Positions 1-64,000 of a stretch of 64,000 bases of DNA are shown here, piece after piece. The stretch comes from Pelovirga terrestris (GTDB taxonomy: Bacteria > Desulfobacterota > Desulfuromonadia > Desulfuromonadales > Geopsychrobacteraceae): positions 62,001 through 126,000 of the forward strand of contig NZ_JACWUN010000002.1 of assembly GCF_014773365.1 (NCBI RefSeq), in the 5' to 3' direction. Made by a program: the position numbers and the translations under genes. The notes below the pieces were generated by a model. It was not told the origin of the DNA and ran no database searches. It was given only the letters and a program-made list of their open reading frames with translations. Within the stretch, counting starts at the first letter, position 1. Every line of letters begins with the position of its first letter.

Positions 1-124
1 AGCTATTGGTAAAACCGTAGAAATGAAAAACACTGGCTCCGTTATTTATGACTCTGCAATGAGACCAAAAGATGCCGAGCGTAAATTTGTAAAAATTGAC
101 GTTCTTTCTTGGCGAGAACTGTAG
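1..124 (+). CDS. 3' end of an unidentified protein (partial)
   Basis: An open frame enters from the left edge and stops with TAG at 122-124, giving about 40 C-terminal residues that end in LSWREL. The next gene starts on the following base, so the two are probably co-transcribed. The fragment is too short to assign by itself. A basic tail followed by an SWRE-type ending next to Ig-like, FimT and PilD genes would suit the C-terminus of a PilY1-like pilus tip protein or another minor pilus component. That is inference from context only. Confidence 0.45.
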   Translation, partial: AIGKTVEMKNTGSVIYDSAMRPKDAERKFVKIDVLSWREL

Positions 125-754
125 ATGTTACGCGACAACATGAGATATCACCATATACTTAAAATTCTACTGATGGTTCCACTGGTTGTGGTTTGTAATG
201 TTTCTTATGCCGGCGCAATCATTCAGTCGGTAGGGGTCGTGCCGGCACCTTTTGATGTGACAACGGGAGTCAAGGTTGTCCCTGTTGTGAAGAAACCAGA
301 GGCAAATATCGAGTTCGAATACCGATGGTTTGTGAATGGAAACGAAGATTTTTTTGAAAAAACCAATCACTACCCCGGGTTAGGACTCAAGCGTGGGGAT
401 ATCCTCAGTGTCGAAATTACCCCTGTGAATGAACAGCAGCAACGTTTGACACCATATTCTGTAACGACATTGAACACAGAAAATGCTCGCCCAGTGGTTA
501 CTGAACCGGTATCCGAGCTTCTGACAGAGCGAGGTTACAGTCTTCAGATTTCTGCCAGTGATCCAGATGGTGATAACCTCATCTATAAACTCGAACAGGC
601 CCCCGATGGAATGACCATTAATTCATCGACTGGAGAAATTGCCTGGCCATTTGAATCTATTCCGATAGGTGCTTTCCCAGTAAAAGTTATTGTCGATGAT
701 GGGCACGGGGGAAAAGTTACCCAGGAATTTGTCTTGAACTTGTCGGAAGAATAA
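125..754 (+). CDS. Exported protein with a C-terminal Ig-like (He_PIG/cadherin-like) domain
   Basis: The 209-residue protein has an N-terminal signal peptide (hydrophobic stretch about residues 14-30, ending near SYAGA). About 100 residues with an FEYRWFVNG motif follow, then a C-terminal module of about 80 residues typical of putative Ig / cadherin-like repeats: ASDPDGDNL, a SSTGEI turn and VDDGHGG. Such domains usually mediate adhesion or act as structural spacers on exported proteins. The start abuts the upstream stop codon; ATG at 140 is an alternative that gives a tidier signal peptide. A truncated paralogue lies at 2835-3389. Setting among pilus genes suggests a surface role; the function is unknown. 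Confidence 0.7.
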   Translation: MLRDNMRYHHILKILLMVPLVVVCNVSYAGAIIQSVGVVPAPFDVTTGVKVVPVVKKPEANIEFEYRWFVNGNEDFFEKTNHYPGLGLKRGDILSVEITPVNEQQQRLTPYSVTTLNTENARPVVTEPVSELLTERGYSLQISASDPDGDNLIYKLEQAPDGMTINSSTGEIAWPFESIPIGAFPVKVIVDDGHGGKVTQEFVLNLSEE

Positions 755-795
755 GACCAGGATTTGCTCGGGGTTAAAATTCTTGGGTATGAATA

Positions 796-1186
796 ACAAA
801 GCCGGGGTCAAGTCTTGTAACAAAGCCGTAACCAAAACCGGGATTCGGGGACATAATACCGATTAAAGGATGGTCGGATTTATAAACCAGCCCCACAACC
901 GGCGGGTCGCGTCCCGCCAGACGTCATCCTTTTGATAGGCGTCAAAAGGATGCAAAAACGCCTCCACTGGCGTGGGGCGACGTGAGCTAGTCGGTTATGG
1001 CGCGTTCTTCCAGCGAACATCGAGGAGACGGCTATCGTCAGCAAATCAACATGTTCAACCTGGTCGCCCTGCGCGCAAGCGCTGAGGGGCCTATGACGGA
1101 TGGCCTCAGCGTCAATTTTTCTGATGGTGATACCGCTCTTTTTTGCAGAAAATCTCCGGGCCTTGACCACCGAAAGTACGGGCTGC
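796..1186. repeat. Structured non-coding repeat, copy A
   Basis: This 391-bp unit is closely similar to 1467-1852 in the same orientation. Its left end carries a GGGGTCAAGTCTTG motif. It then has three hairpins in a row: GGCGGG/CCCGCC (901-906/913-918), CATCCTTTTGA/TCAAAAGGATG (925-935/942-952) and ACGCC/GGCGT (958-962/969-973). ORFs across it are not credible proteins, because the similarity between copies is at DNA level and follows stem-loops. The end motif resembles sequences that flank REP-associated (RAYT) transposases, so a non-autonomous mobile repeat is the best guess; no transposase is present here. Confidence 0.7.
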
Positions 1187-1317
1187 ATCCCCTGGCGAGC
1201 GCAGCGAGAGGGGGCGCCTGTCGCCTTTCGTGAAAAGAGGTAGTGACCAGCCAATCTCATCTGCTACTAAGAGGAGTCCCTCTCTCGGCGCACCACAAGT
1301 CGCCCCACGCCAGTGGA
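963..1317. repeat. 19-bp perfect inverted repeat, arms 317 bp apart
   Basis: TCCACTGGCGTGGGGCGAC at 963-981 is exactly reverse-complemented at 1299-1317. The span between the arms also contains a hairpin CTGACTTTT/AAAAGTCAG (1329-1337/1350-1358) just beyond the right arm. The arms could be ends of a small mobile element of about 355 bp or the closing stem of a large folded RNA. The second repeat copy has the left arm but no matching right arm in this window. Confidence 0.65.
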
Positions 1318-1466
1318 AAGCTCTTTTGCTGACTTTTGGAGCGCTTGCTAAAAGTCAGGCGGCGGGTGGGGCCGCGACCCCGCGGTTCTGTTGTTGAAAT
1401 CGGGGTAGAGTAGAGAGCAGGTCTGCTCGGCTTATCCATTTCCACCCCTTTCGTCTGACGGTGCCT

Positions 1467-1852
1467 ACAAAGCCGGGGTCAAGTCTTGCAATTCAACAAA
1501 ATTTAGGTATTCGGGAGTCATAATACCGATTAAAAGATGATCGGATTTTAAACCAACTCCACAACCGGCGGGTCGCGTCCCGCCAGACGTCATCCTTTTG
1601 ATAGGCGTCAAAAGGATGCAAAAACGCCTCCACTGGCGTGGGGCGACGTGAGCTAGTCGTTTATAGCGCGTTCTTCCAGCAACCATCGAGGTGACGGCTA
1701 TCGTCAGCAAATCACCATGTTCAACCTGGTCGCCCTGCGCGCAAGCGCTGAGGGGCCTATGACGGAGGACCGCAGCGTCGATTTTTCTGATGGTGATACC
1801 GTTCTTTTTTGCAGAAAATCTCCGGGCCTTGACCACCGAACGTACGGGCTGC
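1467..1852. repeat. Structured non-coding repeat, copy B
   Basis: This is the second direct copy of the 796-1186 unit, with about ten scattered substitutions and small indels and the same three consecutive hairpins. Beyond 1852 the copies diverge, and a 16-bp segment (1189-1204 in copy A) reappears inverted at 1849-1864. An inversion or deletion has therefore reshaped one copy. No protein-coding capacity is supported. Confidence 0.7.
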
Positions 1853-1897
1853 GCTCGCCAGGGGGTGCCGCGCGAACGTTCGGTGGTAAAGGCCCGG
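1822..1897. repeat. Long imperfect hairpin at the right end of copy B
   Basis: A 22-bp arm starting CCGGGCCTTGACC (1822-1843) pairs with 1876-1897 with a single mismatch, leaving a loop of about 32 nt. The same left arm occurs in copy A (1157 onward), where its partner is absent. Confidence 0.65.
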
Positions 1898-1931
1898 ACC
1901 CGTTGACATGACGGTTTTTTTCTTCGGCGTC

Positions 1932-1951
1932 ATTCCCGCACAGGCGGGAAT
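1932..1951. repeat. Short REP-like palindrome
   Basis: ATTCCCGC and GCGGGAAT surround a four-base loop. This is the common proteobacterial dispersed palindrome type (CGTCATTCCCGC...GCGGGAATC). It lies between the copy B hairpin and a third, partial repeat end. Confidence 0.6.
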
Positions 1952-2101
1952 CTAGCAGGTTTTAACGAAAGGTTCGTCACCCACCACCAGCCAAATCGTC
2001 ACAGCGCCTACCTGTTATCGGTCCCTCAGTGCCTCCGGCACGCAGGGCAACCAGGTTGAAAACCTTAGCTTTTAAAAAACGAACTGGCAGGTTCAGCCGG
2101 C

Positions 2102-2136
2102 AGGGGTCAAGTCGTGCAATCCAGCAAAATTCGGTA
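2102..2136. repeat. Partial third copy of the repeat's left end
   Basis: An AGGGGTCAAGTCGTGCAAT segment followed by CCAGCAAAATTCGGTA matches the start of copy B (1473 onward). It ends two bases before the ATG of the damaged PIN-domain gene, so the repeat probably removed or displaced that gene's original 5' end. Confidence 0.6.
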
Positions 2137-2138
2137 AA

Positions 2139-2516
2139 ATGACGTTACTTGGGCTTTATGTTGCTTTCAAACGACAACACGTTGGTGCTGTTGAGCTAGT
2201 GAGATACGTTGATTTTATTGGCATCTCAACCGTTGTTTTAGGTGAGTTGTTCGCTGGTTTTCGATGTGGAAGCAGGGAGGCTCAAAATAGACTTGAATTG
2301 GAGAGATTTCTTTCTTCGTCCCGGGTCGAATTGATCGATATCGATGAACAAACAGCTGAGTTTTATGCAGAAATTTATCGGGGTCTGAGGGTCAAAGGTC
2401 AGCCGATCCCAACTAATGATCTCTGGATTGCTGCTTCTTCTTTGCGGCATGGTCTGGCCGTAGCCACTTATGATGAGCATTTTAAAGCCATTGATGGTTT
2501 GTTGGTCGTTACATGA
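2139..2516 (+). CDS. PIN-domain (VapC-like) toxin with damaged N-terminus
   Basis: The 125-residue product matches PIN-domain ribonuclease toxins: GISTVVLGELFAGF in the middle and a C-terminal PTNDLWIAASSLRHG block with the conserved N-D pair, then ATYDEHF. VapC proteins normally open with a strand ending in LDTN, whose Asp binds the catalytic metal. Here the N-terminus reads MTLLGLYVAFKR, so two or three codons including that Asp seem to be missing, right beside the end of a repeat element. The toxin is probably inactive or weakened. The partner antitoxin gene follows 16 bp downstream. Confidence 0.7.
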   Translation: MTLLGLYVAFKRQHVGAVELVRYVDFIGISTVVLGELFAGFRCGSREAQNRLELERFLSSSRVELIDIDEQTAEFYAEIYRGLRVKGQPIPTNDLWIAASSLRHGLAVATYDEHFKAIDGLLVVT

Positions 2517-2532
2517 GGTTTAAGGAGGATTT

Positions 2533-2790
2533 ATGCCAACCATGACAGTTCGTGGTATTGATGAAAAACTAGCTCAAGCTCTTAAAAATAAGGCCCATCA
2601 AGAAGGTGTAAGTGTTAACGCTATCACTCTTCGATTGATTCGTGAATCTTTAGGTTTTGAAAAAATGGGAAGGGCAGCGGGTTATGATGATCTGGATCAT
2701 CTTGCCGGCACTTGGACCCGAGATGATGCTGAGGAATTCAGGCAAGCTACGGCGGTTTTTGAACAAATCGATAAAGATATGTGGCGTTAG
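2533..2790 (+). CDS. Ribbon-helix-helix antitoxin (VapB/FitA-like)
   Basis: The 85-residue product starts TMTVRGIDEKLAQAL, followed by KAHQEGVSVNAITLRLIRESLG, the strand-helix-helix layout of RHH antitoxins that bind their own operator. The C-terminal half (YDDLDHLAGTW, ending IDKDMW) is the acidic, flexible toxin-binding tail of this family. A strong AAGGAGG lies 4 bases before the ATG. It follows the PIN gene, the reverse of the usual antitoxin-first order. It may still act in repression or as an anti-addiction gene, as its partner looks damaged. Confidence 0.75.
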   Translation: MPTMTVRGIDEKLAQALKNKAHQEGVSVNAITLRLIRESLGFEKMGRAAGYDDLDHLAGTWTRDDAEEFRQATAVFEQIDKDMWR

Positions 2791-2834
2791 AACATCACAT
2801 GTTCTTCGGGAACGTTGTTTAGTAGTTGAATTAG

Positions 2835-3389
2835 CTCTCCGATTGCCCCTCTCCATACGGTCCGCTGCCGTTCAGTGCAGCAACCGGTGTGACGGTGGAA
2901 GCCAGGATTGTGCAGGACAGGCCTGATGTGTCGTTGGAATATCGCTGGTTGATTAACGGCGAAGAACATTTTTTCGAGACGTCTACTCATTTGCCCGGCA
3001 ATCTGTTCAAGCGGGGCGATGTGATCGCGGTCGAAGTGACGCCGGTCACCTATGCCGGTGAGCGGCTGGCGCCGATAGTTTCCCGTCCCTTCGAGGCGAT
3101 CAATGCCGCACCAGTGATCACCTCTGAACCACCTGAGGAATTAAGCGAAACCGGCTTTCGCTATCAGGTAACAGCAACCGATCCGGATGGTGATGCGTTG
3201 ACATTTAGGCTTGAAAACACTCCTGAAGGTATGCAGATCAATGCTTCAGCTGGTTTGATTCAATGGAATGTTGATGCCATGCCGGAGGGTATTTTCCCGG
3301 TAAAAATTATCGTGGACGATGGCCATGGTGGGCAGACCGAGCAATCCTTTGAGTTGCAGTTGGCCTACGAAGAGGTTCAATCACCCTGA
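2835..3389 (+). pseudogene. 5'-truncated paralogue of the Ig-like-domain protein at 125-754
   Basis: From a stop at 2832-2834 an open frame runs to the TGA at 3387-3389. Its product aligns along its length with the protein at 125-754: PLPFSAATGV, EYRWLINGEEHFFE, RGDVIAVEVTPV, ATDPDGDALTF, VDDGHGG. Homology begins upstream of the first usable start (GTG 2889), and the signal peptide is missing. The 5' end was therefore lost, apparently when the toxin-antitoxin and repeat block arrived. A product from GTG 2889 would be cytosolic, so it is called a broken gene. Confidence 0.7.
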
Positions 3390-3518
3390 TTCTTTCCTTA
3401 GTTTGAGCCGGGCGGGGGGGCTGGCTTAAGCTATCGATTCAACGTCTTACCTGTGCTTTGTTCTATCCGTTCTGCTCGTATATCAACTCCCCCCCGCTTT
3501 GATTCCATGGATATGATG

Positions 3519-3563
3519 GCCGGCAAGGGTTCTGCCGGCGTGGTCTGGCAGCAACTAGCTGCC
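3519..3563. other. Two adjacent hairpins upstream of fimT
   Basis: GCCGGCA/TGCCGGC (3519-3525/3533-3539) is followed by GGCAGC/GCTGCC (3547-3552/3558-3563). The second ends about 25 bases before the fimT start. No T-run follows, so these are more likely leader structure than a terminator. Confidence 0.45.
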
Positions 3564-3588
3564 AACTAACTATTTTTGGGAGGGGAAG

Positions 3589-4107
3589 ATGGTATCAGGG
3601 GAGAGGTTTGTCTGTTTTTGTCGGAGAGACCGTGGGTTCACTCTTGTCGAGGTGCTGACGGTTCTGGTGATTATGGGAATATTAACCACGATTGCTATCC
3701 CGGCATTTCGTGGAATGGCTCAGGGTTCTCAGGTCACCAGCGCCGTTAATGATCTGGTGTCCAGCTTCAATTACGCCCGTAACGAAGCCATTACCCGCGG
3801 CGCATTGGTGACCGTGTGTAAAAGTAACGATGCACAAAGCTGTGATACCAGTGCGACAGGCTGGCAGCAGGGGTGGATCGTTTACCTTCTCGATGATGTG
3901 GATGACATGCAGATCCTTCGCGTGTATGGTGGCGCTGAGGGGCCGGTTGTGATGGAGGGAAACTTTCATGTACGTAACCGGTTGAGATACGAAGCCAGCG
4001 GTTTTATGCCGGGAGTTTCCAACGGGACGATCACTGCCCGCAGTGGCGACAGGCAGGTAAATATCATCATTTCCAATACCGGTAGGGTCAGAACACAGAA
4101 GATGTGA
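3589..4107 (+). CDS. fimT: FimT/GspH-type minor pilin (pseudopilin)
   Basis: The 172-residue product carries a prepilin leader of basic character ending DRG, cut before FTLVEVLTVLVIMGIL; Glu at position +5 of the mature form is present. The C-terminal part is a GspH/FimT-type domain (NDLVSSFNYARNEAITRGALVTVC, GWQQGWIVY, ISNTGRVR). Such minor pilins sit at the pilus tip and prime assembly. PilD, which would process it, is encoded at 4866-5639. A GGGAGGGG ribosome binding site precedes the ATG. Companion pilV/W/X genes are not seen downstream, so they may lie left of the window. Confidence 0.85.
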   Translation: MVSGERFVCFCRRDRGFTLVEVLTVLVIMGILTTIAIPAFRGMAQGSQVTSAVNDLVSSFNYARNEAITRGALVTVCKSNDAQSCDTSATGWQQGWIVYLLDDVDDMQILRVYGGAEGPVVMEGNFHVRNRLRYEASGFMPGVSNGTITARSGDRQVNIIISNTGRVRTQKM

Positions 4108-4155
4108 TAATGATCAGATGGCGTCAATCTTCTGAATGTTTCACAATGCAAAAAC

Positions 4156-4191
4156 ATGCGCATTTTGTTGTGCATGGTATGCAGTTATGAT
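4156..4191 (+). promoter_or_regulatory. Probable ccdAB promoter/operator
   Basis: A near-palindrome ATGCGCA...TGTGCAT (4156-4162/4169-4175) lies just before a TATGAT -10-like box (4186-4191), about 40 bases upstream of ccdA. CcdA antitoxins bind palindromes in their own promoters, so this is a plausible autoregulation site. The -35 match is weak. Confidence 0.35.
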
Positions 4192-4229
4192 TTAATCGGA
4201 TAAAGTGAACATAGACAGGAGGCCGTCCA

Positions 4230-4478
4230 ATGACATTAGCCGAAAAAATATCAAAAACTGGTCGTCAGGCCACCAATGTAACAATCAGCAAAGATCTGCT
4301 GGACGATGCGCGAAAATTAAAAGTCAACATTTCCCAGGCAGCAGAACGTGGGCTGGAACGCGCAAATGCTGAGAAACGCTCGGCCCTATGGTTGGAGGAA
4401 AATTGCCAAGCGATCGAAAGTTCAAATCAATATGTTGAACGACAGGGTTTGCCTCTGGCAAAGTATCGGGAATTCTGA
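4230..4478 (+). CDS. ccdA: CcdA-type antitoxin
   Basis: The 82-residue product has a VTISKDLLDDARKLKVNISQAAERGL core, a ribbon-helix-helix N-terminus, and a C-terminal AEKRSALWLEENCQAIESSNQYVERQGL segment that matches the CcdA toxin-wrapping tail. It would neutralise the gyrase poison CcdB and repress the operon. Its stop overlaps the ccdB start by one base (TGATG). An AGGAGG site precedes the start. The module lies between fimT and pilD, where it has no pilus role. Confidence 0.88.
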   Translation: MTLAEKISKTGRQATNVTISKDLLDDARKLKVNISQAAERGLERANAEKRSALWLEENCQAIESSNQYVERQGLPLAKYREF

Positions 4479-4777
4479 TGGCCCGATTTGACGTTTTCAA
4501 CAATCCTCACGCAGAAGGGTGCCTCCTCGATGTGCAGGCAGATCTGCTGTCTCATCTAAATACCCGAATTGTCGTTCCTTTGTTGCCACGAGAGTCCGCA
4601 CCTTTGCCTGCCAGTACTCTGAACCCTGTTTTTTATATCGGAGAAAACTCCCTGGTCATGGTGACCCAATTTATGGCAGCTGTCCCTCTAAGCATTCTGA
4701 AGTCTCCCGTTGCTAATCTCCAGCAGCAGCGGGATGAAGTTGTTGCGGCAGTTGATTTTGTCATGCAGGGCTTCTAG
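4478..4777 (+). CDS. ccdB: CcdB-type DNA gyrase toxin
   Basis: The 99-residue product aligns end to end with CcdB: RFDVFNNP start, LLDVQADLLSHLNTRIVVPLLP, NPVFYIGENSLVMVTQFMAAVP, and C-terminal DEVVAAVDFVMQGF. In F-plasmid CcdB the final Trp-Gly-Ile contacts GyrA and is needed for killing; here the end reads Gln-Gly-Phe, as tolerated in many chromosomal copies, so toxicity cannot be judged from sequence. It is of normal family length and coupled to ccdA. Confidence 0.88.
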   Translation: MARFDVFNNPHAEGCLLDVQADLLSHLNTRIVVPLLPRESAPLPASTLNPVFYIGENSLVMVTQFMAAVPLSILKSPVANLQQQRDEVVAAVDFVMQGF

Positions 4778-4865
4778 GTTTTTATCATTTTCATGATGCC
4801 AGGCTGTCAAAGGTTAGTATTGCCCCTGTGACAGAATGTTAGCCGGAGTCCGGCAGGTGCTTATC

Positions 4866-5639
4866 ATGTCTGAATTTATCCTTGTGATGTTCTTTGCTTT
4901 TGCCCTTGGTACCATCGTTGGTTCTTTTCTCAACGTCTGTATCTACCGGATACCGGCTGAGAAGTCGATCGTATCCCCGCCATCTTCCTGCCCGGCCTGT
5001 GGCCATCGGATTCGCTGGTTTGAGAATGTTCCGATTCTCAGTTACCTGTTTTTGCGGGGTCGTTGTTCGGCCTGCCGACTGAACATTTCCCTGCGCTACC
5101 CGGCAGTAGAAGCCTTGACCGGCCTGTTGTTTGTCCTGACCTTTTATTATTTTGGCTTTTCCTCTGCCACCGTTGTCTATATGGTGTTTGTTGCCGCGCT
5201 GGTGGTGATCACCTTTATTGACCTGGATCACCAGATCATTCCCGATGTGATCAGTCTGCCGGGGATCCTGGTCGGTTTTGCCAGTTCGTTTTTTATTCCC
5301 TGGTTGACCTGGTACGATTCGATTTTCGGGATCCTGCTGGGCGGTGGTTCGTTGCTGGCGGTCGCCTGGATTTATGAAAAGCTGACCGGACGGGAGGGGA
5401 TGGGTGGCGGCGACATCAAGCTGCTGGCCATGTTCGGGGCATTTCTCGGATGGCAGGCCGTGTTTCCAGTTATTTTTCTGGCGTCGTTGGCGGGCACTCT
5501 GGTGGGTGTCCCCTTGATGCTGGTACAAAAAGGTGATACCCGGCTGGCGATCCCCTTTGGGCCGTTTCTGGCAGTGGCGGCGATCGTGTATTTGTTCTGG
5601 GGGCAGATGCTGATTGGCTGGTATCTTGGCCTGCTATAG
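4866..5639 (+). CDS. pilD: Prepilin peptidase / N-methyltransferase PilD
   Basis: This inner-membrane aspartic protease cuts prepilin leaders and methylates the new N-terminus. The 257-residue product has the N-terminal GSFLNVCIYRIP motif, the cytoplasmic zinc-type motif CPACGH...CSAC, and both catalytic Asp motifs, FIDLDHQIIPD and GGGDIKLLAMFG, within about eight membrane segments. A longer frame opens at 4836, but ATG 4866 gives the normal PilD N-terminus. Its substrates would include FimT (3589) and pilins assembled by the PilMNOPQ machine downstream. Confidence 0.93.
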   Translation: MSEFILVMFFAFALGTIVGSFLNVCIYRIPAEKSIVSPPSSCPACGHRIRWFENVPILSYLFLRGRCSACRLNISLRYPAVEALTGLLFVLTFYYFGFSSATVVYMVFVAALVVITFIDLDHQIIPDVISLPGILVGFASSFFIPWLTWYDSIFGILLGGGSLLAVAWIYEKLTGREGMGGGDIKLLAMFGAFLGWQAVFPVIFLASLAGTLVGVPLMLVQKGDTRLAIPFGPFLAVAAIVYLFWGQMLIGWYLGLL

Positions 5640-5680
5640 GTGGGAGTTTAAAATTTTTTATTGGTTCGGTCTAAAACTTC

Positions 5681-5708
5681 TTGACAATATCTCACCCTGA
5701 CCTATAAT
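5681..5708 (+). promoter_or_regulatory. Consensus sigma70 promoter for the XRE-pilMNOPQ operon
   Basis: A perfect TTGACA (5681-5686) and a perfect TATAAT (5703-5708) are 16 bases apart. The nearest downstream genes are the small XRE regulator (5923) and pilM (6205), with a long structured leader of about 200 nt between. Confidence 0.75.
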
Positions 5709-5740
5709 TACGCACAATTTGTAGATGTGATAAACGTAAT

Positions 5741-5765
5741 TTGATGCTTTTGAGAAAAGCATCAA
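5741..5765 (+). other. Perfect 11-bp hairpin in the pil leader
   Basis: TTGATGCTTTT (5741-5751), a GAG loop, then AAAAGCATCAA (5755-5765). It lies about 30 bases after the promoter -10 box. It lacks a T-run on the plus strand, so it is more likely a leader stem or protein site than a simple terminator. Confidence 0.55.
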
Positions 5766-5803
5766 GTTGGATGTCTAAGCAAAAAGTGCCAAAAACAAGG
5801 CGT

Positions 5804-5858
5804 GCCATGGTTGAGCAATGAGGCGTACTTACGTACGTCGAAGCCGTGAGACTATGGC
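5804..5858. repeat. Nested imperfect palindrome in the pil leader
   Basis: GCCATGGT (5804-5811) pairs with ACTATGGC (5851-5858). Inside it GGCGTAC (5822-5828) pairs with GTACGTC (5833-5839). The make-up, with GCGTACTTACGTACGTCG at its centre, resembles dispersed intergenic repeats of this bacterial group more than a known riboswitch. It does not match the GEMM (c-di-GMP/cGAMP) consensus. Confidence 0.45.
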
Positions 5859-5922
5859 GGCAACGTAACAGTCGGTGAGTTTTTGCGACGACATTAAAGT
5901 TAAATGGGTTATGGGGTAAATC

Positions 5923-6123
5923 ATGGAGCAGAATCGAGTCAAGGAAGTTCGTGAATCCTTATTGATGAGCAAGGCCGAACTGGCTCGCAAGGCGGATGTG
6001 TCTCCGTTAACTATTACCCGGATTGAACGTGGCAGCCCGTGCCGCATGGAAACCATGCGTAAGATTATTCTGGCTTTGGGCTACAAGCTATCTGACAAGA
6101 CCAAAATTTTTCCAAATATTTAG
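5923..6123 (+). CDS. Small XRE-family helix-turn-helix regulator
   Basis: The 66-residue protein is essentially a single Cro/CI-type HTH: RVKEVRESLLMSKAELARKADVSPLTITRIERG, then METMRKIILALGYKL. It has no ligand-binding or dimerisation domain. It is first after the strong promoter at 5681 and 81 bp before pilM, so it probably controls the pil operon or its own promoter. Target sites were not identified. Confidence 0.8.
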   Translation: MEQNRVKEVRESLLMSKAELARKADVSPLTITRIERGSPCRMETMRKIILALGYKLSDKTKIFPNI

Positions 6124-6204
6124 GTTTGATCAAGTAGCTTCTCATTTTTTGTTTAAGTGGCGCGCCTGTTTTTTTTGGGGATTCTCTTTTCGACTGGATA
6201 AATC

Positions 6205-7263
6205 ATGTTCGCATCGAAAAAAGATATTGTCGGTATTGATATCGGCACAAGTGCGGTAAAGATGGTGCGCCTGCGTGAGGCGCGTGGAACCTATCATCTC
6301 CAGAACATCGGCATTATGCCGCTGGAGCCGGAAACGATCATTGATAATGCCATTATGGATTCTCCGGCGATTGTCGACGTGATCCAGAATCTGCTCGGGT
6401 CGATGAAAATCAAGACCCGGCAGGTGGCAACATCGGTTTCCGGCCATTCGGTTATTATCCGCAAGATTAATCTGCCAATGATGACCGAGTCTGAGCTCGA
6501 AGCATCGATCCAGTGGGAAGCAGAGCAATATATTCCCTTTGATGTCTCTGAGGTGAATATCGACTTCCATATCATCGGTCCCGACCCGAAAGATCCTTCC
6601 CAGATGAGTGTTGTTCTGGTGGCGGCGAAAAAGGATTTCGTCAACGACCACTCTGCCGTATTTGCTGAAGCCGGCCTGACGCCGGTGGTGATGGATGTTG
6701 ATTGTTTTGCGGTAGAGAACATGTTCGATTACAACTACGGGTTTGTTGAAGGGGAAGTCGTTGCCCTGATTGACCTGGGTGCCAGCGCCACCAGCGTTAA
6801 TATCATGCGCGGCAGTAATTCCGTTTTTACCCGTGATATTCAGACTGGTGGCAACCTGCTCAGCCAGGAATTGCAGAAGCGTCTGGGGGTCAGCAGTGAA
6901 GATGCTGAGCGGATCAAGCTCGGGGAACGGAAGATTGCTGATTTAATCCCCGATGAGATTGAACAGGTCCTTGCTGATGCGACGGAAAATCTGGTTCAGG
7001 AGGTTCAACGCTCCCTCGATTTCTTTTCCGCAACCTCCAGTGAAGAGAGTATCGGTAAGGTGTATCTGACCGGTGGGGTCGCCGCCTCCGAGCGGGTTCA
7101 ACAGGTTCTGGCGCAGCGTCTGGGGATTGACGTCGAACGGATTGATCCTTTCCGCAATATCGCCATCAATGAAAAACAGTTTGATCGAGAATATCTCAAT
7201 GCCATTGGTCCAATGTTTTCGGTGGCGACCGGCTTGGCAATGAGGAAGGTGGGTGACAAATGA
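6205..7263 (+). CDS. pilM: Type IV pilus inner-membrane platform protein PilM
   Basis: This 352-residue actin/FtsA-like cytoplasmic protein docks PilN to the inner face of the membrane. ATPase-fold motifs are visible: VGIDIGTSAVKMV near the N-terminus, ALIDLGASATSVNIM in the middle and VYLTGGVAAS near the C-terminus, matching the PHOSPHATE1/PHOSPHATE2/ADENOSINE layout of this superfamily. The length is normal for PilM. Its stop overlaps the pilN start by four bases (ATGA), so the pair is translationally coupled. The ribosome binding site is weak. Confidence 0.95.
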   Translation: MFASKKDIVGIDIGTSAVKMVRLREARGTYHLQNIGIMPLEPETIIDNAIMDSPAIVDVIQNLLGSMKIKTRQVATSVSGHSVIIRKINLPMMTESELEASIQWEAEQYIPFDVSEVNIDFHIIGPDPKDPSQMSVVLVAAKKDFVNDHSAVFAEAGLTPVVMDVDCFAVENMFDYNYGFVEGEVVALIDLGASATSVNIMRGSNSVFTRDIQTGGNLLSQELQKRLGVSSEDAERIKLGERKIADLIPDEIEQVLADATENLVQEVQRSLDFFSATSSEESIGKVYLTGGVAASERVQQVLAQRLGIDVERIDPFRNIAINEKQFDREYLNAIGPMFSVATGLAMRKVGDK

Positions 7264-7811
7264 TCAGGATCAACCTTCTTCCGGTAAGGGCGGCGCAAAA
7301 GAAGGAAAAGCTCCGTTCACAAGTGCTCGTTCTGCTGTTGTCACTGGTGCTGGTCGGTCTGGCGTGTGGTGCCGTCTATATTCAACAGCAACAAACCAAT
7401 GAAAATCTGCAGGCAGAAATTGCTGATATCAATCGTCGCAATGCGGAGTTACAAAAACGCATTGGTGAAGTCCGTGATTACGAAAAAAGAAAGGCCGACC
7501 TCGAACAAAAGCTTGAGGTTCTTGCCAAGTTGAAAAACGACAAAACCGGCCCGGTGCGGTTACTGGATGACTTAAGCAACGCCCTGCCGGAAGAATTATG
7601 GTTAACCAGTTTCAGTGAGCAGAATGGCAGTGTTGATCTGGCCGGCATTGCTGACACTGAGCAGACGGTGGCCCTATTTATGCAGCAACTGGAAAGCTCA
7701 GGCCATTACAGTGGTGTTGAATTGACCGTTACCGAGCAGACCACGGTCGGTAATCGAAGAATGCAGCGCTTCAGCCTCAAGGGTCGGGCTGTGACCTCTG
7801 CGACCAATTAA
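7260..7811 (+). CDS. pilN: Type IV pilus assembly protein PilN
   Basis: The 183-residue bitopic inner-membrane protein starts MIRINLLPVR, the conserved PilN cytoplasmic peptide that binds PilM. A membrane segment follows (about residues 22-42), then a coiled coil of about 45 residues and a small C-terminal ferredoxin-like domain (LWLTSFSEQNGSVDLAG, TEQTVALFMQQLE). It forms a heterodimer with PilO in the periplasm. Confidence 0.94.
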   Translation: MIRINLLPVRAAQKKEKLRSQVLVLLLSLVLVGLACGAVYIQQQQTNENLQAEIADINRRNAELQKRIGEVRDYEKRKADLEQKLEVLAKLKNDKTGPVRLLDDLSNALPEELWLTSFSEQNGSVDLAGIADTEQTVALFMQQLESSGHYSGVELTVTEQTTVGNRRMQRFSLKGRAVTSATN

Positions 7812-7826
7812 GACAGGACGAATGCG

Positions 7827-8408
7827 ATGAATCCACAAATTGAAAAAGTCCTTGGTCTTCCTGCCTATCAACGGTTTTTGATTGTTTTTGTCCTTGCTGC
7901 CGCTATCGTAGCCGGCTTTTATTTCATGGTCTATGAGGGGCAGCGGGAGGAACAGCAACGCCTGGAACAACAGCGTGAGTCTGCCCAGACCGTGTTGCAG
8001 CGCAATCAACGAATAGCTAACAACCTTGATGCCTATCGAACTGATTACAATAACCTTCTGGAGCAACTCGAAGCTGCTCTGGATGAATTGCCCCTGGATA
8101 AGGAAATTCCTGCATTATTGACAAAGATTGCAGAATTAGCACAGGAAAAAGGATTGGATATCTTGCGTTTTCGCCCTTTAGCTGAAGTTCCCAAAGATTT
8201 CTACGCAGAAGTTCCCGTGGAGCTAAGGTTGGCCGGTTCCTATCACAATGTTGCCATGTTTTTTGATGCGGTTAGTAAAATGGAAAGGATTGTGAACATT
8301 AAAGGTGTAAGGCTTGGTGGTGCGACGACGGAGGATGGCCGAACGGTTCTTAGTATTGAGAGCAATGCTACTACTTTCCGCTTCCTTGGTGACAGGCCGA
8401 ACAACTAG
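7827..8408 (+). CDS. pilO: Type IV pilus assembly protein PilO
   Basis: The 193-residue protein has a short cytoplasmic N-terminus, a membrane segment (about residues 16-38), a long coiled coil rich in Gln and Glu, and a C-terminal domain with PLDKEIPALLTKIAELAQEKGL and GSYHNVAMFFDAVSKMERIVNI, typical of PilO. With PilN it links the PilM platform to PilP and the secretin. It follows pilN by 15 bp. Confidence 0.94.
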   Translation: MNPQIEKVLGLPAYQRFLIVFVLAAAIVAGFYFMVYEGQREEQQRLEQQRESAQTVLQRNQRIANNLDAYRTDYNNLLEQLEAALDELPLDKEIPALLTKIAELAQEKGLDILRFRPLAEVPKDFYAEVPVELRLAGSYHNVAMFFDAVSKMERIVNIKGVRLGGATTEDGRTVLSIESNATTFRFLGDRPNN

Positions 8409-8428
8409 TTGAAAGGTGGTAGGCTCAG

Positions 8429-8974
8429 ATGATTTTTTACAAACTCTCTGTTATAAGACTTTTCTTGATCACAGCCACCTCCCTGTTGATGATTCTGCCA
8501 GCTGTCGCTTTGGCGGTTCAGGATGATGATTCTGCTGACGTGCGGGTATCTTCTCTGCCGGAGACAGTAAGGGATTATACTTATCAACCCCTTGGGCGGC
8601 GTGATCCTTTTACTCCCTTGATCCGTCGTGACGAACCTGCCCCTGTCATACAAACGACCAGAAGGCCTGAAGCATTACGTGGGCCACTGGAGCGTTACGA
8701 ACTGGGACAAATGCGTTTGATTGCCGTGGTGGTTGTCGGGGGGGCTCCGCGAGCCATGTTATCTACTCCCGATGGAAAGAGTTATACAGTAAAGGTAGGC
8801 GACTTTGTTGGTACCAATGGTGGACGAGTTAAAGATATCCAGACTCGTAAAATCGGAGTAGACGATCAAGGTGTTCGAATAGTAGAAAATCCGGATCGTA
8901 TTGTTGTTATTGAAGTGGGTATAGACAGTCAAACAGGAAATAAAATAAGTGAGTTGCAATATATATCACTTTAG
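8429..8974 (+). CDS. pilP: Type IV pilus protein PilP
   Basis: The 181-residue periplasmic connector links PilNO to the PilQ secretin. After a signal peptide (residues 1-28) it has the conserved GRRDPFTPL segment, then LRGPLERYELGQMRLIAVVV and a small beta domain with DGKSYTVKVGDFVG. PilP is often a lipoprotein, but no lipobox Cys is visible at the end of this signal (LPAVALA), so it may be anchored through partners or by an uncleaved helix. Operon position between pilO and pilQ fits. Confidence 0.92.
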   Translation: MIFYKLSVIRLFLITATSLLMILPAVALAVQDDDSADVRVSSLPETVRDYTYQPLGRRDPFTPLIRRDEPAPVIQTTRRPEALRGPLERYELGQMRLIAVVVVGGAPRAMLSTPDGKSYTVKVGDFVGTNGGRVKDIQTRKIGVDDQGVRIVENPDRIVVIEVGIDSQTGNKISELQYISL

Positions 8975-9018
8975 TTTCGCTGGAAATTGCTGTTCCGATG
9001 ACTTTTAGGGGAATCATT

Positions 9019-11124
9019 ATGAGAAGAAGCACTGTGCTCCTCGGTATTTTTTTGTTTTTCAGTTTTGCTGCGGTATTGCCTGTAGCAGCTGAATCTTTGT
9101 CGACAGTCAATGTCTCCAACCAAGAGGTGACACTGTCTGCGACGGCGGGAGTCGAGCAGGTCCGGTATTTTTCGCTGGATTCCCCTAAACGACTTGTCGT
9201 TGACCTTTACGGTGTCGCCCCCGGGGCACATGCGCTGGATATCCCTTTGAGTGCTGGTTTCAGCGCCTTGCGCACCGGAACGCTGGAAAATCGGACGCGT
9301 TTTGTCTTTGATGTTGCCGGTGATCAGTTTCCGACTTTTAACGTCGCTACCGGATCCCAGAGTGCAGTCGTTACTTGGCAACCGGCAGCAGCAACAACCT
9401 TCTCAGCGTTGTCAGAACCCGCCCCGCAAGGCAGTGCCAAGGTAGACGCCATCAACTTTACCAATGTCGATGGGCGTTCGCGATTGTTAATGACCATCAG
9501 TGGCCAGGCCCAGGCTACTGATCCTGTTCGTGACGGTAACCGTGTTCAGTTTTCCTTGCCGGATACGACCTTGCCCCGCGCTTTACGTCGTGAATTTGAC
9601 ACATTTGCGTTTCCCAGTGCCATTCATTCAGCAACCCCTTATCTGGTAAATGCGGGAGGGCGCCCTGAAGTGCGCGTTGTTGTTTTGCTCAAAGGTGATG
9701 TCACCTATCAATTGCAAAGGGTAGCTGATGGGTACGAGTTTATCGTTAGTGATGGTATCTATGCTCAGACCTCACCGGTTGTTTCCGGTCAAACTGCTGT
9801 GCCTGTGTCTTCGGATATCTCTCCACAAACCTCATCTTCACTTCAACAGGTATCAAGCTCATCGGCACCCTCTACTTCGTTATCTGAAAGACGACAAGCT
9901 GAGAAAGTTTATACAGGAGAGAAGACATCTCTTGTGTTCGATAATGCCGATGTTAGAGACATTCTCCGATTAATTGCAGAAATCAGCGATCTAAATATTA
10001 TCGCTTCGGAAGAAGTGAGTGGGAATATTACCTTGCGTCTGATTGATGTCCCCTGGGATCAAGCCCTTGATCTGGTTCTTGATGTTTCAGGCCTCGGCAT
10101 GATCCAGCAAGGAAATGTCGTCAGGGTGTTACCTAAAAACACCATCCAAACAATGCGCGAAGCCGAAATGTCAGCTGCTCGGACAGAAGAACAATTAGAA
10201 ACCTTGGTTACTGAGGTAATTACAGTCAGCTATGCCGACATAACAAGCGTTGTTGAGCCGATTGAGAAGATTTTGAGTGAGCGTGGAACATTAACGCCGG
10301 ATTTACGCAATAAGCTTCTTATTGTTAATGATATCCCAGCCAGGATAGAGCGAGCCAGAGAGTTGATTTCCATTCTGGATACACCTGAACGGCAGGTCAT
10401 GATTGAGGCTCGAATTATACAGGTTAACTCTAATTATTCTAGGAACCTGGGTGTTAACTGGGGTATTCAGTCGCAAAGTTCGGCGGTTAATCCTGGTGCT
10501 CAGCAAATAACTAATTTAGGAGGTAATTTTCAAGTTCCGACGGTAGAACCTGCTTTTGGAGCATTATCGGCTGCTTCTGCTGGTCTGGGCAGTCAAATTC
10601 GCATTGGTAGAACCAACATTGATAATTTGATTTTGGATCTACAACTTTCTGCACTTGAAACTGATAATAAATTGAAAATTATTTCAGCGCCTAGAACTAC
10701 AACACTAAATGGTCAGAAATCTATCATAAAACAAGGAAAAGAAATTCCTTTTGAGAGAACAGATAGTGAAGGAGTCAGGACCATAGAGTGGAAAGAGGCC
10801 GTTTTAATGTTGGAAGTAACCCCTGTTATTAACCCAGATAATTCCATTATCCTTGACATCATTGTATCAAACGACAGACGTGAATCTTTTGAAGAAGGTG
10901 ATGGCCTCGATATCAAGCGGGCAGAGACTAAAGCGTTGATTACTGATGGAGAGACAACAGTTATTGGTGGTATTTATATTGAGTCAACAGAGGGTGGTGA
11001 TTCAGGCGTTCCAGGATTAATGAGGATCCCCGGACTTGGTCATCTATTCAAATCGAAATCCGAATCAACAATCAAGGATGAACTTCTGATTTTCATTACA
11101 CCTCGGATTATACGAGACATGTAG
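9019..11124 (+). CDS. pilQ: Type IV pilus secretin PilQ
   Basis: This outer-membrane channel carries the pilus fibre. ATG 9019 is preferred over 8998: it has TAGGGGA upstream and begins a clean signal peptide (MRRSTVLLGIF..., cut after VAAES). The 701-residue product has two N-terminal AMIN domains (about 25-125 and 135-255), a Ser-rich linker, the STN/N0 domain (VFDNADVRDILRLIAE), a secretin N1 domain and the C-terminal secretin barrel (IIQVNSNYSRNLGVNWG; GQKSIIKQGKEIPF; VPGLMRIPGLGHLF). AMIN domains bind peptidoglycan. A terminator follows. Confidence 0.95.
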   Translation: MRRSTVLLGIFLFFSFAAVLPVAAESLSTVNVSNQEVTLSATAGVEQVRYFSLDSPKRLVVDLYGVAPGAHALDIPLSAGFSALRTGTLENRTRFVFDVAGDQFPTFNVATGSQSAVVTWQPAAATTFSALSEPAPQGSAKVDAINFTNVDGRSRLLMTISGQAQATDPVRDGNRVQFSLPDTTLPRALRREFDTFAFPSAIHSATPYLVNAGGRPEVRVVVLLKGDVTYQLQRVADGYEFIVSDGIYAQTSPVVSGQTAVPVSSDISPQTSSSLQQVSSSSAPSTSLSERRQAEKVYTGEKTSLVFDNADVRDILRLIAEISDLNIIASEEVSGNITLRLIDVPWDQALDLVLDVSGLGMIQQGNVVRVLPKNTIQTMREAEMSAARTEEQLETLVTEVITVSYADITSVVEPIEKILSERGTLTPDLRNKLLIVNDIPARIERARELISILDTPERQVMIEARIIQVNSNYSRNLGVNWGIQSQSSAVNPGAQQITNLGGNFQVPTVEPAFGALSAASAGLGSQIRIGRTNIDNLILDLQLSALETDNKLKIISAPRTTTLNGQKSIIKQGKEIPFERTDSEGVRTIEWKEAVLMLEVTPVINPDNSIILDIIVSNDRRESFEEGDGLDIKRAETKALITDGETTVIGGIYIESTEGGDSGVPGLMRIPGLGHLFKSKSESTIKDELLIFITPRIIRDM

Positions 11125-11142
11125 TAAATATAAATTCCAAGC

Positions 11143-11173
11143 AAAAAAGGGCGGGCTCTACCTGCCCTTTTTT
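11143..11173 (+). terminator. Rho-independent terminator after pilQ
   Basis: AAAAAAGGGC (11143-11152) pairs with GCCCTTTTTT (11164-11173), extended by three inner pairs. The T-run is part of the stem, so the hairpin may work in both directions. Confidence 0.85.
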
Positions 11174-11197
11174 GCGTTAAAAAAAGGTGACACAGCT

Positions 11198-12283
11198 TTG
11201 GACGTTTTACAGGTCGCACTCGGCTCACGCAGTTACCCTCTTCATATCGGTAGCGGATTATTGTCCTCCACGGGTGAGCGGATGCGGGATATTGATTTTC
11301 CTCACCAGGTTGCTGTGGTGTCGAATCCGCTGGTTGCCGATTTGTACGCAGAACCTGTGATGGTATCATTACAGCAGGCCGGCTTTGACCCGCGCCTGAT
11401 GCTGGTGCCCGATGGAGAAGACTATAAAAATCTGGCAACCCTGCAACTGATCTACGATCAGCTGATTGAACAGCGATTTGATCGCGGCTGTGGCTTGCTG
11501 GCATTAGGTGGCGGCGTGATTGGCGATATGGCCGGCTTTGCAGCGGCAACCTTTTTGCGTGGCATTCCTTTTGTCCAGGTGCCGACGACCCTGTTGTCAC
11601 AGGTTGACAGTTCGGTGGGTGGTAAAACCGCTGTCAATCACCCCCGGGGCAAGAATCTGATCGGTGCTTTTTACCAGCCGCAGCTGGTGGTCATTGATGT
11701 GGCCACCCTGCAAACCCTGGATCCGCGCGAGGTGTCGGCGGGGCTGGCAGAAGTGATCAAGTATGGCGTGATTCGTGATGCGACATTTTTTGCCTGGCTC
11801 GAGAACCATCAAGACCTGTTGCGTCAGGGTGATCCGGCAGCGCTTATTTATGCGATCAAGAAATCTTGTCAAATAAAGGCTGATATTGTAGAAATTGATG
11901 AACGTGAAAGCTCAATCCGTGCTCATCTGAACTTTGGCCATACCTTTGGTCACGCAATTGAAAACCTTGCCGGCTACGGTCAGTGGAAGCATGGTGAGGC
12001 GGTCGCCGTCGGAATGGTGGTCGCCGCAAAAATTGCCTGTAACAAGGGGCTGTGCCGTACCGATGATGTGGCGCGGTTAGAACAATTGTTGCGTGCAGTC
12101 AATTTGCCGGTGGATCCTCCTGACTATCCGCTGGCCGCCTATGTCGATGCGATGCAGCGTGATAAGAAAGTTAAGCAGGGGGCCTTGACCATGGTGCTGA
12201 ACCAGGGGATCGGCACCGTTCTTCTCGAGCCGGTTACAGATCTTGCCGGATTGTTTTCAACGATTCTAGACCTTAAAGGATGA
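11198..12283 (+). CDS. aroB: 3-dehydroquinate synthase
   Basis: Converts DAHP to 3-dehydroquinate, step 2 of the shikimate pathway. The 361-residue product has the NAD-binding LALGGGVIGDMAGFAAATFLRGI segment, PTTLLSQVDSSVGGKTAVNH, and metal ligands in EVIKYG, LNFGHTFGHAIE and KHGEAV. The start is a TTG with AGGTGA seven bases upstream. It overlaps the following TPR gene region. The usual neighbour aroK is missing here and lies alone at 51.4 kb. Confidence 0.95.
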   Translation: MDVLQVALGSRSYPLHIGSGLLSSTGERMRDIDFPHQVAVVSNPLVADLYAEPVMVSLQQAGFDPRLMLVPDGEDYKNLATLQLIYDQLIEQRFDRGCGLLALGGGVIGDMAGFAAATFLRGIPFVQVPTTLLSQVDSSVGGKTAVNHPRGKNLIGAFYQPQLVVIDVATLQTLDPREVSAGLAEVIKYGVIRDATFFAWLENHQDLLRQGDPAALIYAIKKSCQIKADIVEIDERESSIRAHLNFGHTFGHAIENLAGYGQWKHGEAVAVGMVVAAKIACNKGLCRTDDVARLEQLLRAVNLPVDPPDYPLAAYVDAMQRDKKVKQGALTMVLNQGIGTVLLEPVTDLAGLFSTILDLKG

Positions 12284-12285
12284 CC

Positions 12286-13293
12286 ATGACTGAACATGAT
12301 CAGCAAAGTGCACTTTTAGGGAAGATTGCCGCCTATACTGAGCTACTAGTGAATGATCCACGCTCCACCATTTTTGTCTCCCTGGCTGAGACCTATCGCA
12401 AGTTGGGGCTGTTTAATGATGCTCGCGAGATTGTGGCAAAGGGGCTGGAACTGCATCCGGATTTCGGACCTGCTTATGTTGTCCTGGCGCGGATCGAGTG
12501 TCAGTTGGGAAATATCAATGCTTCCTGTGCGGCCTTTGAACAGGCTTTAGCCCTTGATCATGACAGTCTTGCCGCTCTGGTTGGTTACGCTCGGGTCAAG
12601 TTGTTGCTTCATCAGGCCGATGCTGCTCGTGAATTGTTATTACATGCCCGCAGTTTAAGTCCGGCCGATCCGGTCATCAATAAAATGTTGCTTGGTCTGG
12701 CCCCACAAGCGGAACCCGAAGAAGTGATCACTTCCGTTGCTCCTGTTGTTGACAGTCAGCCTGCCAGGGCAAACAACCTGACAGCACTGGCTTCCACCAC
12801 GCTGGCAGATCTTTATCTGGTCCAGGGATTGACCGACAAAGCTCTTGGGCTGTATCGCCAGTTGTTATCCCGCAATCCTGATAACCTTGAACTCCGGCGT
12901 AAAATTAGGGAATTGGAGGGGCGGACTGAAGTGCCGTCGCCGTCCCTGACCGAAGAGGATGAAGTACCACTCCCTTCAACCGCAGACGAGCGGATGGAGG
13001 TGGAAAGAGAGTCGGTGTCAGAGCCTCCTGTCACGGAACCAACAGCGGAACCGACCGCCGTCTTTACTGAATCTGAGACGATAACAGAGGCGGCCCTGGA
13101 CGCACCCGCTACCTGCTTTTCTCCTGCCGAACAGACAATGGGTGAGGTTCTGACGGATGAAGAGACAGATGAAATAGTCCTTAATGATGCTGATCCCCTG
13201 GAAGAGACCACTGGTGCTGATGACGCAGCTGAAATCATCGATAAATTAAACAACTGGCTCAATAATATCCGCCTGAGGAGGGAACATGTTTGA
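12286..13293 (+). CDS. TPR-repeat protein of unknown function
   Basis: The 335-residue soluble protein has TPR-like helical repeats in residues 10-130 (VSLAETYRKLGLFNDAREIVAKGLELHPD, then FGPAYVVLARIECQLGNINASCAAFEQALALDHD) and another at about 175-210 (TLADLYLVQGLTDKALGLYRQLLSRNPDN). An acidic Pro/Glu/Thr-rich linker and a short basic C-terminal helix follow. ATG 12286 has better spacing from AAAGGA than ATG 12280. Its end overlaps the start of the Roadblock gene, so the two may work together, for example as scaffold and small-GTPase regulator; this is inference. Confidence 0.75.
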   Translation: MTEHDQQSALLGKIAAYTELLVNDPRSTIFVSLAETYRKLGLFNDAREIVAKGLELHPDFGPAYVVLARIECQLGNINASCAAFEQALALDHDSLAALVGYARVKLLLHQADAARELLLHARSLSPADPVINKMLLGLAPQAEPEEVITSVAPVVDSQPARANNLTALASTTLADLYLVQGLTDKALGLYRQLLSRNPDNLELRRKIRELEGRTEVPSPSLTEEDEVPLPSTADERMEVERESVSEPPVTEPTAEPTAVFTESETITEAALDAPATCFSPAEQTMGEVLTDEETDEIVLNDADPLEETTGADDAAEIIDKLNNWLNNIRLRREHV

Positions 13294-13645
13294 TGTTATT
13301 CTCGAACGCATAGTTACTCAGTGCCCAGGAAGCCTCGGCGCTTTGATAATGGGATTTGATGGAATTGGTATTGAAGAATACGTAGTGGAGAACGCTGACC
13401 TTGATCTGACCTTGGTCGGTATCGAGTATTCAAATGTGGTGAAGGAGATTCGCAATGCCAGCGATATTCTCAAGGTCGGTAATCTGCGGGAAGTTTCCAT
13501 CAAAACAGAACAATACTATGTGATCATTCAGACCCTCACCGAGGACTATTTTATCGCTCTGGTTATTGAACGACGCGGCAATTTTGGTAAGGGGCGCTAT
13601 CTGTTGCTGCGTGAATCTTTCGAACTTAAGCAGGCATTGTCATAA
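13286..13645 (+). CDS. Roadblock/LC7 domain protein (MglB-like)
   Basis: The 119-residue single-domain protein has the Roadblock/LC7 pattern: a helix, CPGSLGALIMGFDGIGIEEYVVE, a central helix (VKEIRNAS) and strands LREVSIKTEQYYVIIQTLTEDYFIALVIE. Bacterial Roadblock proteins such as MglB often regulate Ras-like GTPases in polarity and gliding. No GTPase gene is adjacent. GAGGAGGGA precedes the ATG, which overlaps the TPR gene by eight bases. Confidence 0.8.
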   Translation: MFDVILERIVTQCPGSLGALIMGFDGIGIEEYVVENADLDLTLVGIEYSNVVKEIRNASDILKVGNLREVSIKTEQYYVIIQTLTEDYFIALVIERRGNFGKGRYLLLRESFELKQALS

Positions 13646-13648
13646 TCT

Positions 13649-14101
13649 ATGAAAATCGCCGTCATTAACGGGCCGAATCTGAATCTGTTGGGACAACGTG
13701 AACCACAGATTTACGGTGCGCAGACTCTTGATGAGATCATGACCCGGTTAACCTCCGAAGCCCAAGCGCTTGAGTGTGAGTTGGTTATTTGTCAATCGAA
13801 TCACGAAGGGGTGCTGATTGATCAGGTTCATGCGGCCGAGCAAAAGGGGTGTTCCGGCATCATGATCAACCCCGGCGGTTATACCCATACCAGTATTGCC
13901 TTGCGTGACGCCTTGAGTGCTGTCAGCTTACCGGTCGTCGAAGTGCATCTGTCCAATATCCATGCTCGCGAGCCCTTTCGCCGGAACTCCTTTGTCGCTG
14001 CGGTCGCTGTTGGTCAGATCTGTGGTTTTGGGGCTTTCGGTTACAGTCTGGCGCTGCGCGCCTTGTTGAATGAACTGCAGCGCAGGAGTTGTAGTGTCTG
14101 A
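13649..14101 (+). CDS. aroQ: 3-dehydroquinate dehydratase, type II
   Basis: Step 3 of the shikimate pathway. The 150-residue product has all type II signatures: [18 protein letters not shown] with the catalytic Tyr, [29 protein letters not shown] and [17 protein letters not shown] with the catalytic His. It lies three bases after the Roadblock gene and overlaps the peptidase start, within the aroB-accC cluster. Confidence 0.95.
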
Positions 14102-15161
14102 TAGCCATGCTTTTGTCCAGCAATTGTTGGTGACCGAACAGCTTGATGCCGTTCTGGTCGTCAGTCGTTGCGACCTGCGCTATCTGTGCGGGTTTTCCGG
14201 CAGTGATGGCGTATTGTTGTGTTTGGCAGATTCCAGTGTGTTTTTGACCGACTCCCGCTATCAGGAACAGGCCCGCCAGCAGGTTGTAGCTGATGAGATC
14301 CGCTGCTATAAAAGCAAGTTTCAGGGGCTTGCTGACCTGATCGACGAACAACATGTTCAACGCATCGGTTTTGATGCCGGCAACGTGACGGTTGCCCAGT
14401 TCGACGAATTAAAACGGTTGTGCCCGGTTGCCACATCCTTTATTCCCTTGACAAAGCGCTGGGAAAGTCTGCGCGCCATTAAGAAGCCCGCCGAGTTGGC
14501 CCACCTTAAGCAAGCTGCTGATCTGAACCGAAAAGCTTTTGATGCGGTTTTACCTCTTATTCGCGTCGGCGTAAAAGAACGGGAGATTGCTCTGGAGCTT
14601 GAATTTGCCTTGAAAAAGCTTGGTGGCGAAACCAACGCTTTTGATTTTATCGTGGCATCAGGTGTTCGTGGCGCATTACCGCACGGTGTTGCCAGTGACA
14701 AAGAACTGTGCGCTGGGGAACTGGTGACTATCGATTTTGGTACGCGTTACCAGGGCTATCATTCTGATGAAACGGTGACCGTTGCGGTGGGCGAGGTCGA
14801 TGGAAACCTTCGACAAATGTTCTATATTGTGCTAGAAGCACATGACTGCGCTATTGCTGCTGCAAGGTCGGGAATCCGCGCTTGTGATCTTGATGCGGTA
14901 GCGCGTGATTTAATTGTCAGCAAAGGGTTTGGAGAATTTTTTGGTCACGGACTTGGCCACGGAGTTGGGCTGGACGTTCATGAGTACCCGCCCTTGACGA
15001 CCAGGAACGAGGACAGTTTATTCGCTGGTATGGTTGTGACCATTGAGCCGGGAATCTATCTGCCCGGTGTTGGTGGCGTGCGCATTGAAGATACGATTGT
15101 TATTACTGAAACAGGTTGTGAGTGTTTAACCTCTATTCCCAAACAATTTCGCCAACTGTAG
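14094..15161 (+). CDS. pepP: Xaa-Pro aminopeptidase / M24 family metallopeptidase
   Basis: Removes N-terminal residues before proline. The product of about 355 residues has a creatinase-type N-terminal domain (residues 1-130) and a pita-bread M24 domain with metal ligands in [16 protein letters not shown] (two Asp), [15 protein letters not shown] (His), TIEPGIY and RIEDTI (Glu). GTG 14094, five bases after AGGAG, is preferred over ATG 14070, which would lie deep within aroQ. Placement between aroQ and accB is a common order in related genomes. Confidence 0.9.
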
Positions 15162-15240
15162 GGTATAGGCCATCAATAGATCATTCTAAAAATACTGTAT
15201 GTCCGGGCGATGACTTATCGCCATATGCCGGAGGAAAACA

Positions 15241-15711
15241 ATGGAATTAAAAGATCTGAAAAGTTTGATTAAGCTGGTTACCGATACCGATATTACCGAA
15301 TTCAACATGGAAAGCGCGGTCGGCAAGATTCATATCAAGCGCGGACCTGACAAGGAAATTGTCTATGCTTCGGCACCGGTTGCCGCTGCTCCTGCAGCCG
15401 CACCCCCGGCTCCGGCTCAAACGGTTGTTGCTCAGCCACCATCCGCAGCTGCAGCTGAAGTGAACAGCAAATATGAAGCTATCCCGTCACCGATTGTCGG
15501 CACCTTCTACCGCAAGCCGTCACCGGAGGCTGACGTTTTCTGTAAGATTGGTGATGTCGTTGAGGCCGGCCAGGTTCTTTGTCTGGTTGAGGCGATGAAG
15601 ATGTTCAATGAAATTGAAGTTGAATTCAAGTGCAAGATTGTCGAAATCGTCAAGGATGATGCCGCTCCTGTGGAGTACGGAGAGACCTTGTTTCTGGTCG
15701 AGCGCCTTTAA
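15241..15711 (+). CDS. accB: Biotin carboxyl carrier protein of acetyl-CoA carboxylase
   Basis: Carries biotin between the AccC and AccAD half-reactions in malonyl-CoA synthesis. The 156-residue product has an N-terminal domain (residues 1-45), a flexible Ala/Pro linker (about 46-78) and a C-terminal biotinyl domain with the VEAMKMFNEIE motif; the modified Lys is about residue 119. GGAGGAAAAC precedes the ATG. accC follows. Confidence 0.96.
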   Translation: MELKDLKSLIKLVTDTDITEFNMESAVGKIHIKRGPDKEIVYASAPVAAAPAAAPPAPAQTVVAQPPSAAAAEVNSKYEAIPSPIVGTFYRKPSPEADVFCKIGDVVEAGQVLCLVEAMKMFNEIEVEFKCKIVEIVKDDAAPVEYGETLFLVERL

Positions 15712-15769
15712 TTTCTATGGCGTTTCACGCAGCAACAACGACTCAACTAGAAGGCAGGAGTGACTATCC

Positions 15770-17107
15770 ATGTTTCATAAAATACTGATTGCCAATCGCG
15801 GGGAAATTGCCCTGCGGATTATTCGTGCCTGTAAAGAGATGGGGATCAAGACGGTTGCGGTTCATTCGGTAGCTGATCACGAGGCATTACATGTGAGTCT
15901 GGCTGATGAAAGTATCTGCATCGGGCCAACGCCAAGTGCGTTGAGTTATCTCAACATGAAAGCGATTATCAGCGCGGCAGAGATTGCTGATGCCGATGCG
16001 ATCCATCCGGGCTACGGTTTTTTGTCCGAAAATGCTGAGTTTGCCGAGATTTGTGAACAATGTGGCATCACTTTTATCGGCCCTTCAGCGGAAAGTATGC
16101 GCCTGATGGGTGATAAGATCAGCGCCCGCAAAACCGTAACCGCCGCCGGTGTACCGATTTTGCCTGGGACCAACAAGAGCATTGAAAGTACCAAAGAGGC
16201 GCAGCAGATCGCTGAAGAGATCGGTTATCCGGTGATTATCAAGGCTTCCGCCGGAGGCGGCGGGCGCGGGATGAAAATTGTCCATTCCCCGGCATCCCTG
16301 GCTAATGCCCTGGCAACGGCACGCTCGGAAGCGCAGGCTGGTTTTGGTCGTGCCGATGTCTACATCGAAAAATTCTGTGAGCATCCCCGCCATGTCGAGA
16401 TTCAGGTGCTCGGTGATAAGCACGGTAACGTCATTCATCTAGGTGAGCGCGATTGTTCCATCCAGCGTCGTCATCAAAAATTAATTGAAGAAGCCCCCTG
16501 TCCGGTGATCACCCCGGAATTGCGTGAAGAAATGGGTTCCTGTGCGGTTGCTGCGGCCAAGGCGGCGGGATATTCCAGTGCCGGTACGGTGGAGTACCTG
16601 CTCGATACCGATGGCCAATTCTACTTCATGGAAATGAACACCCGCGTTCAGGTTGAACATCCAGTGACGGAAATGGTCACCGGTGTTGATATTATCAAGG
16701 AACAAATTCGTTCAGCGGCCGGTATCCCCCTGCGCTATCAACAGGAGGATATTGTCATTCGCGGTCATGCCATCGAATGTCGGATTAATGCGGAAGATCC
16801 GGAGAAATTTACCCCGTTTCCCGGAAAAATCACCGGTTATCATACCCCTGGTGGTATGGGGGTACGGATCGAGAGCGCCATGTATGATCAATACACCGTG
16901 CTGCCCCACTATGACTCGATGATCGGCAAATTGATTGTTCACGGAGAGAACCGTGAAGAGGCGATCAAGCGCATGAGTATGGCCCTTGACGAGTATATTA
17001 TTGAGGGGATCAAAACCACCATTCCCTTCCATAAGAAAATGATGGTCAATAAAGATTTTATCGACGGCAACTTTGATACGAATTTTCTGGAACGCAACAA
17101 GATTTAG
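15770..17107 (+). CDS. accC: Biotin carboxylase subunit of acetyl-CoA carboxylase
   Basis: ATP-dependent carboxylation of biotin on AccB. The 445-residue product has normal length for the family. It starts with [23 protein letters not shown] and has the ATP-grasp glycine loop [48 protein letters not shown] and the [14 protein letters not shown] active-site block. A terminator follows 27 bp downstream. Confidence 0.96.
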
Positions 17108-17133
17108 TCCAGTGACTACGACAGGGAACAGGG

Positions 17134-17167
17134 CAGGGCAGGAAGACATCTCCTGTCCTGTTTTTTT
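17134..17167 (+). terminator. Terminator after accC
   Basis: CAGGGCAGGA (17134-17143) pairs with TCCTGTCCTG (17151-17160) with one G-T wobble, followed by seven T. It ends the aroB-accC transcript just before mqnA. Confidence 0.85.
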
Positions 17168-17179
17168 GGGGATTGCATC

Positions 17180-18013
17180 ATGGAGAGGTCTGATTCACCA
17201 CTGACACTTGGGTATATCAGCTATCTGAACTGTGTACCTTTTTTTGGAAGGTTAAAAGAGCAGGGGTTTAACGGCAATCTGGTGCCTGGGGTACCCTCCG
17301 CCCTCAATCGCATGCTGCAACAGGGGGAGATTGATGCCAGTCCCTCGTCCTCCTTTGAGTACGCCCGCAATTGGCGCGACTATCTGTTGCTGCCCGGCCA
17401 CTCTATTTCCTCTGTCGGTAGTATCGCCAGTGTTCTCTTGTTCTCACCGGTGAGTCCTGACCGACTCGGTGGCGTTGAGATTGCCCTGACTGGAGAATCG
17501 GCCACCTCCATCAATCTGCTGGAAATTCTCCTGCGTGATTACTATGGGTTGAATGACGTTGTGACCAGGGTTCCATCTGGATCGGTCGAAGATCTGGTCA
17601 GTAAGGGTATACCAGCCCTGTTAATTGGCGACCGCGCCCTCAAGCTATCAACTGTGGTCCCGTTAGGGATTGGGGTTTATGATCTCGGCAAGTTATGGCA
17701 CCAGCACACCGGTCTGCCGTTTGTGTTTGCTCTGTGGATGATCCGCAAAGGGGTGGTTCAGCGCCACGCTGAAGCCTTGGGTCAACTTGGAGAGCAACTG
17801 TTGAAGTCCCGTGAAGCAGTAATGCAACAACCGCTGGTTTTTGCAGAGGCCGCTGCTCTACACCTTGGATTCTCACCAGAACAGATCATCAGCTATTGGC
17901 AGACCATTGACTATCGCCTTGACCAGCAGCATCTGGAGGGGTTGAACAGGTTTTTTGACTTGTGTGTGGATTATGGGTTACTGGGGGAAATGCCGGAGTT
18001 GAGGTTTTTATAG
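17180..18013 (+). CDS. mqnA: Chorismate dehydratase MqnA (futalosine menaquinone pathway)
   Basis: Converts chorismate to 3-enolpyruvylbenzoate, the first step of futalosine-route menaquinone synthesis. The 277-residue product has the family start LGYISYLNCVPFF, VPGVPSALNRMLQQGEIDASPSSSFEYA, a substrate loop SISSVGSIASVLLFS and the late WHQHTGLPFVFALWMI. The fold is a periplasmic-binding-protein type. It sits near aroB and aroQ, which help supply chorismate. It is separated from accC by a terminator, and its own promoter was not clear. Confidence 0.9.
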   Translation: MERSDSPLTLGYISYLNCVPFFGRLKEQGFNGNLVPGVPSALNRMLQQGEIDASPSSSFEYARNWRDYLLLPGHSISSVGSIASVLLFSPVSPDRLGGVEIALTGESATSINLLEILLRDYYGLNDVVTRVPSGSVEDLVSKGIPALLIGDRALKLSTVVPLGIGVYDLGKLWHQHTGLPFVFALWMIRKGVVQRHAEALGQLGEQLLKSREAVMQQPLVFAEAAALHLGFSPEQIISYWQTIDYRLDQQHLEGLNRFFDLCVDYGLLGEMPELRFL

Positions 18014-18029
18014 GTACATGCATTATAAA

Positions 18030-18059
18030 CGATGAAGGGGGGCAATTCCCCCTTCATCG
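18030..18059. terminator. Perfect 12-bp hairpin between convergent genes
   Basis: CGATGAAGGGGG (18030-18041) pairs with CCCCCTTCATCG (18048-18059) around a six-base loop. It lies between mqnA and the convergent HAF-repeat gene. Neither side has a clear T-run, so termination in both directions is likely but not certain. Confidence 0.65.
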
Positions 18060-18067
18060 AATGCGAA

Positions 18068-19399
18068 TCAAGGAAATGTAGGCGTTAGTGTGAAACCGCG
18101 GGAATGACTGTTGATACTGAAAGAGATTCCCGTCACAATGCCGGTTTCGCTAATTGCTACAGCCTTGCTAGAATAGAAATCAGGATTAAACGGATACTCA
18201 TAATTTGGTGGAGAATGTGCTCCAAGATCATACATCGTTCCATCTTTCCACAAAAATCCATGCACTACATCAGCAGTGACATTCCCTTCAATATAACTCT
18301 TATCGGTTGTTGAATATCCGACAATCTCATTTTGATCATTGATGTCGACGGCATGACTGTACGAGCCTCTCAGTGTGCCTAGATTGCTGTATTCACCTTT
18401 TCCTTGTGCATTGAGTTGCCAGATAAATGCCTGCCCGCCGGAATTACCAATGACGATATCGTTGTTGTTCATGCCAACGATTTCGATTGCGTCGCCGTTG
18501 GGATTGCTGATGGGATACATCACGCCACCTGCCCAGAAAAAACCTTCATTGCCGGAGGTGCCGGCGATTCGCTTATTGTTGTTGATGGCGACTGGAGTTG
18601 AGGATTCGACACCTGGGAGAGTGTTGAGGGTCGCCCTACCGTAACCATTTGATTCGCCGATAGTGAGGTCGTAATAAACCCCCTGCTCTTTGGACAAAAT
18701 GACCACCTGGCGGTGATCGTTCAGGGATACTGATTCAGAGCTTGTTGATCCTAAAATCCCAAAAAGAGGGACTGCAGAAGACCCTGACTGGCCATCCCAA
18801 AAATAAGCTCGACGTCCATCATCAGTGGTGTCAGCAGTTAGAACAACTGCACCACTTCCGTTGATATCTGCTACCAATGTGTTTTCTAAACTAAGTTCGT
18901 CATCGAGGTTAGTAATTGCCTTTGTTACAGAATTCCATATAAAAGCACGAGTTGCATTTTCTCCGCTGTATCTGTTCCCTATAACAAGTCCGTGATCATT
19001 GATTTTGAGAACTTCATGGGCGTCAGCGTTTGTGCTGCCTGGTAGTAGAGGGATTACTTCCATAGTCATAGGATTAGCTGGGTCCCAGAAAATAAGTCTG
19101 TTGCCCGGAGATTCACCAATAATTTGACCGGCTGAATTGACGTCGATAGTGCTCGCAAAAAACCACTCTTCGCCTGGTGAATTCAGATAGTCACCTAAGT
19201 CAGTCAACTCGCCAAGAGATTGACTGCTAAGAACGGTATTAGAACTCGGTGGTTGAGATGGGGTAGGAACTGTTGGATCGTCAGGGTCATTAGAAGTACC
19301 GGAATCACCACCAGAGCTACTCGAATCTCCTGACCCACAGCCTTGCAATGAAAAAGAAAGTAAAAATAATAACAGCAAAAACAAAGTCAGCTTTTTCAT
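18068..19399 (-). CDS. Lipoprotein with HAF-type repeats
   Basis: The 443-residue protein has a lipoprotein signal (MKKLTLFLLLLFLL...LQGC) with the lipidated Cys about residue 21, a Ser/Gly/Pro linker, and then repeated units of about 45-50 residues of the form IN(D/N)...VIGNS...AFIWN, such as INDHGLVIGNRYSGENATRAFIWN and MNNNDIVIGNSGGQAFIWQ. These are HAF/beta-propeller-like repeats of secreted proteins of unknown role. It is a single gene, transcribed toward mqnA. Confidence 0.75.
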   Translation of the reverse strand: MKKLTLFLLLLFLLSFSLQGCGSGDSSSSGGDSGTSNDPDDPTVPTPSQPPSSNTVLSSQSLGELTDLGDYLNSPGEEWFFASTIDVNSAGQIIGESPGNRLIFWDPANPMTMEVIPLLPGSTNADAHEVLKINDHGLVIGNRYSGENATRAFIWNSVTKAITNLDDELSLENTLVADINGSGAVVLTADTTDDGRRAYFWDGQSGSSAVPLFGILGSTSSESVSLNDHRQVVILSKEQGVYYDLTIGESNGYGRATLNTLPGVESSTPVAINNNKRIAGTSGNEGFFWAGGVMYPISNPNGDAIEIVGMNNNDIVIGNSGGQAFIWQLNAQGKGEYSNLGTLRGSYSHAVDINDQNEIVGYSTTDKSYIEGNVTADVVHGFLWKDGTMYDLGAHSPPNYEYPFNPDFYSSKAVAISETGIVTGISFSINSHSRGFTLTPTFP

Positions 19400-19549
19400 T
19401 AGGGACCCTCCATGTGAGTTATGGTTAGCACCCTTTAAGTAACATAATGAACACTTAACTGCAAAGCTTTTATTTCAGGTTTGCCTTAACATCGTAAAAT
19501 TTTTAAGCATCTAGTTTAGCGCTATATTTTGCGTTGTGGTTTTTTCCGA

Positions 19550-19577
19550 TTGACAGTAAAACTTATATCACTAAGAT
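19550..19577 (+). promoter_or_regulatory. Promoter of tRNA-Leu
   Basis: TTGACA (19550-19555) and TAAGAT (19572-19577) are 16 bases apart, ending nine bases before the mature tRNA 5' end. Confidence 0.7.
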
Positions 19578-19586
19578 ATGTCACGC

Positions 19587-19673
19587 GCCCGGGTGGCGGA
19601 ACTGGTAGACGCAAGGGACTTAAAATCCCTCGGGAGTAATCCTGTACGAGTTCGATTCTCGTCCCGGGCACCA
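19587..19673 (+). tRNA. tRNA-Leu (anticodon UAA)
   Basis: This 87-nt class II tRNA has acceptor stem GCCCGGG/CCCGGGC, a D-arm with GGTAGACGC, anticodon stem AGGGA/TCCCT around CTTAAAA (anticodon TAA), a long variable arm (CGGGAGTAATCCTG), T-arm CGAGTTCGATTCTCG and an encoded CCA. Its 3' end is the insertion site of the island that starts here, and the integrated copy restores a complete tRNA. Confidence 0.96.
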
Positions 19674-19674
19674 T
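19654..19674 (+). other. attL: tRNA 3' end used as core site
   Basis: The T-arm, acceptor strand and CCA region of tRNA-Leu, matching 41416-41435 except for one extra G in the run CCCGGGC. This is the standard target of P4-type tyrosine recombinases. Confidence 0.85.
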
Positions 19675-19705
19675 TTAAAATCTTAGTTGAACTAAGTTAG
19701 ACACT

Positions 19706-19730
19706 AAAAGCCCTGAAATTCGGGGCTTTT
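19706..19730 (+). terminator. Terminator now following tRNA-Leu
   Basis: AAAAGCCC (19706-19713) pairs with GGGCTTTT (19723-19730), followed by ATCTTTTTATC. This one is on the island and replaces the chromosomal terminator displaced to 41439-41483. Confidence 0.75.
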
Positions 19731-19777
19731 ATCTTTTTATCTTCTTTTTTTCGTCCATGGTTGTCTAGTCCCGCTCA

Positions 19778-19846
19778 TTGACATATCCCTACTATAGGGA
19801 TAGGATGTCAGCAGTTCTATCCTTATCCCTAAAATCGTTATCCCTA
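19778..19846 (+). promoter_or_regulatory. Integrase promoter overlapped by four TATCCCTA sites
   Basis: TTGACA (19778-19783) and TAGGAT (19801-19806) are 17 bases apart. Exact TATCCCTA copies occur at 19784-19791, 19824-19831 and 19839-19846, and an inverted copy at 19795-19802. They occupy the spacer, the -10 box and the leader. A further exact copy lies near attR (41339-41346). These look like integrase arm-type sites that would also repress int. Confidence 0.6.
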
Positions 19847-19858
19847 CAGGAGGCTTTT

Positions 19859-21085
19859 ATGCCTAGGAAAACGGTTCCTCTCAGCGACGTTCAAATAAGA
19901 AATGCTAAGCCAAAAGGCAAACAGTCAATGCTTTATGACGGTGATGGTTTGTTTTTATTGATCTCATCTTCCGGATCCAAGGGTTGGCGATTTAAATTTC
20001 GTCTTCATGGCAAGGAAAAGCTGATGAGCTTTGGCACCTATCCAGAAATCAGCTTGTCAGAAGCGCGAGAAAAGCGCCTGGAGGCACGAAAGTTGGTTGA
20101 GAAGGGGATAGATCCTATTCAGATGAAACAACAACAGGCGCAGCTGCAACGAGACATCAACGAAAATACTTTTCAGAAGGTGGCGGAAGAATGGCTGCCG
20201 CTTCAAAAAGATTTGGCGGAAAGCACCTTGAAGATGATTCAGTCAAGGCTTGATAGGGATATATACCCGGCTATAGGCAAGCTGCCGATCAGCTCAATAA
20301 AACCAAAAATTATTCTTGATGGCGTGATTCGACCAATGGAACAGCGCGGGGCGGGAGTATTGTCCAGGCGGGTTAAGACTATCATTTCACAAGTGTTCAC
20401 CTACGCTGTCGGATGCGATTACGCAGAGCGCAACCCAACGGCTGATATTGCGGGTCTGTTGCAAAAAGTTGAGCGCGGACACATGGCAGCAGTGACTGAT
20501 CCGGTGGAGCTTTCAGCTCTTTTAAAGTCAATTGATGGCTATGAAGGGAGTATATCGGTCAAGTGTGCTTTACAATTGCTACCGTTGCTGTTCGTGCGAC
20601 CTGGAGAGCTTCGGACTATGCGTTGGCAGGATATTGATTTTGACGCTAACGAATGGCGCTTTGTGGCACCAAAAACAAAGACAGAAAGAATTGTCCCGTT
20701 GTCCCGGCAATCTATTGAAATTCTCGACACATTGCGACCACTAACCGGGCATTTGCAGCTGTGTTTTCCATCAATCCGGTCTGTGGTGAAGCCAGTCAGT
20801 AATAACACGTTCAACGCAGCCTTTCGGCGCATGGGCTACGACCAGAAAACAGTGACAGCTCATGGGTTCCGAGCAACAGCAAGAACAATCTTGGATGAAG
20901 TATTACAGCAGCGCGTCGATCTGATTGAGCATCAGCTTGGACATACGGTGAAGGATGCACTCGGCAGAGCCTATAACAGAACGTCTCACTTGCCAGAACG
21001 TCATAAGATGATGCAGTGCTGGGCCGATTATCTGGATATGCTCAAAACGGGCGGCAAGGTAATTCCGTTACGGCGTAACGCGTGA
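19859..21085 (+). CDS. P4-type tyrosine integrase
   Basis: Site-specific recombinase for the island. The 408-residue product has the N-terminal DUF4102/arm-binding domain (LSDVQIRNAKPKGKQSMLYDGDGLFLLI), a SAM-like core-binding domain (about 105-190) and the catalytic domain with Arg in RPGELRTMRW, HGFRATART (His-x-x-Arg), HQLGH and the nucleophile in AYNRT. ATG 19859 has an AGGAGG five bases upstream; the longer frame from 19778 starts at the promoter. All catalytic residues are present, so it may be active. Confidence 0.94.
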   Translation: MPRKTVPLSDVQIRNAKPKGKQSMLYDGDGLFLLISSSGSKGWRFKFRLHGKEKLMSFGTYPEISLSEAREKRLEARKLVEKGIDPIQMKQQQAQLQRDINENTFQKVAEEWLPLQKDLAESTLKMIQSRLDRDIYPAIGKLPISSIKPKIILDGVIRPMEQRGAGVLSRRVKTIISQVFTYAVGCDYAERNPTADIAGLLQKVERGHMAAVTDPVELSALLKSIDGYEGSISVKCALQLLPLLFVRPGELRTMRWQDIDFDANEWRFVAPKTKTERIVPLSRQSIEILDTLRPLTGHLQLCFPSIRSVVKPVSNNTFNAAFRRMGYDQKTVTAHGFRATARTILDEVLQQRVDLIEHQLGHTVKDALGRAYNRTSHLPERHKMMQCWADYLDMLKTGGKVIPLRRNA

Positions 21086-21397
21086 TAAAAATGATGGCGA
21101 TGCCACTATGCCCCCTTGAGTAATCAACCCATATAGCACCGACTTTCCAAAAATCGGATTGCCTACAAAAATATAACAACACTACTCGCTCGCTTTATGG
21201 ATCAGCCTGCATCCCTCCACAGCTCAGTTGCGCACAGCATTTCCTTTCTAAAAAAATTCCGGTATCAAAACAATCAAACAAGAACAGCCTGCTTATTCGA
21301 TACCAATCAAATTCTCTATCTGAGTCATCAGAAAACAGTTTTGACGATTAGCATGTCTTTTGCCCTTACAGTTAAAGATCGGTTGGGTTGGTTAATC

Positions 21398-21478
21398 GTG
21401 AAATATTAAACGCCAACGTGAAAAACTAAACGCCAACGTGAAAAACTAAATGATAGCGTGTAAAAGTACACGCAAGTG
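21398..21478 (+). repeat. Four tandem 20-bp iteron-like repeats
   Basis: Units at 21398, 21418, 21438 and 21458 each start GTGAAA or GTGTAAA. The first two read GTGAAATATTAAACGCCAAC and GTGAAAAACTAAACGCCAAC; the third and fourth are diverged. A 20-bp period just upstream of AlpA-like and primase genes suits replication iterons or operator sites. Repeats of similar wording also occur at ends of IS21-type elements, but no istA/istB is here. The rest of 21086-21397 shows nothing else recognisable. Confidence 0.55.
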
Positions 21479-21501
21479 ATTGAAATAAAAGAAGAAAAGT
21501 C

Positions 21502-21792
21502 TTGACCCTGCCAAACAATCCTATTACCGTAGACAATATCTTGGATGGTATTAGTCACTTCAGAAAGGGAATGGACATGCAACACAAAATGTTTGAGGAC
21601 AATCAGGTTTATCGGGACAAGACAATCGCCAGAACATTATCAATAGGTCGGGCAACTATTTGGTTGTGGGTTTCTCAAGGCCATCTAGCTGCGCCCACGA
21701 AATATGGGCCTAGAGTTAGCGGCTGGCCAGGCTACGTATTGAATGAATGGCTGGAAGGAAAAAACCAACAAAAAAAGGGAGGACTATCATGA
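21502..21792 (+). CDS. AlpA-like helix-turn-helix regulator
   Basis: The product of up to 96 residues has the HTH core VYRDKTIARTLSIGRATIWLWVSQGHLAAPTKYG and GWPGYVLNEWLEGK, as in AlpA/MerR-like small regulators that activate excision genes in P4-like elements. The start is uncertain: TTG 21502 has only an AGAAAAG site, while ATG 21577 has AGGGA at good spacing and would give 71 residues that keep the whole HTH. It lies between integrase and primase, the usual position. Confidence 0.65.
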   Translation: MTLPNNPITVDNILDGISHFRKGMDMQHKMFEDNQVYRDKTIARTLSIGRATIWLWVSQGHLAAPTKYGPRVSGWPGYVLNEWLEGKNQQKKGGLS

Positions 21793-22055
21793 AGAAGGGA
21801 TGGATGCATATTACGACGAAAGCTCTCGTTGGCGCGAGAGCTTTCAGTCCATACATAACAAAAACCACTGAACATAATTCTACAGAAAATCCCACAAAAC
21901 AACAAGGATTTTGTGAGCCTGATCCTGCCCAAGTTGTAGAGCTAGAACGCTACCGGAATAGGCTTTTAACCTGTCGTGAGTTATCTCGCAAAGATTCATC
22001 GGCCCTTGATTGTGTTGATTACCTGTTGGATCTGGTGTATCGGCGACCGTCATGA
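21789..22055 (+). CDS. Small hypothetical protein upstream of primase
   Basis: The 88-residue product is chosen from ATG 21789, six bases after GGGAGG, overlapping the AlpA-like stop. The C-terminal half is helical and charged (DPAQVVELERYRNRLLTCRELSRKDSSALDCVDYLLDLVYRR). No family recognised. Overlap at both ends (ATGA with the primase) shows it belongs to the replication operon. Confidence 0.6.
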   Translation: MKKGWMHITTKALVGARAFSPYITKTTEHNSTENPTKQQGFCEPDPAQVVELERYRNRLLTCRELSRKDSSALDCVDYLLDLVYRRPS

Positions 22056-24445
22056 GTGGTGAACTGTCAAAAATTCAAGCGGCATTGGCGGTGATTCCTT
22101 CCGACGATCGGGACACTTGGTTGCAGATCGGTATGGCGATCAACTCAGAGCTGGGGGAGGAAGGATTTCACCTTTGGGACAGTTGGAGCCGGTCGGCAAG
22201 TTCATATAATGAGAACGACGCGCGGGCATCCTGGAAGTCATTTACCCCCGGCGGTGGAATCAATATTTCTACCCTGTTTCACTATGCCCAGCAAAACGGC
22301 TGGAGCGGCAAGGGATACCCTGTCCTTACTGACACACAGAAAGCCCGCTACAGGGCAAACCTGGAAGCCGAAAGAAGTCAGCGAGAAGATGAACAGGCGA
22401 GGGTTCATGCCGAATGCCGAATAAAGGCAAGCCGGATCTGGAAGCAGTCAAGACCAGCACAAGAAGATCAACCGTATCTGGAGCGGAAGGGGATCAAGGC
22501 GAACGGTCTGCGACAATACAAAGATGCGCTTGTCGTTCCGGTCAGGGACAGCGGCGGCACTCTTCATGGTCTGCAATTCATCGACCAGGACGGTGGGAAA
22601 AATTTTCTGACCGGAACAGTCAAGGCGGGGCATTACCATTCAATCGGCGGCAAGCCTGAGACAGTCTTATGTCTGGCAGAAGGATACGCTACAGCAGCAA
22701 CAATCCACGAAGCAACAGGGCAACCGGTGGCGGTTTGTTTTGATGCTGGCAACCTGAAGCCCGTTGCGGAAGTGCTGCGGGAAAAATTCCCTGATATTAA
22801 AATCGTCATCTGCGCGGACAATGACACCGGCACCAAGGGTAACCCCGGACTTTCTAAAGCAACAGAGGCAGCAAATACGGTAAGCGGCCTGTTGGCAGCG
22901 CCGGAATTTCCTGCGGGCACTAACGGGTCAGATTTCAATGATCTGGCGGCAGCAGTAGGACTAGATGAAGTTCGGCGGCAAATAGAATCAGCGAAAGAAC
23001 CAAAAACTTTAGCAGCAGATAGGGAATCGTTACCGCTTCGTAGACCACTGCCAAAGTCTGAACCTTTTCCTATTGATGCCCTTCCTACGCTATTGCGGGG
23101 AATGGTTGAACGGATCATTGAGACAATACAATCGCCTGTTGCCCTCGCTAGTCAAAGTGTCTTGGCTGCTGCAAGTTTAGCCGTTCAATCGTTGGCTGAT
23201 GTTTCTATCGACGGGAGGAAATCTCCGTTGTCTAGTTTCTTCATCACCATTGGTGAATCGGGTGAACGAAAGTCAGCAACAGACAATGTGGTATTAGCGC
23301 CACACAGGAAGCACGAACGGACGTTAATAGAGAAGGCGGCAGCGGATCAGATTGATTATCAGGCAAGTCTTGAGGAATGGAAGAAAGCAAAAGAGCAGGC
23401 CGCCAAAGAAAAAGAAAATATCAAGCATCACTTGATGGCACTAGGCGCGGAACCATTTCCCCCGTTAGGCGGTCAAATCATTACCGAAGAACCGACTTAT
23501 GAAGGCATTTTCAAGCTATTGGAAACTGGGCGGCCTTCAATCGGTATCTTTTCCGCAGAAGGTGGCCGCTTTATCGGTGGTCACGCCATGGGTAAAGATA
23601 ACCAGCTGAAAACAGCAACAGGGCTTTCTTCGTTATGGGATGGTTCCCCGATGACCAGGACACGAGGTGGTGACGGAAGCGGTGTGCTTTATGGACGGCG
23701 CTGTTCATTACACCTGATGCTGCAACCGAATATTGCCAGTGATCTATTCAGTAATCAGTTGTTGATTGGTCAAGGGTTGCTGTCTCGCTGTCTGGCAACA
23801 TACCCGGAAAGCACCATCGGCCGCCGGATGTATCGAGAGGCAGACTTGAGCCAAAGCGTTGAAGGCAGTGCTTATTTTACAGTCATGATGCAGCTGTTTG
23901 AATACCCGCAACCCATGGCAGAGGGAAAGCTAAACGAACTGGCACCAAAAGAGCTTTACCTTGCACCGGCGGCAAAAGGGAAATGGATCGGTTTTCATGA
24001 CCACATTGAAGGCTTGATGCAGGAAGGCCGGGAGCTATCCCCTATTAAGGGCTTTGCTGCTAAAGCGGCAGAACATGCAGCCCGCCTTGCCGGGATTATC
24101 ACACTGGTAAGCGATCCGGCAGCAACCAGCATTTCAACACAAAACATCGAGGCAGGGATTGAACTATCACAATTCTATATCGGCGAATCCTTGAGGCTCT
24201 TTCATTCCAGCACTGATGATCAGGAACTGATACTTGCTGAATCTTGCCTTGAGTGGGCCAGCTCTCAGGGTGGATTATTCAGCTTGCCCTGTCTGTATCA
24301 GAAAGGGCCGAATAGGGTACGTGACCGCAAAACGGCAAAACGTATCATTGAGATATTGGAACAACACAACAGAATTGAACCTATTGCTGGGGGTGCTGAA
24401 ATTGATGGAAAAAATCGCCGGGAAGTATGGAGGGTTGCGGTATGA
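22052..24445 (+). CDS. Toprim primase-like protein with DUF3987
   Basis: This 797-residue protein is probably the island's replication primase/helicase. An N-terminal PriCT-like module (residues 1-95: VIPSDDRDTWLQIGMAINSE, WDSWSRSASSYNENDARASW) is followed by a Toprim domain (about 205-275: CLAEGYATAATIHEATGQ, VICADNDTG) and a long DUF3987 region (about 340-720, GESGERKSATDNVVL as a degenerate P-loop-like segment). The layout is common in satellites and plasmids. It overlaps its neighbours at both ends. Confidence 0.85.
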   Translation: MSGELSKIQAALAVIPSDDRDTWLQIGMAINSELGEEGFHLWDSWSRSASSYNENDARASWKSFTPGGGINISTLFHYAQQNGWSGKGYPVLTDTQKARYRANLEAERSQREDEQARVHAECRIKASRIWKQSRPAQEDQPYLERKGIKANGLRQYKDALVVPVRDSGGTLHGLQFIDQDGGKNFLTGTVKAGHYHSIGGKPETVLCLAEGYATAATIHEATGQPVAVCFDAGNLKPVAEVLREKFPDIKIVICADNDTGTKGNPGLSKATEAANTVSGLLAAPEFPAGTNGSDFNDLAAAVGLDEVRRQIESAKEPKTLAADRESLPLRRPLPKSEPFPIDALPTLLRGMVERIIETIQSPVALASQSVLAAASLAVQSLADVSIDGRKSPLSSFFITIGESGERKSATDNVVLAPHRKHERTLIEKAAADQIDYQASLEEWKKAKEQAAKEKENIKHHLMALGAEPFPPLGGQIITEEPTYEGIFKLLETGRPSIGIFSAEGGRFIGGHAMGKDNQLKTATGLSSLWDGSPMTRTRGGDGSGVLYGRRCSLHLMLQPNIASDLFSNQLLIGQGLLSRCLATYPESTIGRRMYREADLSQSVEGSAYFTVMMQLFEYPQPMAEGKLNELAPKELYLAPAAKGKWIGFHDHIEGLMQEGRELSPIKGFAAKAAEHAARLAGIITLVSDPAATSISTQNIEAGIELSQFYIGESLRLFHSSTDDQELILAESCLEWASSQGGLFSLPCLYQKGPNRVRDRKTAKRIIEILEQHNRIEPIAGGAEIDGKNRREVWRVAV

Positions 24446-24873
24446 GCCTGTTCCCGAAATACAACAGCACCGCTGCTAAACCTGCTAAGTCTGCTAAACC
24501 TAGTCCAACTTTAGCAACTTTAGCGACTTTAGCAACCATGCAGAAAGATGATGGGGAGACGTTACGCAGTAACAATCAGATGACCGTCGAGCAGTTGCCA
24601 CAGTGGCAGCACGATCTCTGTATTGCTCATGCAGATTTTAATAACTGGCGCGGCCAGTGCCCGGTCATTCTGGATGATTGCCTTATCAGCAAGGTCATCG
24701 AATCAAACGGCAACCTGGATAAGCTGCGCGGTCTTAATCTGGGTCATGGGATCACCACCGATGCCGTCATCGACCCGTGGCTCGCAACCGGCGAACCAGC
24801 AAAGGATTTAATCAATGATCCGGTATGGTTTGTCTGTATGGCTGAACACCTTGTGACTGGTCATGTTGTATAG
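24442..24873 (+). CDS. Hypothetical protein after the primase
   Basis: The 143-residue product starts at ATG 24442, overlapping the primase stop (ATGA) with GGAGGG upstream. It has an Ala/Pro/Thr-rich N-terminus with near-repeats (AKPAKSAKP, LATLATLAT) and a globular C-terminal part (WQHDLCIAHADFNNWRGQCPVILDDCLISKVIE). No family recognised; tight coupling suggests a replication accessory role. Confidence 0.6.
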   Translation: MSLFPKYNSTAAKPAKSAKPSPTLATLATLATMQKDDGETLRSNNQMTVEQLPQWQHDLCIAHADFNNWRGQCPVILDDCLISKVIESNGNLDKLRGLNLGHGITTDAVIDPWLATGEPAKDLINDPVWFVCMAEHLVTGHVV

Positions 24874-24890
24874 AAGTTTTGAAATATCCT

Positions 24891-24963
24891 CCACAGGAAA
24901 AGCGTAAGTTTTGTGCTCTATTTTGGAGCGCTTCCTCCGCTTGCGCAGCTCGTTTTCCTGTGG
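24891..24963. repeat. Inverted repeat separating replication genes from cargo
   Basis: CCACAGGAAAA (24891-24901) is reverse-complemented at 24953-24963, with a loop of about 50 bases containing GCGCTTCCTCCGCTTGCGC. It sits exactly between the primase operon and the cargo. It could be a terminator-like structure, a replication site or the edge of a cargo insertion. No T-run is seen. Confidence 0.45.
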
Positions 24964-25073
24964 ACGACTAAAAGGGAGAATGTTATTAAGATGCTCGTAG
25001 AATCAGAATTTATGATACGATGTGCTTTGTGTCATCTGTTTTACTGTTACGGGGTGAACATCGGGAGATAAAC

Positions 25074-25817
25074 ATGCCATTGCCTAAAAAACTGAAGATG
25101 GAGCCGTTAATAGATGTGGTATTTGAGATAAGATTTAAGAGCGTTATTTCGGCTTCAAGTATTCTGCCTGGCTTGCTGTTCGAAAGACTTGAAGGGGAGA
25201 AGAAAATTGAAAAATTGCCAGCAAGTCAACTTCCCGAACAGGTGAGGACTTCGGATCCCAATTTAAAATATGCGCCTCTTCTTCGTATTGTGTGGAAAAA
25301 TTTTGCGATAATGATTAGCGATAATGGTGTAGCGGTTGGGTGTATACTTCCTTATCCCGGTTGGTCGTCGTTTAAAAAAACCATCATAGAGTTGGTCGGA
25401 CATTTATCTAGCGCTAAAATAATAAAGGAAGTTGAACGATATTCTTTGAAATATATAGACATCATTCCAGCTAAATCTTTAAAAGATCAGGTATCCGCTG
25501 TTAATTTAAGCCTTACCATAGGTAAACACAAGCTAGAGAGTGAATTTTTTCAAGTTCGAGTTGATATTCCAATTGATGACCTAATTAATATTATGGTTAT
25601 AAATTCATCGGCTAGTGTTGCCTTATCGTCTGGTGAAAAAAGAAATGGCGTTGTTGTTGATATTGATACGATTTTAAATATTGGTGATGATAATATTGAA
25701 GAAACTTATTCTTCCTTAGAAAAAAATTTAGAGAGAATGCATGATTTAAATGGGGAGTTGTTTTTTAGTTGTCTTCGGGAGGAAACAATAGAAATGTTGG
25801 AGCCGGTCTATGAGTAG
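25074..25817 (+). CDS. TIGR04255-like protein, first gene of an AT-rich cassette
   Basis: The 247-residue product has an N-terminal PLIDVVFEIRFKS motif, central LLRIVWKNFAIMISDNGVAVGCILPYPGW and ERYSLKYIDII, as in the sporadically distributed TIGR04255 family, whose function is unknown. ATG 25074 with GGGAG is preferred to the longer frame from 25020. It overlaps the next gene by eight bases. The three-gene cassette is visibly more AT-rich than its neighbours, which suggests separate acquisition. A role in phage defence is a guess from position. Confidence 0.65.
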   Translation: MPLPKKLKMEPLIDVVFEIRFKSVISASSILPGLLFERLEGEKKIEKLPASQLPEQVRTSDPNLKYAPLLRIVWKNFAIMISDNGVAVGCILPYPGWSSFKKTIIELVGHLSSAKIIKEVERYSLKYIDIIPAKSLKDQVSAVNLSLTIGKHKLESEFFQVRVDIPIDDLINIMVINSSASVALSSGEKRNGVVVDIDTILNIGDDNIEETYSSLEKNLERMHDLNGELFFSCLREETIEMLEPVYE

Positions 25818-26139
25818 CTATAAAATTGATAGTACCAATCAAACAGTAGCTTTTCTGACAAGTGGAGTTATTGCAGCCCTATTGTTTAATCAACCAATTG
25901 TGCCCGTAGAGAGCCGTCAAGAAATTGATTTATTGCAAAAGGCTTACATAAGCTCGGCACCATCACCAACACACGATCAATACAGAAGTTCAATAACACA
26001 TGAGTTCATGTTTTATGAAGATCCGTTTGTAACAACGATGTCTGCTGTTTATGAGAAATTATTGATTGAACAAGAAGATCTTGGTTTAGAATTTCAAACA
26101 GTTTTGAATGAGAACCTGTGGGAGTTGTATGAAAGCTAG
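25810..26139 (+). CDS. Hypothetical protein, second gene of the AT-rich cassette
   Basis: The 109-residue product overlaps the TIGR04255-like gene. Residues 12-28 (VAFLTSGVIAALLFNQP) are hydrophobic and could form one membrane segment; the rest is acidic and helical (FVTTMSAVYEKLLIEQEDLGLEF). No recognised family. Overlap indicates an obligate partner of the upstream product. Confidence 0.6.
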   Translation: MSSYKIDSTNQTVAFLTSGVIAALLFNQPIVPVESRQEIDLLQKAYISSAPSPTHDQYRSSITHEFMFYEDPFVTTMSAVYEKLLIEQEDLGLEFQTVLNENLWELYES

Positions 26140-26147
26140 GGGGAAAT

Positions 26148-26750
26148 GTGGGTATCTTCGAAGAATCAATTCAATCATCAATACCTTACTACCTTACCCA
26201 GGAGGCCAAAGAAGGGTTAATTAAAGAGCTTAAAAAATTTCCTCAATCTACTAATTATTACACAATTTTTTATCAAGAAAATATTTTGCAGGGAGATGGT
26301 TGGAATCAGCTTGAGGTTTTAAATTTTGAAGATGGTCAACGGAAGAAAATAAAAGGTATTCTTCTTACTAACAGCTGCGATATTAGCCTAGAGAACTCTA
26401 GAGATTTTCCAGTTACTTTGACGTTCGCCCCAGTAATAAAACTAGAAAACTATGAAAATAAACTTTATTCATTTGGGATTGATCCTAAAAAGATAAAAGA
26501 AAAATTACGATCAATAAAAGAGCAAAGGGTTTCCTCTCTATTCTTCTTGCCAAAAGGTGGATCTTTGGACGGAGACTATATCGCCTTATTAGATGATATC
26601 CACACTATGCCTTTTAAAAAATTCGAGTCAAAAACTGACAGAGTTAAACAATTTACTTTGAGCCAAATAGGTTTTTATCTATTCCTGTTGAAACTATCCA
26701 TTCATTTCTGCCGTTTTCACGAAGGAATTTTGCGTGACCATACTGCTTAG
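26148..26750 (+). CDS. Hypothetical protein, third gene of the AT-rich cassette
   Basis: The 200-residue product starts at GTG 26148 after AGGGGGA. It has a lysine-rich composition and a conserved-looking GILLTNSCDISLEN segment (residues 66-79) that places a Cys-Asp pair after a strand, plus a C-terminal hydrophobic helix (QIGFYLFLLKLSIHF). The motif recalls a group of uncharacterised proteins with (L/N)(S/T)xxCD(I/L), but no function is known to me. Base composition matches the two upstream genes. Confidence 0.6.
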   Translation: MGIFEESIQSSIPYYLTQEAKEGLIKELKKFPQSTNYYTIFYQENILQGDGWNQLEVLNFEDGQRKKIKGILLTNSCDISLENSRDFPVTLTFAPVIKLENYENKLYSFGIDPKKIKEKLRSIKEQRVSSLFFLPKGGSLDGDYIALLDDIHTMPFKKFESKTDRVKQFTLSQIGFYLFLLKLSIHFCRFHEGILRDHTA

Positions 26751-27011
26751 CTATTTTAAGCCATAATAATAATTAATTGTCTGTCCAATATCCTGAATCG
26801 CCCTGCTCGGGGAGCCGCGCTTTACTCGAGCAACTATATTGATCAGTCTCATAATTCACGCGATGCGAAATGACAAGCAACCAGACAAAAGATCAAAAGT
26901 TTGGGCTGCATTGGCCTTTGATCGATAAAAATTTCTCACGTCACCTAAAACTTTTCAGACACCACCGACGGCTATTTCCGGGCGATTCTCACTGGTCTGA
27001 GTCAAGAAGAT
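26751..27011. other. Non-coding gap
   Basis: AT-rich at the left and mixed at the right. It contains a short inverted CTCGGGGAGCC-like patch, but no credible gene, promoter or terminator is seen. Confidence 0.4.
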
Positions 27012-27713
27012 CTACTGCACTAGCCACACCTGCTTGGTCAGCACATCACACGCAGTCAACGTCTTGCCGTAAACCGCCCCGGTATCCAGATTGTAGCGCC
27101 CTGGCTCAAAGTAGGGTTCACCATCAGTGGTAGGATGATGGCCGACCACATGAATGTCACCGTCCTGTCCTGGTGGTGACAGCCGTTCCCACATCAACAC
27201 GAATGGGTCTTGCATCTCCAGGGGAATGCCCCGCTCGATCCCTGCATGCACAAAGATAAATGGCTCGTGCCGCGACCACAACTGAGTCGATTGTAGAAAG
27301 GCGATATGCTCTTTGGGAAAATCGGTAAGTCGGGCGATTCGATAGCTTCGCAGGGTTTCCTTGCCGCCGTTGAACAGGAAAATCTCGATGTCTGACTCCG
27401 AGGCGTTGGCTCGATAGGCACTCGACTGATCACGCAATTGGTGTCCGGTTATAACCCCATCCTCGATCAGAGCATCAAGCAACATCTGGTCATGGTTGCC
27501 ACGGATAAAGATGGTTTCCGGAAACTCTTCATGGAAAATGATCAGCCTCTCAATCACCCCTTTGCTGTTCTTGCCCCGGTCAACGTAATCACCAAGAAAG
27601 ACGAAGTGATCGTTGTCCGTCGGCGCAACGGTATTGAGCAACCGATTCAGCTGATCAAGCTCACCGTGAATATCACCGATGGCTATTAATCTGGCGGGGA
27701 GATCCTGTATCAC
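27012..27713 (-). CDS. PPP-family serine/threonine protein phosphatase
   Basis: The 233-residue metallophosphatase has the three PPP signatures in order: IAIGDIHGELDQL (residues 11-23), FLGDYVDRG (about 39-47) and FIRGNHDQM (about 71-79), with later metal-ligand His in FVHAG and VVGHHPT. The size and motifs match lambda-type and bacterial PrpA/B phosphatases, which are common on phage-related elements. It lies alone, opposite to the flanking operons. Confidence 0.9.
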   Translation of the reverse strand: MIQDLPARLIAIGDIHGELDQLNRLLNTVAPTDNDHFVFLGDYVDRGKNSKGVIERLIIFHEEFPETIFIRGNHDQMLLDALIEDGVITGHQLRDQSSAYRANASESDIEIFLFNGGKETLRSYRIARLTDFPKEHIAFLQSTQLWSRHEPFIFVHAGIERGIPLEMQDPFVLMWERLSPPGQDGDIHVVGHHPTTDGEPYFEPGRYNLDTGAVYGKTLTACDVLTKQVWLVQ

Positions 27714-27910
27714 TTCATGTTTGTCCCCCTGGCACTGCCACAGGTGTATTGGGCCGGTCGTTCGCTCATAGTACCACTTCCCTTTGAAACCGCTGGCGGC
27801 ATTGCCTATCTCAACGAGCTAAAAAAACCGCGCTATGTGGAGGAATACTGCTCTGGTTTTTTTCAGATCCTTGAACTGCTTCTTTTTTGCCGCTACCCAT
27901 CCTTATCCGA

Positions 27911-28306
27911 TTATGTCTTAGATATTTCGGTACTGATAGTTTCAATGATAAGCCTTGCGACATCGTCCAGCTCCTCCCATCCTTGTGGAGGGCCGCTCCA
28001 CCAGCGAAAGTGCGACTTGCCTTCATAGCCACCTACTTCCAGCTCAGTAAAACCGCCGTCGCATCCCATTTGATGATTTGGAAATGCTGGAATTTTAATA
28101 GCTGAAAGCCTTGACATGATTTCAGCTATCTGATCATTTTCAACTCTTTTTTTAATCGTTTCATTTTGTAAAAGCTCGTTTTTCTTGGTGAATTTAAAAT
28201 AATACGCACCTTTATTGTCTTTGATGACTTCAAACATCTTTTTAGCTGTTTCATATGGGGTGCCAAAAGTACCCTCAGTAGAGATTCTCAATATTATCTC
28301 GGCCAT
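27911..28306 (-). CDS. Hypothetical protein
   Basis: The 131-residue soluble protein has a strand-helix start (MAEIILRISTEGTFGTPYETAKKMFEVI) and a C-terminal motif FTELEVGGYEGKSHFRWWSGPPQGWEELDDVARLI. No signal peptide. The conserved-looking Trp/Gly motif suggests a real family, but no function is known to me. The 27714-27910 gap before it holds no supported gene. Confidence 0.55.
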   Translation of the reverse strand: MAEIILRISTEGTFGTPYETAKKMFEVIKDNKGAYYFKFTKKNELLQNETIKKRVENDQIAEIMSRLSAIKIPAFPNHQMGCDGGFTELEVGGYEGKSHFRWWSGPPQGWEELDDVARLIIETISTEISKT

Positions 28307-28863
28307 ATTTAGATCCTCAATTAGTAGACGTTAGATGCAGAAGGCAAGACAGATTGAACGTCACCCGATTCATCCCAATACCATCTTTGGGGCGCTGCAA
28401 GCTATCTGTCCGGTCGTGATAGATAGACTGTCTGGCTTCGTTTTAGCGCATTCAAAAGACCCAGCGGCAGCAAAGTGGTTGCTGGGAAGGAGAAGGGTAT
28501 CTTTGCGCCCAATGGGTCAGATAAATAAAAAACCCCTCGAGCAACCCGGAGGGGGGGTGGGAGGCTCGAAGGGTTTAGAGGTGCGTATAGCCCCCCTTGA
28601 TTGAAAGACTAGCCAATCAAGGTGCTCGATGCAAGAAAAAAAGCCTCCCTATCCTTACCCTTCACGGAAAGATATTTTTCCTGTGATCGCCTCCAGAGCA
28701 TATCCCAGAAGGTTAACGGGGCTTTTTTCTGGCACATCCAGCATCAATGCCTTAGTATGTGGACTGTTTTTATAACTGGGGGACATGATGCTCAAATAAC
28801 ATTCTAAATACCGCCTTTCACCCTGATTCGGTGGGGCGGTTTTTTATTGCTTGGGAGATTTGC
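28307..28863. other. Long non-coding region with serial stem-loops before hsdM
   Basis: Hairpins are CCCAGC/GCTGGG (28460-28465/28481-28486), a 13-nt stem with one mismatch starting AAACCCCTCGAGC (28531-28543/28564-28576), CCTTGATTG/CAATCAAGG (28595-28603/28614-28622) and a terminator-like ACCGCC...GGCGGT with T-run (28810-28846). No credible ORF. It may hold a small RNA or hsd operon control elements. Confidence 0.5.
28810..28846 (+). terminator. Terminator-like hairpin just upstream of hsdM
   Basis: ACCGCC (28810-28815) and CACC (28819-28822) pair with GGTG (28830-28833) and GGCGGT (28835-28840), followed by six T. The hsdM start at 28864 is only about 20 bases on, so it could attenuate hsd transcription or end an upstream small transcript. 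Confidence 0.6.
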
Positions 28864-31299
28864 GTGGCGATTAAGAAATCGGAAATTTACAGCGCTCTGT
28901 GGAAGAGTTGTGATGAGTTGCGCGGCGGTATGGATGCGTCGCAGTACAAGGACTACATCCTCACCCTGCTGTTTGTGAAATACGTCAGCGACAAGTATGC
29001 CGGTAACCGCAACGCCCTTATCCTGGTGCCCGAAGGGGGTTCTTTTGCTGACATGGTCAAGCTGGTCGGCAACAAGGAGATCGGCGACCGGATCAACAAG
29101 ATCATCAGCCGTCTGGCGGAAGAAAACGACCTCAAGGGTGTCATCGACGTTGCTGACTTCAACAACGAAGATCAGCTCGGCAAGGGGCAGGAGATGGTCG
29201 ACCGGCTGTCCCGGCTGGTCAAGATTTTTGACGGGATGGATCTACGCGCCAACCGCGCCGAAGGGGACGACCTGCTCGGCGATGCTTATGAATACCTGAT
29301 GCGCAACTTTGCCACCGAGTCGGGCAAGAGCAAGGGGCAGTTCTATACCCCGGCGGAAGTCTCGCGGATCATGGCCAAGATCATCGGCATCAACCGCACC
29401 ACCAGCCAGGATCACACCGTTTACGACCCGACCTGTGGTTCCGGCTCCTTGTTGCTCAAAGCCTCCGACGAAGCGCCCAGGGGGATGTCGATCTTTGGTC
29501 AGGAGATGGATAACGCCACCGCCGCTTTAGCGCGGATGAACATGATTCTGCACGACTGCCCGACGGCGGAAATCTGGAAGGACAACACCCTCTCGGTGCC
29601 GCACTTTAAAGAACGCGACGGCAGCTTGAAGATGTTTGATTATGCCGTGGCCAACCCGCCCTTTTCCACCAAGGCCTGGAGCAACGGTTTTAACCCCAAT
29701 GATGATCAGTACCGGCGCTTCGAGTACGGTGTGCCGCCGGACAAAAACGGCGATTACGCCTTTCTGCTGCATCTGATCAAGTCCCTCAAAAGCACCGGCA
29801 AGGGCGCCATCATTCTGCCCCATGGGGTGTTGTTTCGCGGCAATGCCGAAGCCGTTATCCGCAAGAACCTGGTGCGCCGGGGGCTGATCAAGGGCATCAT
29901 CAGCCTGCCTGCCAACCTCTTTTACGGCACCGGCATCCCCGCCTGCATTCTGGTCATCGACAAAGAACAGGCTCAAGGACGTGACCGTATTTTCATGATC
30001 GATGCCGGTAAAGGTTTTATGAAAGACGGCAACAAGAACCGGTTGCGCAGTCAGGACATTCACAAGATTGTCGATGTTTTTAACAAACAGCTGGAGCTAC
30101 CCCGTTATTCACGCATGATCCCCCTGGAAGAGATCGCCGCCAACGACTACAACCTCAACATTCCCCGTTATATTGATTCCGGAGAAGCGGAAGATCTGCA
30201 CGATCTGGACGCTCACCTCAATGGTGGTATTCCCAACGCCGACATTGCTGCCCTGGAACGTTACTGGCGGGTGCTTCCCTCCCTGCGCCATACCCTTTTT
30301 GCTCCGGCACGCGATGGCTACTCCAACGCCACCGTAGCGCCCCACGAGGTCAAAAACACCATCCTTCAGCATCCGGAATTTACCGCCTTTGCCGAAGGGG
30401 TGCAGACCATCTTTGACGACTGGCAAGCCGCGCACCGGGCCAACCTCAACAACCTCGTCATTGGCGATGAACCCAAACAGGTGATTGTTGATCTATCCGA
30501 AGACCTGCTGGAGCGCTTTGCCAAAGCTGAGCTGCTCGACAAGTACGATGTCTATCAGCATCTGATGGATTACTGGGCAGAACAGATGCAGGACGATGTG
30601 TTTGTGCTGGTGCAGGATGGTTGGGTTAAATCGGCGCAGCTGCGGCAGATGATTGACAGCAAAAAAGAAAAGAGCAAGGAGGCCCCGGATCTGGTTGTAG
30701 GCAAGGCCAGATACAAGACAGATCTGATACCGCCCCAGTTGATCGTTGCCCGTTATTTTGCCGCCGAACAGCAAGCCATTACAGATCGTGAAGCTGTTCG
30801 CGATGACATCAGCCGCGAACTGGATGAGCTGATCGAAGAGCATAGCGGCGAAGAGGGCTTGCTCGAAGAGGCCAAAACCGACAAGGGCAAGGTCACCAAA
30901 GCCAGCCTTAAAGCCCGCATGGCCGAAGCCCGGACGCTGGCCGACAACGCCGAAGAGATGGCGCTACTAACCCAGTGCAGCAAACTCATCGACCGCCTCA
31001 CCGCAGCAGAAAAACAGGTCAAGGATGCCCAACAGGCATTGGATGAAAAGGTGCTGGCCAAATACCCCAAACTGACGGAAGCTGAAATCAAAAACCTGGT
31101 GGTGGAGGATAAATGGTTCGCCACCGTTGAGGCTGCGATCCGTGGCGAAGTTGACCGGGTGACCCAGACCCTCGCCGGACGGGTCAAGGCTCTGGAAGAA
31201 CGTTATGCCGAGCCGCTACCGGCACTGACCAATGACGTTGTCGAGCTGTCAGCGCGGGTTGATGCCCACTTGCAGAAGATGGGGTTGGTATGGAAGTGA
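28864..31299 (+). CDS. hsdM: Type I restriction-modification system methyltransferase subunit
   Basis: N6-adenine methylation at the site chosen by HsdS. GTG 28864 (GGGAG upstream) gives 811 residues. The HsdM N-terminal helical domain (SALWKSCDELRGGMDASQYKDYIL), the SAM motif VYDPTCGSGSLLLKA (about residue 187) and the catalytic NPPF (about 264) are all present. The C-terminal 300 residues are an extra charged, coiled-coil-rich region, making it longer than classical HsdM (about 500). It overlaps hsdS by ten bases. Confidence 0.94.
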   Translation: MAIKKSEIYSALWKSCDELRGGMDASQYKDYILTLLFVKYVSDKYAGNRNALILVPEGGSFADMVKLVGNKEIGDRINKIISRLAEENDLKGVIDVADFNNEDQLGKGQEMVDRLSRLVKIFDGMDLRANRAEGDDLLGDAYEYLMRNFATESGKSKGQFYTPAEVSRIMAKIIGINRTTSQDHTVYDPTCGSGSLLLKASDEAPRGMSIFGQEMDNATAALARMNMILHDCPTAEIWKDNTLSVPHFKERDGSLKMFDYAVANPPFSTKAWSNGFNPNDDQYRRFEYGVPPDKNGDYAFLLHLIKSLKSTGKGAIILPHGVLFRGNAEAVIRKNLVRRGLIKGIISLPANLFYGTGIPACILVIDKEQAQGRDRIFMIDAGKGFMKDGNKNRLRSQDIHKIVDVFNKQLELPRYSRMIPLEEIAANDYNLNIPRYIDSGEAEDLHDLDAHLNGGIPNADIAALERYWRVLPSLRHTLFAPARDGYSNATVAPHEVKNTILQHPEFTAFAEGVQTIFDDWQAAHRANLNNLVIGDEPKQVIVDLSEDLLERFAKAELLDKYDVYQHLMDYWAEQMQDDVFVLVQDGWVKSAQLRQMIDSKKEKSKEAPDLVVGKARYKTDLIPPQLIVARYFAAEQQAITDREAVRDDISRELDELIEEHSGEEGLLEEAKTDKGKVTKASLKARMAEARTLADNAEEMALLTQCSKLIDRLTAAEKQVKDAQQALDEKVLAKYPKLTEAEIKNLVVEDKWFATVEAAIRGEVDRVTQTLAGRVKALEERYAEPLPALTNDVVELSARVDAHLQKMGLVWK

Positions 31300-32537
31300 G
31301 GCCGGGGTACAAACAGACTGAAGTCGGGGTGATTCCGGAGGATTGGGAAGTTATGCAGCTTGGAGATCTATCCTTGAAAGTCGGTAGTGGAATCACTCCA
31401 ACTGGAGGGGAAAGAGTCTATAAAACAGAAGGTCACCCGTTCCTAAGAAGCCAAAACGTTGGATGGGGTTGTTTGTTGATGGATGATATTGCATACATTG
31501 ACGCTGTTACCCACGCCACGTTTCCAGCAACTGAAATTAGAAACAATGACGTTTTTCTGAATATTACGGGAGCATCTATTGGCAGAAGTGCAATAGCAGA
31601 TCATCGTGTCGAGGGAGGAAATGTAAATCAGCATGTCTGCATAATTCGTACAGACCAGAGGAAGCTTCATCCGAAGTATCTGAACTCTTTCTTATTGTCA
31701 AAATCTGGACAGAAACAAATTGACAGTTTTCAGGCTGGTGGCAATAGGCAGGGTCTAAATTTTGGTCAAATTCGTTCATTTCTTCTTTCGATTCCACTCC
31801 TCTCCGAACAACGCGCCATCGCCACTGCCCTGTCGGACGTGGATGCTCTGATCATCTCCCTCGACAAGTTCATCGCCAAAAAACGCGCCATCAAAACCGC
31901 CACCATGCAGCAGCTTCTCACCGGCAAAAAACGTCTGCCTGGGTTCAGTGGGGAGTGGGAGGTGAAACCAAGGTACAAACAAACTGAGGTGGGCATGCTT
32001 CCAGAGGATTGGACTGTGCTTAATCTCAGTGAAATTTGCTCAAGCATCAAAACCGGTAAGTTAGACGCTAATGCAATGAAATCTGATGGTGAATATCGTT
32101 TTTATACTTGCGCCAAGAATCATTACTGGATTGATAGATATGCATTCGACACTGAAGCACTTTTGGTTTCTGGCAATGGCGCAAATGTCGGATATGTACA
32201 CTATTACAAAGGTAAATTTAATGCATATCAGAGAACATATGTTCTCACGGACTTCTCTCAATCGATTCTTTTTTTGAAAATTTATCTGGAGAGGAATCTC
32301 GTTGAAAGAATCCGGGTAGAGGTCAATGCTGGCAATACGCCTTATATAACGATGGACACTTTGACGGATATGAAGATTGGCCTCCCCCTAGACAAGTCGG
32401 AGCAAACCGCCATCGCCACCGTCCTCTCCGACATGGACGCTGAAATCAACGCCCTTGAAGCTCGGCGCGATAAAACCAGAGCCATTAAGCAGGGAATGAT
32501 GCAGGAGTTACTGACCGGCAGGACGCGGTTGATATAG
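31290..32537 (+). CDS. hsdS: Type I restriction-modification specificity subunit
   Basis: Recognises a bipartite DNA target. The 415-residue product has two target-recognition domains (about 12-180 and 230-365), each introduced by a repeated segment YKQTEVG(V/M)(I/L)PEDW and each followed by a conserved helix SEQ(R/T)AIAT(A/V)LSD(V/M)DA...LLTG. The direct repeats at DNA level (near 31308 and 31972) could allow domain shuffling by recombination. The two TRDs differ strongly from each other. Confidence 0.93.
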   Translation: MEVRPGYKQTEVGVIPEDWEVMQLGDLSLKVGSGITPTGGERVYKTEGHPFLRSQNVGWGCLLMDDIAYIDAVTHATFPATEIRNNDVFLNITGASIGRSAIADHRVEGGNVNQHVCIIRTDQRKLHPKYLNSFLLSKSGQKQIDSFQAGGNRQGLNFGQIRSFLLSIPLLSEQRAIATALSDVDALIISLDKFIAKKRAIKTATMQQLLTGKKRLPGFSGEWEVKPRYKQTEVGMLPEDWTVLNLSEICSSIKTGKLDANAMKSDGEYRFYTCAKNHYWIDRYAFDTEALLVSGNGANVGYVHYYKGKFNAYQRTYVLTDFSQSILFLKIYLERNLVERIRVEVNAGNTPYITMDTLTDMKIGLPLDKSEQTAIATVLSDMDAEINALEARRDKTRAIKQGMMQELLTGRTRLI

Positions 32538-32596
32538 TGGTAAGGGAATAATGACGAGGTACTGAAGAGAGCTTTCACCAACAAGGATCGGATGCC

Positions 32597-34471
32597 ATGG
32601 GGACAGTCACACCAAATTATCGCAGTGTGCAACAGCTTCTGCAAAGCCAATCATTTGCGATTGATGAATACCAGCGCGAATACAAATGGGAAAAAGAAAA
32701 TGTCCTGGAAATGATTTCCGACTTTCTGGACAAGTTTCAAAACTCCTACCAGGATGGCGACGAAACCACCGCCGTCAACAACTACACGGATTATTTTCTC
32801 GGGTCAATCATTGTCACCAAGCGTAATGGTGCCTATTACCTGATCGATGGCCAGCAACGTGTTACCACCCTGACCCTGTTGCTGATTTATCTGTACCGCG
32901 AAGCTAAACATCAAGCCTTACCCGTCCACCAGATCATTGCCCCGTTAATCTATAGCGATAACTTCGGCAAACCTTCCTTCAACCTCAATATCAGAGAACG
33001 TCTTTCGGTGCTGGAAGCTCTGTTTGATGGGACGCCCTATAATCTGGACGGTAAGGACGAATCGATTCGTAGCATGTACGATCGCTATCAGGATATTCTC
33101 CTGCGCGACCTGGCTGGCGAGCTGGATAGCGCCTTGCCCCACTTCATTTACTGGCTGCTTAATAAGGTCGGCATGATTGTCATTTCGACAGACAACGACA
33201 GTTATGCTTACGCTATTTTTGAAACCATGAATGACAGGGGCAAACCCCTTAGCCCCGTTGATATGATGAAAGCGTTTGTCCTGGCACCGGTGGAAGATGT
33301 GGACAAGCGCCGTCATGCCAACAGTGTCTGGAAAAAGCAGGTGCTGGATCTGATCACCTGGGGTGAGGAACAAAGCAAAGAACGTGATTCTGCCTGCATC
33401 AAAGCATGGCTGCGGGCACAGTACGCCGAGAGCATCAGAGATCGCCGAGCCGGTTCGACCGATAAAGACTGGGAGTTGATCGGCAGTGTGTTCCATCGCT
33501 GGACACGCGACAACGCCAGCCGACTGGCTCTGGGCACAGAAAAAAAGAACCTGCTTCTTGTTGAAGAAGAGTTTCCCTTTTTTGCTCGTGCTTACAAATC
33601 CATCCTCGACGCCGGCACCAGCCTTAAGCCTGGCTGGGAGGTAATCTACTACAACGCCCACAATGATTTTACCTGGCAGAATACCGTGCTGCTGGCGCCA
33701 TTGTGTCTGGCCGATCATGATGACCTTGTTCGCAGAAAAATTGCTGTTGTTGCAACCTATCTTGACATCTGGATCATGCGCCGTGTGGTCAACTATATCC
33801 GCGTCAGCTATTCTGCTGTCAGCTACGCCATGTATCTGTTGTGCAAAGACATCAGGAAAAAACCGCTAGACGAGCTTGTGCAGTTGCTTACCAAACGCCT
33901 TGCCCAGGATGACATCACCTTTGAGGCTGCTCCAAAAAAAGGGCGCGAAGGTTTATCCGACTTACGCTTAAATCAGTTTAGTCGCCGCTATATTTACCAT
34001 TTACTTGCCCGGGTAACGGCTTTTGTTGAAGAAGGCTCCGGCAAGGCCAACATGTTTGCTGACTATGTTGATCGCAGCAAAAAGAACGCCTACGACATAG
34101 AGCATATCTGGGCAGACAACTACAGCCGCTACAGTGACCAATTCACCAGTAACGAAGAGTTTCAACGTGCCCGCAATCATGTTGCCGGATTACTGCTGCT
34201 ACCAGCCGATGTTAACCGCAGCCTGAACGATCTGGCCTTTGAGAAAAAGGCTCCCCACTACGCCAAGCAAAATTTGTTCGCTGCCAGCCTGGCCGAGGCG
34301 AGCTATCAGCACAGCCCCAAGTTTCGTCAGTTTATGGAGACAAATGATCTGTTCTTTAAGCACTATTCGACTTTTGGCAGGAGTGAGCAACACGAACGTC
34401 GTGAACTTCTGGCCGCAGTGGTAGACAAGGTCTGGTCGCCGGACAGGATACGGAGCGCTGCTTATGACTAA
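32597..34471 (+). CDS. DUF262/DUF1524 protein (GmrSD-like) inside the hsd operon
   Basis: The 624-residue product has an N-terminal ParB/sulfiredoxin-like DUF262 domain with the signature LIDGQQRVTTLTLL (about residue 81) and SFAIDEYQREYKW, and a C-terminal DUF1524 HNH-like domain (AYDIEHIWADNYS ... RNHVAGLLLLPADVNRSLND). Proteins with this pair include the type IV enzyme GmrSD and several defence effectors that use NTP-driven cleavage. The gene lies between hsdS and hsdR and overlaps hsdR by eight bases. It may be a second nuclease controlled with the type I system. Confidence 0.85.
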   Translation: MGTVTPNYRSVQQLLQSQSFAIDEYQREYKWEKENVLEMISDFLDKFQNSYQDGDETTAVNNYTDYFLGSIIVTKRNGAYYLIDGQQRVTTLTLLLIYLYREAKHQALPVHQIIAPLIYSDNFGKPSFNLNIRERLSVLEALFDGTPYNLDGKDESIRSMYDRYQDILLRDLAGELDSALPHFIYWLLNKVGMIVISTDNDSYAYAIFETMNDRGKPLSPVDMMKAFVLAPVEDVDKRRHANSVWKKQVLDLITWGEEQSKERDSACIKAWLRAQYAESIRDRRAGSTDKDWELIGSVFHRWTRDNASRLALGTEKKNLLLVEEEFPFFARAYKSILDAGTSLKPGWEVIYYNAHNDFTWQNTVLLAPLCLADHDDLVRRKIAVVATYLDIWIMRRVVNYIRVSYSAVSYAMYLLCKDIRKKPLDELVQLLTKRLAQDDITFEAAPKKGREGLSDLRLNQFSRRYIYHLLARVTAFVEEGSGKANMFADYVDRSKKNAYDIEHIWADNYSRYSDQFTSNEEFQRARNHVAGLLLLPADVNRSLNDLAFEKKAPHYAKQNLFAASLAEASYQHSPKFRQFMETNDLFFKHYSTFGRSEQHERRELLAAVVDKVWSPDRIRSAAYD

Positions 34472-37400
34472 CATCGGCCAACGCGAACGACTGACCCAGC
34501 AACGAGCGGTAGACCTGTTTCGCGATACCCTCGGCTACCGCTACCTGGGCAACTGGCATGACCGCGACAATAACCGCAATGTCGAAGCGGCATTCCTCAC
34601 ATCCTGGTTGCTGGCACAAGGCGTCAGTGAACCGCTGATCAAACGTGCCCTGCATATACTTGATAAAGCTGTTGCCGTGGGTGAGGGTAAAAGCCTTTAC
34701 GATGCCAACAAGGCCGTTTATGGGCTGTTACGTTATGGTGTCAAGGTCAAAGAGGGTGCCGGAGAACAGACCCAAACCGTCTGGCTGATTGATTGGCAAG
34801 ACCCCGACGCCAATGATTTTGCCATCGCCGAAGAGGTCAGCGTCCTCGGGGAGAATAAAAAGCGCCCCGATATTGTGCTCTACGTCAACGGTATCGCTCT
34901 GGGCGTGCTGGAGCTCAAACGCTCCATCGTCTCGGTTACCGAAGGCATCCGTCAGAACCTCGACAACCAGAAAAAATCCTTTATTCGCGGGTTCTTTTCC
35001 ACCATGCAACTGCTCATGGCCGGTAACGACACCGAAGGGGTGCGCTACGGCGCTATTGAAACCCCGGAAAAGTATTATCTCACCTGGAAGGAAGACAGTT
35101 CCATCGCCAACCTGCTCGACCGGCATCTGACGCAGTTGTGCAACAAGCAGCGTTTCCTTGAGCTGATCCACGACTTTGTCGTGTTCGATGCCGGTATCAA
35201 AAAGCTCTGCCGCCATAACCAGTATTTCGGTATTCGTTCCGCACAGGAGCATATCCGCCGCAAGCTGGGCGGCATCATCTGGCACACCCAAGGCTCCGGC
35301 AAAAGCCTGACCATGGTCTGGCTGGCCAAATGGATCCGCGAACATGTCAACGACGCACGGGTGCTGATTATTACCGACCGCAGTGAACTCGATCAGCAGA
35401 TCGAAGAGGTTTTTACCGGCGTCAGTGAACACATTTATCGCACCAAAAGTGGCGCCGACCTGCTGGATCAGCTCAATGCCACCACGCCCTGGCTGCTCTG
35501 CTCCCTGGTGCATAAGTTCGGACGCAGTGACGATGCCGCTATCGATGACTTTGTTGAAGAGCTGAATACCTACATGCCGGACAACTTCAGCGCCAAGGGC
35601 AATTTGTTTGTCTTTGTCGATGAATGCCACCGTACCCAGTCGGGCAAGTTGCACAAGGCGATGAAAACCCTGCTACCCCAGGCAGTTTTTGTCGGCTTTA
35701 CCGGAACACCCCTGCTTAAAGCCGACAAGCAACGCAGCATTGAGGTGTTCGGGGTGTCGCCCATCAGCTCCCCCTGGCAACCTTACATCCATACCTATAA
35801 ATTCGACGAAGCGGTCAAGGATCAAGTCATTCTTGATCTACGCTATGAAGCCCGCGACATCGATCAGAATATCACCTCGCAACATAAAATCGACCTGTGG
35901 TTTGATGCCAAAACCAGCGGTCTGTCGGATCTGGCAAAAATCCAGCTCAAACAGAAGTGGGGCACCATGCGCAAGGTGCTTAGCTCCCAGTCACGCCTGG
36001 AGAAGATTGCCGCAGATATTCTTCTCGATATGGAAACCCGCGACCGTCTCAAAAGTGGGCGCGGCACCGCCATGCTGGTTTCCAGCAGTGTTTATCAGGC
36101 CTGCAAGCTCTACGAGATCTTCGCGTCGACCCACCTGGCCGGTAAGTGCGCGGTAGTCACCAGTTATCAACCCAGCCCGGCGGACATCAAGGGCGAAGAA
36201 AGCGGTGCAGGTAAAACCGAAAAGCTGCGCAAGTACGACATCTACCGCAAGATGCTGGCGAATTATTTTGAAGAACCGGAAGACACCGCCATGTACCGGG
36301 TGGATGAATTTGAGAAACAGGTGAAGGAGAAGTTCATCAAGGAACCGGGACAGATGAAGCTGCTGATTGTCGTCGACAAGCTGCTGACCGGCTTTGATGC
36401 ACCCCCGGCGACCTATCTGTATATCGACAAGCAGATGCAGAACCACGGGCTGTTCCAGGCCATCTGCCGGGTCAATCGCCTCGATGGCGATGATAAGGAA
36501 TACGGCTACATCATCGATTACAAGGATCTGTTCCGTTCTTTAGAAGGTGCCGTCAGCGACTATACCGGCGGCGCCCTCGATGGCTATGACCGTGACGATG
36601 TTGCCGGGTTATTGGAGAACCGTCTGGTGAAAGCGGTCGAGAGGCTCGAAGAAGCCCGTGAAGCGGTCAAGGCTTTATGTGAGCCGGTAGCGCCACCAAA
36701 GGATACCCAGGCCCATCTGCATTATTTCTGCGCTGAAGACACCGCCAACAACGAAGCCCTGAAGGATAATGAACCCAAACGAGTCGCCCTGTATAAGCAG
36801 GTGGCGGCTCTGCTGCGTGGCTATGCCAACCTGGCGAACGAGATGGAAGAGGCCGGATACTCTCCCGACCAGATTGCCACAATTCGCCATGAGGTTGATT
36901 ACTTTGAGAAGGTGCGCATGGAGGTCAAGCTGGCCAGTGGTGACTACGTCGATATGAAGGTATTTGAGCCTGCCATGCGCCATCTGCTTGATGCCTATAT
37001 TCGGGCGGAAGACAGCGAGAAGGTTTCTGCCTTTGATGACCTCGGGCTCGTCGATCTATTGGTCAATAACGGAGTTGGCGCCCTCGATAAGCTGCCCCAG
37101 GGGATCAGGAGAAACGAAGAGGCGATGGCGGAAACGGTCGAGAACAACATCCGCAAGGTCATTATCGACGAGCAACCGATCAACCCCAAATACTACGACA
37201 GCATGTCGAAACTGCTGGATGCCCTGATCAAAGAGCGGAAAACCCAGGCCCTCGACTATCGGCAGTATCTGGCAAAGTTAGTGGCACTGGCTCACAAGGT
37301 CAAAAAGCCGGAAGAGACGGGCAGCTACCCGGCGTCCATCAATACCCCGGCAAAGCAGGCTCTGTATGACAACCTCGACGGTAACGAAGCCCTGGCGGTG

Positions 37401-37559
37401 CAGATCGACACTGCTATTCGCCACACCAAGAAAGACAGCTGGCGCGGTAATCACTTTAAGGAGCGGGAGCTAAAAAATGTTATCCGTGAGGAGCTGGCTG
37501 AGTTTGAGGCAAAATCCGAAGAGATTTTCGAGCTGGTGAAAAATCAACGTGACTACTAA
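34464..37559 (+). CDS. hsdR: Type I restriction enzyme R subunit
   Basis: ATP-driven translocase and nuclease. The 1031-residue product has the PD-(D/E)XK nuclease segment GIALGVLELKRS (about residue 150), Walker A HTQGSGKSLTMVWLAKW (about 274), the DEAD-type box VFVDECHRTQSGK (about 386), GFTGTPLL, and the helicase C-terminal DKLLTGFDAPP...QAICRVNR motif. The C-terminal 350 residues form the helical domain that binds the methylase. All key motifs are intact, so an active system is likely. Confidence 0.95.
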   Translation: MTNIGQRERLTQQRAVDLFRDTLGYRYLGNWHDRDNNRNVEAAFLTSWLLAQGVSEPLIKRALHILDKAVAVGEGKSLYDANKAVYGLLRYGVKVKEGAGEQTQTVWLIDWQDPDANDFAIAEEVSVLGENKKRPDIVLYVNGIALGVLELKRSIVSVTEGIRQNLDNQKKSFIRGFFSTMQLLMAGNDTEGVRYGAIETPEKYYLTWKEDSSIANLLDRHLTQLCNKQRFLELIHDFVVFDAGIKKLCRHNQYFGIRSAQEHIRRKLGGIIWHTQGSGKSLTMVWLAKWIREHVNDARVLIITDRSELDQQIEEVFTGVSEHIYRTKSGADLLDQLNATTPWLLCSLVHKFGRSDDAAIDDFVEELNTYMPDNFSAKGNLFVFVDECHRTQSGKLHKAMKTLLPQAVFVGFTGTPLLKADKQRSIEVFGVSPISSPWQPYIHTYKFDEAVKDQVILDLRYEARDIDQNITSQHKIDLWFDAKTSGLSDLAKIQLKQKWGTMRKVLSSQSRLEKIAADILLDMETRDRLKSGRGTAMLVSSSVYQACKLYEIFASTHLAGKCAVVTSYQPSPADIKGEESGAGKTEKLRKYDIYRKMLANYFEEPEDTAMYRVDEFEKQVKEKFIKEPGQMKLLIVVDKLLTGFDAPPATYLYIDKQMQNHGLFQAICRVNRLDGDDKEYGYIIDYKDLFRSLEGAVSDYTGGALDGYDRDDVAGLLENRLVKAVERLEEAREAVKALCEPVAPPKDTQAHLHYFCAEDTANNEALKDNEPKRVALYKQVAALLRGYANLANEMEEAGYSPDQIATIRHEVDYFEKVRMEVKLASGDYVDMKVFEPAMRHLLDAYIRAEDSEKVSAFDDLGLVDLLVNNGVGALDKLPQGIRRNEEAMAETVENNIRKVIIDEQPINPKYYDSMSKLLDALIKERKTQALDYRQYLAKLVALAHKVKKPEETGSYPASINTPAKQALYDNLDGNEALAVQIDTAIRHTKKDSWRGNHFKERELKNVIREELAEFEAKSEEIFELVKNQRDY

Positions 37560-38274
37560 GCAGCATTACATTGAGGTTGGCGGCCTGCAGGTTGAGGTGG
37601 TGCGCAAATCGATCAAGAACCTGCACCTGGCCGTATACCCACCGGAAGGTCGCGTGCGGGTGGCCGTGCCCTTAGCCGTTGACGACGAAGCCGTGCGCCT
37701 GGCGGTTATTTCCAAGCTCGGGTGGATCAAGCGCAAGCAGGAAGCCTTTGCCAGGCAACCCCGGCAATCGCAACGAGACATGGTCACCGGCGAGAGCCAC
37801 TACTTTCAGGGCCGACGTTACCGATTGAAGGTTGTGGAGGGTAGCGGCGCCAACAAGGTTTACATCAGCGGCAAGAATATCATCCTGCACATCAAGCCTG
37901 GAACGGAGCGTGACCGCCGCGAAGCCATTCTGACCAACTGGTATCGGCAGCAGCTAAAAGAGATGATTCCCGAGCTACTGGCTAAATGGGAGCCGGTTGT
38001 TGGTGCCAAGACGCTGGAATGGGGCGTCAAGAAAATGAAGACCCGCTGGGGCAGCTGTAATTCCCAGGCACGGCGCATCTGGCTTAACCTGGAACTGGCC
38101 AAAAAGCCCCTGTCATGCCTCGAATACGTGTTGGTGCATGAGTTGGTTCACCTGCACGAACGCCGTCACAATGACAACTTCCGCAAGCTGATGGATCAGT
38201 TCATGCCACAATGGCGCAATCAGCGCGACCTGCTCAACAGCGCCCCGCTGGGGCATGAGGAGTGGGGGTATTGA
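37549..38274 (+). CDS. YgjP-type zinc metallopeptidase (SprT-like fold)
   Basis: The 241-residue product has the YgjP/DUF45 hallmarks: VRKSIKNLHLAVYPPEGRVRVAVP, TRWGSCNSQARRIWLNLEL, and the zinc site VHELVHLHERRHNDNF (HExxH with a downstream His). Genes of this family often follow hsdR, and the frames overlap by eleven bases here, so it belongs to the RM operon. Its role with type I enzymes is not established; turnover of HsdR is a possibility. Confidence 0.85.
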   Translation: MTTKQHYIEVGGLQVEVVRKSIKNLHLAVYPPEGRVRVAVPLAVDDEAVRLAVISKLGWIKRKQEAFARQPRQSQRDMVTGESHYFQGRRYRLKVVEGSGANKVYISGKNIILHIKPGTERDRREAILTNWYRQQLKEMIPELLAKWEPVVGAKTLEWGVKKMKTRWGSCNSQARRIWLNLELAKKPLSCLEYVLVHELVHLHERRHNDNFRKLMDQFMPQWRNQRDLLNSAPLGHEEWGY

Positions 38275-38415
38275 TGGGTTTTGTTGGTAATATCAGTGGA
38301 CGGATGAAGCAAGGGATGTCAGTTGTCTACTGGCTCTGATTTGGAGAAATTATCAATCTTATCTATGAAAGCATAGTTTCTTCTTTGGAAAGATGAACGA
38401 ACCAAGACGGACAGG

Positions 38416-38640
38416 TCACCTGCGCCCTTTTTTGAATATCACGGCGTCACACGAAGTACATTGCCACGCCGGATCATCGTCTTTCACACAGCATCCTCCG
38501 AGTACCACTTTCCCCGCCTCTAGGTCGGAATCGAGATCGGAAGAAAATGCTGGAAAACCATAGAGAATGGTTGCGACAGATGGTGTCTTGCAGGCAGTGC
38601 ACCTTCGGGGTTTCCGTGAGTATTCGTATCGTCTATTCAT
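38416..38640 (-). CDS. Small zinc-ribbon-like hypothetical protein
   Basis: The product of about 74 residues has CTAC near the N-terminus and CTSC near the C-terminus, with ILYGFPAFSSDLDSDLEAGKVVLGGCCVKDDDPAWQC between, a pattern seen in a widespread family of small uncharacterised zinc-ribbon proteins. The start MNRRYEYS at 38640 is preferred. Single gene in the island cargo. Confidence 0.65.
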   Translation of the reverse strand: MNRRYEYSRKPRRCTACKTPSVATILYGFPAFSSDLDSDLEAGKVVLGGCCVKDDDPAWQCTSCDAVIFKKGRR

Positions 38641-38737
38641 TGTTTTCCAGCGACCGTTGCAACACACCGGACTGTGGCAAGCGCATCTTCACATAGAAAC
38701 AGAGGCTTGGGGTGTTGTTAGGGTCACTAACAGGACC

Positions 38738-39046
38738 TTATCGTATGCGTTTTAGGCTGCCCAGCTCAGTCCGAGCTGAATTTTGCCCGGTCATTGTGTA
38801 ACGCATAGTGGTGCCTTTTGCTAAGCTATTTAAATATGTTACGAGTACATCGTTGCCTGATTTTTTGTACGAGACTTTGTCGATCATGCCCATGGCTTCG
38901 ATTTCCCCTTTGCGGAATGTAACAGTCATTGGGACGACGCCGGTCATTTGCCATGTGCCTTCAAGCGGGCCTGGATTACCACCACCACACGCTGCAAGAG
39001 TTAAGGCTAGGCAGGTAAAAACGATGAGACGAACAACACCCTGCAT
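38738..39046 (-). CDS. Small lipoprotein
   Basis: The 102-residue protein has a lipoprotein signal (MQGVVRLIVFTCLALTLAAC) and a small beta-rich domain (PLEGTWQMTGVVPMTVTFRKGEIEAMG ... VLVTYLN). Similar short lipoproteins with a GTW motif are common on mobile elements. A ribosome binding site (AAGGAGA) lies before the start on the minus strand. Function unknown. Confidence 0.7.
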   Translation of the reverse strand: MQGVVRLIVFTCLALTLAACGGGNPGPLEGTWQMTGVVPMTVTFRKGEIEAMGMIDKVSYKKSGNDVLVTYLNSLAKGTTMRYTMTGQNSARTELGSLKRIR

Positions 39047-39055
39047 GGTTTCTCC

Positions 39056-39355
39056 TTATGTTCTTGTTGGGTCTAAGCCATAACCTGTTATAGCCGGACC
39101 CGTGTAAGAGGATAATTTTACAAGCCTCAGACGGAAAGGACCGTCTTCATATGGAACAATAGCCAGGCGTTGCGATTGACGCTGAATTTTTTGAATCATC
39201 AGAAATGTAGAGGGTCCCTGGCCGTTCAGGAATCGTGATCCCATGGAGATGTGTAACTCTTCCTTTCCGTCGGCAGGCCATTCGTCGTCAGGGATGTTGA
39301 TCACGTTAATCAGGCGTTGAATTAAATCCTGCTTTTGAGGGTCGATGGTTTTCAT
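39056..39355 (-). CDS. Hypothetical protein next to the lipoprotein
   Basis: The chosen frame starts MKTIDPQKQDLIQRLINVINIPDDEW and gives 99 residues of soluble, ordinary composition ending in YGLDPTRT. A longer frame runs to 39529, but its extra N-terminal part looks like translated intergenic sequence. No clear ribosome binding site. Possibly paired with the lipoprotein gene nine bases downstream. Confidence 0.45.
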   Translation of the reverse strand: MKTIDPQKQDLIQRLINVINIPDDEWPADGKEELHISMGSRFLNGQGPSTFLMIQKIQRQSQRLAIVPYEDGPFRLRLVKLSSYTGPAITGYGLDPTRT

Positions 39356-39579
39356 AAGGTCGATACCGAATACGTTGCGTTGTTCGTGTTGGGGACTATT
39401 TTGCTCAGCGTAGAGACCATAGCAGAAACTCTTTCGAACACTACTGTCCCCCCCCTTCATTCCCAATCCCGGCAAGACCGCAAACAGAAAAATGTAGGAA
39501 AGTCCCGGCGCTGTTGTCGTGTGAGCCACAGGATAAATCGCGGCTCGTTCCTCGCGCTATCTATTCTTATTGTTAGATT

Positions 39580-40239
39580 TCATTCGCACGGTTCTACCGG
39601 AATAAACATGAAGCTTAAGCCCGTTTCGACGGCTCGCCATGCGAAATCATAATTACCCTTCAATGTGATGGGCGGCCCGTATGGATTTTGAGTCCGATAG
39701 ACTAGCTCGGTGCCAGTTCTATAACTTCGTCCCTCTCGGAAGTCGAAGTCTTTAGTATCCTTCGAAAAGTTTTGGTGCTTAATGTAGTGAGGGTGGTCGG
39801 TGGCCACTAGTAGAAAACCGACGTCTACAAAGTCGCCATAACGCTCGAGATTATTGAGATCTTTAAAAACATCATACCGATTGTTTGGCTCACGGTGATT
39901 TTCTTTCTTGAAGTACTTGAGCTCGATCGCGCAAGAATGTTTCTCTCCGCTTTTGACGTTTTCCAAAGAAAACCAAATATCGATTTTCGCTTTCTCAGTT
40001 CTGCTCTTGGCAAATGTCCTGCCGCTCAGTCTCACATTTTTCTCGAGTTCGATATTAAATCGCTCATCTGGCGTTTCCTCGTAGAGCTCGCCAAGTGTTT
40101 TCAAGATTGCTGCAAACTGTAACTGCAAGGAAGCTTCATTAGATACTTCAATACGCTGCCCTGTGATTTTTCCGCACAGGCGATCATAGGCTACTTCGAC
40201 GATCTGCTTGATCCTCGCGTCATGATTCATGTGATTCAA
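39580..40239 (-). CDS. PD-(D/E)XK-like nuclease candidate
   Basis: The 219-residue product contains IDIWFSLENVKSGEKHSC followed by AIELKYFKKEN (residues about 84-115), which fits an Asp...Glu-x-Lys metal site of the PD-(D/E)XK superfamily. The N-terminal part is helical. The C-terminal part (VDVGFLLVATDHPHY; GPPITLKGNYDFAWR) fits a substrate domain. No methylase is adjacent. It may be a solitary restriction-like or anti-phage nuclease; the family is not identified. Confidence 0.6.
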   Translation of the reverse strand: MNHMNHDARIKQIVEVAYDRLCGKITGQRIEVSNEASLQLQFAAILKTLGELYEETPDERFNIELEKNVRLSGRTFAKSRTEKAKIDIWFSLENVKSGEKHSCAIELKYFKKENHREPNNRYDVFKDLNNLERYGDFVDVGFLLVATDHPHYIKHQNFSKDTKDFDFREGRSYRTGTELVYRTQNPYGPPITLKGNYDFAWRAVETGLSFMFIPVEPCE

Positions 40240-40599
40240 TTCCGGTGCAATCTAACCTGTTAATATACGGACCCTTATACGATGACAAATCCGGGCGTCC
40301 TTGTCAGTATAAAAAGTATCCCGAAATACACCCCTGACTGAATAAAGAGATACATCACTCTCAAAACCTAGAGCATTATACTCACTCCATCTGAAATATA
40401 TCTGACTGATACCAAATTAGGAGAAAATAAATTATTCCTGATGCACTCCGGAAGCCTTGGCCGGAAATGTTTGTCAATAACCATTTTTGATGGTCTAAAT
40501 TTTGTACACGATCGAAATATCAGGTTTATTTATTTTTTGTCTTCACGCACGTACTCTATTTCCAGTGAACAGCACCTTTTGAGAATAGGAGTAGGCGTG
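40240..40599. other. Non-coding region upstream of the TerS-like gene
   Basis: AT-rich. A longer frame from 40441 opens here but has no ribosome binding site and an implausible N-terminus. A divergent promoter for the nuclease-like and TerS-like genes is expected, but no strong box pair was found. In a satellite a packaging (cos/pac) site could lie here; nothing in the sequence proves it. Confidence 0.35.
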
Positions 40600-41220
40600 A
40601 TGAATCGTATTAAAACTGACTGGGAAACCATATCAAGACACTACCGGGCAGGGTGCCGGTCACTCCGCGACATTGGCAATGAGTACGGCATATCCGAGGC
40701 CGCTATCAGGAAAAGAGCAAAGAAGGAGGGCTGGCCACGCGACTTGTCGGAGCAGATCAAAGCCAAGGCTACCGAGAAGGTACGCATTGAGGCGGTGCGC
40801 GGTGGTACGCAAGGTGCGTCCGAACGTACCATTATCGAGGCCGAATCAGACATCCAAAGCCGAGTAGCTCTATCTCATCGCAAAGATATACCGCAAAAGC
40901 GTGAGCTGGTAGCTAAGCTGTTTGCTGAGATCGAAGCCATGACTGACAACAAAGAGTTATTCGAGACGCTGCAGGAAGCCCTGGCGAATGACGATGCCAA
41001 AGCACTGTCGCAAGCGGTTAATAAAGTTGTATCGCTGCCGCAACGGATCAAGGGAACAGCTGACCTGGTCAACGCCTACAGGACATTGATCATGCTGGAG
41101 CGTGAAGCCTTCGGGATTAACGACGACGCTGGATCCTCCGAAGACGCCCTGGCCAATCTCATCAAGAAGGTGCAGGCCCGGCGAGTGGATCTCGTGCAGG
41201 TAGCAAGGAGTAGTCGCTGA
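40600..41220 (+). CDS. Phage terminase small subunit-like protein
   Basis: The 206-residue product has an N-terminal HTH of the kind found in small terminase subunits (WETISRHYRAGCRSLRDIGNEYGISEAAIRKRAKKEGWPRDL), then basic and helical regions (KRELVAKLFAEIEAMTDNKELFETLQEAL). ATG 40600 has AGGAG nine bases upstream and is preferred to 40441. A lone TerS at the end of an int-AlpA-primase island is typical of satellites that redirect a helper's packaging. A generic HTH regulator is the alternative. Confidence 0.6.
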   Translation: MNRIKTDWETISRHYRAGCRSLRDIGNEYGISEAAIRKRAKKEGWPRDLSEQIKAKATEKVRIEAVRGGTQGASERTIIEAESDIQSRVALSHRKDIPQKRELVAKLFAEIEAMTDNKELFETLQEALANDDAKALSQAVNKVVSLPQRIKGTADLVNAYRTLIMLEREAFGINDDAGSSEDALANLIKKVQARRVDLVQVARSSR

Positions 41221-41338
41221 TTAAGGCTGACAATCATTATAGCCTTCCCAATCTGAGACTGATGACCACGTTGTAGAAAACTACTTGTCACATACCCCTC
41301 CAGGGTGAGTTCCGGATCAGTTACGTCAAAGATGTGCA

Positions 41339-41358
41339 TAGGGATAGCTTTAGGGATG
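41339..41358. other. Putative integrase arm sites near attR
   Basis: TAGGGATA (41339-41346) is the exact inverse of TATCCCTA, the sequence repeated at 19784-19846. TAGGGATG (41351-41358) differs by one base. They lie 58-77 bases inside attR, so in the excised circle such sites would flank both sides of the att core. Confidence 0.55.
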
Positions 41359-41415
41359 CAAAATAATTGATATTTTTTAAAGTGTAGCAAATCAAGTTGT
41401 TTAGGGCTTCAATTG

Positions 41416-41435
41416 GATTCTCGTCCCGGCACCAT
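41416..41435 (+). other. attR: duplicated tRNA-Leu 3' end
   Basis: Twenty bases repeat the T-arm/acceptor/CCA end of tRNA-Leu with one G deleted. It is followed directly by what is probably the chromosomal terminator of the tRNA. Confidence 0.85.
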
Positions 41436-41438
41436 CTT

Positions 41439-41483
41439 AAAAAAAAGGGAAGTCATCCTATCGAGCTGACTTCCCTTTTTTTT
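41439..41483 (+). terminator. Probable original tRNA-Leu terminator, displaced by the island
   Basis: A 17-bp stem starting AAAAAAAAGGGAAGTCA (41439-41455) pairs with 41467-41483, ending in eight T. It follows the attR tRNA end by three bases, as a tRNA terminator would before integration. Confidence 0.8.
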
Positions 41484-41551
41484 ATATCAGGATTCAAGGC
41501 GTTGGGGCCTATGTCGGTAACGGATCTTCCAGGGGGGGCAAATCTCCTTTA

Positions 41552-41905
41552 TTATCCAATGACCGGTGGTTTCACCACCGTCAGCAGCATCTTGAACGGT
41601 TTAACGGCATCAACCGCGTGGGGAATGTTGGCCGGCATGATGATCATTTGGCCGCTACTTACGAAAAACTTATCGCTGCCGATGGTGATTTGTGCTTCAC
41701 CGTCAAGAACCTGAATCATGGCATCTCCGGTGGAAGCGTGGCTGCTGATACCTTCGCCGGCGGCAAAGGCAAACAGGGTGAGGGTCAGGTAGTCATTCTG
41801 TGCGAGGGTGCGGCTGACGACTTTTTGTTCGGCATACTCAATCAGTTCGGTCGTCGTCAGGACTTCGCTCTTGGCAATGTTTTTGATGAGTTCCGTTGTT
41901 GTCAT
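41552..41905 (-). CDS. Small cupin-domain protein
   Basis: The 117-residue product (start MTTTELIKNIAKSE, AAGGAG seven bases upstream) has a single cupin barrel: LTLFAFAAGEGISSHASTGDAMIQVLDGEAQITIGSDKF and GQMIIMPANIPHAVDAVKPFKMLL, with His residues of the two cupin motifs. Such proteins often follow redox or sulfur stress genes. It is divergent from the YeeE operon across about 230 bp. Confidence 0.85.
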   Translation of the reverse strand: MTTTELIKNIAKSEVLTTTELIEYAEQKVVSRTLAQNDYLTLTLFAFAAGEGISSHASTGDAMIQVLDGEAQITIGSDKFFVSSGQMIIMPANIPHAVDAVKPFKMLLTVVKPPVIG

Positions 41906-42135
41906 GATGTACTCCTTGTTGATGTGGGTAGTTTCCGCGTCACTTGAGTCCCATGTTAGAGTCTTATGCTTGTTCAAACCTTGATATGGATCAAAAGAGA
42001 CAGGTAATTTTCTCTGCGGCAACAATTCCGATAGGCACAAATCTGCTTGCCAATCGCGCTATTGTTCGGTAGAGTGTGATTATATTTTTCTTATCTAATT
42101 AATGAAAACTACTAAAACGATTGTGAAGGTATGGT

Positions 42136-43248
42136 TTGGAAAATGCGACGCTCATCACGCTGATTTCTTTAGGGCTGGGTCTTCTTAGTGGTGTTGTTTT
42201 GCATCGCTCTGATTTTTGCCTCGCCGGCGCCATCCGCGATATATTTCTGTTTCGTCAGAGCCCTCTGTTTCCCAGTCTGGTTCTGCTGATCACGTTAAAT
42301 ATGGTTTTTATCGAGATTGCGCGCTTAAGTGGCTTTCTTGACTATCAGTTGCCTTCTTCCCTGTATGGTTTGCCGGCGCTGACGACCCTTCTGGGTGGTA
42401 TCTTATTTGGTGTCGGAATGGTGCTGGCCGGCGGTTGTGTTGTTGGTGTTCTTTATAAATTCGGCGCTGGAAGCGTATCTGCTCTGGTCACTATCCTGGG
42501 AATGATGTTGGGTAGTATCGTTTATGTCGGGTTCCATCCTTACTGGAAATATCTGTCTGATAAAACCCGTTTAAGTGAAGCCGCTACCCTGCCGCAGTTG
42601 TTGGTGGTGAACCAGACTCTGGTTTTGCTGATCACTGTTTTCGTTTTGTCTTTAGTGATTTTGCGGTGGTATAGACAGGGGGTGCTGGTGCGCCCCTCTT
42701 TTGTTCGCGGCTACTTGCAGCCCTGGATTGCCGGTGTGTTGCTGGCCATGATTACCCTTGTCTCTTTTGCTGTGGTCGGTATGCCCCTGGGAATTACCAC
42801 CAGTTATTCAAAGGCGGGGGCTTTTATTGCTCAATTCTTTGCTCCGGTCTGGGTCGCTTCACAGGACTTTCTGCAGGCCCGTGGGTTCAACTACTATTCA
42901 CCACTGGCAGATAGCATGTTACGTGCCGGACCCGGCCCCTACTTTGATGGGTTAGCACTGGTTCAGTTTCCTTTGATTGGTGGTATTATTCTGGGGGCGT
43001 TTATCTCCAGCGTGCAGTTGAAAAAGTTCTCCGTTCATTGGAGGGTGCCGGTCATCCAGCTGTTTTCAGCTTTGATTGGCGGCATCCTGCTGGGGATGGC
43101 GTCGCGCATGAGTCCGGCTTGTAACGTCTGGCATCTGCTGGGTGGGATTCCGCTACTGTCACTCCAAAGTTTGTTGTTTTTCGGGGGCCTTTTTCCGGGG
43201 GCCTGGATCGGAACGCGCTTGTTGACGCGGTTTGTAGTTCGGGCTTAA
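42136..43248 (+). CDS. YeeE/YedE family sulfur-compound transporter
   Basis: The 370-residue membrane protein with about ten helices is related to the TsuA/YeeE thiosulfate transporter. Three cysteines in family positions are present: SDFCLAGAIRD (Cys28), VLAGGCVVG (Cys101) and MSPACNVW (Cys329), matching the three substrate-path cysteines known for TsuA. The start is TTG 42136 after GAAGGT. A TusA-like gene follows 15 bp downstream, the usual partner that accepts the sulfur. Confidence 0.88.
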   Translation: MENATLITLISLGLGLLSGVVLHRSDFCLAGAIRDIFLFRQSPLFPSLVLLITLNMVFIEIARLSGFLDYQLPSSLYGLPALTTLLGGILFGVGMVLAGGCVVGVLYKFGAGSVSALVTILGMMLGSIVYVGFHPYWKYLSDKTRLSEAATLPQLLVVNQTLVLLITVFVLSLVILRWYRQGVLVRPSFVRGYLQPWIAGVLLAMITLVSFAVVGMPLGITTSYSKAGAFIAQFFAPVWVASQDFLQARGFNYYSPLADSMLRAGPGPYFDGLALVQFPLIGGIILGAFISSVQLKKFSVHWRVPVIQLFSALIGGILLGMASRMSPACNVWHLLGGIPLLSLQSLLFFGGLFPGAWIGTRLLTRFVVRA

Positions 43249-43263
43249 AAAAGGAGGTTGTTT

Positions 43264-43539
43264 ATGTCTGCCGATACTCCCTCAACTGTTCTGGTCGATG
43301 TACGCGGTTTTGTCTGTCCGTCGTCTCTGCTGGTTGCCTTGCGGGAGTTGAACAAGTATCGTGAGGCTTTGCGAAAAGATCATTTCATCATTGAGTTGAT
43401 GGTCGATAATCATGATTCAACCAACCGCATCTGTGGTGCAGTAAAAAGTATGGGATACGATTTTGCGGTGACCGACAGGGATAATAGCTATTGCATTGCC
43501 GTTTACCGAGCCCGGACCCTGAAAGACGCTGATTTATGA
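43264..43539 (+). CDS. TusA/YedF-like sulfur carrier protein
   Basis: The 91-residue product starts at ATG 43264, six bases after AAGGAGG. It has the SirA/TusA core VDVRGFVCPSSLLVALREL with the active Cys at residue 18 in a CPSS motif, and MVDNHDSTNRICGAVKSMGY. It would take persulfide sulfur from the YeeE transporter. It overlaps the next, signalling gene by four bases. Confidence 0.85.
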   Translation: MSADTPSTVLVDVRGFVCPSSLLVALRELNKYREALRKDHFIIELMVDNHDSTNRICGAVKSMGYDFAVTDRDNSYCIAVYRARTLKDADL

Positions 43540-46298
43540 AGGTTTCTCCAGAAACAGCTGAATCAGGAGTGGAAAATCTTCCATTCTCTGATCTGCAGCA
43601 GCAATTGCAGGTTGTTAAGCAGCAACTGTCCGGGTTGTCCCAAGAAAAAGAACAATGGCTGCAACGCGAGCAGGATCTCTACCGTTATATTCGCCTTAAA
43701 ACCAACAATATGCTGGAAGTTATCGGTACCTTACCGTTAGCGGCTGAGGAACTTGATGATGATCGCCTGCTATCGATCGATCCGATTGGCATTGTCACCG
43801 ATTCTTTTCATCAGGTCCTCGATAACCTGAAACAGACCAACGCCGAACTATCCCTGGCTAAAGAAGAAATTCAGGCCATCTTTAACGCCTCTGGTGCCGG
43901 GATTATGGTGGTTGATGCGGCTTTGCGCCTGCGGGCCTATAACAACCGGGGGAAAGACCTGTTTTTCCCCTCGGTTGAGGAGGTCGTTGGGGTAAATTTC
44001 AGGGAACTGGTCTGTCATCGTCGCCAGTCTACTGGGGAGTGTCTGTTTGATAAGGTTCTGCAGGATGGTGACGTCGCCGAGGAAAGCGATTTTACCATTG
44101 ATGACCGCTTTTATCATGTTGTTGCTACGCCGATTCATGACCTCGCCGGACAGATTGCCTATATTATTCTGATCTATACCGATATTACCCAGCTTAAACG
44201 GCAGGAGACCGCACTTAAAGAGGCAGAATTACGCCTGCGTGCTATTCTCAATGGGACCCCGGCAGCGATTACCCTGATTGATCCTACAACCCATCGGATT
44301 GTTTTTGCCAACCAGACCCTGGCTGACATGATTGGGGGGCAACTCCAGGAGATTGAAGGGCACATCTGCCACAAATTCATCTGTCCGCGCGAGGAGGGTC
44401 AATGTCCGATTACTGATCTGGGTGAGACGATCGACAAATCTGAACGTAGACTTGTTCGCCTGGACGGCACCATTCTGCCGATTATCAAGACGGTAACAAA
44501 GATTGAACTGGAGGGGCAGATCCTGCTGCTCGAGAGTTTCGTTGATATTTCGGCACTTAAAGATGAGCAACAACGCCGCAAGGAAAGCGAGGAGCGCTAT
44601 CGCACCCTCTATTCAACCATGCGCGAAGGCGTTGCACAGTTTAAGATGCTTTACTCAGCAGATGGTGTTCCCAGTAGTTATGAATTTGTCGACGTGAATC
44701 CGGCCTTTGAAAAGATTTTTTCAGTGGCGGCAAGGCAGGTCGTCGGGCGCTCTGCTGAGGATATCTTTGCCGTAGTTGATGCTGTGCCCTTTGGGTTGGA
44801 ATGTTTTACTCGCGTTGTACGCGAACAGGTGTCCAGTGAGTTTGAATATGAATTCAGTGAACTGAATAAAACCCTCAGAATCTCAGCTGCACCGACTTCG
44901 TCGGGCTGTTTTTCCGCTCTTTTTGAGGATATCACTCAACGTAAAAAGGATGAGGCCCGTATTGCTCACATGGCTTATTTTGATGCCCTGACGGACCTGC
45001 CCAACCGTCTGCTGCTCAAAGATCGTCTGAACCAGATGCTGACCCGGGCGCAGCGCAACAACAAACAACTGGCCCTGTTTTTTCTGGATCTTGATCATTT
45101 TAAACGGGTGAATGATACCTTTGGTCATGATGTTGGTGATCAGCTGTTAAAGATTGTCGCCGACCGATTGAAAAATGCTCTGCGTCATTGTGACTCAGTG
45201 TGCCGACTCGGGGGGGACGAGTTCGTTGTTCTTAGTGACATGATTTCGTGCCAGAATGATGCGGTTAAACTGGCCGAAAAAATTCATGCAACCTTAAAAG
45301 ACCCCCTGGTTCTGAGAAACAAGGAGATTTTTGTTACCACCAGTATCGGTATCGCCATGTATCCCGCCGATGGTGATGACCCAGATACCCTGATTAAAAA
45401 TGCCGATGCCGCTATGTATCAATCCAAGGATGGTGGTCGCGATGAATTTCGTTTTTACTCTTCGAACGCCAATGCTCAGGCTTTGGAGCGGCTGCTTCTG
45501 GCGAACGATCTGCGTAAAGCTCTTGATCATGAGGAGTTTTATCTGGTTTACCAACCGCAAATCGATTTGGATAAAGGCCAGATCATTGGTGTTGAGGCCT
45601 TGCTGCGCTGGAACCACCCGGTGTTGGGACATCTGTCACCGGCTCAGTTTATCCCTCTGGCCGAAGAGACCGGGTTGATTTTACCCATTGGTCGCTGGGT
45701 GCTATTAACCGCCTGCCGCCAAATCAGGGAGCTTCAGCAGCTCAGTGGGGTACGGCTGCGTCTGGCGGTCAACCTGTCTGCCAAACAGTTCCGCGATGTT
45801 GGTCTGGTTTCCTCCATTCGTGAGTTGCTCGCTGATATCGGTCTTGAAACGGACCTGCTCGAACTGGAGATAACCGAAAGTACCTTGATGGATAATATCG
45901 ATAACGCCACCAGAACCCTTCACAGCTTGCGGGAAATGGGGCTGACCTTGGCGATTGATGATTTTGGTACCGGCTACAGTTCCCTTAGTTATCTCCATCA
46001 TTTTCCCCTCCAGCGTTTAAAAGTGGATAAGACCTTCGTCCGGCGCTTGAGTACCCATCCGGAAGATTCAGCCATTACCGAGGCGATTATCGTGATGGCG
46101 CATACCATGGGGATCAAGGTCGTTGCCGAGGGGATAGAAAACAAGCAGGAACTTGAGTTTCTTGTCTCAAAAAACTGTGATGAAGCACAGGGTTTCTATT
46201 TCAGCCGCCCCCTGACAATGTCACAACTGACGGAAAAAATTAAAGACAACGAATCGGTCCAAGCGTTTTGTTTTTTTGCCGCCGGTGATCAACCTTAG
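43536..46298 (+). CDS. PAS-GGDEF-EAL cyclic-di-GMP signalling protein
   Basis: The 920-residue product has an N-terminal coiled coil (residues 15-60), three PAS-type sensor domains (about 112-225, 232-345, 355-470), GGDEF (about 480-635, motif RLGGDEFVVLS intact) and EAL (about 650-905, motifs GVEALLRWNHP, LEITEST and AIDDFGTGYSSLSYL intact). Both synthesis and hydrolysis of c-di-GMP are possible. No membrane segments, so it senses in the cytoplasm. Translational coupling to the TusA-like gene suggests the signal relates to sulfur supply; inference. Confidence 0.92.
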   Translation: MKVSPETAESGVENLPFSDLQQQLQVVKQQLSGLSQEKEQWLQREQDLYRYIRLKTNNMLEVIGTLPLAAEELDDDRLLSIDPIGIVTDSFHQVLDNLKQTNAELSLAKEEIQAIFNASGAGIMVVDAALRLRAYNNRGKDLFFPSVEEVVGVNFRELVCHRRQSTGECLFDKVLQDGDVAEESDFTIDDRFYHVVATPIHDLAGQIAYIILIYTDITQLKRQETALKEAELRLRAILNGTPAAITLIDPTTHRIVFANQTLADMIGGQLQEIEGHICHKFICPREEGQCPITDLGETIDKSERRLVRLDGTILPIIKTVTKIELEGQILLLESFVDISALKDEQQRRKESEERYRTLYSTMREGVAQFKMLYSADGVPSSYEFVDVNPAFEKIFSVAARQVVGRSAEDIFAVVDAVPFGLECFTRVVREQVSSEFEYEFSELNKTLRISAAPTSSGCFSALFEDITQRKKDEARIAHMAYFDALTDLPNRLLLKDRLNQMLTRAQRNNKQLALFFLDLDHFKRVNDTFGHDVGDQLLKIVADRLKNALRHCDSVCRLGGDEFVVLSDMISCQNDAVKLAEKIHATLKDPLVLRNKEIFVTTSIGIAMYPADGDDPDTLIKNADAAMYQSKDGGRDEFRFYSSNANAQALERLLLANDLRKALDHEEFYLVYQPQIDLDKGQIIGVEALLRWNHPVLGHLSPAQFIPLAEETGLILPIGRWVLLTACRQIRELQQLSGVRLRLAVNLSAKQFRDVGLVSSIRELLADIGLETDLLELEITESTLMDNIDNATRTLHSLREMGLTLAIDDFGTGYSSLSYLHHFPLQRLKVDKTFVRRLSTHPEDSAITEAIIVMAHTMGIKVVAEGIENKQELEFLVSKNCDEAQGFYFSRPLTMSQLTEKIKDNESVQAFCFFAAGDQP

Positions 46299-46456
46299 AT
46301 ATCAAGGTCACTGCTCCGGTATGATTCTCCCTCAGCCCCAAAGCCTTTTGCCAAAACTTGCCTTCCCGCTGAAATTCCGCTAAAAATTTCCTTTGTTCCT
46401 TTTTTTTATAAAAATTAAGATGTAACAATCTTTTGCCCTGGATGGATTGAACCTTT

Positions 46457-48151
46457 ATGAAATTACCTGTTAACGAGTTTGCTTTTTTTCTGCGCGGTCA
46501 AGCGCGAAAAAATCTCAAACTGCTTGTTCTTTACTGTTTTTTTCTGTTTTTAATGGTGATGACCTACGCCGCGCTGTTCACGGTGTTGATGGAGTCTCTC
46601 GAGGGACGCCACTATTCCTTTTTTACCGGGGTCTATTGGACCATTATCACCATGAGTACTTTGGGGTATGGCGACTATGTATTTAGTACCGATCCCGGTC
46701 ACATCTTTTCTGCTCTGGTCACCCTTTCCGGGGTGGTTTTTATGTTGATTCTGTTGCCGTTCGGCATGGTCAGTCTGTTTCTCGCCCCCTGGATTGAACA
46801 ACGCCTGCGCTATCGCCCCAAAACCCAATTACATACTGATTACAGCGATCATGTGATTATTTTTGGTTATGACAGTATTACCCGTGCCTTGACCCGTAAA
46901 CTGATTTCGCACCATACCCCTTATGTGATCGTCACCTCGGATCAGGATGAAGCAATCCAGCTCGAAGAGGAGGGGCTGCATGTTGTTTTTGGTCGTCCCA
47001 CCAATGTGACCTTTTTAAAAAACATTCAGGTCGCCAACGCTCGCCACGTGGTTGCCAATCTGAGCGATCCACTGAATACCAACATCTGCCTGACGATTCG
47101 TTCCTTTTGCGATACACCGATTGCTACCATGGTAGATGAACCGGAACGTACCGATTTATTGCGGCTGGCCGGCGCCAACCGGGCCATTCCCCTCAAGCGG
47201 ATACTCGGAAGCTATCTCGCGTCGCGCGCTACCACCCTGGGGGCGATGGCCCATATCCTTGACGCATTTGGCAAGCTGTTGATTGCTGAAATGCCGGTTA
47301 AATCGACCCCCTTTGTTGGCCAGACTCTGGCCGAAGCAAAAATTCGTCAGCAGACCGGACTGGCGGTCATCGGTTTGTGGGAGCGGGGCACCTTTACCAT
47401 CCCCGAAGCCGGCAGCGTTCTCTCCCCGCTGGCGCTGATGGTTTTGGCCGGAACCCGTGAGCAACTCCATGCCCTTGAAGAAATTACCGACGAAAAGGAC
47501 AAGACGGATCTGGTGATGGTGCTCGGCCACGGACGCATCGGCTGCAGTGCTGCCAGGTATCTGGAACGGCGCTCTATCCCTTTTGTCATTATCGATCGCA
47601 CCAATAACCTCGAATGCATGGACCATATTACCGTTATCGGCGATGCAACCAGCCGCCATCTGTTAATGGAATCGGGGATTGAGGATGCCAAAGGTCTGAT
47701 TGTGACGACCAACGATGACAGCACCAACATTTTTCTGACCCTTGCCAGTCGCCGTCAACGTCCCCATATGCGCATTGTTGCACGCTCCAATCAGGAAGAA
47801 AATGTTGATCAACTCTACGCTGCCGGTGCTGATTTTGTTATATCCAATGCATCAGTCGGAGCCAATATCCTTAATAATGTCCTCGAAGGCAAGGAAACCA
47901 TTTTCCTTACTGAGGGGATTGATGTCTTTCGCGCGCCCCTGCCGTCAACGCTGGTGGGTTTGAGTATCGCCGAATCCCAGATTCGTCCCAAAACCGGTTG
48001 TTCCATTGTCGCACTGGAGTTGCCGGAATCCATTGATCCGATTGTCTCTCCGCCCCCGGAAACGATATTGGTAGAGGGAATGGGATTAATCTTGATCGGC
48101 AGCCCGGAAGAGGAAGAAAACTTTGGTCATAAATTCAGGAAAAATTCCTGA
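46457..48151 (+). CDS. Potassium channel with two RCK (TrkA-N) domains
   Basis: The 564-residue protein has two membrane segments (about 22-45 and 78-105) around a pore helix and K+ selectivity filter TLGYGD (about residue 72), then two RCK modules: HVIIFGYDSITRALTRKL (about 130) with TrkA-C, and VMVLGHGRIGCSAARYL (about 355) with a second TrkA-C. Tandem RCKs in one chain resemble the GsuK-type channel of Geobacter. It is a single gene; a hairpin covers its stop codon. Confidence 0.9.
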   Translation: MKLPVNEFAFFLRGQARKNLKLLVLYCFFLFLMVMTYAALFTVLMESLEGRHYSFFTGVYWTIITMSTLGYGDYVFSTDPGHIFSALVTLSGVVFMLILLPFGMVSLFLAPWIEQRLRYRPKTQLHTDYSDHVIIFGYDSITRALTRKLISHHTPYVIVTSDQDEAIQLEEEGLHVVFGRPTNVTFLKNIQVANARHVVANLSDPLNTNICLTIRSFCDTPIATMVDEPERTDLLRLAGANRAIPLKRILGSYLASRATTLGAMAHILDAFGKLLIAEMPVKSTPFVGQTLAEAKIRQQTGLAVIGLWERGTFTIPEAGSVLSPLALMVLAGTREQLHALEEITDEKDKTDLVMVLGHGRIGCSAARYLERRSIPFVIIDRTNNLECMDHITVIGDATSRHLLMESGIEDAKGLIVTTNDDSTNIFLTLASRRQRPHMRIVARSNQEENVDQLYAAGADFVISNASVGANILNNVLEGKETIFLTEGIDVFRAPLPSTLVGLSIAESQIRPKTGCSIVALELPESIDPIVSPPPETILVEGMGLILIGSPEEEENFGHKFRKNS

Positions 48152-48152
48152 A
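48134..48152 (+). terminator. Hairpin over the stop of the K+ channel gene
   Basis: TTCAGGAA (48134-48141), loop AAA, TTCCTGAA (48145-48152). The stem is perfect but there is no long T-run; weak terminator or mRNA end stabiliser. Confidence 0.5.
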
Positions 48153-48226
48153 AATGTTGTCTTCTCTCGGTTTTGTCCCGATTAGTGTTATAATTGCACG
48201 CGAACTTATTTTTATAAGGAGTCTGT

Positions 48227-48421
48227 ATGACAGGAGTTGATGAGCACGAATGTAAAGATCCCGGTTCACATTGGATGCATATTTGCCAACTGCGCCGCGA
48301 GGGCCGTCACGAGGATGCCAATGCTCTGATGGCAAATCCTGGACAGACCTGCCTTAATTGTAATGCGGTGGCTCGTTACGCCAAAAATCTTTGTAACCCA
48401 AGTTCATTCTCACGCGTTTAG
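48227..48421 (+). CDS. Small Cys-containing hypothetical protein
   Basis: The 64-residue product starts after ATAAGGAG at good spacing and a TATAAT box at 48189-48194. It has CKD, ICQLRREGRHEDANALMANPGQTCLNCNA and NLCNP, so the CxxC plus outlying Cys/His could bind zinc. Similar small proteins occur in related bacteria. Function unknown. Confidence 0.65.
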   Translation: MTGVDEHECKDPGSHWMHICQLRREGRHEDANALMANPGQTCLNCNAVARYAKNLCNPSSFSRV

Positions 48422-48495
48422 AGACCTGCTCGTTCATTTTCTGATGATCAGATAGAACGTAGTATGTTTCTGGTGGTTTTTTTTCGGAGGGATTC

Positions 48496-49374
48496 ATGAA
48501 GATGTTGGTTAAATTGATTGGGCTGGTGCTGGTTCTGTTCTTGGTTGCCGGGGCAGCAGTCGTGTATTTCGGCGATACCCTGGTGCAAAAGGGGATCGAG
48601 AAGGGTGGAGAGACTGCCCTTGGGGTTCCTACCCGGGTTGGCAACGTCGACCTATCCCTGACTGGAGGGGAAGCGACGATGAACCAACTGACAATTGCCA
48701 ATCCTCCCGGATTTACAGCGCAACAGTTCCTTGTGCTTGGTCAGGCCAATATGGCGGTATCACTGAACTCCCTGCTGAGCGATACGGTGACGATCCCACG
48801 GATTGCAATCAGTGGCATACGCGTTAATCTCGAACAAAAGGGGGAAAGGAATAACGTCAAACCGTTACTGGAGAGAGCACGCAGTCTGGCCGGGGAGGGT
48901 AGCAAAACAACGGATGTCCCGGCATCGGCGAGCAAAGAAGGCGGCAAAAAGTTCATTGTTACCCACTTTTCTCTTGATGATGTTCAGGTCAATGCCAATC
49001 TCGAGGCCTTTGGCCAGAATTCGTCATTAAATCTGGTTTTGCCGAAAATTGAACTGCGTAACCTGGGGGATGAGCAGGGTGGACTGACCATGCCGGAACT
49101 GATAGAAAAAGTGGTACAGGTGATTCTGGAGAGCGCCCAAAAAAGTTCAGGGCAGTTGTCCCCCGCTCTGGCACGTTTGCTTTCAGGGGAACTTAGTGAT
49201 CTGCAGTCGCTGCAATCAGGGGTGATCGATCGCGCACGCCGGCAGGTTGACAGTTTGACCGGTGATCTTGAAGAGAGGCTACAGCTCAATGTTCCCGAAG
49301 AAGATAAAAAAATGATCGAGGAACGGGCGGGAAATCTGATCAAGGGGCTCAGTGACCGTTTGGGCGGCAATTGA
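48496..49374 (+). CDS. AsmA-like membrane-anchored protein
   Basis: The 292-residue protein has an N-terminal membrane anchor (residues 5-27) and an exported beta-rich region typical of AsmA/DUF748-like proteins: LGVPTRVGNVDLSLTGGEATMNQLTIANPPGF, NSLLSDTVTIPRIAISGIRVNLEQKG. The C-terminal 80 residues are helical. Larger AsmA proteins shuttle lipids between membranes; this short one is of unknown role. A single gene with GGAGG upstream. Confidence 0.7.
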   Translation: MKMLVKLIGLVLVLFLVAGAAVVYFGDTLVQKGIEKGGETALGVPTRVGNVDLSLTGGEATMNQLTIANPPGFTAQQFLVLGQANMAVSLNSLLSDTVTIPRIAISGIRVNLEQKGERNNVKPLLERARSLAGEGSKTTDVPASASKEGGKKFIVTHFSLDDVQVNANLEAFGQNSSLNLVLPKIELRNLGDEQGGLTMPELIEKVVQVILESAQKSSGQLSPALARLLSGELSDLQSLQSGVIDRARRQVDSLTGDLEERLQLNVPEEDKKMIEERAGNLIKGLSDRLGGN

Positions 49375-49487
49375 GATAGGTGGTAGTGTTGGTCTGAATC
49401 TGGTAGCTTTCCCGATATGTTCAGGAAAGTTACGTAACGCCTGAGATGGTGATGCGTTATTCATTATTTATTACAAGGAGACGTAAA

Positions 49488-50033
49488 ATGAAAAAGTTCA
49501 TCGTTCTGGTTTTTATCGCTTTATTTATGGTTGCCTGCAGCAACGACTCTACCGAGACAACGCAGTCCCCTGCACCGGCATCAAAACCTGCTGAAGATAC
49601 AATACAGCGGGCAACAGATACGGTTCAAAAAACTGCTGATCAGGTGGTGGAAAAGGGTCAGGAACTCAAAGATGAGGCGGTACAGTATGTAGGCAAGGCA
49701 TCTGAAACTGTTGCTGCCAAGTCCGAAGAACTTCAGGCCGGTGCGGAAAAACTTGCACAGCAGGGTAGTGATCGCTTGGCCGCTTTGGTCCCTACTGCAG
49801 CAACCTTCGATAAGGGACGTTCAATTTATCAGCAAAGCTGCCGCAGTTGTCATGATTCCGGCATTATGGGGGCCCCCAAGATCGGGCACGAACGCTACAG
49901 TGCGGACATCGAAAGATTGGTTGCGAACAGCATCAAAGGGATAGGTCGCATGCCGGCACGTGGCGGCAATCGAAATTTAAGCGATGAGGATGTGCGCGCT
50001 GCCGTTTTGTATATGGTTGAAGAGAGCAAATAA
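49488..50033 (+). CDS. Lipoprotein c-type cytochrome (c5-like)
   Basis: The 181-residue protein has a lipoprotein signal (KFIVLVFIALFMVAC), an Ala/Gln/Glu-rich coiled region (about 25-105: repeats like EKGQELKDEA, KSEELQAGAEKLA) and a single class I cytochrome c domain with CRSCH (about residue 121) and distal MPARGGN. It is a periplasmic electron carrier on a long tether. AAGGAG precedes ATG 49488. A terminator follows. Confidence 0.88.
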   Translation: MKKFIVLVFIALFMVACSNDSTETTQSPAPASKPAEDTIQRATDTVQKTADQVVEKGQELKDEAVQYVGKASETVAAKSEELQAGAEKLAQQGSDRLAALVPTAATFDKGRSIYQQSCRSCHDSGIMGAPKIGHERYSADIERLVANSIKGIGRMPARGGNRNLSDEDVRAAVLYMVEESK

Positions 50034-50079
50034 CCTGCGATAAATAAACCCAATGTTCACAAGGTTGGTTCACTGTGGG

Positions 50080-50117
50080 AACCCAAGCTCTTCTGTTTTT
50101 ATTGAGGGGCTTGGGTT
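50080..50117 (+). terminator. Terminator after the cytochrome gene
   Basis: AACCCAAGC (50080-50088) pairs with GCTTGGGTT (50109-50117), followed by TTTATT. It isolates the following selenoprotein gene. Confidence 0.7.
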
Positions 50118-50142
50118 TTTATTGCATCTAAAGGAGGTGCAG

Positions 50143-50397
50143 ATGACTATCCGCAAGAAGTTTTTTGATTTTGACTATCCGGAAGTTCTTGATATGAAAA
50201 CCCGTGAGTTGATTCGCGTCGCCTGTGCTATCGCGGTGCAATGTCCTGACTGACTCAAAAAACACTTCGCGGTCGCGAAGGAGCATGGAGCCAGTGAGGA
50301 TGAACTGCTGGAAAGTATGGCTTATGGTATGATGGCCCCGGGTGGCAAGGCGAAAAATTTTGCCAAGTCGATGTTGGAAGAGCTGGATCTGAAATAA
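50143..50397 (+). CDS. Selenoprotein of the AhpD/carboxymuconolactone decarboxylase fold (in-frame UGA)
   Basis: Reading from ATG 50143 (AAGGAGG six bases upstream) the frame meets TGA at 50251-50253 and then stays open to TAA at 50395-50397. The whole 84-residue product is one CMD/AhpD domain: MKTRELIRVACAIAVQ, then Cys34-Pro-Asp-(UGA, residue 37), LKKHFAVAKEHGASEDELLESMAYGMMAPGG. The family active site is CxxC, so UGA stands where the second Cys should be, giving CxxU. A SECIS-like hairpin lies 11 bases after the UGA. AhpD-like CxxU selenoproteins are known in this group. Role: thiol peroxidase-type redox, probable. An ordinary annotation would show only a 36-residue ORF or a pseudogene. 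Confidence 0.88.
50265..50280 (+). promoter_or_regulatory. Bacterial SECIS-like hairpin after the in-frame UGA
   Basis: CTTCGC (50265-50270), loop GGTC (50271-50274), GCGAAG (50275-50280). The stem starts 11 bases after the UGA, and the loop carries the GU that bacterial SelB recognises in apical loops such as the GGUC of E. coli fdhF. Position, size and loop all fit selenocysteine insertion. Confidence 0.75.
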
Positions 50398-50462
50398 ATA
50401 AACGAGCCCGCCCCATGCAGCAGGCTATTACTAGCCTTATGCTTTTGCTTGAAATCTGGAAG

Positions 50463-50960
50463 ATGAACGAACTGCGAAAAAATTATATGACCCCCGGCTG
50501 TGCCGAACGACTGCGTGGGGAGTTAAAACAGCTGCTGTATCAGGAGCGTCCGCAGATGGTGGAAACCGTGGCGTGGGCTGCCTCCAATGGTGATCGCTCG
50601 GAAAACGCAGATTATCATTATGGCAAAAAACGCTTGCGGGAAATCGATCGGCGGATCCGTTTTATCACCGGTCAGCTAGACAGCGCGATCATCGTTGATC
50701 CCCTCGAGCAGGGGAAAAATGCCGGCGATCGGGTGCTTTTTGGAGCAACGGTCACGGTGGAAAATGGCGATGGTGAGCAACGCTGTCTGAGTCTGGTCGG
50801 TGGTGATGAAATGGATGCAAGCCGCGGTCGTATCAGTTGGTTCTCTCCGGTCGGCAAGGCGCTTTTAGGCGCCCGCGAAGGAGATGAAGTAACCGTTCAG
50901 ACCCCTGGCGGGCGGGAAGAGCTTGACATTGTCCGGGTGGAATATTGCCCTCTTGATTAA
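50463..50960 (+). CDS. greB: Transcription elongation factor GreB
   Basis: Rescues backtracked RNA polymerase by stimulating transcript cleavage. The product of about 165 residues (start MNELRKNYMTPG) has the coiled-coil tip acidic motif NGDRSENADYHYGKKRLREIDRRIRF and the C-terminal domain with DRVLFGATVTVE and RISWFSPVGKALLGAREGDEV, which match GreB rather than GreA. A longer frame from 50415 lacks a ribosome binding site. Confidence 0.9.
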   Translation: MNELRKNYMTPGCAERLRGELKQLLYQERPQMVETVAWAASNGDRSENADYHYGKKRLREIDRRIRFITGQLDSAIIVDPLEQGKNAGDRVLFGATVTVENGDGEQRCLSLVGGDEMDASRGRISWFSPVGKALLGAREGDEVTVQTPGGREELDIVRVEYCPLD

Positions 50961-50991
50961 TGCCGAGCAAAAATTATCAGGGAGCAGGATC

Positions 50992-51393
50992 ATGACACAG
51001 AATAATCTAAAAAAAATCAGCGTGGTTATCTATCAGCGGAACTACCTGGCCGAAAAATGGCGGCAGCTGGTTAACCAGACGGAACTGGACGCTCTTTTTG
51101 TCGAGTTGAGCCAGGAGTTAACGCCCTTGGGGTTCGATTTTTCCCTGGTTAACGTGTCGGATGTGACCATGGATATCAAGGGGTACGGCGACTTGCTTAA
51201 TAGCGTTCGGTTAAGCTGCCCTGCCCATGGGATCGGCAACATATGTCTTGGCCATGTGATCGGCGCCAGTCAACATCTCAACCTGGCTGAAGATGTACGG
51301 CGTGGGGTCAATCGGGTGTGTTTTGCCCCGGAAACCATTGAGCCACAAGGCAGCGACAAGGTTGTCTGTCACAATTGCGGTTGTGGCTGTTAG
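50992..51393 (+). CDS. Hypothetical protein with a C-terminal Cys cluster
   Basis: The 133-residue product starts after AGGGAGCAGGAT. The body is soluble (VVIYQRNYLAEKWRQL, LGFDFSLVNVSDVTMDIKGYGDLLNSVRL, CLGHVIGASQHLNL) and the protein ends CHNCGCGC, a metal-binding tail like those that carry Fe-S or nickel. No family recognised. It follows greB by 31 bp, perhaps co-transcribed. Confidence 0.6.
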   Translation: MTQNNLKKISVVIYQRNYLAEKWRQLVNQTELDALFVELSQELTPLGFDFSLVNVSDVTMDIKGYGDLLNSVRLSCPAHGIGNICLGHVIGASQHLNLAEDVRRGVNRVCFAPETIEPQGSDKVVCHNCGCGC

Positions 51394-51402
51394 CAGGGCA
51401 GA

Positions 51403-51921
51403 CTAATAGGAGTCAGAAGTCATCAGGTTGATAATTGTGTCAACAACCTGATCAATTGTTTGGCCGCTGGTGGGGATTTGAGGAAACTGGCGATATACCG
51501 ATTCGCGTTCCCGTAATAGTTGGTTAATTTGTTCCAGTGGATTGGACTGTTGCAACAGCGGGCGAATCTGCCCCTGTTTTTTTACACGGTTCAGAATGTC
51601 CTGTGGCGTTGCCGTCAGACAAAAGATGCGGCCGCTTTGTTGTAATGCGCTGATGTTTTCCTGATTGGTAAAGAACCCCCCCCCGGTGGCAATAACCAGG
51701 TCGTGACGAGCGGCCAGTTCCCGTGCCAGGTCAGCCTCCATCAGCCGAAAAGCCGCTTCCCCTTGCCGGGCGAAGATCTCACTGATCCGGCAGTTGGTGC
51801 GTTGTTCAATCACCTGATCGGTATCGATAAGGGTTGCCCCGAGCCGTGCCGCCAGAGCCCGTCCAACGGTGCTTTTGCCGGAGCCCATAAAGCCGGTAAG
51901 AATGATGTTGGTTTGTGACAT
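51403..51921 (-). CDS. aroK: Shikimate kinase
   Basis: Phosphorylates shikimate, step 5 of chorismate synthesis. The 172-residue product has Walker A GFMGSGKSTVG (residues 10-20), the substrate Asp in LIDTDQ, ARQGEAAFR with the substrate Arg, ATGGGFF and the lid RVKKQGQIRPLL. It is a single gene on the minus strand, far from aroB, next to which aroK is often found. Confidence 0.94.
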   Translation of the reverse strand: MSQTNIILTGFMGSGKSTVGRALAARLGATLIDTDQVIEQRTNCRISEIFARQGEAAFRLMEADLARELAARHDLVIATGGGFFTNQENISALQQSGRIFCLTATPQDILNRVKKQGQIRPLLQQSNPLEQINQLLRERESVYRQFPQIPTSGQTIDQVVDTIINLMTSDSY

Positions 51922-52105
51922 GATTTTTCCGCTTGGCGAAGGGGCATACGGCTACAGAACATAAGAAGTTGAGGCCGGATAGTCAAGGTTTTATGTGTCT
52001 GTTCCGCACCGGATCCAATGGCCCCGCGCAAGGATAGTGCTGAATTGTTACAGTTTTATAAAGATATTCGTGTTAACAGGTAGATAGGTCGTTTAATAAT
52101 TTATC

Positions 52106-52134
52106 TTGGATTGCTTATCCTTTTCTGCCATAAT
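52106..52134 (+). promoter_or_regulatory. Promoter of typA
   Basis: TTGGAT (52106-52111) and CATAAT (52129-52134) are 17 bases apart, about 40 bases before the typA start. Confidence 0.55.
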
Positions 52135-52177
52135 CGCGCTCTTTTGCTGGAAAATCACGATTTATAAGGGATTTAGA

Positions 52178-53992
52178 ATGATTGAAAATATCCGTAACAT
52201 TGCCATTATCGCTCACGTTGATCACGGTAAAACCACCTTGGTGGATGCCATGCTGGTACAATCGGGGGTGTTCCGCGAACACCAGGTTATTACCGAACGG
52301 GTCATGGACAGTAATGACCTGGAAAAAGAGCGTGGCATCACGATCTTGTCGAAAAATCTGGCGGTGCAACGTGGCGACCTGAAGATCAACATCGTTGATA
52401 CTCCTGGCCACGCCGATTTTGGCGGTGAAGTTGAGCGCATCCTCAAAATGGTTGATTCGGTATTGTTGTTGGTCGATGCCTTTGATGGACCCATGCCGCA
52501 AACCCGTTTCGTGTTGAAGAAATCTCTTGATCTGGGGATCAAACCGATTGTGGTTATCAACAAGATCGATCGCCCCGGCGCGCGTCCCGAAGCTGTTGTC
52601 GATATGGTCTTCGACCTGTTCTGCGAACTTAACGCCAATGAGCATCAGCTTGATTTCCCCATTGTTTATGCCAGTGCCAAGTTTGGAATCGCCAAGGCGT
52701 CATTGGCCGATGAATCTGATAACCTCGATCCTCTGTTTGATATGATTCGTAAACGTGTCGATCCTCCGGCCGGTGATCCCTCAGCACCCTTTCAGATGCT
52801 GATCAGCAGCATTGACTATAATAAGTTTATCGGCCGTACCGCGACCGGTAAGATCGCTAATGGGACCGTTCATGCCGGTGAGTCGGTGGCGCGGATTGAC
52901 CGCGATGGCAAGGTGACCTATGGCCGTGTTTCCAAGTTGCTCGGTTACCAGGGGCTGCAACAGGTGGAAATAGGTGAGGCTAGTGCCGGGGATATCGTCA
53001 CGGTTGCCGGTTTTGAGGAAATGGGGATCAGTGAAACCCTGGCTGATGCTGAAAATCCCCAAGCCATGCCCTATATCGCCATCGATGAGCCGACCCTGTC
53101 GATGAACTTTATCGTTAACAATTCCCCTTTTGCCGGTCGTGAAGGTAAATGGGTCACTTCGCGCAACATTCGTGAACGTTTGACGAAAGAACTGCGGACC
53201 AATGTGTCGTTGCGGGTTGAAGATACCGCCAGTACCGACACCTTTAAAGTGTCGGGGCGTGGGGAACTGCATCTGTCGATCCTGATTGAGAACATGCGCC
53301 GTGAGGGGTTTGAACTTTCGGTCTCCAAACCGGAGGTTATTTTCCGTGAAGTTGACGGTGAACGCAATGAACCGATCGAGTACCTCGCCATCGATGTCCC
53401 CGAGGAATATCAGGGGACAGTGATTGAAAAGCTTGGCCGCCGCAAGGCGGAAATGACGTCCATGCAGACCATGGAAGGCACCAACCGGATTGAGTTTCTT
53501 ATCCCTGCCCGCGGGCTTATCGGTTTTCGTACCGAGTTTATGACGGATACCCGTGGCACCGGGGTGATGAATCACAGTTTCCACAGCTATGCTCCCTACA
53601 AAGGTCCGATCGAGGGACGAAAAAACGGTGTGCTGATCGCCATGGAGGCGGGCGAAACCGTGGCTTACTCGCTGTTTAACCTGCAGGACCGGGGGATTTT
53701 ATTTGTTGGTCCCGGGGTGCAGGTGTACGAAGGGATGATCATTGGTCAGCATGCCCGTGAAAATGATCTGGTGGTTAATGCCTGCAGAGGGAAGAAGTTG
53801 ACCAATGTGCGGGCCTCAGGGAGTGATGAGGCCGTGCGTATCATACCACCAAGAAATTTGTCCCTGGAGCAGGCGCTGGAATATATTGATGACGATGAGT
53901 TGGTGGAAATTACCCCAAAATCGCTCCGTTTGCGCAAGCGCTATCTGGATGCTAATGAACGTAAACGCATGGAGAAGCAGTCAGGAAAGTAG
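52178..53992 (+). CDS. typA: Ribosome-associated GTPase TypA/BipA
   Basis: A translational GTPase of the EF-G type that acts in ribosome assembly and stress growth. The 605-residue product from ATG 52178 has G1 AHVDHGKTTL, G2 ERGITIL, G3 DTPGHADF, G4 NKIDRPGARP and the BipA C-terminal block RGLIGFRTEFMTDTRGTG. The longer frame from 52106 would include the promoter, so it is rejected. Full length for the family. Confidence 0.95.
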   Translation: MIENIRNIAIIAHVDHGKTTLVDAMLVQSGVFREHQVITERVMDSNDLEKERGITILSKNLAVQRGDLKINIVDTPGHADFGGEVERILKMVDSVLLLVDAFDGPMPQTRFVLKKSLDLGIKPIVVINKIDRPGARPEAVVDMVFDLFCELNANEHQLDFPIVYASAKFGIAKASLADESDNLDPLFDMIRKRVDPPAGDPSAPFQMLISSIDYNKFIGRTATGKIANGTVHAGESVARIDRDGKVTYGRVSKLLGYQGLQQVEIGEASAGDIVTVAGFEEMGISETLADAENPQAMPYIAIDEPTLSMNFIVNNSPFAGREGKWVTSRNIRERLTKELRTNVSLRVEDTASTDTFKVSGRGELHLSILIENMRREGFELSVSKPEVIFREVDGERNEPIEYLAIDVPEEYQGTVIEKLGRRKAEMTSMQTMEGTNRIEFLIPARGLIGFRTEFMTDTRGTGVMNHSFHSYAPYKGPIEGRKNGVLIAMEAGETVAYSLFNLQDRGILFVGPGVQVYEGMIIGQHARENDLVVNACRGKKLTNVRASGSDEAVRIIPPRNLSLEQALEYIDDDELVEITPKSLRLRKRYLDANERKRMEKQSGK

Positions 53993-53995
53993 CTT

Positions 53996-55375
53996 TTACC
54001 GGTTTTCTATCTTCAATCGTTTGATTTTTTCTACCAGGGTCGTGCGGTTAATGCTGAGCAACGTGGCCGCACGTGCCTTGATCCCCTGTCCCAGTTCCAG
54101 GGCCTGATGGATCAGTTGACGCTCAATTTCAGCGAGGGTCTGATTCAGGTCGATCCCCTCAGGACTGACTTCAGGGTGTGATATCCCACCCGCAAGACAC
54201 GGGGCGGCAATGTCGGGGGGTAGATCCTGACAGGTGATAACATCGCTGTCGGTCAGGGCAACAGTTCTTTCAACCACATTTTCCAGCTCTCTGACATTCC
54301 CCGGCCAGGAGTAGTTTTCCATTGCCTGCAATGCTGCAGCGTTGATGCTGATGGGCTTGCGTTTCATCTCGCGGCAGCTGATTTCGAGAAAATACCGCGT
54401 TAGCAGGCTAATATCCCCTCGTCGCTCACGCAATAGCGGCAGGTGAATGGGAATGACATTGAGGCGGTAGTACAAATCTTCACGGAAATTACCCGATTTA
54501 ACCAACTCCTGCAGGTCGGTATTGGTGGCAGAAATCAGGCGGATATTGAGCCTGATTTTTTTACTTGAACCGACCCGCTCAAACTCATGCTCCTGCAATA
54601 CCCGCAACAACTTCATCTGTAGCTGCAACGGCATATTGCCGATCTCATCGAGAAACAGGGTGCCGCCGTTCGCCAGTTCAAACTTGCCCGGTTTATCGGC
54701 GACCGCTCCGGTAAAGGATCCCTTGATATGGCCGAATAATTCCGATTCCAGCAGATCAGCGGGAATCGCACCACAGTTGATCGCAACAAAAGGGTGCTCA
54801 GCTCGTGGGCTGTTGTAATGAATGGCCTTGGCTACCAGCTCTTTGCCGGTACCTGATGCCCCAAGAATAAGGATGGTGGAATCGGTTGACGCCACCTTTT
54901 CCATCCGGATAAAAACCTGCTGCATCGCCTGGCTGATGCCGATGATATTGTCAAAGCGGTAACGACCGTGGAGCTGCCGGCGCAGATACTGGTTTTCCGT
55001 GACCAGCCGATTTTTTTCAAGCGCTTTGGCCACCTGGATACGCAATCGCTCAAAGTTGAAGGGCTTGCTGATGTAATCAAGGGCACCAGCTTTCATGGCT
55101 TCAACGGCGGTTTCGGCGGAAGCATTGCCGGTAATCAGGATGACGGACGTTCCGGGTGAATCAATCTTGACCTGTTTAAGAATGTCCATGCCGCTGACCC
55201 CAGGTAGCAGCAGATCGCTGATAATCAGGTCGTAGTTGGTTTTTTTAAGCAGTTCAAAGGCTTCCTCGCCGGTTTGGGTGCTGTTGACCCGGTAGCCGTC
55301 CAGCATGAGTAACTTAGACAGTGCACGGCTGCTCTCTATCTTGTCGTCGATCAATAGAATCCGGGGATGATGCAT
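53996..55375 (-). CDS. Sigma54-dependent response regulator (NtrC family)
   Basis: The 459-residue product has an N-terminal receiver (residues 1-120; phospho-acceptor Asp in LIISDLLLPG), an AAA+ domain (about 140-370: GASGTGKELVAKAIHYNS, the sigma54-contact loop with GSFTGA in place of the more common GAFTGA, FLDEIGNM) and a Fis-type HTH (ATLLSINRTTLVEKIKRL). It needs a sensor kinase, but none is adjacent, so the partner is encoded elsewhere. Its stop lies three bases from convergent typA. Confidence 0.93.
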   Translation of the reverse strand: MHHPRILLIDDKIESSRALSKLLMLDGYRVNSTQTGEEAFELLKKTNYDLIISDLLLPGVSGMDILKQVKIDSPGTSVILITGNASAETAVEAMKAGALDYISKPFNFERLRIQVAKALEKNRLVTENQYLRRQLHGRYRFDNIIGISQAMQQVFIRMEKVASTDSTILILGASGTGKELVAKAIHYNSPRAEHPFVAINCGAIPADLLESELFGHIKGSFTGAVADKPGKFELANGGTLFLDEIGNMPLQLQMKLLRVLQEHEFERVGSSKKIRLNIRLISATNTDLQELVKSGNFREDLYYRLNVIPIHLPLLRERRGDISLLTRYFLEISCREMKRKPISINAAALQAMENYSWPGNVRELENVVERTVALTDSDVITCQDLPPDIAAPCLAGGISHPEVSPEGIDLNQTLAEIERQLIHQALELGQGIKARAATLLSINRTTLVEKIKRLKIENR

Positions 55376-55556
55376 TCTGGCTTCCTTGTAGGTGCGTCAT
55401 TAAGTTGACGGCAGGGTAGCATGAAAAGTGATAATCCTCAAGCCAGGATGCCGGCAACCCCGGGATAAGGCGTGATCGCCCGTGCGAGATTATTTGAATT
55501 TAATAGTGAGGTTGTGCTAGAATGCGAATTTAGATATCCATACTAAAGAGCAGATA

Positions 55557-56207
55557 ATGGCCGATTTTTTGATCCATAGCGGGACGTATAATTCCTTGCG
55601 CGCTACCGAAATGATCCCGCATTTCGGGCTCGCTCATGCTGCGTCAGTCAGGAATGATGGAGATCCTGAGTCTGGACATTACCGCGAAAAAGTCAATAAC
55701 AAGCCGTCCGGCTTTGCTGCTGCGACTGATCGTCTGGAGTTGAGTCGCGAGGCAATAGAAATTCGTGAACTCCAGCTGCGCGACCAGGAAGTACGAGCCC
55801 ACGAGGCCGCCCATGCTGCCGCCGGGGGGTCTTACGCCGGTGCACCAAGTTACGATTATCAGCGTGGTCCCGATGGGCGCACTTACGCCGTTGGCGGTTC
55901 TGTCAGTATCGATCTCTCGCCCATCCCCGGTGATCCTCAGGCGACACTGCAAAAAGCCCAGCAGGTACGCGCAGCCGCTCTGGCCCCGGCCCAACCAAGT
56001 GCCCAGGACATGAAGGTTGCGCAACAAGCCCAGGCGCTGGCGACCCAGGCCCGCAGTGACATGTCACAGGAGCAGATAGCAGAAAGAGAAAGACGGCTGA
56101 GTTCTGATGACAACGCAGAGTCCGGGTTTGCTGTTGAGCAGGGGATATCAGCATACGTCCGGGGCATCCATGATGCGGGTCCGGCCCGATTGGAAATTTA
56201 CAGCTGA
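55557..56207 (+). CDS. SprA-family putative metalloprotease
   Basis: The 216-residue product has the SprA-related core: LRDQEVRAHEAAHAAAGGSYAGAPSYDYQRGPDGRTYAVGG, with an HExxH-like HEAAH motif (about residue 81), then SVSIDLSPIPGDPQATLQKAQQVRAAALAPAQPS. The C-terminal 60 residues are Gln/Ala-rich and helical. The family is recognised by its conserved HEAAHA block, but its substrates are unknown. No signal peptide. Confidence 0.8.
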   Translation: MADFLIHSGTYNSLRATEMIPHFGLAHAASVRNDGDPESGHYREKVNNKPSGFAAATDRLELSREAIEIRELQLRDQEVRAHEAAHAAAGGSYAGAPSYDYQRGPDGRTYAVGGSVSIDLSPIPGDPQATLQKAQQVRAAALAPAQPSAQDMKVAQQAQALATQARSDMSQEQIAERERRLSSDDNAESGFAVEQGISAYVRGIHDAGPARLEIYS

Positions 56208-56642
56208 CATTATCTCCATCCTGTTCACCTCTTACACATGGTGACGCGTCACTTCTGAGACCCTGTACCCTTCCCCTTCAGATCAATCATGCATTTGTAC
56301 ACCGTGCCCCTGACTAGACCTTGCTGATGACAGAAGGAAAAGTTGCTGTTTTTTTAACCCCGTGTTCCCATATAGGGTAAATATTATTTAGTTTGTATGC
56401 TGTTGATTTTTAACATGAAAGACCATTCGGGTGGTTTTTTTTCTGCGTTTAAATACCTTTTCTGATAAAAGTAAAACGCTATTCTAGCTTGACAACGACC
56501 GTTTTTTATAGTCTCTTTGCAGCTTCAAAACATCCGCAAGTTATTGAAAAATAGCCATAAATTTACTTTTAATAAAAAAATTTAGTTATCTCAAAAATTC
56601 ACAGATTTGATATTTTGCTTTTTTCAAGGAGTAGCTGAAACA
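56208..56642. other. Long AT-rich intergenic region upstream of pyc
   Basis: No credible gene. A TTGACA at 56489-56494 has weak partners (TTTTTA at 56513 or TATAGT at 56517, the latter 22 bases away). The length suggests regulated pyc expression, but no known riboswitch or clear operator is seen. Confidence 0.4.
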
Positions 56643-59600
56643 ATGAATATAACGAAATTTAAAAAAATTATGGCGGCCAACCGTGGCGAAATTGCGATCC
56701 GGATTTTCCGTGCCTGTACGGAACTGGGCATTTCTACCGTAGCAATTTATTCCCAACAGGATCGTCTTTCGCTGCACCGCTATAAAGCTGATGAAGCCTA
56801 CCTGATTGGTAAAGGTAAGGGGGCTATTGATGCCTATTTGGGCATCGATGAGATTATCGATCTGGCGCGCAAGAAAAATGTTGATGCGATTCATCCAGGT
56901 TACGGTTTTTTATCTGAGAATGCAGAATTTTCAGCAGCTTGTGAACGTGCTGGGATTGCCTTTATTGGGCCGACTCCCGACATTCAACGGCGTCTGGGTG
57001 ACAAGGTTTCAGGCCGCAAGGTTGCGGTTGAAGCCGGTGTCCCCATCGTCCCCGGTACCAACGATCCGGTGCGCACGGAAGAAGAAGCCCTGATCTTCGC
57101 TAAATCAGCAGGTTATCCGATCATTGTTAAAGCCAGTGCTGGTGGTGGCGGGCGCGGTATGCGCGTCGCTCAAAATCAGAAAGAACTACTTGAAGGGTTG
57201 CGTAGCGCGGCTTCAGAAGCTAAAGCCTCTTTCGGCGATGCGACGATTTTTCTCGAAAAATATGTCAAAAATCCCAAGCACGTTGAGGTCCAGATCCTTG
57301 GTGATAAACATGGCAACCTTGTGCATTTTTATGAACGGGACTGCTCGATCCAACGCCGTCATCAAAAGGTCATCGAAATTGCTCCGTCTCTCTATCTGAC
57401 CCCGAAAAAACGGGAAGAACTCTGTTCCTATGCCCTGAAAATTGCCAACTCGGTTGGTTACATCAACGCCGGTACGGTTGAATTTCTGATGGATAAGGAG
57501 GAGAACGTCTATTTTATTGAAGTTAATCCGCGGATTCAGGTTGAACATACAGTGACCGAGTTGGTAACCCTGCGCAATCTGGTGCAGGCCCAAATCCGCG
57601 TTGCAGAAGGGTATAAGCTCAGTGATCCGGAAATCGGAATCAAAAGCCAAAAGGATATCGAGCTGCGTGGTTTTGCGATTCAGTCACGGATTACTACGGA
57701 AGATCCGGACAACAATTTCGCGCCCGATTTCGGTACCATTAAAGCCTATCGTACCGCCGCCGGGTTCGGCGTGCGGCTCGATGCTGCTGCCGGTTACGCC
57801 GGTGCCGTGATTACCCCCGATTACGATTCCCTGCTGGTCAAGATTTCAACCTGGGGGTTGACCTTCCTTGATGCGTCGCGCACCATGCACCGTGCTCTGC
57901 AGGAATTCCGGATCCGTGGGGTTAAAACCAATATCGGTTTTCTTGAGAAGGTGATTACCCATCCGGTCTTTCTTGCGGGGGATTGTGATACCTCCTTTCT
58001 CGAAAAACATCCGGAAGTTTTTGAAGTCCGTGCCAAGCAGGATCGTGCCAATAAGATTCTCAACTATATCGGCGATGTGACCGTCAACGGCTATCCCGGT
58101 ATTCCATCCCATAAAGCCTTGAAGTTTTCCTCTTTACGTGAACCGGATGTTCCCGAAATTCCCTATGGTCAGCAGCATCCACGGGGCACACGGGATATTT
58201 TACGGGAAAAAGGACCTGAAGGCCTGGCCCAGTGGGCGCGCAATCACAAACAGTTACTGATTACCGATACCACCATGCGTGACGCCCACCAGTCACTGGT
58301 AGCGACCCGCTTTCGTACCTTTGATCTTGACCGGATTGCTGAAGCTACTGCGCACCTGGGGGGTGGCCTCTTCTCCCTCGAGATGTGGGGAGGGGCCACT
58401 TACGATGTTTCCATGCGCTTTTTACGTGAGGATCCGTGGGAGCGGCTTGACCGTTTGCGCGCCAAGGTACCGAACATTCTTTTTCAGATGCTGCTGCGGG
58501 GTTCCAATGCGGTGGGTTACACCAATTATCCTGATAATGTTGTTCAGGAATTTGTTGCCAAGGCCGCAGAAAGCGGCATCGATGTGTTCCGTGTCTTTGA
58601 TTCGCTGAACTGGACCAAGGGGATGCAGGTGGCGATGGATGCTGTGCGCAAGAGCGGAACTATTTGTGAGGCGGCGATCTGCTACACCGGGGATATTCTC
58701 GATCCCAAGCGCGACAAGTATCCGCTTGAATACTACGTCTCCATGGCTAAAGAACTGGAGAAGATGGGTGCCCATATTCTGGCGATCAAGGACATGGCGG
58801 GTTTGATCAAACCTTTTGCCGCAGAGAAACTGGTTAAAGCCCTTAAAAATGAGATCGGTCTGCCGATCCATCTGCATACCCACGATACCTCCAGCAACGG
58901 TGGTGCCATGCTGTTGATGGCGACCCAGGCTGGGTGTGATATCGTTGACGTAGCCTTGTCCTCTGTGTCCGGCCTGACCGCACAGCCCAACATGAATGCC
59001 CTTCTGGCTGCTCTGGAGGGAACCATCTGGGATCCGCAGATGGACAATGACGGCTTGCAGAAGCTGGCCAACTACTGGGAAACCTGTCGCACCTATTATG
59101 CCCCCTTTGAATCAGAATTACGCAGTGGCACCGCCCAGGTCTACTACCATGAAATCCCCGGTGGCCAGTATTCCAACTTCAAACCCCAGGTTGAAGGTTT
59201 GGGGCTGGGTCATCGCTGGGAAGAGTGCAAGATGATGTATCGTACCGTCAACGACATGTTTGGTGATCTGATCAAGGTCACCCCGTCGTCTAAAATTGTC
59301 GGCGATATGGCCATGTTCATGGTGCAGAACAATCTGACCCCGGAAGATGTGTTTGAGCGCGGTGAAGAGATGGCTTTCCCCAAAGGGGTTGTCGATTTCT
59401 TCAAAGGGATGATCGGCCAGCCCTATGGCGGGTTCCCCGAGCGTCTGCAGCAGATTATCCTGCGCGGTGAACGGCCCTTGACCTGTCGTCCCGGAGAATT
59501 GCTGGAGCCTGCTGATTTTGTCCTGAAAAAGGATGAGTTGGAGAAAAACCTCGGTCATAAGGTGTCCGATCGCGATGTCCTCTCGGCGGTTCTGTATCCC

Positions 59601-60095
59601 GGCGTTTATGAAGAATACGATCGTTTCCGTCAGGAGCACAGTGATGTGTCGGTCCTGCCGACCCCGGTATTTTTCTATGGCCTGGATATCGGTGATGAAG
59701 TGACCATCGAGATCGAACCAGGTAAGACGCTCATTGTTAAGCTGAGCGCCATCGGTCGGGTGCGTGAGGATGGAACCCGCCACATCTATTTTGAACTCAA
59801 TGGTGAACCCCGGATGACGACCGTTGTCGATCGTTCGGTAGAAACCGATTTGAAGAGCAACGTCAAGGCGGATCCGGATAATGGCCATGAGATCGGTGCG
59901 CCGATGCCGGGCAAAATTTTCAAGCTGATGGTGAAGGAAGGGGATAAGGTCGAAGAAGGCGATGTGCTGGTGATTACCGAGGCGATGAAGATGGAGACCA
60001 ATGTTAAGACCCGCCGTGCCGGAGTGATCAAGCAGTTGGTTTTTGATGAAGGGGATCAGATTGAGCAGGGAGATCTGATCGCTGTTATTGAATAG
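56643..60095 (+). CDS. pyc: Pyruvate carboxylase
   Basis: ATP-dependent carboxylation of pyruvate to oxaloacetate. The single 1150-residue chain has a biotin carboxylase domain (about 5-455: [46 protein letters not shown]), a carboxyltransferase barrel (about 530-810: LITDTTMRDAHQSLVATRFRT, HTHDTSSNGG), the PYC_OADA allosteric region, and a C-terminal biotinyl domain (ITEAMKMETNV, about residue 1117). ATG 56643 follows AAGGAG; the frame from 56607 is rejected. A terminator follows. Confidence 0.96.
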   Translation: MNITKFKKIMAANRGEIAIRIFRACTELGISTVAIYSQQDRLSLHRYKADEAYLIGKGKGAIDAYLGIDEIIDLARKKNVDAIHPGYGFLSENAEFSAACERAGIAFIGPTPDIQRRLGDKVSGRKVAVEAGVPIVPGTNDPVRTEEEALIFAKSAGYPIIVKASAGGGGRGMRVAQNQKELLEGLRSAASEAKASFGDATIFLEKYVKNPKHVEVQILGDKHGNLVHFYERDCSIQRRHQKVIEIAPSLYLTPKKREELCSYALKIANSVGYINAGTVEFLMDKEENVYFIEVNPRIQVEHTVTELVTLRNLVQAQIRVAEGYKLSDPEIGIKSQKDIELRGFAIQSRITTEDPDNNFAPDFGTIKAYRTAAGFGVRLDAAAGYAGAVITPDYDSLLVKISTWGLTFLDASRTMHRALQEFRIRGVKTNIGFLEKVITHPVFLAGDCDTSFLEKHPEVFEVRAKQDRANKILNYIGDVTVNGYPGIPSHKALKFSSLREPDVPEIPYGQQHPRGTRDILREKGPEGLAQWARNHKQLLITDTTMRDAHQSLVATRFRTFDLDRIAEATAHLGGGLFSLEMWGGATYDVSMRFLREDPWERLDRLRAKVPNILFQMLLRGSNAVGYTNYPDNVVQEFVAKAAESGIDVFRVFDSLNWTKGMQVAMDAVRKSGTICEAAICYTGDILDPKRDKYPLEYYVSMAKELEKMGAHILAIKDMAGLIKPFAAEKLVKALKNEIGLPIHLHTHDTSSNGGAMLLMATQAGCDIVDVALSSVSGLTAQPNMNALLAALEGTIWDPQMDNDGLQKLANYWETCRTYYAPFESELRSGTAQVYYHEIPGGQYSNFKPQVEGLGLGHRWEECKMMYRTVNDMFGDLIKVTPSSKIVGDMAMFMVQNNLTPEDVFERGEEMAFPKGVVDFFKGMIGQPYGGFPERLQQIILRGERPLTCRPGELLEPADFVLKKDELEKNLGHKVSDRDVLSAVLYPGVYEEYDRFRQEHSDVSVLPTPVFFYGLDIGDEVTIEIEPGKTLIVKLSAIGRVREDGTRHIYFELNGEPRMTTVVDRSVETDLKSNVKADPDNGHEIGAPMPGKIFKLMVKEGDKVEEGDVLVITEAMKMETNVKTRRAGVIKQLVFDEGDQIEQGDLIAVIE

Positions 60096-60123
60096 ACTTT
60101 TTTAATGTTATTGCAGGCGTGCT

Positions 60124-60160
60124 GCCGGATCTTCTATCTCTGAGGGTTCGGCTTTTTTTT
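60124..60160 (+). terminator. Terminator after pyc
   Basis: GCCGGATC (60124-60131) pairs with GGTTCGGC (60145-60152) with two wobbles, followed by eight T. Confidence 0.75.
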
Positions 60161-60242
60161 GTCGACAACGTTAAACCAATGGGCTGTCATCCTGGTCGCA
60201 GGGCTGGGGATACGGTGCTGAACTGATAGCACAAAGCAGCGA

Positions 60243-62558
60243 TCAGTATTCCAGATGAGAGTCGAGCAGATGGCGAATATCGGAACTGTCGCCGAGCTCC
60301 AGTGCCTGGCGCATGATCGCTTCAGCTGCGCTACTGTCGAGTTGGTTGATGATGTTCTTCAGTTGGGGGATATAGGGGGCTGACAAGGAAAAATCACGGA
60401 TACCCAGACCGATCAAGGCCAGCAGGCAGGCCGGGTCGGTTGCCATCTCGCCACACAGACACAGCTCTGTTCCCTCACTACGGGCGACGCTAACCAACCG
60501 GTCGATGCTCTGCAGGACAGCTGGATGGAGAGGATCATAGTGGTTCTGGACGCGTGGATTGGAACGATCGGCAGCCAGCAGGTATTGAATCAGATCGTTG
60601 GTGCCGAGGGCAAAAAAATCGACCTCTTTGGCCAGGTGGGGCGCCAGATGGATTGCCGCTGGAATTTCGATCATTGCTCCAATCTTAATGTGCTCCTGGT
60701 AGGGAATCCCTTCCTGCTCCAGTTGCTGCGCCGCTTGTCGTATCAGTTCCTTGCAGCTGCGGATTTCATTGAGGTTGGAAATCATCGGGAAAAGCAGTCG
60801 TAATGGACCGGCCGTTGCAGCCATCAGGATGGCTTCAAGCTGCACCTGGAAGATGTCGGGATAGTCTAGACTGATGCGGATGGAACGCCAACCCATAAAG
60901 GGGTTGTTCTCCTGGGGCTGGCGAAAATAGGGGAGGCTTTTGTCTCCACCGATGTCAAGGGTACGAATAGTAACCGGCATACCGGCAAATTTTTCGACAA
61001 CCTGTTTATAGAGCTGATACTGCTGATCGCGATCGGGAAACCCGCTGTGGGTCATGTAGAGAAATTCAGTGCGATACAGACCGACCCCTTGCGCTCCGTG
61101 CCTGATCGCGACATCAACATCGCTGATCAGGCCGATGTTGGCGCGCAAGAATACCTGCCGGCCGTCGCGGGTGGTGGCTATGACGTCACGTAACAGGGAC
61201 AGCCGCTCTTTTTCCTCCAGCCGGTTCTGTTCCAGACGCTGGTACTCAGCAATGATGCTGGCCGATGGGTTGGGGTAGAGACAGCCGGCATTGGCATCGA
61301 GAATCAGGTAATCATTGGGGCTGATTTGGGTGGTAACGCCCTCAACTCCGATAACCGTTGGAATGCCGAGCCCCTTGGCCATGATCACCGAATGGGAATT
61401 GGCTTCATTGGACTCCAGTACGATCCCCAGGATTTTTTCATGGTCAAGGATTGCCATATCTGAGGGAAGCAGACGCTTTGCCACCAGGATGCTGGGTTGT
61501 TGCAGTTGCAGCCCCGCCGGTGCCCGGCCGACCAGGTTGGCAAGCAAGCGGCGGCCGACATCCTCCATATCTGCCGCACGTTCGCGCAGATAGGGGTCTT
61601 CCATCCGGGCGAAGGCAGCCAGATAGCCGTTGATGACTTTCTTTAACGCATAGGGAGCACTGTGGCGTTCTTCGATCAAATGATGCAGGCGTTCAATAAG
61701 ACCTCGATCTTCGAGGATCATTAAGTGGGTATGAAAAATCGCAGCATCTTCCTGGCTGAGTTGGGAGGCTACCCTTTTTTCCAGGTAAAGGGTTTGAATC
61801 CGGGTGTGACGCAGGGCATCGTCCAGCCGGGTCAATTCCGCTTCAACATCAATGTTGCATTCATCGAAAATATCAGCAAAGCCATAGTCATGATCAAGGA
61901 TTGTCACCGGGCCGGTAATGATACCAGGGTAGGCCATTTTGCCGTAGAGAGCGATGGTTTGTGGCTCGGCCGTATGGCCGCTTTCAGCTGCTGCAGAGGC
62001 CGGCAGTGGTGGTCCGGGGGTTTCATAACGATGCAGGGTGTCCAGCAGTCTGGCGTTGACAACAATGGAAGCCACCTGGAAGGCAATAGTAGTCAGGGTC
62101 GCCAGTTCATCGGCAGAAAAATGATGAATATCACGAGTCTGGATAACCAGAACACCGACGGAGGCACTTCGATCCTGGAGCGGAATGCCGACAAAGGTAT
62201 GGAACTGTTCCTCCCCGGTTTCATGAAAAAAACGATAATCGGGATGGTTCTGGGGATGACTGATGGCCAGCACCTGTTGCTCTGCTGCAACCTTACCGGT
62301 CAATCCTTCCCCGATTTGTAATTTGACCTTACCGATTGACTCAGGGGTCAGGCCGTGGCTCGCCCGCAGGACCAAGGTGTGCTGGTCATCATCAAGCAGG
62401 TATAGAGAGCAAACTTCCGAACGGGCACGGTCGGCGACCAGATGAACAATATTGTTGATTGTTTCGTCGAGATCGTGGGAGCGCAGAATCAGCGCACTGA
62501 TATCCTGCAGGGTATGTAACCCGAGCTTAAGATCTGATTTTTTTTTGATTCTGGCCAT
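60243..62558 (-). CDS. ptsP: PtsP, GAF-domain enzyme I of the nitrogen PTS
   Basis: Transfers phosphate from PEP to NPr in the regulatory nitrogen PTS. The 771-residue product has an N-terminal GAF domain (about 10-165: SEVCSLYLLDDDQHTLVLRASHG), the HPr-binding helices, the phospho-His loop NEANSHSVIMAKGLGIPTV, and the PEP-binding barrel (GLYRTEFLYM, LDIGGDKSLPYF, ALGTNDLIQYLLAADRSN, LCGEMATDP). All catalytic parts are present. No NPr gene is adjacent in the window. A terminator-like hairpin at 60124-60160 lies downstream. Confidence 0.94.
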   Translation of the reverse strand: MARIKKKSDLKLGLHTLQDISALILRSHDLDETINNIVHLVADRARSEVCSLYLLDDDQHTLVLRASHGLTPESIGKVKLQIGEGLTGKVAAEQQVLAISHPQNHPDYRFFHETGEEQFHTFVGIPLQDRSASVGVLVIQTRDIHHFSADELATLTTIAFQVASIVVNARLLDTLHRYETPGPPLPASAAAESGHTAEPQTIALYGKMAYPGIITGPVTILDHDYGFADIFDECNIDVEAELTRLDDALRHTRIQTLYLEKRVASQLSQEDAAIFHTHLMILEDRGLIERLHHLIEERHSAPYALKKVINGYLAAFARMEDPYLRERAADMEDVGRRLLANLVGRAPAGLQLQQPSILVAKRLLPSDMAILDHEKILGIVLESNEANSHSVIMAKGLGIPTVIGVEGVTTQISPNDYLILDANAGCLYPNPSASIIAEYQRLEQNRLEEKERLSLLRDVIATTRDGRQVFLRANIGLISDVDVAIRHGAQGVGLYRTEFLYMTHSGFPDRDQQYQLYKQVVEKFAGMPVTIRTLDIGGDKSLPYFRQPQENNPFMGWRSIRISLDYPDIFQVQLEAILMAATAGPLRLLFPMISNLNEIRSCKELIRQAAQQLEQEGIPYQEHIKIGAMIEIPAAIHLAPHLAKEVDFFALGTNDLIQYLLAADRSNPRVQNHYDPLHPAVLQSIDRLVSVARSEGTELCLCGEMATDPACLLALIGLGIRDFSLSAPYIPQLKNIINQLDSSAAEAIMRQALELGDSSDIRHLLDSHLEY

Positions 62559-62668
62559 GGAGTATCTAAGGAATTGGGTTAGTCGGCAGGTGAGTTGGCA
62601 TTTTAGCCTAAGCTCAGGTTATTTGCGAATGTTATTTCGCACGAGAGGAAAATGGGCGTGGCGCACGC

Positions 62669-63652
62669 TTACCCCCGGACCAGATAACGGCCGACCTGAT
62701 CACTGTGATGACAGGCGACCTGGTGGTCCCCGGTTATCGTCTCCAGCGCGGGGGCCTGTTGTCGGCACCGGTGGTCGGCATAAGGGCAACGGGGATGGAA
62801 GTGGCATCCGCCTGGGGGATTGACTGGTGAAGGGATTTCTCCGGTCAGAGCCAGAGGGCGGGCATGGTGTGGATCGGGCACCGGCACGGCGTTGAGCAGT
62901 GCTTCGGTATAGGGATGACGAGGGTTTTTATACAGTTCTGACGCGGCACAAAGCTCTACAATGTTGCCCAGATACATGACAGCAATACGGTCACTGACGT
63001 GTTCGATCACCGCCAGATCATGAGCAATGAATAAATAACTGAGTTGTTGTTCTTCGCGCAGCTGTTTCAACAGGTTGAGAACCTGGGCCTGAACCGAGAG
63101 ATCCAGCGCCGAGACCGGTTCATCGGCGATAATCAGTTCCGGTTCCACTGCCAGAGCCCGGGCGATTCCAATGCGCTGGCGCTGTCCTCCGGAAAATTCA
63201 TGCGGGTAGCGCTGTTCGTGCTCTGCCGACAAACCGACCTTTTCCAACAGTTCGATGACGCGGTCGCGCATCTGGCGGGCAGGTACAAGCCGGTGGATAA
63301 TCAGTGGCTCACTTAAAATGGCGCCAATGGTCATGCGAGGATTGAGGGAGGAGAAGGGGTCCTGAAAAATCATTTGCATACGCCGCCGCCAGGGTCGCAT
63401 CTTTGCTGCAGAGAGGCCGGTTAACTCGGTGCCGGCGTAATATATTTGCCCCTGATCCGGTTTGAGCAGCTGCAGGATCAGTTTGCCGGTGGTCGATTTG
63501 CCGCATCCGGATTCGCCGACCAGCCCCAGAGTTTCCCCGGCGTTGATGGTGAAGGAGACGTTGTCGACAGCGACTAGTCTGCCACTATTCCGGCCAAGTG
63601 GATCCAATACTTTAAAGCTTTTTCTTAAGTTTTTAACTTCGAGTAGTGCCAT
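62669..63652 (-). CDS. Oligopeptide/dipeptide ABC transporter ATP-binding protein (OppF/DppF type)
   Basis: The product of about 327 residues starts MALLEVKNLRKSFKV; the TTG 18 bases upstream lies within the previous gene. It has Walker A GLVGESGCGKSTTGKL, the Q-loop IFQDPFSSLNPRMT, signature FSGGQRQRIGIARAL, Walker B LIIADEPVSALD and the C-terminal oligopeptide domain NPRHPYTEALLNAVPVPDP with CHFHPRCPYA, a possible Fe-S site. It lies two bases after the OppD/DppD-type gene, so they form one operon with permease genes beyond the window. Confidence 0.93.
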   Translation of the reverse strand: MALLEVKNLRKSFKVLDPLGRNSGRLVAVDNVSFTINAGETLGLVGESGCGKSTTGKLILQLLKPDQGQIYYAGTELTGLSAAKMRPWRRRMQMIFQDPFSSLNPRMTIGAILSEPLIIHRLVPARQMRDRVIELLEKVGLSAEHEQRYPHEFSGGQRQRIGIARALAVEPELIIADEPVSALDLSVQAQVLNLLKQLREEQQLSYLFIAHDLAVIEHVSDRIAVMYLGNIVELCAASELYKNPRHPYTEALLNAVPVPDPHHARPLALTGEIPSPVNPPGGCHFHPRCPYADHRCRQQAPALETITGDHQVACHHSDQVGRYLVRG

Positions 63653-63654
63653 AT

Positions 63655-64000
63655 TTATGACTGTCTCCAACAGCGAACCAGGTGGTTTTCAGCAACTTCC
63701 TTGAGGGCTGGGCGTTGCTGCTGGCCGTTGTCGCACAAACAGCTACAGCGTGAGGCAAACAGACACCCTTCATGGTTTTTGGTTAAATCTGGCAGTTGGC
63801 CGGTGATGGTGGCCAGGCTGTTTTTTTCACCGATGCGCGGAACGCATTGCAATAATCCCCTGGTGTAAGGGTGGAGCGGGTTAGAAAACACCAGGTCTAC
63901 ACTCCCCAGTTCAATAATCTGACCGGCATACATGATGGCCACCCGGTCGGCGTTGCTTGCGACAATTCCCAGATCATGGGTGATCAGCAGGGTTGCCATC
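63655..64000 (-). CDS. Oligopeptide/dipeptide ABC transporter ATP-binding protein (OppD/DppD type), partial
   Basis: Only the C-terminal 114 residues lie in the window, and the gene continues past the right edge. Visible are the switch region ATLLITHDLGIVASNADRVAIMYAGQIIELG and the oligopeptide C-terminal domain NPLHPYTRGLLQCVPRIGE with GCLFASRCSC. The ATP-binding half is outside the window. Confidence 0.9.
   Translation of the reverse strand, partial: MATLLITHDLGIVASNADRVAIMYAGQIIELGSVDLVFSNPLHPYTRGLLQCVPRIGEKNSLATITGQLPDLTKNHEGCLFASRCSCLCDNGQQQRPALKEVAENHLVRCWRQS

Follow-up and report, generated by a model that had tools for sequence, protein, structure and literature searches.

A probable selenoprotein gene of the known GSU3128 (distant AhpD homolog) family and its SECIS-like hairpin in Pelovirga terrestris

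A "distant AhpD homolog" selenoprotein was listed by Zhang et al. in 2006 in Geobacter sulfurreducens and "G. uraniumreducens" (PMC1794560). The table of a 2022 review contains a "Distant Alkylhydroperoxidase (AhpD) homolog" with a CxxU motif under accession AAR36519.2 (PMC9312934), and the table of a 2026 review equates the "Distant alkylhydroperoxidase (AhpD) homolog", again with CxxU, with the NCBIfam model NF041047 (PMC13188914). Since the name is shared, the three entries were taken as one family. Selenoproteins with a CMD domain or an AhpD-like CxxU were also reported in 2005 for the Sargasso Sea (PMC1088965) and in 2008 for the GOS samples (PMC2398784). The name "GSU3128" was absent from the main text of the papers, to which the literature search was confined.

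The DNA analyzed in this work (the window) is a stretch of 64,000 nucleotides, part of contig C22 in an assembly of 3.1 Mb and 47 contigs. A previous inspection of its letters and open reading frames, the sequence-only reading, proposed a hidden selenoprotein gene at 50143-50397. The gene belongs to the family introduced above, which is already known and which the sequence-only reading missed; the window copy is an ordinary member. With an AhpD-homolog selenoprotein in print since 2006 and a curated model at hand, it is for the specialist one more member of the family. The case bears out that the eye can pick a selenoprotein gene out of raw sequence, and the comparative data, namely synonymous freezing and a few stem changes on both sides, add evidence for a function of the hairpin as RNA. 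The features of the gene are as follows.

50130-50139, plus strand: Shine-Dalgarno sequence AAAGGAGGTG preceding the ATG, read directly
50143-50397, plus strand: probable coding sequence of a GSU3128-family (distant AhpD/CMD) selenoprotein of 84 residues with Sec at residue 37 (NF041047, Pfam CMD)
50206-50208, plus strand: codon of E22, opening the motif E-x11-C-x2-U-x3-H, invariant in the 34-sequence alignment
50242-50244, plus strand: TGT encoding the partner Cys in CxxU, C34, likewise invariant in that alignment
50251-50253, plus strand: TGA codon, probable selenocysteine U37 at position two of CxxU
50263-50265, plus strand: codon of H41, closing the motif, invariant in the alignment and CAC in 45 of 45 genes
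50265-50280, plus strand: putative SECIS hairpin with the 6-bp stem CUUCGC/GCGAAG and a GGUC loop, recognized by stem pairing, frozen codons and agreement with a published model

The frame contains a single in-frame TGA and is otherwise open, as stated in the sequence-only reading for both sides of this codon. The read-through product, MTIRKKFFDFDYPEVLDMKTRELIRVACAIAVQCPDULKKHFAVAKEHGASEDELLESMAYGMMAPGGKAKNFAKSMLEELDLK, carries the motif C34-P-D-U37, so that the UGA indeed occupies the place of the second Cys of CxxC. With Cys put for Sec, the Pfam CMD model matched residues 12-79 (50.8 bits, cut-off 23), and a six-frame search of the genome returned the same match with one internal TGA, plus one other CMD gene. 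Since the CMD match runs across the TGA, the two halves constitute one domain, which was also the earlier view, and the strong ribosome binding site claimed for the gene is present 5' of the ATG. The prediction that routine gene callers would report a 36-residue ORF or nothing did not hold: the mechanical caller listed a 66-residue ORF at 50053-50253 ending at the stop at 50251, and a curated full-length model exists at NCBI. This model, NF041047 "GSU3128 family (seleno)protein", matched residues 1-82 with 138.8 bits (cut-off 110), and the AhpD core domain model TIGR00778 gave 34.6 bits against a cut-off of 27.8.

Judged from its sequence, the gene is almost certainly a selenoprotein gene, its TGA being most probably read as selenocysteine. 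The whole reading, to which we give a probability of roughly 0.85, is that of a GSU3128-family selenoprotein with Sec inserted at UGA37 through SelB and the hairpin, acting as an AhpD-like redox protein. By analogy with the known bacterial pathway and in keeping with sequence and conservation, SelB would bind the hairpin 3' of the UGA and deliver Sec-tRNA-Sec to the ribosome, and reading of UGA37 as selenocysteine would yield an 84-residue protein of the AhpD/CMD fold. U37 and C34 would act as the redox pair, in which the selenolate is presumably the more reactive member, E22 and H41 may relay protons, and the protein may reduce a peroxide or a disulfide-type substrate and be re-reduced by a thioredoxin-like partner.

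The AlphaFold2 model, built on the 34-sequence alignment, reached a pLDDT of 94.3. The best Foldseek matches in the PDB were CMD/AhpD-family proteins, with TM values of about 0.6-0.7 by query length and modest E-values (best 2.3e-3, none at or below 0.001). The profile search against the PDB returned 7y4r (E 7.7e-11, 44.9 bits), 3bey and 5dik. E22, C34, U37 and H41 match E-x11-C-x2-C-x3-H, which we take to be the AhpD motif with its proton-relay spacing; position 36 is Asp in the window protein and presumably His in AhpD. An AhpD/CMD-type thiol-selenol redox function is the most likely role. The explanation that competes best, and which we consider doubtful though not negligible, keeps the selenoprotein and drops the peroxidase, making of it a general disulfide reductase or an RclX-like scavenger of oxidants. 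RclX is a scavenger of reactive chlorine-type oxidants, and 7y4r, the top-scoring sequence relative in the PDB, bears the title "Structure of RclX"; against this, the similarity of 44.9 bits is limited to the generic CMD core, and the hosts in the named-genome scan described below are for the most part anaerobes.

The AhpD-like role is one that we infer; the gene neighbourhood offers no widely conserved candidate for a partner. The window gene is surrounded by the following features.

49488-50033, plus strand: upstream gene for a putative lipoprotein with a cytochrome c (CBB3-type) domain (PF13442, 56 bits, cut-off 27)
50080-50117, plus strand: terminator-like inverted repeat AACCCAAGC ... GCTTGGGTT followed by a T-rich stretch, read directly
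50415-50960, plus strand: downstream gene for transcription elongation factor GreB (204 bits, cut-off 188)

The clusters of the cytochrome c and GreB neighbours were common to 3 of 80 other loci (the best 80 of 99 relatives). The commonest neighbour cluster, which looks like glnE, was found at 20 of these best 80 of 99, and no redox partner was apparent by eye among the clusters present in at least 8 loci (the same best 80 of 99, plus the window). The inverted repeat separates the cytochrome c gene from the selenoprotein gene and was missed by the terminator scan. With only some 25 nt between its end and the start codon, there is little room for a separate promoter. The promoter scan of 49350-50500 found none where chance would give 1.5. 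Among the 3 sites that the terminator scan did report (1.0 expected) was the SECIS hairpin, read on the minus strand. Hairpins were seen upstream of the selenoprotein gene in three congeners too. An upstream attenuator as a family feature was rejected, with 4 of 82 upstream stretches against 3 of 220 controls in a scan that counted the G086 locus twice (L063, L099) and whose loop limit missed the window's own hairpin. Two snoRNA matches to Rfam at 50000-50450, far under their gathering scores, were taken as chance. Further downstream, at 50992-51393, there is a 133-residue ORF ending in CHNCGCGC that had no NCBIfam or Pfam match at E 0.001.

The genes of the selenocysteine pathway, for which the sequence-only reading had suggested a search, are present in the genome. 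selA (583.7 bits), selB (365.8 bits) and selD (353.5 bits) each scored above the NCBIfam cut-off and lie in one run at 6678-11055 of contig C22, about 100 kb from the selenoprotein gene, and a tRNA-Sec with the anticodon TCA was located on C44 (69.7 bits, Rfam gathering score 47). The selD gene contains an in-frame TGA too, in the motif SGUAAK. The association of the family with selB was rejected as an argument, being too weak when almost every genome of the order has selB: it was matched in 42 of 45 family-positive genomes and in 114 of 136 genomes overall, and the 3 of 45 without selB above the threshold used were 59, 81 and 78 % complete.

The 6-bp stem with a GGUC loop, 11 bases past the UGA, is found where the sequence-only reading had placed it. 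The 11 bases at 50254-50264 are followed by CTTCGC (50265-50270), GGTC (50271-50274) and GCGAAG (50275-50280), and the third base of the H41 codon is the first base of the stem. According to the 2026 review (PMC13188914), the bSECIS model calls for a loop of 3-9 nt with a G in its first two positions, a stem of 4-16 bp, 16-37 nt from the UGA to the loop and an energy limit of -7.5 kcal/mol. By hand, the loop of 4 nt with its early G, the stem of 6 bp and the UGA-loop spacing of 17 nt all agree with this model. The bare hairpin has -7.1 kcal/mol, short of the limit cited there, and the 48 nt from the UGA on give -11.8 kcal/mol. By folding energy alone the window hairpin is unexceptional: a z of -1.95 was obtained for 53 nt, with 7 of 200 shuffles as good, and of -0.94 for 48 nt, with 41 of 200 as good.

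The hairpin is more than chance because it is conserved, not because of its energy. In 45 genes (one sequence with an extra TAG dropped), synonymous variation is almost absent from codons 41-46 (H F A V A K), and in a pooled set of 104 genes no other run of six codons varies as little at synonymous sites: the value is 0.065 of expectation, the median of the gene 0.90. All six stem pairs are formed in 45 of 45 genes; after sliding the partner by 1 to 3 columns, pairing was possible in at most 66.7 % of cells. Two of the six pairs have changed on both sides (45-gene and pooled sets). One went from U-A to C-G in three sequences, all of one genus, the other five being invariant in the 45-gene set, and the outermost went from C-G to U-A in two Geomonas genes (L164, L166), with the codons CAT and AAA, both synonymous; the three genes and the two genes probably stand for one event each. 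The covariation score of 0.042 was equalled by the structure slid by +1, and among 500 shuffles a pair with two-sided change occurred in 100 and further pair types in all 500. The covariation is thin, so it is the synonymous freezing that carries the argument.

Among the 104 genes the loop is GGUC in 91, GGCC in 5, GGGC in 3, CCUG in 2, GGUU in 1 and AGGU in 1, and in the remaining one, L079, the stem is broken in register. L079 can form an 8-bp stem in a shifted register, with GGCA as the loop, but 86 of 200 shuffles equalled it. The CCUG loop is without the early G, and for one of its two carriers (L074) the best fold does not contain the family stem. Among the 98 frames of the window with a single TGA, 4 of them lying mostly outside the 52 chosen ORFs and having a hairpin of -5 kcal/mol or better, this gene alone was convincing as a hidden selenoprotein.

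Read-through of the UGA independently of selenium, by a near-cognate tRNA inserting Cys or Trp with the hairpin serving as stimulator, is in our opinion very improbable. A hairpin 3' of a UGA could have such an effect. The genome, however, has the Sec machinery and carries an in-frame TGA in its own selD, the UGA replaces precisely the second Cys of the CMD CxxC, and the hairpin agrees in loop and spacing with the bacterial SECIS model. The selenocysteine reading draws its support from the presence of the sel genes, the nearly frozen hairpin codons and the conservation of the TGA.

The conservation was followed in three sets of genomes. In the order, 45 of 136 genomes were positive with 46 matches above the cut-off, and the in-frame TGA is present in 46 of 46. 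In a phylum sample of 395 genomes, 16 had a match above the cut-off, each with a single TGA (16/16), 8 of the 16 being genomes already in the order search. The scan of named genomes (Geobacter, Geomonas, Oryzomonas, Citrifermentans, Geothermobacter, Desulfuromonadales MAGs and others) placed the TGA at precisely this codon in all 80 loci (the best 80 of 99 relatives); this set overlaps the order search, many entries being the same genomes under names. The 136 loci pooled from these searches, minus the copy with the TAG, came down to 104 distinct genes, with the TGA in 104 of 104. The scripts that located the site sought C..[UC] in the order set and C..[UC]...H in the named loci, and recovered all 46 and all 80 loci with at least 50 and at least 40 identical residues of 84, respectively. 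The occurrence of the TGA at the same codon across loci rules out a sequencing error without recourse to reads, and this objection, which the sequence-only reading had raised against itself, did not materialize.

Homologues with Cys at the site, which the sequence-only reading had hoped for, were not encountered within the family: there was none among the 46 order matches, the 16 phylum-sample matches and the 80 named loci (best 80 of 99). Cys was found only in other CMD subfamilies, which score no more than about 50 bits, namely in nine phylum loci (L088-L096, 46-50 bits); the phylum matches below the cut-off that were read base by base are L083-L096. A Cys-for-Sec homologue is usual for selenoproteins, not required.

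L083-L087 are more distant CxxU AhpD-like genes of 65-71 bits (cut-off 110) with the TGA at the site and nearly the same hairpin. Three of them were scanned and reached only the cut-off of the general AhpD core domain, and the gene L087 comes after a reading frame that, by eye, resembles SelA. The context of the UGA (50248-50256 in the window) is biased, with a preceding C in 74 of 80 and a following C in 67 of 80 named loci (best 80 of 99), and codon 36 is unusually constant, being GAC in 43 genes of the 45-gene set.

These data also bear on the notion that the TGA simply ends translation, as a normal stop or through a nonsense mutation, in a gene for a short peptide or a decaying pseudogene. 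A mechanical reading does stop at 50251, and a second family copy in genome G133, with an extra TAG, may be decaying. The residues past the TGA are conserved nonetheless, with E22, C34, residue 37 and H41 invariant in the 34-sequence alignment and invariant positions reaching F73, and the TGA keeps its codon in all the distinct genes; since a decaying gene would not keep both, this notion can for practical purposes be dismissed. The G133 copy (L067, on C112) encodes a protein near-identical to that of the intact L062 in the same genome; it may be a duplicate in decay, or it may be due to the assembly. A literal carboxymuconolactone decarboxylase, as the Pfam name CMD would imply, is hardly credible given 18.9 bits for TIGR02425 (PcaC) against an equivalog cut-off of 155.7 and a redox motif invariant across the 34 aligned sequences.

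A second small family of CxxU AhpD-like proteins was noticed in the relatives (L069:1444-1758, L070-L072 and L181-L196); in the window's genome it had no match at E 1e-8. In the order, 48 of 136 genomes match it, 43 of them at E 6.9e-24 or better, with at least one TGA in frame in 42 of the 43, and the TGA is at the CxxU codon in 18 of 18 distinct genes read base by base. Its hairpin starts 11 nt past the TGA and has a 7-bp stem (6 bp in one gene), with two pairs changed on both sides, and a 3-nt loop of GU plus one base. The L069 protein stays below every NCBIfam cut-off and above that of Pfam CMD.

Genes of the second family immediately precede selA, in the same orientation, in L187, L188, L189, L190, L191 and L194, which are six of the 10 regions fetched and were picked because selB is near. 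By coordinates, the same position upstream of selA is seen at G132:C144:1480-3153, G133:C106:43661-45346 and G134:C315:5130-6861, and in 15 genomes the family lies about 1.5-1.7 kb upstream of selB. A role of the second family in selenium handling is possible. In L197 (G132:C144:1180-2100), on a contig that carries selA, its Sec codon is TTA (Leu) with the hairpin sequence kept, and the congener L198 has TGA; the TTA could be a sequencing error or a recent loss. The lack of a Cys form in the 104 GSU3128 genes and the sister family upstream of selA suggest a further idea, which we rate as a long shot: Desulfuromonadia and relatives may run a group of small AhpD-fold proteins near-obligately on Se, devoted to selenium or metalloid chemistry and not to general peroxide defence. 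Such a group might, for example, reduce selenite or guard selenide.

Of the described systems, the selenoproteins ArsM-AhpD (NF041537) and MduS (NF045649), methyltransferase fusions by their model names, have C-terminal parts that match the window protein with 38.3 bits (far under the cut-off of 510) and 34.6 bits (far under 380), respectively, whereas the window protein is a stand-alone domain. NF041238 had no match above its cut-off in the window's own genome. The proteins of the AhpD/CMD fold (TIGR00778; PDB 5dik, 1vke, 2af7 and 7y4r) share the core domain and the predicted fold with the window protein, which differs from AhpD in having, by the reading preferred here, Sec for the second Cys and in being a single domain of 84 residues. 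The window protein shares 93-94 % identity with its counterparts in two congeners and 63-85 % with the remaining 31 sequences of the alignment, and from the GSU3128 family (NF041047), which it resembles in the full-length match, the CxxU motif, size and host group, it differs in nothing of substance.
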